From the NCBI GenBank assembly GCA_023129715.1, contig JAGMBO010000090.1, forward strand, positions 1 through 35,163: a stretch of DNA of 35,163 bases, given 5' to 3'. The notes beneath the pieces are model-generated. The model did no database searches and was not told the DNA's origin. It was given only the letters and a program-made list of their open reading frames with translations. The translations under genes and the position numbers were made by a program. Shown piece after piece: positions 1-35,163 of this stretch. Source of the stretch: Candidatus Eiseniibacteriota bacterium. Its GTDB lineage: Bacteria > Eisenbacteria > RBG-16-71-46 > CAIMUX01 > WJJG01. Each line of letters starts with the position of its first letter. Position 1 is the first letter of the stretch.

Positions 1-316
1 ACTCATCCGCGGTGCCGATCAAGCAACTGCCGTCGGTCAGGCAGCAGGCTCCCGTCTGCAGGGCTGGTTGGGAACAAGGGTTTGGATCGCAGTCCGCGCC
101 CTCCTCCCAATGGCCGCCCGACAACTCCTCACAGACTTTCTCGGTGACAACGGTGCAACCCCCACCCCGTAGGCAGCAGGCGCCAACAGGATCCTCCAAC
201 TCAGCGGTGGTGCTTCCGGTGCCAAGCACCTGCATCTTCGCGCTCTCTTCGGACCCGCAACCGAGCAGAAGCGGGAGTGCCAGTGATGCAACGATGAAGA
301 CGATCTTCCTGCTCAT
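1..316 (-). CDS. Lipoprotein with GACCL-type Cys motifs (partial, C-terminus outside window)
   Basis: The reading frame starts at ATG 314-316 and runs off the left edge of the window, so only about 105 residues are visible. A strong Shine-Dalgarno (AAGGAGGAT on the minus strand, 325-333) lies 8 nt before the ATG. The N-terminus MSRKIVFIVASLALPLLLGC is a lipoprotein signal with lipobox LLGC, so the mature protein is expected to be lipid-anchored. Two Cys motifs follow: GACCLRGGGCT, with a later CDPNPC, and then GACCLTDGSC. This GACCL...C...CDPNPC pattern recurs in secreted proteins of several uncultured FCB and planctomycete-like bacteria, but no biochemical function is known to me. The even Cys content suggests a small disulfide-stabilised repeat. 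The lipoprotein call is solid; the function is unknown. Confidence 0.8.
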   Translation of the reverse strand, partial: MSRKIVFIVASLALPLLLGCGSEESAKMQVLGTGSTTAELEDPVGACCLRGGGCTVVTEKVCEELSGGHWEEGADCDPNPCSQPALQTGACCLTDGSCLIGTADE

Positions 317-333
317 GTGCTCGTATCCTCCTT

Positions 334-976
334 AGTCCTGTGGCTACGACTGGGACGTACTCTCCGGAACCATCGACGCCGTGCTGCGGGAACCGGGTCG
401 CAACAGGAAGTCTGCGGACGCAGGCCGTCCCGATGATTTCGACTCGGGGATGACTGAGGAGACTCAGTCGCTAGAGAAGGAGGTCGGTTCCTCCAGTCCC
501 AAGAACGAACCGGAAATGCAAGTAACAGACCGGTTCGCGGTGAACAAGGAAATCATCGGAGCCAATGGGGTAAGACTTGAGGAACAATCCGCGCTATATT
601 GGACGACGAAGTTCGACAGACCGCACCGTCCTCCATAACTCGCTACGAAAGAAGGGACTACGCCGTGCTGTCATCGGCGGGTCCGTGGGCCCAACATGGA
701 GGAGAATGGCTGCAATCGACCACTCCCCTTGAGTCTCTGAGCCAGCCGAAAAAGCTGTTCAGAAGGACGGTCTCCAGGGAGGCCATTGCTCGTGCCGATC
801 CGATCTATTGGCAGTCAAGGCACCCCCATCTCCCCGGCATCTATCCGGGCGCCATGCCCTATCCTCCGAGGAACCACCGTGGCTTGCGAGTGGGCTGTCG
901 GCTGTAACGCATAACGGTAAAACATGTTACGGATATCGGTCGCCCCGGAGACAGGTTCACAGAAACGTGTTGATAG
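334..976. other. Non-coding or unassigned region between divergent genes
   Basis: About 640 bases lie between the divergent lipoprotein gene and the perR-like gene. Two plus-strand open frames exist (381-638 and 599-907), but neither has a ribosome-binding site, a recognisable domain or neighbour-like composition. I treat them as chance frames. An 8-bp palindrome AACATGTT sits near 922-929. The stretch presumably carries the promoter of the leftward lipoprotein, but I cannot point to convincing -35/-10 boxes. Confidence 0.5.
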
Positions 977-992
977 ATTCTAAGTTTAGAAT
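977..992. promoter_or_regulatory. Putative PerR/Fur-type operator over the perR-prx promoter
   Basis: ATTCTAAGTTTAGAAT is two perfect 7-base inverted half-sites (ATTCTAA / TTAGAAT) around GT. It resembles the AT-rich inverted repeats bound by PerR (TTATAAT-type half-sites) and stands out in GC-rich DNA. The right arm contains TAGAAT (987-992), a 5/6 match to a -10 box. That would place the transcript start near 999, only a few bases before the ATG at 1006. Binding of the downstream Fur-family protein here would block its own promoter. That role is inference from symmetry, position and the adjacent gene. Confidence 0.65.
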
Positions 993-1005
993 TAGTCTCT
1001 CTTGC

Positions 1006-1455
1006 ATGGATCGCCAGGAAATCATCGAACTGCTCAACCTCCGCGGGATCCAGCCGTCGGCCCAGCGCGTAGCCATCGCACAGCTCGTGCTGGGCACCGA
1101 CGAGCATCCCACCGCTGAGCAGGTCTGGCAGAAGGCCAGCGAGAGTCTCCCGGTCGTCTCACGCGCCACCGTCTACAACACGCTCAATCTCCTCACCGAG
1201 AACGGGCTGTTGCGACGGCACGCGCTGAAGGGCGTCAGCAGCGTGTTCGATGGAAATCCCGAGGCCCATCATCACTTCGTCGACGAAGAGACGGGCGAAC
1301 TGCGGGACATCCCCTGGGACGCCCTCGAGGTCTCGGGGCTGGAGACCCTACCCGACTCCGAGATCACCGGCTACATGGTTGTAGTTCGTGGTCGGCGGAG
1401 AAATCCCACGACCGACAAGATCGCACAGCGGTCACGCAAGGAAGGAGCCACGTGA
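1006..1455 (+). CDS. Fur-family peroxide/metal-responsive repressor (PerR-like, cysteine-free)
   Basis: This 149-residue protein has the standard Fur-family length. The winged-helix part covers about residues 10-75, with the family signatures [18 protein letters not shown] and [12 protein letters not shown]. The dimerisation/metal part has FD (D82), HHH (H88-H90) and D101, at the positions of the PerR regulatory metal site. It contains no cysteine, so the CxxC structural zinc sites of classical PerR are absent; the position after HHHF reads VDEET instead of a CxxC. I chose ATG 1006 because in-frame GTG/TTG codons upstream would put the operator inside the gene. No good Shine-Dalgarno precedes it, so the mRNA may be leaderless. 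It ends 1 nt before the peroxiredoxin gene, which supports a peroxide-response role. A generic Fur/Irr-like function is the alternative. Confidence 0.85.
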
Positions 1456-1456
1456 G

Positions 1457-2113
1457 ATGGAAGAAACGAAGATAAACATGCCGTTGTTGGGTGATGCGTT
1501 CCCCGAACTCGAGGTGGACACGACTCATGGACCGATGAGCATTCCCGCGGACCTGAAGGGACGCTGGTTCGTGCTCTTCAGTCACCCAGCAGATTTCACT
1601 CCTGTCTGTACGACCGAGTTCGTCGCCTTCCAGAAGCGCGTCGGTCAATTCGAGAAGCTGGGGTGTGCGCTGATCGGGATGTCGGTCGATCAGGTCTTCT
1701 CACACATCAAGTGGGTCGAGTGGATCCAGGAGAAGCTCGATGTGGAAATCACCTTCCCGATCGTGGCGGCCAATGACGCGGTCGCGCTCAAGCTCGGGCT
1801 CCTGCACCCCGGAAAGGGCACCAACACGGTCCGTGCCGTCTTCATCGGCGATCCGCAGGGGAAGGTCCGCCTCATGCTCTATTACCCGCAGGAGATCGGC
1901 CGCAACATCGATGAGGTCGTCCGGGTGGTCAAGGCGCTGCAGATCTCGGATCAGCAGGGTGCCATTCCAGCCGGCTGGCCGGAGAACGAATTGATCGGCG
2001 ATCGGATTATCGTGCCGCCGGCCAAGGATCAGCGCACCGCCCAGGAGCGGCTCAAGACCAAGGAATACGACTGCTACGATTGGTGGTTCTGCCACAAGCC
2101 GTTACAGAAGTGA
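1457..2113 (+). CDS. Peroxiredoxin, Prx6 / archaeal-type AhpC-TSA
   Basis: This 218-residue thiol peroxidase reduces H2O2 and organic peroxides. The peroxidatic Cys is C51 in [11 protein letters not shown], the invariant PxxxTxxC motif. The C-terminal extension ends [15 protein letters not shown], with C206 and C212. This six-residue-spaced Cys pair is typical of the archaeal-type Prx6 subgroup (as in Aeropyrum pernix Tpx), where C-terminal Cys residues resolve the sulfenic acid. The protein is cytoplasmic, with no signal peptide. ATG 1457 follows GGAAGGAG (1440-1447) and lies 1 nt after the perR-like stop, so the two are co-transcribed and probably peroxide-induced. A short GC hairpin (2114-2126, stem GCCCG) directly follows the stop but has no T-run. 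Confidence 0.93.
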
Positions 2114-2286
2114 GCCCGGATCGGGCCGCTGTCGTGACGAGCTTTTCCGCGGATGGCGGGCGACTCGGCAGCGGCCCTCCTTATCCCCTCTCGCGCAATT
2201 CACTGCAATTCCCCATCCCCCGACCATGCCGCGGGTGAGACAATGCCGGCAGCGTGTGAATCGACTTCTCCGCAGGGAGGTTCAAT

Positions 2287-3615
2287 ATGCGTGACACCAA
2301 GAAAAGCGTGGCTCGTCGCCGGCATGTCCCAGGCCTGGCTTTCATCCTCACCTTCGCCGCCGCCATCGCGCTCTGCGGGATCATCTCCTGCCGGTCCGCG
2401 GATGATCCGCGGGCCTCACGCTATGGGCCACAGGCCGCGGTCGTCCCATCACCGTCACCGATTCCCGATCGGATCATCCTGACGTGGAGCGCGGATCCCG
2501 CCACCAGCCAAGCGGTGACCTGGCGCACGGACGCCTCGGTGAGCGCCTCCTATGCTGAGATCGCGCTCGCCGACGCATCCCCCGATTTCTACCGCGGCGC
2601 CGTGCGGCACACTGCCGGGACAACGCCACTGCGCACGACCAGCGGACGGGCGCACTACCACAGCGTCACCTTCACCGGCCTTGAATCCAGTACGCTCTAT
2701 GCCTATCGCGTCGGCAGCAACGAGGCGTGGAGCGAGTGGTTCCAGTTTCGTACTGCCCGAGTCGACCCGGCGCCCTTCTCATTCATCTACCTCGGTGACG
2801 CGCAGAACAACATCCTGGCCATGTGGTCCCGCGCGATTCGCAGCGCCTACGCCGCGGCCCCCAACGCGCGCTTCCTTCTGCACGCCGGAGATCTTGTCGG
2901 CCATGGCGACGACGACCGTGACTGGGCGGGCTGGTTTCGGGCGGGGGCCTGGATCTATGCCATGATCCCGAGCATCCCGGTGATCGGCAACCATGAATAC
3001 TACGTGCTTGGGAGCGATGATGAACGTCTCCCGGAGCAGTGGCGGGCGCAGTTCACGTTGCCAGAGAACGGTGTTCCCCAGCTCGAGGAGACGAATTACG
3101 TCATCGACTATCAAGGTCTGCGCGTCGTTGTGCTCAACTCCTGCGAGCATCTGGAAGCACAGACACCTTGGCTGGAACAAACGCTGCGTGACAACCCGAA
3201 TCACTGGACGATCGCTGCTTTCCATCATCCGGTCTACTCGGCCACCGAGGGACGGGACAACTCCGAGTTGCGCGCGCTCTGGAAGCCTCTTCTCGAGCGG
3301 TATCACGTCGACCTGGTGCTACAGGGCCACGATCACGCCTACGCCCGTGGGCGGAATCTCCCCAGGGTTGAACGCAACGCTGGGAGGGGGGCGGGACCGG
3401 TTTATGTCGTCTCGATCAGCGGGCCGAAGATGTATGAGTTGGCGGAGAGGCGCTGGATGGATCGTTGCGCCGAGGACACCCAGCTCTACCAGATCATCTC
3501 AATCGACAGGGATGTCCTGCGTTACGAGGCGCATACCGTGACCGGCGAGCTTTTCGATGCGTTTGCACTGGTCAAACGACCGAACGGCACCGCCATGCTC
3601 ATCGAGGGAAGCTAG
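2287..3615 (+). CDS. Purple acid phosphatase-like metallophosphoesterase lipoprotein
   Basis: The protein has 442 residues. The N-terminal signal ends in lipobox IISC (about residue 35), suggesting membrane anchoring outside the cytoplasm. Residues ~55-155 look like the fibronectin-III-type domain of purple acid phosphatases (PDRIILTWSADPATS, AVTWRT). The calcineurin-like fold then shows metal-ligand motifs in order: GDAQ (D171), GDLVGHG (D202), GNHE (N235-H236), HHPVY (H313-H314) and GHDHAYAR (H348, H350). It therefore probably hydrolyses phosphomonoesters at a dinuclear metal centre; the substrate is unknown. The start ATG follows GGGAGG. It is not clearly in an operon with its neighbours. 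A 30-bp tandem repeat spans its stop codon. Confidence 0.88.
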   Translation: MRDTKKSVARRRHVPGLAFILTFAAAIALCGIISCRSADDPRASRYGPQAAVVPSPSPIPDRIILTWSADPATSQAVTWRTDASVSASYAEIALADASPDFYRGAVRHTAGTTPLRTTSGRAHYHSVTFTGLESSTLYAYRVGSNEAWSEWFQFRTARVDPAPFSFIYLGDAQNNILAMWSRAIRSAYAAAPNARFLLHAGDLVGHGDDDRDWAGWFRAGAWIYAMIPSIPVIGNHEYYVLGSDDERLPEQWRAQFTLPENGVPQLEETNYVIDYQGLRVVVLNSCEHLEAQTPWLEQTLRDNPNHWTIAAFHHPVYSATEGRDNSELRALWKPLLERYHVDLVLQGHDHAYARGRNLPRVERNAGRGAGPVYVVSISGPKMYELAERRWMDRCAEDTQLYQIISIDRDVLRYEAHTVTGELFDAFALVKRPNGTAMLIEGS

Positions 3616-3656
3616 CATAGCACCCCGCTCATCGAGGGAGGCTAGCGTAGCGCCTC
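3597..3656 (+). repeat. 30-bp tandem duplication across the stop codon of the phosphatase gene
   Basis: Two adjacent 30-base units (3597-3626 and 3627-3656) match at 26 of 30 positions. Both begin GCTCATCGAGGGA and contain GCTAGC. The first contains the phosphatase stop codon TAG; the second is non-coding. It looks like a local slippage duplication that has since drifted. A small hairpin (CAGGCT/AGCCTG, 3664-3678) follows without a T-run. Confidence 0.85.
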
Positions 3657-3775
3657 TCGCCGCCAGGCTCCCAGCCTGAGCGAGACGCTGTGGCTGCTGG
3701 TTTCCACTCCGGGCCGGAGTCCCCGCAGCCGGCCGACCATCCGTTTGGTTGCAGTCGTACTGCTCTCAGAGTATC

Positions 3776-4852
3776 ATGGCCGGGCAAATGGCGCATTCTC
3801 GTCTGCAGAAGACTCGCGCACACCGGCGAACGCGGCGTGCGTTCCACTGGGCCAAGTGGCCGCGGGAACGGCTGCTCGACCTACGGCTCTGCGATCTCGG
3901 ACTCGCGATCGAAGGCACGATGCTCGAGCAGCGCATCACGCGCCTGCACGCCGAGCTGGCCCAGCGCGATCTCACCTTTCGACCTCATTTGTGGCTCTCT
4001 GATGATTGGTTTACACCCGATCGGATGACCGGCTCGGCGATCCCCTTCTATCTCGCCCATCCGCGACTGATCCGCCTGGAACGCAGTCTGATCGGGGAGG
4101 CCGAAGGCTCGACACAGAGCTGGTGCATGAAACTCCTGCGTCACGAAACGGGCCATGCCATCGATCATGCCTTCCGCCTGACCCGGCGGAGGCGGAGACA
4201 ACAGCTCTTCGGGCGTTCCTCGCTCAGCTACCCCCGCTACTACCGACCCAACCCCTATAGCCGGAGACATGTCCAGCATCTCGAATACTGGTACGCCCAA
4301 AGCCATCCGGACGAGGACTTTGCCGAGACTTTCGCCGTCTGGTTGCAACCACGCTCCCAATGGCGCAGGCGCTATCAGGCCTGGCCGCAAGCTCTGCACA
4401 AGCTGGAGTACGTCGACGAACTCATGCAGGAGCTGGCTGGGCGCAGGCCCCTAGTCCGGACGCGCACGCGCGTCGAGCCCATCGCCACGTTGCGCAAGAC
4501 GCTGCGCGAACACTACCACCGCAAGCGCGGCGCCTACTCTCTCGAGCATCCCAACACCTACGACCGGGATCTGGACCGGCTCTTTTCGCGCTCACGGGGT
4601 CGCGGCGGCCGCGAGCCGGCGCCGGCATTCATTCGTCGCTACCGCCGCGAGATCCTCGATACCGCTTCTCTCTGGGCCGGAGACCATGGCTATCTGCTCG
4701 ATCATGTCCTCAAGGACATGATCGGTCGCTGCCGCGAATTGAGGCTCTTCGTCAATGGTTCCGAGCGACGGACGAAAGTCGACTTCACCATCGTCCTCGT
4801 CAAGCACACAGTCGAGTCGCTCTATCGGAACCGCCGCTGGGTGGAGATGTGA
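3776..4852 (+). CDS. Putative zinc-dependent metallopeptidase-like protein
   Basis: The 358-residue protein has no signal peptide or membrane helix and is rich in Arg. The core motif HETGHAIDH (H123, E124, H127) is a zincin HExxH site. About 55 residues later comes EDFAETFAVW (E180/E184), which can supply the third, glutamate ligand, as in gluzincins. Tyr-rich stretches (YPRYYRPNPYSRRH) lie between. This matches the 'putative zinc-binding metallopeptidase' families often encoded beside D-Ala-D-Ala-ligase-like ATP-grasp genes. Its stop (TGA 4850-4852) overlaps the next gene's GTG start by 4 nt, implying translational coupling. The start is uncertain: ATG 3776 is chosen, with ATG 3788 and an in-frame TTG at 3749 as alternatives; none has a strong ribosome site. 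The substrate is unknown. Confidence 0.75.
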   Translation: MAGQMAHSRLQKTRAHRRTRRAFHWAKWPRERLLDLRLCDLGLAIEGTMLEQRITRLHAELAQRDLTFRPHLWLSDDWFTPDRMTGSAIPFYLAHPRLIRLERSLIGEAEGSTQSWCMKLLRHETGHAIDHAFRLTRRRRRQQLFGRSSLSYPRYYRPNPYSRRHVQHLEYWYAQSHPDEDFAETFAVWLQPRSQWRRRYQAWPQALHKLEYVDELMQELAGRRPLVRTRTRVEPIATLRKTLREHYHRKRGAYSLEHPNTYDRDLDRLFSRSRGRGGREPAPAFIRRYRREILDTASLWAGDHGYLLDHVLKDMIGRCRELRLFVNGSERRTKVDFTIVLVKHTVESLYRNRRWVEM

Positions 4853-5883
4853 GGAAGCTGCGCGTCCTGACTCTTGTTGCCGAGGGTCTCGAGCCCCCCG
4901 CAACAGTTGTCGGCCTGAGTGACGATGAGCTGGCCGCAGCGGCATGGAAGACGGAATACGACGTCGTCGTTACCCTCGAAGATCTCGGTCACCGGGTTCA
5001 TACGATCGGTGTGCACAGCGATCTGGCGACTATTCGCACGGCAATCGAGGAATTCCGCCCCCACATCGCCTTCAATCTGCTCGAGGAGTTCGGCGGCCTG
5101 GCGATCTTCGACCAACACGTCGTCAACTACCTTGAACTCACGCGCCTGCCCTATACGGGGTGCAATCCGCGTGGGCTGATGATCGCCCGGGACAAGGCGC
5201 TCTCGAAGAAGCTGCTGACCTACCATCGGATCCCTGTTCCGGCGTTTGCGGTCTTCCGTGTCGGGCGCCGGGTGCGCCGCCCCCGAAATCTGCACTTCCC
5301 GCTCTTCGTCAAGTCCGCCGTCGAGGATGCCTCGCTGGGTATCTCCCGGGCCTCTCTGGTGCACGACAACGAGAGTCTCGAGAAGCGTGTCGCCTTCGTC
5401 CACGAGCATGTTCGAACCGATGCAATTGCCGAGGAATTCATCGACGGACGCGAGCTCTATGTCGGCATGACCGGGAATCACCGTCTGGAGGTCTTCCCAA
5501 TCTGGGAGCTGGTCTTCGAGAATCTCGATGATGGAACGCCGTTGATCGCGACCGGACACGCGAAGTGGAACCCGAAGTTCCAGAGGAAGTGGGGGGTGAC
5601 GAGTCGGGCGGCCGAGGGACTGCCCGATGGTCTCGTCCGGCGCATCTACCAACGCTGCCGGCGTATCTACCGGATCTTGGGGCTCTCTGGCTATGCCCGC
5701 ATTGATTTCCGCCTAGCCGCGGATGGATCGCTTTTCTTCCTCGAGGCGAACCCGAATCCGGCGCTCGCCTACGGCGAAGATTTCTCCGAATCGGCCGAAA
5801 CAAAGGGCGTTGCCTACGACCAGCTGATTCAGCGGATCGTCAATCTCGGAATGCGTTGGGATCCGACACGGCGCGCCAGATGA
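4849..5883 (+). CDS. ATP-grasp ligase, D-Ala-D-Ala-ligase-like
   Basis: The 344-residue protein has ATP-grasp motifs in order: NLLEEFGG (76-83), RDKALSKKLL (114-123), the lysine strand and glycine loop FVKSAVEDASLGIS (153-166), the hinge AEEFIDGRELYVG (194-206), RIDFRL (284-289) and the Mg2+-binding FLEANPNPALA (297-307). The family joins a carboxylate, via acyl phosphate, to an amine; here a peptide-like or amino-acid ligation is likely. It is unlikely to be the housekeeping Ddl, because it is paired with a metallopeptidase and a glycosyltransferase and not with mur genes. The start is GTG 4849, overlapping the previous stop as GTGA. The frame stays open further upstream, but that part is the antisense-like shadow of the peptidase gene. 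Confidence 0.87.
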   Translation: MRKLRVLTLVAEGLEPPATVVGLSDDELAAAAWKTEYDVVVTLEDLGHRVHTIGVHSDLATIRTAIEEFRPHIAFNLLEEFGGLAIFDQHVVNYLELTRLPYTGCNPRGLMIARDKALSKKLLTYHRIPVPAFAVFRVGRRVRRPRNLHFPLFVKSAVEDASLGISRASLVHDNESLEKRVAFVHEHVRTDAIAEEFIDGRELYVGMTGNHRLEVFPIWELVFENLDDGTPLIATGHAKWNPKFQRKWGVTSRAAEGLPDGLVRRIYQRCRRIYRILGLSGYARIDFRLAADGSLFFLEANPNPALAYGEDFSESAETKGVAYDQLIQRIVNLGMRWDPTRRAR

Positions 5884-5884
5884 G

Positions 5885-7687
5885 TTGTGGAGTCGGCACC
5901 GTGCCCGAAGATGGAGTCGGCACTGTGCCCGAAGGGAGCTTGAGATAAGGGCTCGAGACGCAACTCGTTCCTGCGCAACGGCACGACTGCTGCCGCTGCT
6001 GGCCATCCTCTTGCCTTTGCTCGCGTGGGCCGGAGCCTATCTCGGACAGGAGGCCTGGTGGGATGAAATCGTCTCACTGAAAACCTTTGCCCTGGCCGGC
6101 TTCGAGACTACCGTGACCCACTACGCTGGAACTCACGGGAACCATCACACATTCTACAATCTGGTCAACAACCTCTATACCTGGACGGCAGGCCTGCGCA
6201 ACCTAGATGCGGCCATTGACGGCATTCACTGGTTGCGCCTCTTGCAGCTCGTCTTCGCCCTCGGCACCGTCGCCCTGGCTTTCTCAACTGCCACACGTTT
6301 CCTCGGAAGGACCTCGGGCTTTGTCTCGGGTATGATTCTGGTTACGACGGTTCCGTTTCTCAACTTCGCCCTCCAGTTGAGGGGCTACTCCCTGAGCATG
6401 CTGCTCACCGTGGCGGTTCTTTGCTGTTTCTGGGACTATCGGCGAACCCAGCGTCCCTCGCGGGCGGTCCTGTTGACCGTACTCTCCTTCTTGCTGCTCT
6501 ACACGATGCCGGGAAACGCCTACTTCGTGCTCTCCTTGATCGCGATCGCCGCCGCAAGGCTGCTCCTTCGCGCAGCCAAGCAGGGACTGACGCGCCCGAC
6601 GCTGTTGCGTGATCCGAATGCCATCCAGTTGGTCGCGCTGGCCGCCGGCATACTCCTCTTCCTGGCGGCCTACAGTCCACTCCTTGACGACTTCCTGCGC
6701 TCCCGCTTCGCCACCGCCCGCCCCCCGGTGCGTACCTACGCCCTTACATCACTGCTCCCGGGAGTCCTGCAGGCATTCATTTCATTCCGATATGCGCTGC
6801 TGCCTCTCTTCGCAATCGGCGTGATCCAGCTCCTAAGACGCCGCCGCGCCTGTGGTAGCCACCACGGCGCCGAGGGCGAGCACGAGCTGCGAGGTGCGGA
6901 ATGCATCAGCGAGTTGGCCGCGCTTCTGCTTCTGCCCTTCTTGATCAGCCTCGTGCGCGGCGATTGGCCGCCGGATCGTACGTTTGTCTTCCTCGCGCCG
7001 ATCTGGTCGCTTCTGTTGGGCGCGGGCATTGGCAGCTTGCCCCCGGCGATCCGCACGGTCGAGCGCCATCGGCTGGTCTGGGGAGTAACCCTCTTCGCCT
7101 ATTGCGCCGGAAGCCTGCTCTTCGCCTACCATCATGTCCAGGACCAGCTGACCGACAATCTGCACAAGTCCGTCCGCTCCCAGAATATGCTCTACAACTA
7201 CTACCTCTCACGAGCATTCCGCCCATCACGGGATCTAGCCCCCCTGATCGTGGAAGTCTCTGGGCACCCAGCCCCGATCCTCTTGGTCGATGAAGTCGAC
7301 CGGGTTGCCCTGGGCACGCACCTGGAGCGCCACGCACTCGGGTACTACGCGCTGGTGAGCGTTCGGGAAGGAGAGGAAGACGGAGCCTTTGCCTACACTT
7401 GCTTGATGCTACGGTCCGAGCGGGGGCAAGCGCCGGCGACTCGAGCGGTCACGTTGCTCTCCCGGGCGCCGCTGGCGCCTGAATGTCGTGCGTTCTCGTT
7501 GCTGTATGGCTATCTCGTTCGAGAGGGTGTGATCTCCTCGGCCGATCCCTCATTCTATTTGGTGACCTCCTTCCCGGAGACCGCGGAGAAGCTCGAGGAG
7601 CATTGCGGCCACGATCTGGAAGCAGCCAACCTGAGTGGTCATGCCAGCTATACGAACGTGTTCCGGGTGACCGGTCGTAGCCGTTGA
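5885..7687 (+). CDS. Membrane glycosyltransferase, GT39/ArnT/PMT-like (GT-C fold)
   Basis: About 600 residues with many hydrophobic segments between residues 34 and 415, followed by a ~180-residue soluble C-terminal part. After the first membrane helix comes EAWWDEIVS (D60-E61). This acidic loop motif is the catalytic signature of GT-C enzymes such as ArnT and protein mannosyltransferases, which use polyprenyl-phosphate sugars. It probably transfers a sugar outside the membrane to a lipid or protein acceptor. The gene begins 1 nt after the ATP-grasp stop, so it belongs to the same operon. The start is uncertain. TTG 5885 is the only start codon of this frame near the boundary, and it lacks a ribosome site; translation may depend on coupling. 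The first 16 codons consist of a 24-bp tandem repeat. Confidence 0.8.
   Translation: MWSRHRARRWSRHCARRELEIRARDATRSCATARLLPLLAILLPLLAWAGAYLGQEAWWDEIVSLKTFALAGFETTVTHYAGTHGNHHTFYNLVNNLYTWTAGLRNLDAAIDGIHWLRLLQLVFALGTVALAFSTATRFLGRTSGFVSGMILVTTVPFLNFALQLRGYSLSMLLTVAVLCCFWDYRRTQRPSRAVLLTVLSFLLLYTMPGNAYFVLSLIAIAAARLLLRAAKQGLTRPTLLRDPNAIQLVALAAGILLFLAAYSPLLDDFLRSRFATARPPVRTYALTSLLPGVLQAFISFRYALLPLFAIGVIQLLRRRRACGSHHGAEGEHELRGAECISELAALLLLPFLISLVRGDWPPDRTFVFLAPIWSLLLGAGIGSLPPAIRTVERHRLVWGVTLFAYCAGSLLFAYHHVQDQLTDNLHKSVRSQNMLYNYYLSRAFRPSRDLAPLIVEVSGHPAPILLVDEVDRVALGTHLERHALGYYALVSVREGEEDGAFAYTCLMLRSERGQAPATRAVTLLSRAPLAPECRAFSLLYGYLVREGVISSADPSFYLVTSFPETAEKLEEHCGHDLEAANLSGHASYTNVFRVTGRSR
5889..5936 (+). 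repeat. 24-bp tandem repeat at the 5' end of the glycosyltransferase gene
   Basis: Units 5889-5912 and 5913-5936 match at 21 of 24 bases (GGAGTCGGCAC-GTGCCCGAAG). In the glycosyltransferase frame they read WSRHRARR then WSRHCARR. In another frame, starting at GTG 5888, they give an 18-codon open frame (ESAPCPKM then ESALCPKG) ending at a TGA near 5941. This may simply be spacer slippage. Confidence 0.75.
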
Positions 7688-7724
7688 GCTTGAGTGCCTG
7701 CTTACTCTCGCTCTACCTGCCGCT

Positions 7725-10700
7725 CTACCTGCCGGTGTGTGGTAGACTGCGCCCTGCCCTCGCGCGCCCGGGAATCGAGATCGTGCAGTTCTGATCAGCC
7801 GCGTCCAGGAGTGGATTGCTGAGATAGCGTCCACACCAATCATCCTCGCTCGAGGTGTAGATCAGTCCAGGAGGATGATGGACGATCAGAACGAATCCAC
7901 GCAGGTCGTTGGCGTCCCCATTGCCCTCGCTTCCCGGAAACACTTCCCGGCCCGCAGTCAAGATCCCCATCGCCCCCAAGCGATCTGGGGAGGTCGTGCT
8001 GACCACCCCGCCCTCGACGGGGAGCACCGACGCAACGCCTGTCGCCGGCATGACATCGAGCGGGATCTCGCCCCCTCCGTACGCATACCCGGCGAACCAG
8101 TAGAGCGGATGCAGGTTTCCGTACCACGTCCCCCAAGTTCGAACAACTGCGAGACCATTCCTGGCCGAGGGCCATTGCGACTCATCGTAGTAGATCACCT
8201 GGGCCAAACCCTCATCGATCTCGCAGAGGCCCCAGTCGATAAAGCCATAGATTACGGAATCGAAGTCACCCAGGCCGAACTCGAATCCTTTCCAGTACTT
8301 CTCCTCCTGCCAGGCGGCGATCACGTACCAGACAGTCGACGCCGTCTCTCCGCCGTGGATGTACAGATCATCACGGTTGCAGTTGTTCTCCTCGTCGAGC
8401 TCATCGATCGTCTCGTCAATGTCGGCGCAGGCCTCGATTTCGTGAAGCCCCTCACCCAGAGCCCCGAGTACACACCAATCCGACCACAGCTGCCCGCCGA
8501 CCGGGACCGCGGGCACTTCCAGGCGGCACTGCTCCAAGCCATTCGCCAGAATCTGAACGCTTGATTCCGCTGCTCCCACGAAGCCTGTATTCGCAATCCG
8601 CACACGGACCTCGACCACATCCGTCCCGCTGGGAATCGGCGGCGAGAATTCCATCATCTCGACAATGAGATCCGGGACATCCGGTGGCAGCACGACGAGC
8701 TCGAAGCTCTCGCAGTTGTTCTCCTCATCCGGTTCCTCGACTGCGTCGTTGATGTCGGCACAGGCCTCGAACGAGAATGTCCCCCAGCCCAGGACGCCCA
8801 AGTCAAACCACGCGGTCCAATGCGTTTCCCCCACGGGAAGGCCAGGTACCTCCCATTGGCAGACCGTCAGGCCGTCAATGCTCAACTGCGCGTCCGACGC
8901 AGCTGCATCCAGGTCGCCCTGATTACCTATGCTGATACGGACCTGCACGACGTCATCATAGGCCGGCGTCGGGGGTGAGAGCTCGACCTCCGCAAGCACC
9001 AGATCCGGCAGGTCCGGGGGCATCGGGAGAATCAGGGCTTCGGTCGCGCAGTTGTTGTCCTCGTCGGACTCGTCCACGCTGTCGAAGATATCGGCACACG
9101 CGTTGACCTGATGGATCCCGCCACCCGGCGTCCCCAAGGCACAGAAAGCGGTTTGCGCTTCGCCCCCCGGTGGAATCGCCGGCAGCCCACAAATGCACGC
9201 CTCTATGCCATTGAGTCGTATGCTCACACTGCTTTCGCCCGCACCGCCCCCACCACGGTTGCAGACCACGATACGCACCTGCATCGCTTCATCATAAGTG
9301 TCGGGCTCAGGCGGCCAGAAGATCATCTCGCTTACAGTGAGGTCGGGATAGACAGGAGGTGAGGAGACAGTCAGTTCCTCGCGGGAGCAGTTGTTCCATT
9401 CATCGCTTTCCCCGACGGTATTCTGGATGTCCGCACAGGCCGTGACCTCATAGCTGCCTCCACCCGGCACGCCGAGAGAGTACCAGTCAGACCACTCATG
9501 TTCCCCAGGCGCCAGTGAAGAAACCTGGAAGACATACATCTGCTCACCGTCGAGCCTGATCTTCATGACGGATCGAGCTGCCGCTGCGTCACCCTGGTTG
9601 AGCAGATCGATACGCACCAGAACGACATCGTCATAGGCCGGACTGGGAGGGGAGAATTCGATGTCGGCAATCATGAGATCCGGCAACTGCGCCGGGGCGC
9701 CGATGGCGCAGTTCTGCTCAGCAGGACTCTCCAAGGGAAAGTCGAAGAATCGCTCGCAGTAGTCGTTCTCCGAGGTCGTATAGAGCAATCCGGGGGGATG
9801 ATGCGTGATCAGCACAAACCCATGCAGATTGTACGGCCCGCCGGCGCTGTCACTGCCGGGGTAGACAGGAAGACCGGCCCGGAGCACTCCAAACGCGCCC
9901 AAGTCCTCGTCCGGATCCGCAACCGCCGGGTCACCCAGCGGTGAGATCATGGTCACCACCCCGGTGCTGGGCATGACGTCCAACGGAATCAGGCCTTCTG
10001 CATAAGCGTACCCGCCGAACCAGTAGATCGGACTCAGCTCGCCATGCCACGCAGCTCCTGTCGAGAGAACGACCCCGATGCCGTTGTTTGCCGAAGGCCA
10101 ACTCGTCTGATCGTAATAGATGCACATCGGCGATCCGCCGGGTGGTGCGCAGATGCCCCACTCGACGAACTCGAAAACCTCCGCATTGAATGCCCCGAAA
10201 CCGAATTCATAGCCCGACCAGTACTTCTCTTCCCGCCATGCCGCCACGACGTACCAAACCACCGGATCACCAACACCACAGGGGATGAAGAACTCGCGCG
10301 TCCCACAGTTGTTCTCTTCGATGATCTCGACGAGGACGTCGTCGATGTCCGCACAAGCCTCCAACTCGTGCATGCCGGCGCCGAGGACTCCCAGGTGACA
10401 CCACGCGGTCCAGCGGACTTCGTCAGGCGCAAGCGCAGAGAGCGGCAGGCGACAGGCCTCCAGATCGTTGTGTCGAATCCCCACATTTGATGGGTCGGCT
10501 TCGACATAGCCCCGATTGCGGATCAAGACACGGATCTGGACTTCATCCTCACTGGTCGGACTCAAGGGAGCGAGATCGAGGCTATCGACCACCAGGTCGG
10601 GCTGCTGAGGCGGCCGAGCAGAATCCCGATCATCAATGCATGGCCCCTGAGTGAGGCTATGCCCTGCCTCGGGACCGGCCGCACTGTCGGCAAGCGCCGC

Positions 10701-10910
10701 ACCTTCGGTTCCACCCGCCAGGCGCTCCGTCGGAACCGGATCCAGAACCCTCTGACCATCCTTCTCGGCACAGCTCATCAGAACAACCAGGGAGAACCCG
10801 AGAAGCAAGCGGACCCATCGCCGGCAGACATGATCGCCGGAGCGCAACCCTTGGCCGCGAAGAACCTCTGAGATCGCCTCGATTCGCCGGTCCAGTGAAC
10901 GCCAGACCAT
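7725..10910 (-). CDS. Large CARDB-repeat lipoprotein with two copies of an unnamed ~190-residue module
   Basis: The 1061-residue protein has an N-terminal hydrophobic segment ending LVVLMSC (lipobox LMSC, about residue 47), so it is probably a lipoprotein. Five CARDB-type Ig-like repeats of ~105 residues each begin PDLxVxxxxxSPPxP and end ACADIxxxVxExxExNNC. The order is CARDB1 (~105-212), module A (~215-405), CARDB2-5 (~409-840), module B (~845-1035). Modules A and B share VWYVxAAWxEEKYWxGxEFG, IYYDxxxWPSAxNG, YWFxGYAY, IPLDVMPxTGV and HHPPGLxYTxSExD. CARDB domains usually mediate adhesion or spacing in cell-surface proteins; the modules are unassigned. ATG 10910 follows a G-rich Shine-Dalgarno-like run. 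The gene converges with the glycosyltransferase. Confidence 0.87.
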   Translation of the reverse strand: MVWRSLDRRIEAISEVLRGQGLRSGDHVCRRWVRLLLGFSLVVLMSCAEKDGQRVLDPVPTERLAGGTEGAALADSAAGPEAGHSLTQGPCIDDRDSARPPQQPDLVVDSLDLAPLSPTSEDEVQIRVLIRNRGYVEADPSNVGIRHNDLEACRLPLSALAPDEVRWTAWCHLGVLGAGMHELEACADIDDVLVEIIEENNCGTREFFIPCGVGDPVVWYVVAAWREEKYWSGYEFGFGAFNAEVFEFVEWGICAPPGGSPMCIYYDQTSWPSANNGIGVVLSTGAAWHGELSPIYWFGGYAYAEGLIPLDVMPSTGVVTMISPLGDPAVADPDEDLGAFGVLRAGLPVYPGSDSAGGPYNLHGFVLITHHPPGLLYTTSENDYCERFFDFPLESPAEQNCAIGAPAQLPDLMIADIEFSPPSPAYDDVVLVRIDLLNQGDAAAARSVMKIRLDGEQMYVFQVSSLAPGEHEWSDWYSLGVPGGGSYEVTACADIQNTVGESDEWNNCSREELTVSSPPVYPDLTVSEMIFWPPEPDTYDEAMQVRIVVCNRGGGGAGESSVSIRLNGIEACICGLPAIPPGGEAQTAFCALGTPGGGIHQVNACADIFDSVDESDEDNNCATEALILPMPPDLPDLVLAEVELSPPTPAYDDVVQVRISIGNQGDLDAAASDAQLSIDGLTVCQWEVPGLPVGETHWTAWFDLGVLGWGTFSFEACADINDAVEEPDEENNCESFELVVLPPDVPDLIVEMMEFSPPIPSGTDVVEVRVRIANTGFVGAAESSVQILANGLEQCRLEVPAVPVGGQLWSDWCVLGALGEGLHEIEACADIDETIDELDEENNCNRDDLYIHGGETASTVWYVIAAWQEEKYWKGFEFGLGDFDSVIYGFIDWGLCEIDEGLAQVIYYDESQWPSARNGLAVVRTWGTWYGNLHPLYWFAGYAYGGGEIPLDVMPATGVASVLPVEGGVVSTTSPDRLGAMGILTAGREVFPGSEGNGDANDLRGFVLIVHHPPGLIYTSSEDDWCGRYLSNPLLDAADQNCTISIPGRARAGRSLPHTGR

Positions 10911-10966
10911 CACGAACCCCCTTTCAACGCGTCAACGATCACAGCAGGAACTGAGCGCGTATCTAC

Positions 10967-10996
10967 AGTATAGACCCCACAGCCATGTCGCGGGAA
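10967..10996 (-). promoter_or_regulatory. Possible promoter for the CARDB lipoprotein
   Basis: On the minus strand TATACT (10967-10972, 5/6 to the -10 consensus) is preceded, 18 bases upstream, by TTCCCG (10991-10996, 3/6 to -35). It would give a leader of about 50 nt. The -35 is weak, so this is only a candidate. Confidence 0.3.
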
Positions 10997-11166
10997 GCGG
11001 ATTACGTGCCAGCCGATGGCGGAGCATCGGCAGCCGCAGCGCCGCTTGTCCCGATGAAGCAGAGGATTCCGAAGTCAATAGCGCTTCCTGTTCAGATCTG
11101 CAGCGTCTAGGATCGAATACCCATCTCACCGGAGGCGGATCGGTCATCAGTGCATGGAGGTACACC

Positions 11167-12249
11167 TTGAGTGCGCAAATGCCCACCATCGGTAAGATCT
11201 CGGCCGAGATCTTCGAGGAAGTCATCTTCCCCCGCCTGGGACGCCGGCGCCCCGAGGTCCTCGTCGGTCCGCAACATGGCGTCGATATCGGAGTGCTCGA
11301 CATCGGCGGAGGACGGGTGATGGCGCTGACAACCGACCCGATCTTCATCGTGCCGGCCTACGGGTGGAAACGGTCGGCCTGGTTCGCCGTTCACATCCTC
11401 TGCTCCGATGCGGCCACCTCGGCCCTGGAGTTGTCCTATATGACCGTGGATCTCAACCTGCCGATGTCGATCGAGCGCGATCAGTTCGAGACACTCTGGA
11501 CAACGATGCACGAGGAATGCGACCGATTGGGCATCAGCGTCGTTGCCGGCCACACCGGCCGCTACGAGGGATGCGAGTACCCGATGATCGGTGGCGCCAC
11601 GGTAATCGCCGTCGGCAACCGGGATGCCTATCTCGCCCCGACCATGGCCGCACCAGGCGATGCCGTGATCATCACCAAGGGGCCCGCGATCGAAGCTGCC
11701 GGGTTGTTTGCGGCAACGTTCCCCCAGCGCATCGCCAAGCATTTCGGCAGCCGCCTGGCCGAGCAGGCGGCTGCGCTCTTCTGGCAGATGAGTGTCGTGG
11801 AAGATGCTCGGATCGCCGCCTCCGTCGGTGTGCGTGATGCCGGCGTCACCAGCATGCACGACGCGACCGAATGCGGAGTCTGGGGAGGATTGATCGAGAT
11901 TGCGCAGGCCTCACGCGTAGGGATGCGCATTGACAAGCAGAAGATTCCGATGCAGGAGGCGGTTTGTGCGATCTGCGAGCTCTTCGCCATCGACCCCTAC
12001 ACATCGATCAGCGAAGGCACTCTGCTGTTGACCTGCCGGCCGTCGCGGGCTGACGAGGTCGTCGCCCGCCTGCGGCAGGCGTCGATTCCCGCGGCGATCA
12101 TCGGTGAGATCCTCCCCGCCGAGCGGGGATGCGAGGTCGTCGACTCCGGCAGAGCCGGCCCTCTGCGACATCCGCAGGTCGATCCTTTCTGGCAGGCCTT
12201 CGGCAAGGCTGCCGCCCAGGGGGACGCAGCGGAACGGGCTGCGAACTGA
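11167..12249 (+). CDS. HypE/AIR-synthase-family protein (PurM-like ATP-binding)
   Basis: The 360-residue protein has the two-domain PurM/HypE layout. The N-terminal half has GVDIGVLDIG (D40) and ALTTDPI (D57), then an HILCSDAATS segment (D81), the family's metal-ATP-binding acids. The second half has SMHDATECGVWGGLIEIA and ISEGTLLL, the conserved glycine-rich C-terminal features. The C-terminal PRxC cysteine used by true HypE to carry carbamoyl/cyano groups is absent; the tail is Ala-rich. No hydrogenase or hyp gene is nearby, so it is better called an AIR-synthase-related protein of unknown substrate. TTG 11167 is preferred because a good GGAGG lies 7 nt before it; ATG 11179 would be 19 nt away. 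An inverted repeat GAATCA/TGATTC (12248-12266) overlaps the stop. Confidence 0.82.
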   Translation: MSAQMPTIGKISAEIFEEVIFPRLGRRRPEVLVGPQHGVDIGVLDIGGGRVMALTTDPIFIVPAYGWKRSAWFAVHILCSDAATSALELSYMTVDLNLPMSIERDQFETLWTTMHEECDRLGISVVAGHTGRYEGCEYPMIGGATVIAVGNRDAYLAPTMAAPGDAVIITKGPAIEAAGLFAATFPQRIAKHFGSRLAEQAAALFWQMSVVEDARIAASVGVRDAGVTSMHDATECGVWGGLIEIAQASRVGMRIDKQKIPMQEAVCAICELFAIDPYTSISEGTLLLTCRPSRADEVVARLRQASIPAAIIGEILPAERGCEVVDSGRAGPLRHPQVDPFWQAFGKAAAQGDAAERAAN

Positions 12250-12366
12250 ATCAAGTCGCGTGATTCGGCACAGCCCAAGGGAGCGAATGGACCGGATGAG
12301 ACCTCCGGGACCGGGCCGCGAGCAGGTACTGCATGGCACACCGCCTCTGCACTGTAGGCCTACGAG

Positions 12367-13035
12367 CTAGGACGCGCCCTTCTCACGAAAGCCGATTCGA
12401 TAATAGGGATTCACAACACTCGTGGCCACGTTCTTGAGGTGCGCGCTCACCCGTTTCAGGTAGCGAAGATAGAGCGCAGCAACAACTGCCTCCTGGGAGT
12501 GCTCCACCAGTGCACGCCCCGCGATCAGTTCCTGGAGCGCCTCCTCCACCCGCCCGACGACGATTTGGTGATCTCCGAGGATCTGGCGCGCCTTGTCGAC
12601 CTGGGCTTCTCGCATCGTGGGAATGATGTCTGCGAAGATCGACTCCACAAGCCCCTCGACTCCGCGGACTTCTCCTGCAAGTTCCCCGCCTGAGAAGCGC
12701 CCCGGATGTACTGCGGCAAGCTCTACGATGTTCTTCGTGTAGTCACCAATTCGCTCGATGTCCATGACAATCGCCGTCAGCACCAGGGCAGTATTGATAT
12801 CGGGTTTCGTTGAGACCGCCAAGTGGGTGACGATCTTGCGACGCACGTCACGCTCGAAGCGATTGATCGCCCGATCCCGGGCGTAGATATCTATTTCCAG
12901 CGCACCCTCTTCCCACAGCGATGCGATAGCATCGCAGAACATGCTGCGGCACAGCTCCAGCATGTCAAGCGACTCCTGGAATGCTTCTTCACATAACCCG
13001 TCCTTCTTGAACAGGCCAACGAGCTGCTTCCACAT
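12367..13035 (-). CDS. PhoU-domain protein (phosphate transport regulator-like)
   Basis: This 222-residue, mostly helical and charged protein begins MWKQLVGLFKKDGLCEEAFQ. The middle has a PhoU-like pattern: ARDRAINRFERDVRRKIVTHL followed by ALVLTAIVMDIERIGDYTKNI. The E/DxxR...ERIGD region is the typical PhoU helical-bundle, metal-binding signature. A second, less conserved bundle follows. PhoU proteins modulate phosphate uptake. Here it lies 17 nt downstream of a Na+/phosphate symporter on the same strand, so it is probably its cytoplasmic regulatory partner. ATG 13033-13035 follows AGGGAGAG. The open frame upstream of this ATG is a shadow of the symporter gene. Confidence 0.88.
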   Translation of the reverse strand: MWKQLVGLFKKDGLCEEAFQESLDMLELCRSMFCDAIASLWEEGALEIDIYARDRAINRFERDVRRKIVTHLAVSTKPDINTALVLTAIVMDIERIGDYTKNIVELAAVHPGRFSGGELAGEVRGVEGLVESIFADIIPTMREAQVDKARQILGDHQIVVGRVEEALQELIAGRALVEHSQEAVVAALYLRYLKRVSAHLKNVATSVVNPYYRIGFREKGAS

Positions 13036-13052
13036 CGTCCATCTCTCCCTGT

Positions 13053-14369
13053 CTACGCCAAGATAATGTAGAGGATCGGAATGGCATGCAGCAGGACATA
13101 GACCGCCAACACCTTCACCGTGCTTCTGCGGGAGCGGGAGGCAACGCGACCGGCCCACGTAGCCATTCCGATAGGTAATGCTCGTAATGGATAGAAGATC
13201 GCCGCGCCCATGATGTTGAAGACCAAGTGCGCGGCAGCCACCATGATCGCAAGGGGGTTGCCCAAGGCGAGGGACGCCAGGATAGCCGTGATCGTTGTTC
13301 CGACATTTGCGCCGAGAGTGTAGGTGAAGATCCTGCGAACGGAGAGCACGCCCGTGCCGACAAGTGGAACGATCAGCGACGTGGTCACCGAGCTGCTCTG
13401 CACAACGGTCGTCAATCCCCAGCCCAGGAAGAAGCCTGACAGATCGTTGCGGAAGAGCACACGGCCGAAGAGACGCTCCGCCCGCCCAATCACCATGCGA
13501 CGCATCAGCTTCACCATCACCGAGATGGAAAAGAAGAGCGTGGCCAGCGCGAGCACCAGCAAGACAACCGGATGAGGGATGAGCGTGGCAACCGCGTGCG
13601 TGGCCGGCTTGATGACTGCCTGAAGAGGACTTGCCAGTTGCAGACCCCCCAAGCCCGCGAAAGATTCCCCGAGCCACGTCGCCAGCCGCTCGATCGGATG
13701 AAACAGAAGCTCGACTGGAAAGAGCGTAGCCGCCGCCAGGACATTGAAGAAGTCGTGGACAGTGCCGGCGGCGAAGGCGCGCTCGAACTCCTTCTGCCTG
13801 CGAACGTGCCCGAGTGAGACAATCGTATTGGTGACCGTGGTGCCGATATTGGCACCCATGACGATGGGAATCGCAAGCTGTAGAGGGAGGGTGCCGGCAG
13901 CCACGAGTCCAACCGCCAGGGCGGTCGTGAACGAGGAACTCTGCACGATGCTCGTAGCCAGGAATCCGATCAGGAGACCTGCCAGAGGGTCCGAGGTCGT
14001 GCGCAAGGCCTGCGCGGCGAACCCGGCGCCAAGCAGCGTGAAGGCGGAACTCATCAGAGCGATGCTGAAAAGGAAACAGTAGAGTGCCCCAACCACGGAC
14101 AGAACTCGACCGAGGACCATGCCGGCAGACAGGATCCGGGACTGCGGCGCGGCTCTAGGGCAGAAGGGCTTGACCGCGGTTGCAGCAGAGCCGGCAGGAG
14201 GGGGCGCCTCCTCGGGATGGGGGGCCTGATCGGGTGGTCGGCGGATGGCGGGCGCAGGGTGCGTCACGTCCCGCCCACGGGCCGCCTCGGCCGGCTTCTC
14301 TTCCAGCGACTTCACCAAGTCCCTCTGCTCCCTTCCCCACTCGGATAGGGGCGGAGTCCGTCGCGCCAT
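13053..14369 (-). CDS. Na+/phosphate symporter (NptA/PNaS type)
   Basis: About 438 residues from the chosen ATG at 14369. Two inverted Na/Pi-cotransport repeats carry the hallmark QSSS motifs: QSSSFTTALAVGLV and QSSSVTTSLIVPLV. Each is followed by GANIGTT or GANVGTT. About eight to ten membrane helices begin near residue 85. The protein imports (or exports) inorganic phosphate using the sodium gradient. The N-terminus is odd: ~80 residues rich in Pro, Glu and Arg before the first helix, which the family usually lacks. The true start could instead be ATG 14120, just before the first helix; neither site has a clear ribosome-binding sequence. Related proteins often carry PhoU fused at the C-terminus; here PhoU is a separate downstream gene. 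Confidence 0.87.
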   Translation of the reverse strand: MARRTPPLSEWGREQRDLVKSLEEKPAEAARGRDVTHPAPAIRRPPDQAPHPEEAPPPAGSAATAVKPFCPRAAPQSRILSAGMVLGRVLSVVGALYCFLFSIALMSSAFTLLGAGFAAQALRTTSDPLAGLLIGFLATSIVQSSSFTTALAVGLVAAGTLPLQLAIPIVMGANIGTTVTNTIVSLGHVRRQKEFERAFAAGTVHDFFNVLAAATLFPVELLFHPIERLATWLGESFAGLGGLQLASPLQAVIKPATHAVATLIPHPVVLLVLALATLFFSISVMVKLMRRMVIGRAERLFGRVLFRNDLSGFFLGWGLTTVVQSSSVTTSLIVPLVGTGVLSVRRIFTYTLGANVGTTITAILASLALGNPLAIMVAAAHLVFNIMGAAIFYPLRALPIGMATWAGRVASRSRRSTVKVLAVYVLLHAIPILYIILA

Positions 14370-14588
14370 ACGATCAGCGGAGACACCGCGGAGCATATCC
14401 AACGAGGTGGCTCCGGCGAAGTGAATTGTCCCCCGGGGCGGTCTTTTCCAGCCACCTGCCAACTCCCTCCACATATGTCAGATGGGCCCGAGGAGCACCC
14501 TGAAGGAGGAAACCTCGGCGACGTGGTATACTTAGGGGTGAAACCCAAGGGAGACCCTGCTCCGAGACATCGTACCCGAGGTTCGTTC

Positions 14589-16100
14589 ATGGTCCAGCGC
14601 ATCGCTCCTCGCGGGCTCAGTCTGCTCCTCCTCGTTGCCGCCCTGGCCTGCCCGCCGCCCGCGGCCGCAGAGGGGGGCAGTGCTTCCCCGTTGCCCGAGT
14701 GGCACGATCGCCTCCTCGGCAGCTCGCCTCCCCCTTCCCCCAATGAGATGCGTCACCAGTGGCTGAATCCCGCATGGCCCTTCCGCCTGAAGATCACCGC
14801 CCGGCCCGAGTCTCTCGCCGGAGGCGCGGAGTTGATCGACTTCCCCCTCCTCCTCCCCCTGACCAGCAGCACCGCTGCCACGGTCTTCGCCCACGCCAAG
14901 CCGGACGGTAGTGATCTCGTGGTCACTGAAGAGGACGGCCGCACCATTCTGGACCGGGAGATCGTCTCCTACGACACCGCGGAACAGAGCGCCGAGATCT
15001 GGTTTCGTGCCGACACCCTCTCCCCCGATCGCCATACCTTCTACCTCTACTTCGGCAATCCCGACACATCGCTCGTGGCTGCCGACGGTCAAGTGTGGAA
15101 ACCCGACTACCTGGGTGTCTACCACTTCGCTGATGATCCCGGTCTGGGGCTTCTCGCCGATTACGGACAGCGTGGGAATCATGCCATCCCGATGAATGGC
15201 TGGACCAGCGCGGATACGATCTCCGGTGCGATTGGGCGCGGGTGGCGATTCAACGGCACGACCCACTGGATCGACGGCGACGCGCTTGCCTCCCCCGACA
15301 GCAGTTTCACCATCAGTGCCTGGTTCGGGCTCTGGAATCAGGCCGAGGGCACCGATTTCGCCTTTCAAGTCCAGCACGACAATTGGCACCTATCCGCCAT
15401 GCGCAACAGCTCTCAGCGGAATCCCGATATCGCCAGTCCGCGGGGGTTCATCTCGTGGCACCCGAATCCCCTTCCGGACACTCTGCTCCACAACTTCGTC
15501 TGGACATTGGATGGAGTCAATGACACGACGCGCTTCTACTTCGATGGCGAGGAACAGGACATCCGCTACTGGTATGCGCCGAATGCACCCTACAAGGTCT
15601 ACACCGGCAGTCCCATCGAGGGAAACGTCGGAATCGCCGGCCCGTGCTTCTACAATGGACAGGACCATCTGACGGGCATCGGCGACGAGTTCAGGGTCTA
15701 TCAAGGCGTGCAGGTGCCCGAGTGGATCCTGACCGAGCACCGGAATCAGGCGAGTGGCGCGGGGTTCTACATCTTCGAGGAGCAGACGAGCGTCGATGTT
15801 CCCGAGCCGATCGCGGGGATTCCGGATCTCTCGATTCTGCGGATCTTCCCCAGCCCGGCGGCCGGACCGGTGACCATCGAACTGCAAATGGCCCGGCCGC
15901 TGGTCGGGAACATTCAGATCTTCGACATCGGGGGACGCCTGATCCGATCGATGGCCGTCACGGGCCAGCCCCCCAGTCTGGTGCACCAGTCATGGGATCG
16001 CCGTGGAGCCGACGGCCGCAACCTGCCAGGCGGCATCTACTTCATCCGCGCCCGGGCTGGGGCCACCGTCCTGGAGAAGCGCATCGTGCTGATCCCGTAG
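14589..16100 (+). CDS. Secreted DUF2341/LamG-like protein with FlgD-type sorting tail
   Basis: The 503-residue protein has a signal peptide (LSLLLLVAALACPPPAAAEG). Residues ~55-170 resemble DUF2341 (WPFRLKITA, FPLLLPLTSS, TFYLYFGNPDTS). Residues ~180-390 look like a concanavalin-A/LamG jelly roll (YLGVYHFADDPG, ITHW-like strands, SFTISAWFGLWNQ, FYFDGEEQDI, GIGDEFRVYQG). The last ~90 residues form a FlgD-Ig/Por-sorting-like tail (RIFPSPAAGPVTIEL, FDIGGRLIRSM, GIYFIRARAG). It is probably a carbohydrate- or surface-binding exported protein. ATG 14589 follows CGAGG; a TATACT (14527-14532) lies about 57 bases upstream without a convincing -35. Confidence 0.83.
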   Translation: MVQRIAPRGLSLLLLVAALACPPPAAAEGGSASPLPEWHDRLLGSSPPPSPNEMRHQWLNPAWPFRLKITARPESLAGGAELIDFPLLLPLTSSTAATVFAHAKPDGSDLVVTEEDGRTILDREIVSYDTAEQSAEIWFRADTLSPDRHTFYLYFGNPDTSLVAADGQVWKPDYLGVYHFADDPGLGLLADYGQRGNHAIPMNGWTSADTISGAIGRGWRFNGTTHWIDGDALASPDSSFTISAWFGLWNQAEGTDFAFQVQHDNWHLSAMRNSSQRNPDIASPRGFISWHPNPLPDTLLHNFVWTLDGVNDTTRFYFDGEEQDIRYWYAPNAPYKVYTGSPIEGNVGIAGPCFYNGQDHLTGIGDEFRVYQGVQVPEWILTEHRNQASGAGFYIFEEQTSVDVPEPIAGIPDLSILRIFPSPAAGPVTIELQMARPLVGNIQIFDIGGRLIRSMAVTGQPPSLVHQSWDRRGADGRNLPGGIYFIRARAGATVLEKRIVLIP

Positions 16101-16205
16101 GACCAGCATACGGACACGATCCCCCACCGGCGGGATGATCCGCTCGAAAGCCCGTAAGCTACCCCTGGTCGCAGAGAAGAGCATCGACCGGCGCTCGCTC
16201 GGAAC

Positions 16206-19115
16206 CTATCTGATCACCGCGACACGAGTCACGCGACCCTGGCCGTTCGCCTTGACTCTCAGGAAATAGACTCCACTCTCCACATGAACGCCCGCTCCAT
16301 CTCGGCCATCCCAGGTGAGGGAATGTCCCCCCGCATCGAGCGGTTGCTCCAACAGACGCCGCACGAGGCGCCCGGAGATGTCATACAGGTCGACAACGAC
16401 CTCTCCGGACTCCGGCAGGTTGAAGCTGATCATTGAATGCACCCGCGCCGGATTCGGGCAAATCGAACTCAGGAGAAGCCGCTGCGCCGACGGCGGCGTT
16501 CCCGGCGCCAGGCCACTGGGACTGGCAATGGTCTCTTCCATCAGGGTCGAGCAATCGAGTACCGCGGTGGTCGTCCAGTCGGTCGCATTCCAATCCTCGG
16601 CCGGATCGTTGGCCGTATCCTGCGCGTTATCGGTCGTGGCCCCGCCCGTGCTCCAGACTTCCGTCCAGGCCGTCCGCGGGTAGGCCAGCGAGGCCTTCGA
16701 TACGCGCCATTCGATCCCGCTGCCGCGTCCGGCGCCCAACGCCGCCTCCTCGACTGTCCCCGGGCCATCCCAGCTTGTTCCGTTCCAGGAGTAGAATTCG
16801 ACCTTGGCGGGACCATAGGGATCCACGCCGTCGACCCATGTGTAGATCGCATATTCCGGCTTGTGCGGATCATTCACGACGACATTGCGCAGCCAGGCAT
16901 CGTAGGTCGCCCCCTGATCATCGCCGGTCGTGTCGATATAGAGAACGTACTTGCCCCAGTCAGTCGCCTCGATGTCCCCGTCGATCGTGAAGCAGAAATA
17001 CCAGTTATCCGCGTCGTCGAAATGATAGGAGTCCGAGAGGTCCATCACCGGGATCCCATTCCCGTCCCCGGCGGCATCGGTTGCCGCGGGAGCGCCATAG
17101 ACGATATCGGGGACCCCGTCGATGATCGGAGATGCCATGCCACACTGAACGGGACCGATTCCCAGGCCGTCGGAGCCGCCGATGGCATACAGATAATCCT
17201 CGGTCACCCAGACATCCCTGCCGCCCGGCGGATGCAGATACCCGATCGCCTCAGACGCAGTGGGGTCGGAAATGTCCACGACGTAGATTTCCCCGGCGGC
17301 GACATAAGCGTAGTCACCCATTACTTCAACCTCGTAGGCAATCCCCGGAATGTCCTGAGCGCCAACGATCTGGGGCGCGGAAGGCGTGGAGATGTCGATG
17401 ATCTGCAAGCCAAGGTCGCCATCGGCCACATAGGCGTAGTCTCCGACCACGTTCACGCCAATCGCATAGCCGGGTGTATCGATGTCTCCCACGACCAGCG
17501 GCAGGGCGGGGTCAGAGATGTCGACAACGTCGAGCCCGTTATCAGTATCGGTCATGTAAGCGTAGTCTCCTGAAACGGCAATGCCGAGAGAGCGCCCGGT
17601 ATGCACGGCGCCGACACTGTCGGGGGAGAGCGGATTGCTGATATCGACAATGCACAGCCCCTGGGTGGTCTCCCCGTATCCCCCCTTGGCCAGAAAGGCA
17701 TAGGAGCCGGAGATCGCTACGTCGTTGACCTGATTCTTCGGGAAGGTCGCGGCAATGAAAGGAGACTCGAGGTCCGAGACATCGATGACCTGCAGACCGG
17801 GAGTGCTGTCGGCAACATAGGCGTACGCGCCGTCGACTACCACATTGGACGCATATCCCGGCGTGTCCACGAACCCCTCGGATGCCGGCGCCGCCGGGTC
17901 GGATACGTCGATCACTGTGAACCCATATTGGTCGCCATTGGCCACGTATGCATATGTGCCGACGACGGTCAGGCCGGTGGGATTGATCCCTGGTATGTTG
18001 TAGTTCCCCAGAAGTTCTACCGCTTCGGCAGGAGAGACGTCGAAGATTTGCAGACCACATTCGGGAGCAGTTGTGTAGTTGATGATGTAGGCGTACTCAC
18101 CGGCAAGCGCGATTCCGTTGGCGAGATGGGCGGTTTCCGCATTCCAAACGATTCCAGGATCGGACGGGTCGGAGACATCGATGCGGAAGAAACCTTCCGT
18201 GCCGGCCGTGAGGAAGACAGTGTCCCCTGCCACGGCCACTCCATTGGCTGCCCCCGGCGTGTCCGCGTTCCCGACGATTGCCGGCGAGCCGGGAATCGAG
18301 ACGTCGATCACCTGCAGGCCGGCCGCGTCATCTGCGACATAGGCGTAGGTCCCCTCTACGGCGACGGCAACAGCGTAGTCCGGCGTATCGACCGTCCCAA
18401 CGATCGCCGCCGTCTCCGGATCGAACACATCGATCACCTGCAACCCAGAGCTGGCATCGGCCACATATGCATAGGGCCAGACCACGGCGACGCCTCGGGC
18501 CAGCCCAGGTGTATCGACAGTGCCGACGATCTCCGGGTGGTTCGGATCGGAGATGTCAATGATGTTCAGTCCGCCCGCCCAGTTCGTCGAGTAGGCATAA
18601 GGCGGCACAACCACGACATCGCTCATCGACTGGGGGAAAGAAACACTCCCCACCTCGCTGGGAGCGGTGGGATCCAAGACATCGATGACCAGGAAATCGG
18701 ATGAGGAGCCGATGAAGGCGTAGCCACCGAGCGCGAACACTCGGTTGACGGTACTTATGAAAGCAATGGATCCCACGATCTCGGGCACTCGCGGATCGGA
18801 GACGTCGACGATCTGAAGCCCGGACTCTCTGTCGGCCACGTAGGCATAGCTCCCCGCCACCGACACGTCGATGGGGCGGTCGGGCGTTTCGACACCGCCA
18901 ACCCAGTGAAGATAGTCGCTGTAGTCGATGCAGTCACCACGGGCAAGCTCAGCCGAGCCGAGTGTGGCAAGAACGGCGAGCAGGAGGATCGCCCCGACGA
19001 GCCCTGGGTGCCCGCGCCGCGCAAAGCTACCGGCCTGAGAACTCCCGGGATCGAGACGTGACGGAACACCTTCGCTGGAAATGCCAGATTGATGACGCGT
19101 GGGCGGGTCCTCCAC
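16206..19115 (-). CDS. Secreted LVIVD-repeat beta-propeller protein with DOMON-like domain and FlgD-type tail
   Basis: The 969-residue protein has a signal/anchor helix near residues 38-58 (LVGAILLLAVLATLGSAELA). It then has about 14 LVIVD repeats of ~42-45 residues (consensus YAYVADxxxGLQVIDVSDPxxP with VGxxxTPG), to about residue 655. Residues ~665-870 look like a DOMON/CBM9-type ligand-binding domain (IDGVPDIVYGAP, YFCFTIDGDI, WGKYVLYIDTTGDD). The end is a FlgD-Ig/Por-like tail (SICPNPARVHSMISF, YDISGRLVRRLL, GVYFLRVKANG). Fourteen repeats would suit two seven-bladed propellers, but that is inference. The function is probably surface protein-protein or ligand binding. The start is GTG 19115, with no Shine-Dalgarno and a rather long N-region, so it could begin later. 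Confidence 0.85.
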   Translation of the reverse strand: MEDPPTRHQSGISSEGVPSRLDPGSSQAGSFARRGHPGLVGAILLLAVLATLGSAELARGDCIDYSDYLHWVGGVETPDRPIDVSVAGSYAYVADRESGLQIVDVSDPRVPEIVGSIAFISTVNRVFALGGYAFIGSSSDFLVIDVLDPTAPSEVGSVSFPQSMSDVVVVPPYAYSTNWAGGLNIIDISDPNHPEIVGTVDTPGLARGVAVVWPYAYVADASSGLQVIDVFDPETAAIVGTVDTPDYAVAVAVEGTYAYVADDAAGLQVIDVSIPGSPAIVGNADTPGAANGVAVAGDTVFLTAGTEGFFRIDVSDPSDPGIVWNAETAHLANGIALAGEYAYIINYTTAPECGLQIFDVSPAEAVELLGNYNIPGINPTGLTVVGTYAYVANGDQYGFTVIDVSDPAAPASEGFVDTPGYASNVVVDGAYAYVADSTPGLQVIDVSDLESPFIAATFPKNQVNDVAISGSYAFLAKGGYGETTQGLCIVDISNPLSPDSVGAVHTGRSLGIAVSGDYAYMTDTDNGLDVVDISDPALPLVVGDIDTPGYAIGVNVVGDYAYVADGDLGLQIIDISTPSAPQIVGAQDIPGIAYEVEVMGDYAYVAAGEIYVVDISDPTASEAIGYLHPPGGRDVWVTEDYLYAIGGSDGLGIGPVQCGMASPIIDGVPDIVYGAPAATDAAGDGNGIPVMDLSDSYHFDDADNWYFCFTIDGDIEATDWGKYVLYIDTTGDDQGATYDAWLRNVVVNDPHKPEYAIYTWVDGVDPYGPAKVEFYSWNGTSWDGPGTVEEAALGAGRGSGIEWRVSKASLAYPRTAWTEVWSTGGATTDNAQDTANDPAEDWNATDWTTTAVLDCSTLMEETIASPSGLAPGTPPSAQRLLLSSICPNPARVHSMISFNLPESGEVVVDLYDISGRLVRRLLEQPLDAGGHSLTWDGRDGAGVHVESGVYFLRVKANGQGRVTRVAVIR

Positions 19116-19183
19116 AGTGCTGGGGACATGGTCCGACGGGGGCCTCGCGGGACCGGCGAATCGAGCAACCCTATCTTGTTTCT

Positions 19184-19213
19184 ATTATTGCAGTTGGCGC
19201 ACCGGCTGTGCAA
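19184..19213 (-). promoter_or_regulatory. Possible promoter for the LVIVD protein
   Basis: On the minus strand AATAAT (19184-19189, 5/6 to the -10) follows TTGCAC (19208-19213, 3/6 to the -35) with an 18-base spacer, in a locally AT-rich island. The transcript start would lie ~60 bases before the GTG. Candidate only. Confidence 0.35.
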
Positions 19214-19552
19214 CTAGAATCATCGCCAGGATGCCCCTCTGCCTGCAATTGCGTGCGACGCGATACTGGCGTTGCTTGGCACTGCGCTCTCGGCACCCTG
19301 GCCTGGACTCGGTAGGGGCATGATGTGACACCCCGTCGCCACTCGGAATCACAGACACGCGCACCTCACTGAATACCAGTGATCATTGACGCCCGGGGGA
19401 TCGAACCGCTACGCTATTAGAGTGAAGGGTCGGGAGATCAGCATCATCCTCTCGACACACAGATCGGAATGCGCTCGGAGCGGAGTGCGATTCGACCGGC
19501 ATTGGCCGAATCCTCACCCCGCCGGGATCGAATCGATACGGAGGCGACTCCC
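19214..19552. other. Intergenic stretch between divergent secreted-protein genes
   Basis: No gene is supported here. Short open frames lack ribosome sites or domains. The right end carries the Shine-Dalgarno CGGAGG (about 19539-19544) for the M30-like protease. I see no convincing promoter for that gene; TTGACG at 19386 has no good -10 partner. Confidence 0.5.
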
Positions 19553-21367
19553 ATGGCATCTATGCGTATGTTCAGCGGAAATCACGTAGTCCCAGTCCGG
19601 CTGGTCATCCCCTTGCTGTTGGCGTTGGCCGGGGCGGGAGTCCTGAGCCCTCTGACCCCCAGCGACGCGCTGGCCGAGGATGGATTGATGAGTCGGGAGC
19701 CGGCTTGGATTCGCGAGATCCCGATCCTCCCTCCGGAAGCGCTGGGCCCGGAAGTCCCGGCACCGCATGGAGCGGGGCCGATGGCTCCGCCGGTGGACCC
19801 CCAAGTTGGGGACTCCTGGCTGTGGTGGTTGCATATCCACTACCCGATGCCGCCCCACTTCGAGCAACACATGTGTACTGTCCGGGGGAAGAGCGATCGA
19901 GGGTATGTCGTCATCGAGGACTCCCAGTGGGAGGTCAACATCTTCCAAGAGGATGTCGATCTGATCCTCGAGCGCTGGGAGAATACGACGATCGGGCCCT
20001 ATCCGGAGATGGGCATCTATGAGATCGACTCGCTCTCCTTCGGCGACCCGCCCGACGCCCTCGACGGTGACCCGAGGATCTATCTTCTCTGGTACGACTT
20101 CGAGATCGCGGCTGATGGGTTCTTCTTCTGGTTCGACCAGTACCCCGATGGCACGCAACCCGGATACCGCAGCAATGAGTGCGAAGTCCTCTATCTCAAT
20201 TCGAACGCCTCCCACGCACCTTCCAGCGACTACATGCTCTCGGTCGTCGCCCATGAGTTCGAGCACTTGATCCACTGGAAGTACGACGCAAACGAGGACA
20301 CTTGGGTTGACGAGGGCCTCGCCGAGCTGGCGATGTGGTTCTATGGCCGACCCGATGAGATCTCGAACTTCAACGCCCATCCGGACAACCGGCTCACCAA
20401 GTGGGATGGGACGTGGGCCGACTACATCAAGACCTATCTCTGGACCCTCTACTTCTTCGAGCGCTATGGCGGTCACGAGACGATCTATGCCGTGGTCCAT
20501 GAAGCCGCCAACTCCATCGCGGGCTACGAAGCCGTGCTGGACGATTTCGGCTACACCGAGGACTGCGCCGATGTTTTCGCCGATTGGGCCGTGGCGAATT
20601 ACCTCGATGATCCCACCATTGGTGACGGCCGCTTCGGGTATCTGGGAGACGACTTGCCGGATTTCCAAGCCGCCGGCGCCTATTCCAGCTATCCAGCCGC
20701 ATCCGGATACAAGACCGTCCAGCACTGGGCCACTGACTACTACCGCCTCACCCAGATGGATGCGTTCGATTGCCTGGAGATCAGCTTCGATGGTTCCGAT
20801 GACAGCGTGTTCGCCATCTGGGGGCTCGCCCTCTATGCCGACGGGGGCACCGATGTGCTGCGCATGCCGCTTGAGGGTGCCTCGCAGACCGGCACGCTGC
20901 GCATCTGCGGGCTCGCTGATCCCGCGGATGAGGTCGTGCTGGTCGTCTGTGGGGTCGCGGACGCCGGAACCCAGATCTACAGTTTCACCGCCGATGCGGC
21001 CGACCCAGCAGCGATTGCGGATCTATCTCCCGGCCAAGAGGATCCGGGAGAGACCGGCGCGGCCGGCCGGCTCACGCAGCTGCGCATCGAGGCCGCTCCC
21101 AATCCTTCCCGCTCCAATGTCGTCCTGCGCCTGTTCGGAGATGAGGGGCTCTCCGCCACGGAACCGCGAGCCGAGCTCTATGATGCCCAGGGACGACTGG
21201 TGCGCATCCTGAGCGGCGCCGTAACTGATGGGCAGGATTCCGCAGGGCCAGTCATGGTCTGGGATGGCCGGCGGGCTGATGGCCGCTTGGTCGCCCCGGG
21301 GGTCTACTACCTGATGGCCAAGGTCGGACCGGTCAGCGGGCGTCAGAAGATCCTGCGACTGCCCTAG
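19553..21367 (+). CDS. Secreted M30-like zinc metalloprotease with FlgD-type tail
   Basis: The 604-residue protein has a signal peptide (VIPLLLALAGAGVLSPL...DALAED). The catalytic region has VVAHEFEHLIHW (H234, E235, H238), a zincin HExxH motif. WVDEGLAELA follows sixteen residues after the second His, with E254 as likely third ligand, as in the M30 (hyicolysin-like) family. A Tyr/Trp-rich segment and a beta domain follow (~400-510). The end is a FlgD-Ig/Por-like tail (EAAPNPSRSNVVLRL, YDAQGRLVRIL, GVYYLMAKVG). It should be an exported protease. ATG 19553 is fixed by GGAGG 8 nt upstream; the open frame extends 28 codons further upstream, but no ribosome-binding site is seen there. Confidence 0.85.
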   Translation: MASMRMFSGNHVVPVRLVIPLLLALAGAGVLSPLTPSDALAEDGLMSREPAWIREIPILPPEALGPEVPAPHGAGPMAPPVDPQVGDSWLWWLHIHYPMPPHFEQHMCTVRGKSDRGYVVIEDSQWEVNIFQEDVDLILERWENTTIGPYPEMGIYEIDSLSFGDPPDALDGDPRIYLLWYDFEIAADGFFFWFDQYPDGTQPGYRSNECEVLYLNSNASHAPSSDYMLSVVAHEFEHLIHWKYDANEDTWVDEGLAELAMWFYGRPDEISNFNAHPDNRLTKWDGTWADYIKTYLWTLYFFERYGGHETIYAVVHEAANSIAGYEAVLDDFGYTEDCADVFADWAVANYLDDPTIGDGRFGYLGDDLPDFQAAGAYSSYPAASGYKTVQHWATDYYRLTQMDAFDCLEISFDGSDDSVFAIWGLALYADGGTDVLRMPLEGASQTGTLRICGLADPADEVVLVVCGVADAGTQIYSFTADAADPAAIADLSPGQEDPGETGAAGRLTQLRIEAAPNPSRSNVVLRLFGDEGLSATEPRAELYDAQGRLVRILSGAVTDGQDSAGPVMVWDGRRADGRLVAPGVYYLMAKVGPVSGRQKILRLP

Positions 21368-21469
21368 GCTTGACGCGACGACACCGGGAAGCAATACTCC
21401 GCTCCACGTCCGATCATTCGGTCGCGTGTGCATGCGTGCTGCTGACTGGATCCAGGGAGGGAGGTTGCG

Positions 21470-21970
21470 ATGTTTCGCCTTGTCGCTCTGCTCGCCATTG
21501 TGTTTGTCTCTGTTCAGTTCTCCCAGGCACCACCCCGCGCACAGATCGGAGACGAGACCCCGAAGCACGACGAGCGTGTGCGTAAGATCCTCAAGGAAGA
21601 TGGAGTCCAGTACACTGTCGACACCGACGGTGATTTCAAGGTCATCTTTCAGATGGGCGACGACCGCACTCAGATGGCCTTTATCCGTTCGAGAACCGAG
21701 GAGTATCGCAACCTCGAGATCCGCGAGATCTGGTCCTTCGGCTACCAATCCTCCACCGACGTGTTCCCGGCCGAGGTGGCGTCCAGATTGCTGGAGGATA
21801 CCTTCATCAAGAAGCTCGGCGCCTGGGCCAAGATCGGCCAGCGCGCGCTCTTCGTCGTCAAGGTATCCGCCGATGCCAACAGTGAGTCGCTGATGAGCGC
21901 ACTACAGATGGCGCTCGAGTCGGCGGACGAGATGGAGGAAGAGCTCACCGGGGACAAGGACGAGTTCTGA
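21470..21970 (+). CDS. Small exported protein, YbjN-like
   Basis: The 166-residue protein has a signal peptide (MFRLVALLAIVFVSVQFSQA) and a strong ribosome site (GGGAGGGAGG just upstream). The body (VQYTVDTDGDFKVIFQM, then NLEIREIWSFGY and LGAWAKIGQRALFVVKV) fits the YbjN / type-III-chaperone-like alpha-beta fold: a beta strand pair, a helical pair and a final strand, ending in an acidic tail (DEMEEELTGDKDEF). Such proteins are often called sensory transduction regulators, but their role is unclear, and an exported version is less usual. It is the only small protein in the secretome stretch. Confidence 0.72.
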   Translation: MFRLVALLAIVFVSVQFSQAPPRAQIGDETPKHDERVRKILKEDGVQYTVDTDGDFKVIFQMGDDRTQMAFIRSRTEEYRNLEIREIWSFGYQSSTDVFPAEVASRLLEDTFIKKLGAWAKIGQRALFVVKVSADANSESLMSALQMALESADEMEEELTGDKDEF

Positions 21971-22073
21971 TCGGCAGTCAGCCGATACGCAGCAGAAGCC
22001 TCCTTCGGGTGAGACTTACCTCTCGCCGGTATGCCGCGCCCCTATCGGGCCGCACGACCTCCGCGGGCTACTC

Positions 22074-23633
22074 TCATTCGTACAGATGCAGAGTCCCGTT
22101 GGGATAGATGGCGATGGCGCCGTCGTCGATGCGAAGACCTCTCGTAGGACGGCCGCGATTATAGATGTGCGTTTCCCCTAGGCCGCTGACATCACCGTAG
22201 AACCGAATCGACTGCCCTGGATTTCCGGTGCAGGTTATGTTGACATCCGCTCTGCATTGAAGGTACTGACCTGCCGCGAACGTTATGTCGTAACCAGTGT
22301 ACTCATAGGCGTAGAAGTAGCGATAAGGAAGCAGGATGTTGACGGGGTAGTTACCGATGCCGAACAGGCCCAGCAGGGTGGTCAGAGAAGTTGAGGGCAG
22401 GATATGGGTCACCATGAACTCATCTTCCCAGTCGCTCCAGATCAGTTCATCCAGGGTGTACCAGGTATTACTGCCGTCCTCGGGGTGGCATTGCCCGGGG
22501 AGCATGTCCTCCGGGCAATAGCCGCCCCAACCACAGTTCGCATGGTACTGCTTGATGCCTCCCTGGATCCTCCAGCCGTCGATAACGACCGAGTGTCCCA
22601 CGATCCGATACTGAATCGGCCGGAAACCATTGATCTCATCTTGAATCATCGCGAACCACGTTTCAGGCGGTATCGGGGGGTGCGGAAAGGAATAACGAAC
22701 GTCGAGGTTGGGAGTATCGTACGTGAGATCCGGATAGCCGTCCATCATGTCTGTAACATACGCACCCGAAGCACACGGTCCGGAGTCACCCCCGGAGCAG
22801 AACTCGGTTTCAATCACATCCGAGACGATGAAGCAGAGATCCCCAACGGCGAAGGTCTCTGCCGGATCCGAGTCGATGCTGAGGGAGTCCGGCATCTCCC
22901 ACCAGTGGAAAGTATGGGCGGGTGTCAGCCAATAGGGTGGCCAATTCCAGTAGTGGACAATCTGCGCCGCGGCGAGGCCCACGCAACCTACGGCGCAGTA
23001 GGGATCATCACAATCACTCTCTGGACCGGGGGACGGACAGCGCCAGTTGAAGGGTTCGCCCTGTGTCCAGTTCGCGGTCACCAGACTGGTTCCGGCAGTG
23101 TATGGCCCCGTTTTCATGTCGATGTCCGCTGCGAGCATCCTCTTGTAAGACTCCGGATCGACCGTGAGCTCATCCCATTGACGTGAGTAGTCGATGCCGA
23201 AGCTGGCCACGAAATCGGCAGTGCCGACCTTCTCCACCGGACCGAGCTTCTCTTCGATGGCATCGACGTCGTAGCCCATGCGGCGCCTGAGAATCTCTGG
23301 CAGGCCCTCGGAAGCCGCCGGATCGACACTGGAGGACGTGGAATGGGCGATCACGGGCGGCAGGCCCTTGTGAAGCCCAACCACCACATGACCCGTAGGG
23401 CTGATCTGGCAGTAGTAGCCGACCGGAAGCCCGTCACGCAGGATCGGCTTGACTGAGTGCACCTCCGCCTCGGTGAATCGCCCCCAGGAGCCTTCATTGT
23501 GCATCGTCAGGGCGACCCAGTTGGCGGCGACGTCTTGAGCCTCCGCCATGGTCGCGATCTCAGCTCCGCTGGGGCAAGCTAGGGCGAAATTCATGATCAA
23601 GATCGAGCCAAGCATAGATACAACAGCTTTCAT
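22074..23633 (-). CDS. Secreted C10 (streptopain-type) cysteine protease, copy 1
   Basis: The 519-residue protein begins with an N-terminal signal peptide, then a pro-region starting TMAEAQDVAANWVAL (~28-180) that resembles streptopain propeptides. The protease part has NWTQGEPFNWRCP and the nucleophile segment AVGCVGLAAAQIVHYWNWP (C217). The histidine follows in GHSVVIDGW (H347), then HANCGWGG (N366, W369): the C10 Cys-His-Asn/Trp layout. The last ~80 residues form a short beta domain (PTRGLRIDDGAIAIYPNG) shared with the neighbour. I chose ATG 23633, not the ATG six bases earlier, because GGGGAG is then correctly spaced. It lies 15 nt downstream of the second copy, on the same strand, so they are co-transcribed. 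Extra Cys residues suggest extracellular disulfides. Confidence 0.88.
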   Translation of the reverse strand: MKAVVSMLGSILIMNFALACPSGAEIATMAEAQDVAANWVALTMHNEGSWGRFTEAEVHSVKPILRDGLPVGYYCQISPTGHVVVGLHKGLPPVIAHSTSSSVDPAASEGLPEILRRRMGYDVDAIEEKLGPVEKVGTADFVASFGIDYSRQWDELTVDPESYKRMLAADIDMKTGPYTAGTSLVTANWTQGEPFNWRCPSPGPESDCDDPYCAVGCVGLAAAQIVHYWNWPPYWLTPAHTFHWWEMPDSLSIDSDPAETFAVGDLCFIVSDVIETEFCSGGDSGPCASGAYVTDMMDGYPDLTYDTPNLDVRYSFPHPPIPPETWFAMIQDEINGFRPIQYRIVGHSVVIDGWRIQGGIKQYHANCGWGGYCPEDMLPGQCHPEDGSNTWYTLDELIWSDWEDEFMVTHILPSTSLTTLLGLFGIGNYPVNILLPYRYFYAYEYTGYDITFAAGQYLQCRADVNITCTGNPGQSIRFYGDVSGLGETHIYNRGRPTRGLRIDDGAIAIYPNGTLHLYE

Positions 23634-23648
23634 GCCCATCTCCCCATA

Positions 23649-25178
23649 CTATGGATGCAGTTGGAACCCTCCGGGCCAGTACGAAACCATGGCCCCATCG
23701 TCGACGCGAATGCCACGAGTAGGATCGCCCTCCGTGTAGATGTGCAGGGGGTCCGCACTGCTCGAACCCCTAAAGGCGAGATCGCCGAAGACGCGGACAC
23801 GTCGGTGGAACTGAAGGTATTGGCCCGGCGCGAATTCGGCCCCCTGGCTTCCGAAATCGCCGAAGAAGAAGTAGCGGTAAGGAAAGCCCGGCGAGGGGGG
23901 TGGATAGTACCCCTCCACCGGCCAGGCCATCACGTTGATCGGGCGGAGATTGCAGAGCATGCGGTCGTCATCCGTGGTCGGATTGCAGGGAATCGCATCC
24001 ATCGAGTACCAGGTATTGGTGTTGGGATAGGGGTCCCAACAGGAATCAGCTGGGCTGCCTCCCGCCCAACCCATATTGAAGTGGACCATCCGTTGAGCGG
24101 CGATGTAATCGTATCCGTCGAGCACCATATGGTGTGAGGCAATCGAGTACTGAATCGGGGAATCGATTTCAATGTACCCCGTCACTATATCCCACCAGTC
24201 GCTGGCGTCATAATCGTCATACAGGAGGATGCGGCAGTAGTCCTCGTAGAAGAAGAAGACCTTATAGGCGAACAGCACACTCGAGAGACTAGCGCTAGAT
24301 GCACAACCGTCGACGCAGTACTCCGTGATCACCGAGACTCCGACCTCGTGGCACAACTCGGCAACCCCCTCGATTGTCTCGGCCGACGAGCCGCCAGTAA
24401 CGGTGTCCGCAATAGCTCCCCAGTCGTAAGGATCAATATAGGGAACTATCGTGCCATGCGGGGGCCACTTCCAGTAGTTCATGATCTGCCCAGTTGCAAT
24501 CGCGACACAGCCGGCCATACAGCGATCCTGATCGCATCCGCCGGATGCTGCCGGACAGTGCCGATTGTACGGATCTATTTGGGTCCAGAATGATGTGAGC
24601 AACACATCTCCAGCATTGTACCTGGTAGACTTACTCGCAGGGTGCGTTGGCTCGGCCTCCGAGGGGATCTGGAAGTGCTTCGGTTCCACTCTGAGCAGAT
24701 CCCAGCTGGGCTGATAGTCGATTTCGAGGAGGGACTCGAGATCGGCGGCGGTCACCGCCGCAAGGGATCCAAAGCGCGTCTTGATCTCATCAAGCATGCA
24801 TCCCATCTTCTTCTTGATGGGAACCGCCAGGGCCTGATCTATCCCGGGTTCGAACTCGGCGATTGCCGAATAGGCCTTCACCGGAGCCAAGCCCTCGAGG
24901 AGTGAGACGAGGACGTGACCGCGAGGCGCGATGTGACAGCAGTAGCCGATCGGGGTTCCATCCAGCATGATCGGCTCCGTACTGACAACCGAAGCCTGCT
25001 CGGCCTCGCCCCACGCTCCCTTGGTCCCGATCACGAGCGCGATCCAGTTAGTGGCGATATCCTCGGCTTCGGGCATCGTCACCATGCGGGCCTGCACGGA
25101 GCCGGCCAGAAGCGCCACGGTCAGGGCAGCGAGGATTACCGTCCTGGGGCACATCATCTTACACATCACTCTGCGCAT
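23649..25178 (-). CDS. Secreted C10 (streptopain-type) cysteine protease, copy 2
   Basis: This 509-residue paralogue of the downstream gene has the same order: signal peptide (VILAALTVALLAGSVQA), a pro-region starting TMPEAEDIATNWIALV, and the catalytic part. The catalytic part has FWTQIDPYNRHCP, the nucleophile segment AGCVAIATGQIMNYWKWPP (C224), SHHMVLDGY (H349) and HFNMGWAGG (N368, W371). It ends with the same beta tail (PTRGIRVDDGAMVSYWPGG). Sequence drift between the copies is large, so the duplication is old. ATG 25178 is chosen because AGGAGA is then about 10 nt upstream; a GTG nine bases earlier is too close to it. It lies 18 nt after the collar/repeat gene, suggesting one transcription unit across both proteases and that protein. 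Confidence 0.88.
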   Translation of the reverse strand: MRRVMCKMMCPRTVILAALTVALLAGSVQARMVTMPEAEDIATNWIALVIGTKGAWGEAEQASVVSTEPIMLDGTPIGYCCHIAPRGHVLVSLLEGLAPVKAYSAIAEFEPGIDQALAVPIKKKMGCMLDEIKTRFGSLAAVTAADLESLLEIDYQPSWDLLRVEPKHFQIPSEAEPTHPASKSTRYNAGDVLLTSFWTQIDPYNRHCPAASGGCDQDRCMAGCVAIATGQIMNYWKWPPHGTIVPYIDPYDWGAIADTVTGGSSAETIEGVAELCHEVGVSVITEYCVDGCASSASLSSVLFAYKVFFFYEDYCRILLYDDYDASDWWDIVTGYIEIDSPIQYSIASHHMVLDGYDYIAAQRMVHFNMGWAGGSPADSCWDPYPNTNTWYSMDAIPCNPTTDDDRMLCNLRPINVMAWPVEGYYPPPSPGFPYRYFFFGDFGSQGAEFAPGQYLQFHRRVRVFGDLAFRGSSSADPLHIYTEGDPTRGIRVDDGAMVSYWPGGFQLHP

Positions 25179-25196
25179 CTTGTGCACTTCTCCTGG

Positions 25197-28070
25197 CTAT
25201 TGCAGAGTTACCAAAACCAGGATTTCGCCCGTCCTGCCCCGGGCCAATGGCTCCATGGCCTTGCCGAGAGTGGCCCCGGAGGCGCGGGTCGCGTCCGTGG
25301 CCTTCATGGCATGACCCGGCCGTGCCGAGGTGGTCAGGAGATCCCCGGGCTCGATGGCAGCCTCAGAGGCATCGACTTTGCAATAGACCCGGCCAGCCAA
25401 CGCAACGTCGCAGTCGAATTGGTCGACGCCCAGGCGCACGCCTGAGCCGAGACCCCGGCCGCCCGCAACGATGCCGGCGACTCTGGCATCATAGGCCCGG
25501 CAGCTGACCGTCAGATGGCCCGGGTTGTCCGGGTCGATACAAAGTACCGTGGCGGGCTCGATTCCTTCACGATCGGTCACATCGAAGCCCTCGGCGTAGT
25601 CTAACCCTTCGCCCAGCTCTAGGATCAGGTCCCCGGTATCATCGCTGTGCACCATTACATTGCCAACGATCTTCGCACCACCAACCACCGTAAGCGCACT
25701 CGCACCTGTGGACTGGATCCCAATTGCCAGGCGGCCCATGATGTAGTTAGGCATAGAGCTGTTGCCTGACAGTTGTACAGCCGTACCTCCCGAATCATTC
25801 TTTAGATTCATGGTCGCGAAGCCGGAGCCCCGCACTTCGAACAGTTCGGCATCATCCGAATTGCGCACGGAGAGGATGGCGATATCATCACTGGTGACTT
25901 TCTTCACCGCCAGTCCGCCGTCGAAGTATCCGGCCCAGGTTGATGAAGAGTTGGAGGAATGGCCGTACACTCCATAGAGCGGGCTGCCTAGATAACCGTA
26001 GTTGGTACTGGTGGTGGCATTCTGTCCAAACACTCCAATGTCATTCTGACTCTTACCCTCGACACCATGGCCGCTGACGCTGAAGCCGGATACGCCGGCC
26101 CCAGGCCCCCAGCCATAGACGCCTTCATCCGCTCCGCCGATGAAGCCATAGGTGTTCGTGCTAGGGCTCCTTCCGTAGACGGCATGGTTCTCTCCCGCGA
26201 GCCACGCCTCACGCTCGTTGCCGCTGTTAGGGCTCTTTCCGTAGACGGCATAGCTCTCTCCCGCGAGCCACGCCTCACGCTCGTTGCCGTTGTTCTTGCT
26301 GTAGACACCGGTCGAGGTCGGGTAGTTCACCGTGCTGTAGACGCCATAGCCTGCGGCGGCGTGCGCCCTGACACCATAGCCGTCCACGCTCTGACCGTGA
26401 ACACCTTCGCCGTGAGAGCTGAAGCCCCAGACGCCGGGGTCATCGCTCATGCTCTGTCCGTATACGCCATAGCTGGGGCCTGCCAAGCTGCCCTCGTTGC
26501 CGTTTCCGATGTGATATCCACGGACGCCGATCCCGATCAGCGCCTCGCCCCAGACACCCGCGTACCCCTCACTCTTGCCGTAGACCCCGTGGCTGGTCGA
26601 TGACACTCCGGCCACCCCGCACGAGTCCGGGCTGTAGCCGTAGACCCCGTATACGTCACCCCCCAGGTAGCCCTCCGTTCCACTGCCGTTGTCGTTCTTA
26701 CCAAGAACTGCGATATCCTGGGTGGCAAGTATCGCCCTCGCGCGGCTGACGCTATGCTTGGCATACAAGCCGGCTGAATCCCCCTCCGCGTAGACCCCAT
26801 ATAGGTCGCCCCCCAGGTAGCCCTCCGTTCCACTGCCGTTGTCGTTCCTACCGAGAACTGCGACATTCTGGGTGGCAAGTGTCGCCCTCACGCGGTTGAC
26901 GCTATGCTCGGCATACAAGGCGGCCGAATCTCCCTCCGCATAGAAGGGAACCGCGCCATATCCCTCCACCGCGTGATCTTCCGTGCCCAGCTCGACCGTG
27001 TTGTTCGGGGTCGGGGCCGAGTTGCTGATGTACGCGGCGGTACCTGCAGTGACTCCAACGTTCAGCTTCCCTCTGGATGACAGCGCTCCGATGCCGACCG
27101 TTCCGGGCACCCCGGAATACATGTTATCCCCGTCGATGACCCAATCGTCGTCCGTGATCACGCTGCCCACTGACTGCCAGGTCCCCACACCAGAAGCGTC
27201 GGACTTCAGGACGTGGCCGCTCACGGCCCCCGTGGGCATTCTGAAACCATCCGCCTCAAGTGTTCCGGCAACGTCCAGCTGCGCGGTAGCGGTAGCTCCC
27301 CCCGCCATCTTCACAATGGTGCTATTGTTGCTGTAGTTCGGATCGGTCCCGAACTTGAACCGGAGTGTCCCGTTCTCGCCCGTCGTACGCACGATGGTCC
27401 ACTTGTTCGTCAGCGCCCCATCGGAGATCTCCCCGAAGCTGATTCCGGAACCGAAGCCTCCCCCCGTAGAGCTGTAGAGGCCCAAGAAGGCATCCGAGTC
27501 TTCCACAAGCAGGTCTTCCTGTAACAACGCCTCAAGCGGCACATCACGGTCGACACGCATGACATGGAGCTTCGCCAGTGGATCGGATGTTCCCACGCCA
27601 ACGGATCCGGGCACGGCCGCGTACATATCTCGCCCCGTGATCACCCAGTCGGCGTCGGCGACTGCTACACCGACCAGTGCGGAGTCCGCCACAGCCGCAC
27701 GCAGCGCATAGGGCACGGACGTCAGCCGCATGCGCGGAGTCATCTCCGGATCGTCGCCGACCTGAACCCCCAGCCAGCGCTCCGCGCTGCCGAACAGATC
27801 GTCGGGGAGATTGATCACCGAGCCCAGGATGACGTGGAACAGCCCGTCGGTCAGTTCCACCCCGAGATGCTCCTCCGACCAGAGGTCGGGGGTCGCACTC
27901 GCGCTGTCGGGGTAGATTCTGAAGGTCAGATCGTGCGGGCCGCTGAGCGGCAGACCTTCCGCATCGGTGACGACCCCCTGGTAGTTGATCAGGGTCGGCA
28001 CCTCGGCCGGGGCTGATGCGCCGAGGGCGATCGTTCCAGCTGCAATCAAGCAGAACAGTAGACGAGACAT
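25197..28070 (-). CDS. Large secreted repeat/collar protein with INYQG head and conserved DYAEGFDV...TLQ C-terminal domain
   Basis: The 957-residue protein has a signal peptide (LLFCLIAAGTIALGASAPAE). The head (~25-130) has VPTLINYQGVVTDAEGLPL, then LWSEEH, LFHVILGS and a PYALRAA strand, a pattern common in secreted proteins of uncultured FCB bacteria. Two DWVI-GxxMYxxVPGxVGxG hinges follow, then a long Gly/Tyr repeat region (GVYG, GVxGxS; ~360-720). The C-terminal domain (~815-957) has LDYAEGFDV, AGRVYCKVD, PGDLLTTSARPGHAMKATD and GKAMEPLARG, resembling autoproteolytic or chaperone-like ends of phage-fibre/trimeric proteins. It could form a trimeric surface fibre; this is inference. ATG 28070 follows GGGGG. 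Confidence 0.82.
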   Translation of the reverse strand: MSRLLFCLIAAGTIALGASAPAEVPTLINYQGVVTDAEGLPLSGPHDLTFRIYPDSASATPDLWSEEHLGVELTDGLFHVILGSVINLPDDLFGSAERWLGVQVGDDPEMTPRMRLTSVPYALRAAVADSALVGVAVADADWVITGRDMYAAVPGSVGVGTSDPLAKLHVMRVDRDVPLEALLQEDLLVEDSDAFLGLYSSTGGGFGSGISFGEISDGALTNKWTIVRTTGENGTLRFKFGTDPNYSNNSTIVKMAGGATATAQLDVAGTLEADGFRMPTGAVSGHVLKSDASGVGTWQSVGSVITDDDWVIDGDNMYSGVPGTVGIGALSSRGKLNVGVTAGTAAYISNSAPTPNNTVELGTEDHAVEGYGAVPFYAEGDSAALYAEHSVNRVRATLATQNVAVLGRNDNGSGTEGYLGGDLYGVYAEGDSAGLYAKHSVSRARAILATQDIAVLGKNDNGSGTEGYLGGDVYGVYGYSPDSCGVAGVSSTSHGVYGKSEGYAGVWGEALIGIGVRGYHIGNGNEGSLAGPSYGVYGQSMSDDPGVWGFSSHGEGVHGQSVDGYGVRAHAAAGYGVYSTVNYPTSTGVYSKNNGNEREAWLAGESYAVYGKSPNSGNEREAWLAGENHAVYGRSPSTNTYGFIGGADEGVYGWGPGAGVSGFSVSGHGVEGKSQNDIGVFGQNATTSTNYGYLGSPLYGVYGHSSNSSSTWAGYFDGGLAVKKVTSDDIAILSVRNSDDAELFEVRGSGFATMNLKNDSGGTAVQLSGNSSMPNYIMGRLAIGIQSTGASALTVVGGAKIVGNVMVHSDDTGDLILELGEGLDYAEGFDVTDREGIEPATVLCIDPDNPGHLTVSCRAYDARVAGIVAGGRGLGSGVRLGVDQFDCDVALAGRVYCKVDASEAAIEPGDLLTTSARPGHAMKATDATRASGATLGKAMEPLARGRTGEILVLVTLQ
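26163..26294 (-). repeat. 66-bp tandem duplication inside the collar/repeat gene
   Basis: Units 26163-26228 and 26229-26294 differ at about four bases and each encode 22 residues (core NEREAWLAGExxAVYGxSP). The period keeps the frame, so the gene is expanding by in-frame duplication. Confidence 0.85.
26641..26940 (-). repeat. 150-bp tandem duplication inside the collar/repeat gene
   Basis: Units 26641-26790 and 26791-26940 are highly similar and encode two 50-residue blocks (core YAEGDSAxLYAxHSV then ATQxxAVLGxNDNGSGTEGYL). The 150-base period preserves the frame. Confidence 0.85.
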
Positions 28071-28082
28071 TTGCGGACCCCC

Positions 28083-28667
28083 CTAGTGCAGGACGAGCAT
28101 TTTCTTCAGTGACGTAAACGACTTAGTCTTCAGTCGATAGAAGTACACGCCCGCGGGCGCCCGCGCCCCCGAGTCGTCCATTCCAGTCCATACCGCCTGA
28201 TACGTGCCCGCCTCAGCGTCCTCGCGCACGAGTGTCCGGATCACTCTCCCCGCCACATCGTAGATCGCGATCTCGACGGACCCCTCCCTGGCCAGCGAGT
28301 ACTGGATCAGCGTAGACCTGTGGAAAGGATTGGGGCGGTTCTGGTGGAGAATCGCCCGGAAGACTTGATCGCTCGCTGGCTCCACCGCACTGGGACCGGA
28401 CCCCAGGCGCTGCCAGAACCCGGCATAGAGAGTCCGGGCACCTCCTGCGCCGATACCGACGGGCGTCGACTGTCCGAGGGTGCCTTCGCTGACGAATCCG
28501 GCACTCGATCCGGATGCGCCGGCAGCACCGATAACGGAATCGTGAAGGAGATGCGTCGGGGCGCGGGCTCGATCCTCACCCCCCTCCGCCGCGGCTTGCA
28601 GGGGGAAGAGGCTCAACGGAATCGCCGCGCAGCAGATTGCAAAGCAGGCCAATCGGAACTTGGACAT
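28083..28667 (-). CDS. Small secreted protein with FlgD-type sorting tail
   Basis: The 194-residue protein has a signal peptide (LACFAICCAAIPLSLFPLQA). A short linker-like domain follows (ASGSSAGFVSEGTLGQSTP, then TLYAGFWQRLG), a pattern seen in FCB proteins just before the sorting tail. The tail itself is textbook (QNRPNPFHRSTLIQYSL, AIYDVAGRVIRTLV, APAGVYFYRLKTKS). No catalytic domain is present, so it may be a scaffold or a truncated effector. ATG 28667 is fixed by GGGAGG 8 nt upstream. The frame continues upstream only because it runs into the remnant of another FlgD tail. It precedes the collar gene by 12 nt. Confidence 0.82.
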   Translation of the reverse strand: MSKFRLACFAICCAAIPLSLFPLQAAAEGGEDRARAPTHLLHDSVIGAAGASGSSAGFVSEGTLGQSTPVGIGAGGARTLYAGFWQRLGSGPSAVEPASDQVFRAILHQNRPNPFHRSTLIQYSLAREGSVEIAIYDVAGRVIRTLVREDAEAGTYQAVWTGMDDSGARAPAGVYFYRLKTKSFTSLKKMLVLH

Positions 28668-28679
28668 GCGGTTCACCTC

Positions 28680-28880
28680 CCCTACCAGATCGGGTGGCAC
28701 GGTGATCGTCCGTCCGCCCTCGGCCCCAGATGCGATTTCCCGGGTCCGGACACAGCGTCCCGTCGCATCGTGGATCGTCAGCTCCATGTGTGCCCCCGCG
28801 CTTCCCACTGGAAGCTCACGAGCAGTTCGACGATATCACCCGCCGCTCGAACCCCGCATGGGGTTGCGAGGAGTCACACG
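28680..28880 (-). pseudogene. Decayed remnant of a FlgD/Por-type sorting tail
   Basis: On the minus strand just upstream of the small FlgD-tail gene, RVTPRNPMRGSS is followed, after an in-frame TGA, by MELTIHDATGRCVRTREIA. Between them the shifted frame reads GDIVELLVSFQWEA, which restores the expected beta strand. The parts match a FlgD-Ig tail (NPMRG, then LTIHDATGRxVRT) if two compensating frameshifts are allowed. The final WDGRD...GVYFxR part is missing, replaced by the next gene's ribosome site. The body of the old gene is not recognisable upstream. Sequencing error cannot be excluded. Confidence 0.55.
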
Positions 28881-29226
28881 AACGAAACCTCAGAGAACCT
28901 CAGAGAACCTTAGAAGTGGCTATCCGCAGCGAACCCGTTCCATGATCGCTGCAGTACTCGGGGTTCTGTCAAAGATAACACTGGAATGGCCGAAAGCCGC
29001 ACACGGCGCCATCAACTGCCTTTCATGCATACAATTAGCACCGACATCATGACTTGACGGACAGCCCCGAATTCGCGACACTTGGCCCCCGGGAAGTGCT
29101 TGAGAATGAATGGCACTGAAGCCCAGTGCCCACGTATTGCCCGTCGCGGGGGCTCGCCAGTCCCGCTCTCGCAGGGGGCGATTGCGATAGACCTCAAATG
29201 GTTGCACGTGCCTGGGAGCATCAATC
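28881..29226. other. Intergenic region before the CHAT-TPR gene
   Basis: No gene is supported. It holds an exact 10-base tandem repeat (CAGAGAACCT, 28891-28910, with partial flanking copies). Two weak promoter-like elements for the rightward CHAT gene are also present: TACAAT (29030-29035) without a -35, and TTGACG (29054-29059) with GACACT 17 bases later. GGGAG about 9 nt before the ATG serves as ribosome site for the gene at 29227. Confidence 0.5.
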
Positions 29227-32200
29227 ATGAAACGTCTTCCGGCTCGCTCGCTCCATGATCTGGCCCGCACTTGCGCAGTCATCTTGGCGATCTCGGCCCT
29301 GTTGGTGATCTCGGCCCTGCAAGTCTCAAATGCCGAGAACGGGACCGACCCAAGGCTTGCTCTCGAAGCACAGGTGGACAGCCTACGCAACGCGGGCGCA
29401 TACACTGAGGCAGCAGGGGCGGCACGGGTCCTGTTGCGGCTCACCCGAGAGGACGAGACGTCCAAACCATACCGAATCGTCGATGCGAGATTGCGGGCGG
29501 AAGGACTGGAACAACGGGCGGGGTTTTCCGCGGAAGCGAGGCGTGCGCTGGCGCCGGCGGATAGCTTGACGGCCGTGGTGGAGGAATCCTACGCCCGCGG
29601 ACGCTACGCAGAGGCCATTGAGGCACAGCAGCGACAGCTGGCAGTGTATCGCCAGTTCCTCGGCGAGGAGCGGCCGGAAATCGCCGAGTCTCTCCTGAAC
29701 CTCGGCTTCCTCACTGCACGAGGGGGCGACCATGTAGCGGCGGAACCTCTCTATCGTGAGGCGCTGGAGATGCGCCGCAGGCTCCTGGGCGACGAACACC
29801 CGGACATCGCGCTCAACCTCAACGTCCTGGCCGATGTCTCTAGGACCCGCGGGGATTACCCCAGAGCTGATTCGCTCTACCGCGAGGCGCTCGCCATGGC
29901 TCGCCGCCTCTTGGGAGAGACGCATAGCGACCTCGCGATGATCCTCAACAACTTCGCGGCCCTTCTCGAGAAACGTGGGGAATACGCGGAGTCGGAGTCG
30001 ATGTACCGCCGGGCGCTCTCAATCTATCGAGAGGTCCTGGGCGAAGAGCATCGTTTCGTCGCCACCGTCCTTGATAATCTCGGACTGGTCTTGCTGGCCC
30101 GAGGGGACCACGCCGCTGGCGAACCGTTGATGCGCAGGGCGCTGGCGATGCGACGCAGGCATTACGGGGAGGAGCATCCCAGCGTCGCGACCAGTCTGGG
30201 CAATCTGGCCATGCTCCTCAAGGAGCGCGGAGATCTTGCCACGGCCGAGCCCCTGTACCGCGAGGCGCTGGCGATGGACCGCAAGCTCCGGGGGGAAGAG
30301 AGCGCCGCTGTCGCCACGGACCTCAACAACCTTGGGGCGCTTCTTCGGGTTCGTGGAGAGTTGGCGCAGGCGGAGAGTCTCCTCCGCGAAGCTGTGACTC
30401 TGCGCCGGAGCCTACTGGGTAACCACCCCCATGTTGCCAGCAGCCTGAACAACCTCGCTACAGTTCTCGAGGGTCTTGGGGATCATCAGGCAGCGGATTC
30501 GTTGTACCGCGAGGCGCTAACGATCAACCGCGGATTCTTCGGCGAGGAGCACCCCCGCGTTGCCCTGGGGTTGGCTAACCGGGGACGGCTGTTGGCGGAC
30601 CACGGAGACCACGAGGAGGCGGAGACGCTGCTGCTCAGTTCTCTATCTCTGGGGCGCGAGCTTCTAGGCAACCAGCACTACCAAGTCGTTCAGACGCTCC
30701 ACGACCTCGGTGCGCTGCACATGGCTCGCGGGAACCATGCGGAGGCGGAGACGCTGCTCGAGCAAGCCGCTCAGGCGTTCGAGGCGGCTCGGATCCGGGC
30801 CGGCCCCGGCCTTTCCCGGGCCACCTTCGGCGCCTCCCCCTACCCCGCCCTGGCGGCGACGCGTCTCGCTCTGGGCAAGGAAGCAGAGGCTTGGCCGGCT
30901 TGTGAACGGAGCCTCGCCAGGGTGCTCTCGGAGATGCTGCACACCGCTGGATCTCGCCCTCTGACCGCCGCGGAGACTGCCTGTGAGGATTCGCTGCGGC
31001 GTGGCATTGGGGACGCCGAGCGTCTACTCGCCGTCTATCGCCGGGAGGCGCGTTCCGACTCCACCATCGAGGCCGCCCAACGCGTGAAAGAAACTCGCGA
31101 CCGGCTGCTCGAGCTGGAGGCGGAGTGGAGCATCTTCCAACACGACCTTGCAGGCCGGTACCCAGTCACCGAGGGGCAGGCCTATCCCCTGGAGTGCATT
31201 CAGGCCACGCTCTCGAGAAACGAAGCGATCCTCGGATGGCTGGACGTGGAAGTGGAGAGAGGACGCTGGAAATCCTGGGCCTATGCGATCTGCAACCAGG
31301 GGCCTGTTCGCTGGTCTGCTCTGCCGGGCGGTGAGGGTTCTCCCGTCGAACGTGCCCAGCGCCTGCGCGAGAGCCTTTCTTCTCCCGGCGTCGGTGACCT
31401 CCAAGCGGGCGCGACAACGCTTCATGAACTATGGTCCGCGCGCATTCAGCCGGTGATCCATCACTTGGAGGATGTCGACGAGCTGATCATCCTGCCCTCG
31501 GGCGCAATGCTGGGAATCCCGGTCGAGGCGTTCACCGATAGTTCCGGAGGTTTCCTCGGCGATCGTTTCGGTGTGTCCTACGCGCCTTCCGCCACCATCT
31601 ACGCTTGGCTGGCCGAGCGCGTGGTCTCCGAGGCCCCGGCGGTAGTCGCCGCACTTCTGGCTGGAGATCCGCCTTATCGCCCGAGTCATGTCGCGCCGGC
31701 CGAGGGGCCGGGAACCGAGGCGCTCGCCGGCGAGCTCTTGGCCGCGGGGGCAGCACTCGAACCGGATCTCTATCGCCGAGCGATCACCGGTGATCAGGAT
31801 GCGCTCAACAAGTTGCCTCGCTTGGCCGGCACCCGAGCCGAGATCGAGGCGCTGGGGGCCCTGCTGCCGGGCAGCACGATTCTCCTGGGGCCCGCCGCCT
31901 CCGAGCAGTCACTGACCTCGATGGCGTCGGCGGGCGAGCTAGTGAACTTCCGCGTTCTTCACTTCGCCACGCATGCGATCGCCGACGACGAGACCCCCGC
32001 CAACTCGGCGCTCATTCTATCCCAGGTTGACCTACCGGATCCCCTGACCGCAGCGATGTCGGGAGAGCGGCTCTACGATGGGGTCGTATCCGCGAAGGAG
32101 ATCTTGCGCGAGTGGAGACTGTCGGCGGATCTGGTGACTCTGAGTGCGTGCGAGACCGGACTCGGGAAAGAGATGCCCGGCGAAGGATACGTGGGACTCG

Positions 32201-32550
32201 CTTCTGCGTTTCTCCAGGTGGGTGCCCGCAGCCTGCTGGTAGGATTGTGGGAGGTCGAGGATCTGGCCACGGCGGCACTGATGCAGCGCTTCTATGAAAA
32301 CTGGATCGGCCGCGACGGCGGTGAACCAATGGGGAAGGCCGAGGCGCTTGGTGAGGCGAAGCAGTGGCTGCGGACATTGACGTTCGACGAGGTGGAGAGG
32401 ATCCGCGAGAGCCTCGGAATCCGGGCATCCTCGACTGGGCGCGGTGTCGGCGGCCTGGTTCCGGTCGCGGGCTCCAAGCCGGCCACGGTGCGGCCCTGGG
32501 AGCATCCCTCCTTCTGGGCTCCGTTCATCCTCATTGGGGATCGCGATTGA
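29227..32550 (+). CDS. Exported TPR-CHAT protease-like protein
   Basis: The 1107-residue protein has an N-terminal signal peptide or anchor (VILAISALLVISALQVSNAE). About ten kinesin-light-chain-like TPRs of 42 residues run from ~110 to ~530 (consensus LNNLAxLLxxRGDxAxAExLYREALxxRRxLLGEEHP). A helical linker follows, then a CHAT domain (~690-1105): LIILPSGAMLGIPVEAF, the catalytic His in LHFATHAIA (H916) and the catalytic Cys in LSACETGLG (C975), then GLASAFLQVGARSLLVGLW. CHAT is a caspase/separase-like clan CD cysteine protease family and the dyad is intact, so it is probably active. A secreted or periplasmic location is suggested by the N-terminus. It sits 250 nt before an ECF sigma/kinase pair on the same strand. 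Its substrate is unknown. Confidence 0.92.
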   Translation: MKRLPARSLHDLARTCAVILAISALLVISALQVSNAENGTDPRLALEAQVDSLRNAGAYTEAAGAARVLLRLTREDETSKPYRIVDARLRAEGLEQRAGFSAEARRALAPADSLTAVVEESYARGRYAEAIEAQQRQLAVYRQFLGEERPEIAESLLNLGFLTARGGDHVAAEPLYREALEMRRRLLGDEHPDIALNLNVLADVSRTRGDYPRADSLYREALAMARRLLGETHSDLAMILNNFAALLEKRGEYAESESMYRRALSIYREVLGEEHRFVATVLDNLGLVLLARGDHAAGEPLMRRALAMRRRHYGEEHPSVATSLGNLAMLLKERGDLATAEPLYREALAMDRKLRGEESAAVATDLNNLGALLRVRGELAQAESLLREAVTLRRSLLGNHPHVASSLNNLATVLEGLGDHQAADSLYREALTINRGFFGEEHPRVALGLANRGRLLADHGDHEEAETLLLSSLSLGRELLGNQHYQVVQTLHDLGALHMARGNHAEAETLLEQAAQAFEAARIRAGPGLSRATFGASPYPALAATRLALGKEAEAWPACERSLARVLSEMLHTAGSRPLTAAETACEDSLRRGIGDAERLLAVYRREARSDSTIEAAQRVKETRDRLLELEAEWSIFQHDLAGRYPVTEGQAYPLECIQATLSRNEAILGWLDVEVERGRWKSWAYAICNQGPVRWSALPGGEGSPVERAQRLRESLSSPGVGDLQAGATTLHELWSARIQPVIHHLEDVDELIILPSGAMLGIPVEAFTDSSGGFLGDRFGVSYAPSATIYAWLAERVVSEAPAVVAALLAGDPPYRPSHVAPAEGPGTEALAGELLAAGAALEPDLYRRAITGDQDALNKLPRLAGTRAEIEALGALLPGSTILLGPAASEQSLTSMASAGELVNFRVLHFATHAIADDETPANSALILSQVDLPDPLTAAMSGERLYDGVVSAKEILREWRLSADLVTLSACETGLGKEMPGEGYVGLASAFLQVGARSLLVGLWEVEDLATAALMQRFYENWIGRDGGEPMGKAEALGEAKQWLRTLTFDEVERIRESLGIRASSTGRGVGGLVPVAGSKPATVRPWEHPSFWAPFILIGDRD

Positions 32551-32642
32551 CTCTTCGCGCGCCACTCTGCCGCCTGTACAACAAGTTGAGCTCTCTTCCC
32601 AAGAGTCTTTCCCAATCCAGAGATGAGCCGGAAGACCCCAAG

Positions 32643-32671
32643 TTGACATCTCTCCTCAGCTCTGGGATACT
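32643..32671 (+). promoter_or_regulatory. Sigma70-like promoter of the ECF sigma-kinase pair
   Basis: TTGACA (32643-32648), a perfect -35, is followed by a 17-base spacer and GATACT (32666-32671, 4/6 to the -10). The expected transcript start is near 32678, about 120 nt before the sigma-factor ATG. It suggests that the sigma/kinase pair can be transcribed by housekeeping RNA polymerase independently of the CHAT gene. Confidence 0.6.
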
Positions 32672-32800
32672 AGATGTAAGAATGTGGTGTCCGAGGGCGG
32701 GGCAGCGGTGGCCTCTGGCGTGTGCAGATGCTCTCCATTCTGCCATCGCGCCGGTGCCCCCTGATGGCCCGTGGACGAAGAGCAGGGACGGGCAACCTTT

Positions 32801-33418
32801 ATGGCGGCAGACGACGATCCGGCCCGGCAATCATCCTTGGAATCAACCGCCGACCTTCTGGTGCAAATGCGTGGGGGCGACGAGAAAGCCACCGGGCGCC
32901 TTTTCCATATCTTCGCCCCTATTCTCCGTCAATGGGCTCGCGGCCGTCTGCCGCAGTACGCCCGCGGCCTTGCCGACACCGAAGACCTTGTGCAGATTAC
33001 GCTCATCCGGGTGTTTGATCGGATAGAGGGCATCGAGCTGCACGGGCCGGGGTCCTTCCTGGCCTACTTGCGCCGAAGCCTCCTGAACAACCTGCGCAAC
33101 GAGATTCGCCGCTCGATGCGCCGGCCAGCCGGAAGCCCGGCCAAGGGGGAGCTTCCCGACGACACGGCGTCACCACTGGAGCAGGCCGTTGGCAAGCGTG
33201 CACTCGCTGCCTACGAGGAGGCGTTGGAGCGCCTGGAGGAAGAACAGCGCGCCGCCGTCATCTTGCGGATCGAGTTTGGATTCAAGCACCGGGAGATCGC
33301 GGAGATGCTCGAGAAGCCCTCGGCGAATGCCGCGCGGATGCTCGTTTCTAGATCCTTGATGCGGCTCTCGGATCTGATCGATGAAGAGGCACTCCGGGAT
33401 GGGTCAGAAGGACGATAA
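32801..33418 (+). CDS. ECF sigma factor
   Basis: The 205-residue RNA polymerase sigma factor has region 2 at about residues 15-90 (LFHIFAPILRQWAR, then ADTEDLVQITLIRVFDRI). It keeps the acidic DTEDLVQ motif that contacts the core enzyme. Region 4 is at ~140-195 (ALERLEEEQRAAVILRI, then KHREIAEMLEKPSANAARM), a helix-turn-helix for the -35. The LADTEDLVQ / RSLLNNLRNEIR style resembles ECF groups linked to Ser/Thr kinases in planctomycete-like genomes. ATG 32801 is chosen; GTG 32771 in the same frame lacks a ribosome site. The last 20 nt overlap the kinase gene, so the two are translationally coupled. No anti-sigma gene is adjacent. Confidence 0.9.
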   Translation: MAADDDPARQSSLESTADLLVQMRGGDEKATGRLFHIFAPILRQWARGRLPQYARGLADTEDLVQITLIRVFDRIEGIELHGPGSFLAYLRRSLLNNLRNEIRRSMRRPAGSPAKGELPDDTASPLEQAVGKRALAAYEEALERLEEEQRAAVILRIEFGFKHREIAEMLEKPSANAARMLVSRSLMRLSDLIDEEALRDGSEGR

Positions 33419-35163
33419 CGCTCTGAAGCATCTCGCCGAGGCGGTCACCGACGAGACCGCGATCGACTGGGATGCAGAGCGCAATGCTCATCCCGAGCAT
33501 GGGTCCCGTCTGGAGAGGTTGCGCCTGGTCGAGCGGATCGCCACCTTTCACAGGATTCCGTGGAAAACCCCGTCGGTGGATCGAGACGCCTCCTCGACAC
33601 AACCTCCCTTTCCCTGGTGCCATCTCAAGGTCACTGAGGAAATCGGCACCGGGAGCTACGGCACCGTCTATCGGGCTGAGGATCCGCGTCTGCAAAGGGC
33701 CGTCGCGCTCAAACTCCTCCATCCGGATCTCTCCTCGCAGACACTGGCGCCCCAGCGATTCCTGGAGGAGGCGCGTCGCATGGCTCGCGTCCGCCACCCG
33801 AATGTCCTGGTCATCCATGGCGCCGGCGAGGACCGAGGCCGTGTAGGGTTCTGGATGGAGCTCATCGACGGCAGCACACTGGAGCAGCGTCTCGAGAAAG
33901 AGGGCTCCTTCGGAGTCGGCGAGGCAAGTCTGATCGGCATCGAGGTTTGCCGTGCCCTGGCGGCGGTCCATGGGGCCGGCATCGTGCACGGGGATGTCAA
34001 GGCTTCCAACGTCATGCGCGACGCGGGAGGAAGGATCCTCCTCGCCGACTTCGGCGCGGGGAGTGAAGTGACCAAGGCTGTGGACGCCCCGTCGAATCTC
34101 GTTGGAACCCCGTTGTTCCTCGCCCCCGAGTTGCTGGAGGGCGCCGCCCCGAGTCCTCAAGCGGACATCTACGCTTTGGGGGTCCTCCTTCATCGACTCG
34201 TATCGGGAACGTTCCCGCTGAGCGGCGGCACCATCGACGAGCTTAGGGAACAACACCGCCGGGGAGAACGGCAGCGGCTCTCCGACCTCAGACCTGACCT
34301 GCCCGCTGCATGGGTGGCGATCATCGAGCGCTGCCTCGCCGGCGATCCGGCGGCTCGATTCAAGACCGTTGGGGAACTCGAAGACGCCCTGGGCCTCTCG
34401 ATTCGTGAGGTTGCGGATGCGACGTCAACGTCACCGAGAGCGCCGGGCGGACCGGCGCGAGGATCGCGCACCTGGATGTTCGCGCTGGTCGCCATGCTCG
34501 CGGTCGGCGCCAGTCTCATCTGGTTCGAGACTCACCGGCGAGCCCGTGACGCAGGTCGCACCGCGGCGCCCGGCGAACATCGGCTTGCGGATGCAGGGGT
34601 CGGCATGCGGAGCACGGAGGACCACAACGTCAGCTTTGAGATCGACGCGCGCCTCTACCGGGCGGTGGGCGGAACCAAGGAACTCCTGCCCTACGGGTCG
34701 AGCGTCGGTCCCGGCGACGCGCTCTTCATGGAATTGGAGGGATCGGAAGATCTCTATGTCTATGTCCTCAACGAAGATCTCGAGGGTAATGTCTTTCTCC
34801 TCTTCCCGCTCGCCGATCTGGACGTCGAGAATCCACTGCCCAGCGGATCGACCCACCGCCTCCCCGGAACGTGCGCCGGCGTGGGTCAGGACTGGCAGGT
34901 CACCAGCCGCTCTGGTCATGAGTCCTTCCTGATCGTCGCCTCCCGAGAGCGCCTGGATGAACTGGAGGGAGCGATCGCCTCGCTGACACCGGCCGTCGCC
35001 GGCCGTCCTCTTTCCCGCGGCGCGGAGGAGACGCAGACAGCCGCCCTCTATCGCGGTGTCGGGGGCTTGGTCTCAGCGTCGCCGGATATGGCTGAGGAGG
35101 GAACGTCGCGGCTCTCGGGGGTGGAGCAAGGACTCCTTCGCAATGCCGAAGACCCGCGCGATC
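33399..35163 (+). CDS. Membrane Ser/Thr protein kinase with DUF4384-like outer domain (partial, 3' end outside window)
   Basis: The frame is open to the window edge, with about 588 residues visible. The kinase domain (~76-335) is complete: glycine loop GTGSYG (83-88), ATP lysine K105 in VALKLL, catalytic loop HGDVKASN (D199, HGD in place of HRD), DFG (217-219) and APE (E244). A membrane helix (WMFALVAMLAVGASLIWF, from residue 359) separates it from an outer part. Residues ~410-510 fit DUF4384 (LYVYVLNEDLEGNVFLLFP, ENPLPSGSTHRLPG, FLIVASRERL). The kinase is cytoplasmic and the DUF4384 part periplasmic, so it could signal across the membrane. The start overlaps the ECF sigma stop by 20 nt, and GAGG lies nearby. 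Confidence 0.9.
   Translation, partial: MGQKDDNALKHLAEAVTDETAIDWDAERNAHPEHGSRLERLRLVERIATFHRIPWKTPSVDRDASSTQPPFPWCHLKVTEEIGTGSYGTVYRAEDPRLQRAVALKLLHPDLSSQTLAPQRFLEEARRMARVRHPNVLVIHGAGEDRGRVGFWMELIDGSTLEQRLEKEGSFGVGEASLIGIEVCRALAAVHGAGIVHGDVKASNVMRDAGGRILLADFGAGSEVTKAVDAPSNLVGTPLFLAPELLEGAAPSPQADIYALGVLLHRLVSGTFPLSGGTIDELREQHRRGERQRLSDLRPDLPAAWVAIIERCLAGDPAARFKTVGELEDALGLSIREVADATSTSPRAPGGPARGSRTWMFALVAMLAVGASLIWFETHRRARDAGRTAAPGEHRLADAGVGMRSTEDHNVSFEIDARLYRAVGGTKELLPYGSSVGPGDALFMELEGSEDLYVYVLNEDLEGNVFLLFPLADLDVENPLPSGSTHRLPGTCAGVGQDWQVTSRSGHESFLIVASRERLDELEGAIASLTPAVAGRPLSRGAEETQTAALYRGVGGLVSASPDMAEEGTSRLSGVEQGLLRNAEDPRD

Follow-up and report, generated by a model that had tools for sequence, protein, structure and literature searches.

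The stretch of DNA analysed here (the window) is the entire contig C177, 35163 bp long, from a 4.83-Mb genome that is 95.9% complete. Three plus-strand genes at its right end encode a TPR-CHAT protease, an ECF sigma factor and a Ser/Thr kinase (Table 1). A sequence-only reading of this DNA had proposed an exported TPR-CHAT protein with an intact His/Cys dyad, followed by the sigma gene and by a kinase with a membrane helix and an outer DUF4384-like domain; all of these features were recovered at the same places, with every Pfam match above cut-off. The CHAT protein belongs to PF12770 (199.7 bits against a cut-off of 24) and has both dyad residues, H916 in the motif LHFATH and C975 in the motif LSACE, and its export is predicted from an N-terminal helix resembling a signal peptide. 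The VALK, HGD and DFG motifs are all present in the kinase, and its one transmembrane helix (aa 364-382) precedes DUF4384. The CHAT and sigma genes are separated by 220 bp. The 20-nt overlap of the sigma and kinase genes holds if the kinase starts from the ATG at 33399, preceded by AGAGG; the alternative ATG at 33381 gives a longer frame and a 38-nt overlap, and of the two the start at 33399 is the one best backed by a ribosome-binding site. The kinase gene is cut by the contig end, and according to alignment A2 a short stretch of C-terminal residues is missing.

Table 1. Features of the protease, sigma factor and kinase locus at the right end of the window
Feature	Position	Strand	Evidence and remarks
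TPR-CHAT protease gene, predicted exported, 1107 aa	29227..32550	+	Pfam CHAT (E=9.3e-59), TPR_12/TPR_10; signal-peptide-like helix aa 15-33
CHAT protease domain	31417..32541	+	Pfam domain limits; His916 codon 31972-31974, Cys975 codon 32149-32151
ECF sigma gene, 215 aa, GTG start	32771..33418	+	Pfam Sigma70_ECF, Sigma70_r2, r4_2
Thr70 codon, sigma region 2.2	32978-32980	+	Family alignment A1
Membrane Ser/Thr kinase gene with outer DUF4384 domain, open at contig end	33399..35163	+	Pfam Pkinase (3.4e-43), DUF4384 (4.6e-11)
Kinase domain	33627..34364	+	VALK, HGDVKASNV and DFG motifs
Single transmembrane helix between kinase and DUF4384	34470..34526	+	Hydropathy
DUF4384 core, extracytoplasmic side inferred	34710..34949	+	Pfam; AlphaFold model mostly beta

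The DUF4384 match in the window kinase is the only one in this genome. Its AlphaFold2 model consists mostly of beta strands (mean pLDDT 80); a fold search with this model gave no PDB match at E <= 0.001, and a sequence search of the PDB with the domain gave none either. The transmembrane helix is also seen in the hydropathy profiles of the DUF4384 kinases of relatives. In published surveys DUF4384 was found fused to orthocaspases, which are caspase-like (PMC8283722, PMC6426788), and was reported on proteins with kinase domains (PMC6426788); the orthocaspase fusions thus provide an independent link between DUF4384 and caspase-like proteases.

Homologues of the sigma factor were sought in 59 relative genomes, where the surroundings of about 65 of them were taken and CHAT and DUF4384 were located genome-wide. 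The relatives of the same class are Candidatus Eisenbacteria, rather than generic FCB or planctomycete-like genomes, and the survey was then extended to named genomes. In the 59 genomes, DUF4384 is encoded directly downstream of 25 of the 67 family sigmas, and 14 of these 25 loci have a same-strand CHAT gene no more than 7 kb away, compared to 0 of the 42 others (p=5e-8). Among all 79 loci with enough flanking DNA to be scored, CHAT is nearby in 30/38 loci with a DUF4384 kinase, leaving eight without it, and in 0/41 with other kinases. Nearly all members of the family have a kinase partner. Thus, as far as the surveyed loci go, the possibility that CHAT genes occur near sigma-kinase pairs no more often than chance, which the sequence-only reading named as one that would speak against it, does not hold for pairs of the DUF4384 type. 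These counts come from many related loci: only five phylogenetic pairs are independent, of which about 4.1 agree and 0 oppose (p about 0.125), and therefore significance is out of reach at this level.

The three-part arrangement, which would be new if conserved according to the sequence-only reading, is indeed conserved in several phyla and is tied to the DUF4384 kinase type. It is present in Eisenbacteria, Acidobacteriota (L131, L135, L138, L143, L156, L167, L172) and Gammaproteobacteria (Woeseia L144; Tahibacter L189, L191 and L193; L196, L198). The commonest order in relatives is sigma, kinase with DUF4384, CHAT, often with overlapping genes (for example, in L047 and L103), and in many cases CHAT closes the operon. 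L103 repeats the order observed in the window, with CHAT first, and shows a 4-nt overlap; further upstream CHAT genes occur in L131, L134 and L190. Several unrelated CHAT lineages joined the pairs of sigma factor and DUF4384 kinase. Inheritance of the trio as one vertical unit was rejected, as loci with both DUF4384 and CHAT lie dispersed over the sigma tree, and their CHATs belong to several clades.

The absence of an adjacent anti-sigma gene, noted earlier for the window, was confirmed for the ZAS type. No same-strand ORF combining the HxxxCxxC (ZAS) motif with a membrane helix was found within 3 kb of the sigma gene in 129 family loci, a test that other kinds of anti-sigma factors would escape. 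Likewise, the canonical pattern of an ECF sigma with a ZAS anti-sigma was not found on the readable side of the window, whose contig ends at 35163; an anti-sigma gene beyond this end was considered and set aside, none of the ZAS type being seen in the relatives.

The link between CHAT and ECF sigma factors is wider than the trio. The genome contains eight CHAT genes, five of which (C183, C125, C127, C159, C131) follow an ECF-like sigma gene and a gene for a small anti-sigma-type protein with the zinc-binding motif HxxxCxxC or a related one; two others, in C123 and C112, have no such neighbours. With the reservation that the assembly is not complete, a second CHAT gene just past the contig end was also rejected, since the positions of all eight are known and none runs off the end of its contig. 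In a shuffled sample of CHAT genes from relatives, 32 have 1 kb or more of DNA in front of them, and in 8 of these an ECF sigma gene is directly upstream, compared to about 0.5% by a rough estimate. As ECF sigma and ZAS-type anti-sigma genes precede the majority of the CHATs in this genome, the kinase is one of two interchangeable regulators. In three relatives (L115, L117 and L118) the sigma gene is accompanied by a protein with ZAS, transmembrane and DUF4384 parts (with a zf-HC2 match over cut-off in L118) and by a convergent CHAT gene. The DUF4384 part of the ZAS proteins aligns with its counterpart in the kinases (hhalign 96%, E=2e-9), and thus DUF4384 adjoins CHAT whether the inner half of the protein is a kinase or an anti-sigma factor.

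The predicted location of the protease goes with the topology of the regulator. In the ECF-regulator-CHAT operons found in this way, the regulator has a membrane helix in 6/6 cases where CHAT bears a signal peptide or lipobox, and is soluble in 9/9 cases where CHAT is cytosolic, a match that direct contact between the two would predict; the p-value of 0.0002 overstates independence, the cytosolic CHATs probably being partly one related group. Exported CHATs occur with membrane regulators in C183, C125 and C127 of the same genome, and the CHATs of the kinase trios mostly have N-termini resembling signal peptides. This pattern fits a meeting of protease and regulator in the same compartment.

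The protease, kinase and sigma factor are probably one system carrying a signal from the cell surface to genes. We lean, by a modest preference, towards an envelope-signalling module in which the exported TPR-CHAT and the outer DUF4384 domain cooperate beyond the membrane and the kinase relays the signal to the ECF sigma. Once activated by way of its ligand-binding TPR part, CHAT would cleave DUF4384 or dock on it, acting on this domain or being sensed by it outside the membrane. This contact would switch the cytoplasmic kinase, which would then phosphorylate the sigma factor, perhaps at the invariant Thr of D-T-x-D, so that no anti-sigma would be needed. Finally, the sigma factor would transcribe its regulon, plausibly including its own operon, a step that the motif search described below did not support. 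We infer the direction of the signal, the cleavage and the phosphorylation; the nearest demonstrated precedent is Craspase, where a TPR-CHAT protease cleaves an inhibitor of an ECF sigma (PMC10028731). The upstream rather than downstream position of CHAT in the window, its distance from the sigma gene, its place outside the main trio clade and the eight DUF4384-kinase loci without a nearby CHAT count against this module. A broader version, so far rather doubtful, would make exported CHATs general input devices of ECF sigmas. The protease would cut its partner, be it a ZAS anti-sigma or a DUF4384 kinase, in the outer domain, which would give an undescribed protease-kinase-sigma relay across the membrane, and Craspase would be a cousin with the same logic, captured by CRISPR.

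The main rival places CHAT at the output. The DUF4384 kinase would itself sense an envelope signal and activate the sigma factor, and the exported CHAT would be an effector of the regulon, degrading envelope or foreign proteins or killing the cell. The frequent last position of CHAT in the operon, where effectors are often found, the variety of the CHAT lineages linked to the pairs and the eight DUF4384 kinases without a nearby CHAT are consistent with this. It accounts for membership in the operon, but leaves unexplained both why CHAT occurs beside DUF4384 and never beside other kinases and why its compartment matches the topology of the regulator, and we regard it as unlikely.

Region 2.2 of the sigma factor bears on the last steps of the favoured module. 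In the window it reads D-T-E-D-L-V-Q; nearly all relatives have D/E-T-x-D, with Thr as the second residue of the motif in 126/126 readable family members, whereas the same position of the solved ECF sigma SigH is Ala, in DAED. Thr70 is a candidate phosphosite, and a purely structural role, for example as a helix cap, is possible as well. Kinases activate ECF43 sigmas (PMC13147305), which lack the acidic DxxD and have the phosphorylated Thr as the third residue, in QTTA or STTA (PMC13147305, PMC8999054). The window sigma keeps DxxD and, by this motif, falls outside ECF43; the nearest NCBIfam model, TIGR02984, gives 72.6 bits with a cut-off of 183.75. In agreement with the earlier suggestion that the kept DTEDLVQ may mean a different mechanism, activation of the ECF43 type is unlikely, and, to judge from this motif, the present kinase-ECF system must work differently.

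Since the acidic motif is kept, the sigma factor may even be active without phosphorylation. The kinase would then act on CHAT or other proteins, and the sigma would be controlled only by its amount in an autoregulated operon. ECF-kinase groups outside ECF43 are likewise said to keep acidic motifs and may work differently (PMC8999054). Other ECF groups linked to kinases are 59, 61, 62, 217 and 283. Both the nearly constant pairing of the family with kinases and the invariance of the Thr argue against such control, which seems to us improbable. As for the regulon, a search for two-block motifs in front of 46 sigma genes gave 106 against 65-71 in shuffles, but five near-identical Lysobacterales loci (GGTTATC-N15/16-TTCATT) accounted for this excess, and the upstream region of the window sigma scored poorly. 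No promoter motif common to the loci was found.

The CHAT of the window has a history of its own. The catalytic His and Cys columns are retained in all linked CHATs that cover these positions. One main clade of 27 rows (support 100/99) unites most of the trio CHATs, drawn from three phyla, and also takes in a few for which no partner was seen. The window CHAT is outside it and groups with L107, the paralogue C125 of its own genome and one CHAT from G007; the C125 and G007 relatives belong to ECF-ZAS operons. L107 is its best full-length match among those compared (43% over 1110 aa), comes from a genome of the same order and is also upstream of a pair of sigma factor and DUF4384 kinase, at about 2 kb with two opposite-strand ORFs between. 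From its clade and the L107 context, the pairing in the window looks like a swap of partners rather than descent of the main trio, and its own link is therefore less certain than the general one. That the window CHAT stands beside an ordinary sigma-kinase pair by chance alone, as its clade, the eight CHAT genes of the genome and the 220 bp gap might suggest, is hardly probable given the similar position of L107, the same order with tight overlaps in L103, the upstream CHATs of L131, L134 and L190, and the general attraction of CHATs to DUF4384 kinases.

The roles of bacterial CHAT proteases outside Craspase are largely obscure, and the conserved tie to ECF sigmas offers a concrete, testable one, to which the matching membrane topology and the interchangeable regulators add. 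In addition, the trio points to a likely partner for DUF4384, and its presence in cultured Tahibacter strains makes it amenable to testing. In the open-access literature searched, we found neither a paper on CHAT with a kinase-ECF pair nor a description of ECF-ZAS-CHAT operons.

ECF-kinase systems and one CHAT-sigma system are already known. As in the ECF43 systems EcfP/PknT of Vibrio parahaemolyticus and EcfK/PknS of Xanthomonas citri, the sigma factor described here is encoded beside a transmembrane Hanks-type kinase, its family has no ZAS-type anti-sigma gene, and a Thr lies in or adjoining the region 2.2 motif. Unlike in ECF43, DxxD is kept (DTED) and the Thr is its second residue, not the third; the ECF43 accounts consulted name neither a DUF4384 nor a CHAT partner (PMC13147305, PMC8999054). 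With the Type III-E Craspase/CASP system (Csx29, Csx30, CASP-sigma) the locus shares the genetic linkage of a TPR-CHAT protease to an ECF sigma. However, Csx29 is activated by RNA through Cas7-11, whereas the window CHAT has an export signal and its regulator is a membrane kinase; moreover, the Csx29 model NF041237 gives only 23.4 bits on the window CHAT against a cut-off of 300. The ECF-ZAS-CHAT operons of the same genome (C183, C125, C127, C159, C131) contain the same types of partners, with a zf-HC2-type anti-sigma in the place where the window uses a kinase. Finally, orthocaspases with DUF4384 similarly join this domain to a caspase-like protease (PMC8283722), in one polypeptide there and in separate genes, together with a sigma factor, in the window.

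Association of DUF4384 with CHAT extends beyond the kinase: in three relatives (loci L115, L117 and L118), the sigma gene is accompanied by a zinc-finger (ZAS) anti-sigma factor that itself carries a membrane helix and DUF4384, and the CHAT gene is convergent. This domain swap gives DUF4384 a link with CHAT that does not depend on the kinase. Consecutive genes for an ECF sigma factor, a ZAS-type regulator and CHAT also occur five times in the window's own genome; at one of these loci (L232, 374-6237), a single cytosolic CHAT gene lies between two ECF-ZAS cassettes on opposite strands. The outer portion of the anti-sigma factor looks TPR-like in L228 and in another locus, L238.

Features of the window and of its own genome
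Feature	Location	Contig
Two C10-family (streptopain-like) cysteine peptidase genes, in tandem	window 22077-25187, - strand	
Protein with C-terminal FlgD_ig domain, one of two	window 16209-19115, - strand	
Protein with C-terminal FlgD_ig domain, one of two	window 28086-28808, - strand	
Consecutive genes: ECF sigma, ZAS-type regulator, CHAT	L227	C183
Same	L228	C125
Same	L230	C127
Same	L232	C159
Same	L233	C131

One FlgD_ig protein of the window has LVIVD repeats and one a Por_Secre_tail match; their C-termini point to a sorting-type secretion route. Locus L074 (8759-12510; identical with L174) encodes a radical-SAM protein and an S8 subtilase in the interval that separates CHAT from the sigma-kinase pair; this set may represent a modified peptide together with its proteases.

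The sequence GGTTATC-N15/16-TTCATT, found approximately 100 bp upstream of the sigma domain in three Tahibacter trios (L189, L191 and, as AGTTATC, L193) and two further gammaproteobacterial ones (L196, L198), is a candidate autoregulated promoter in these Lysobacterales trios.
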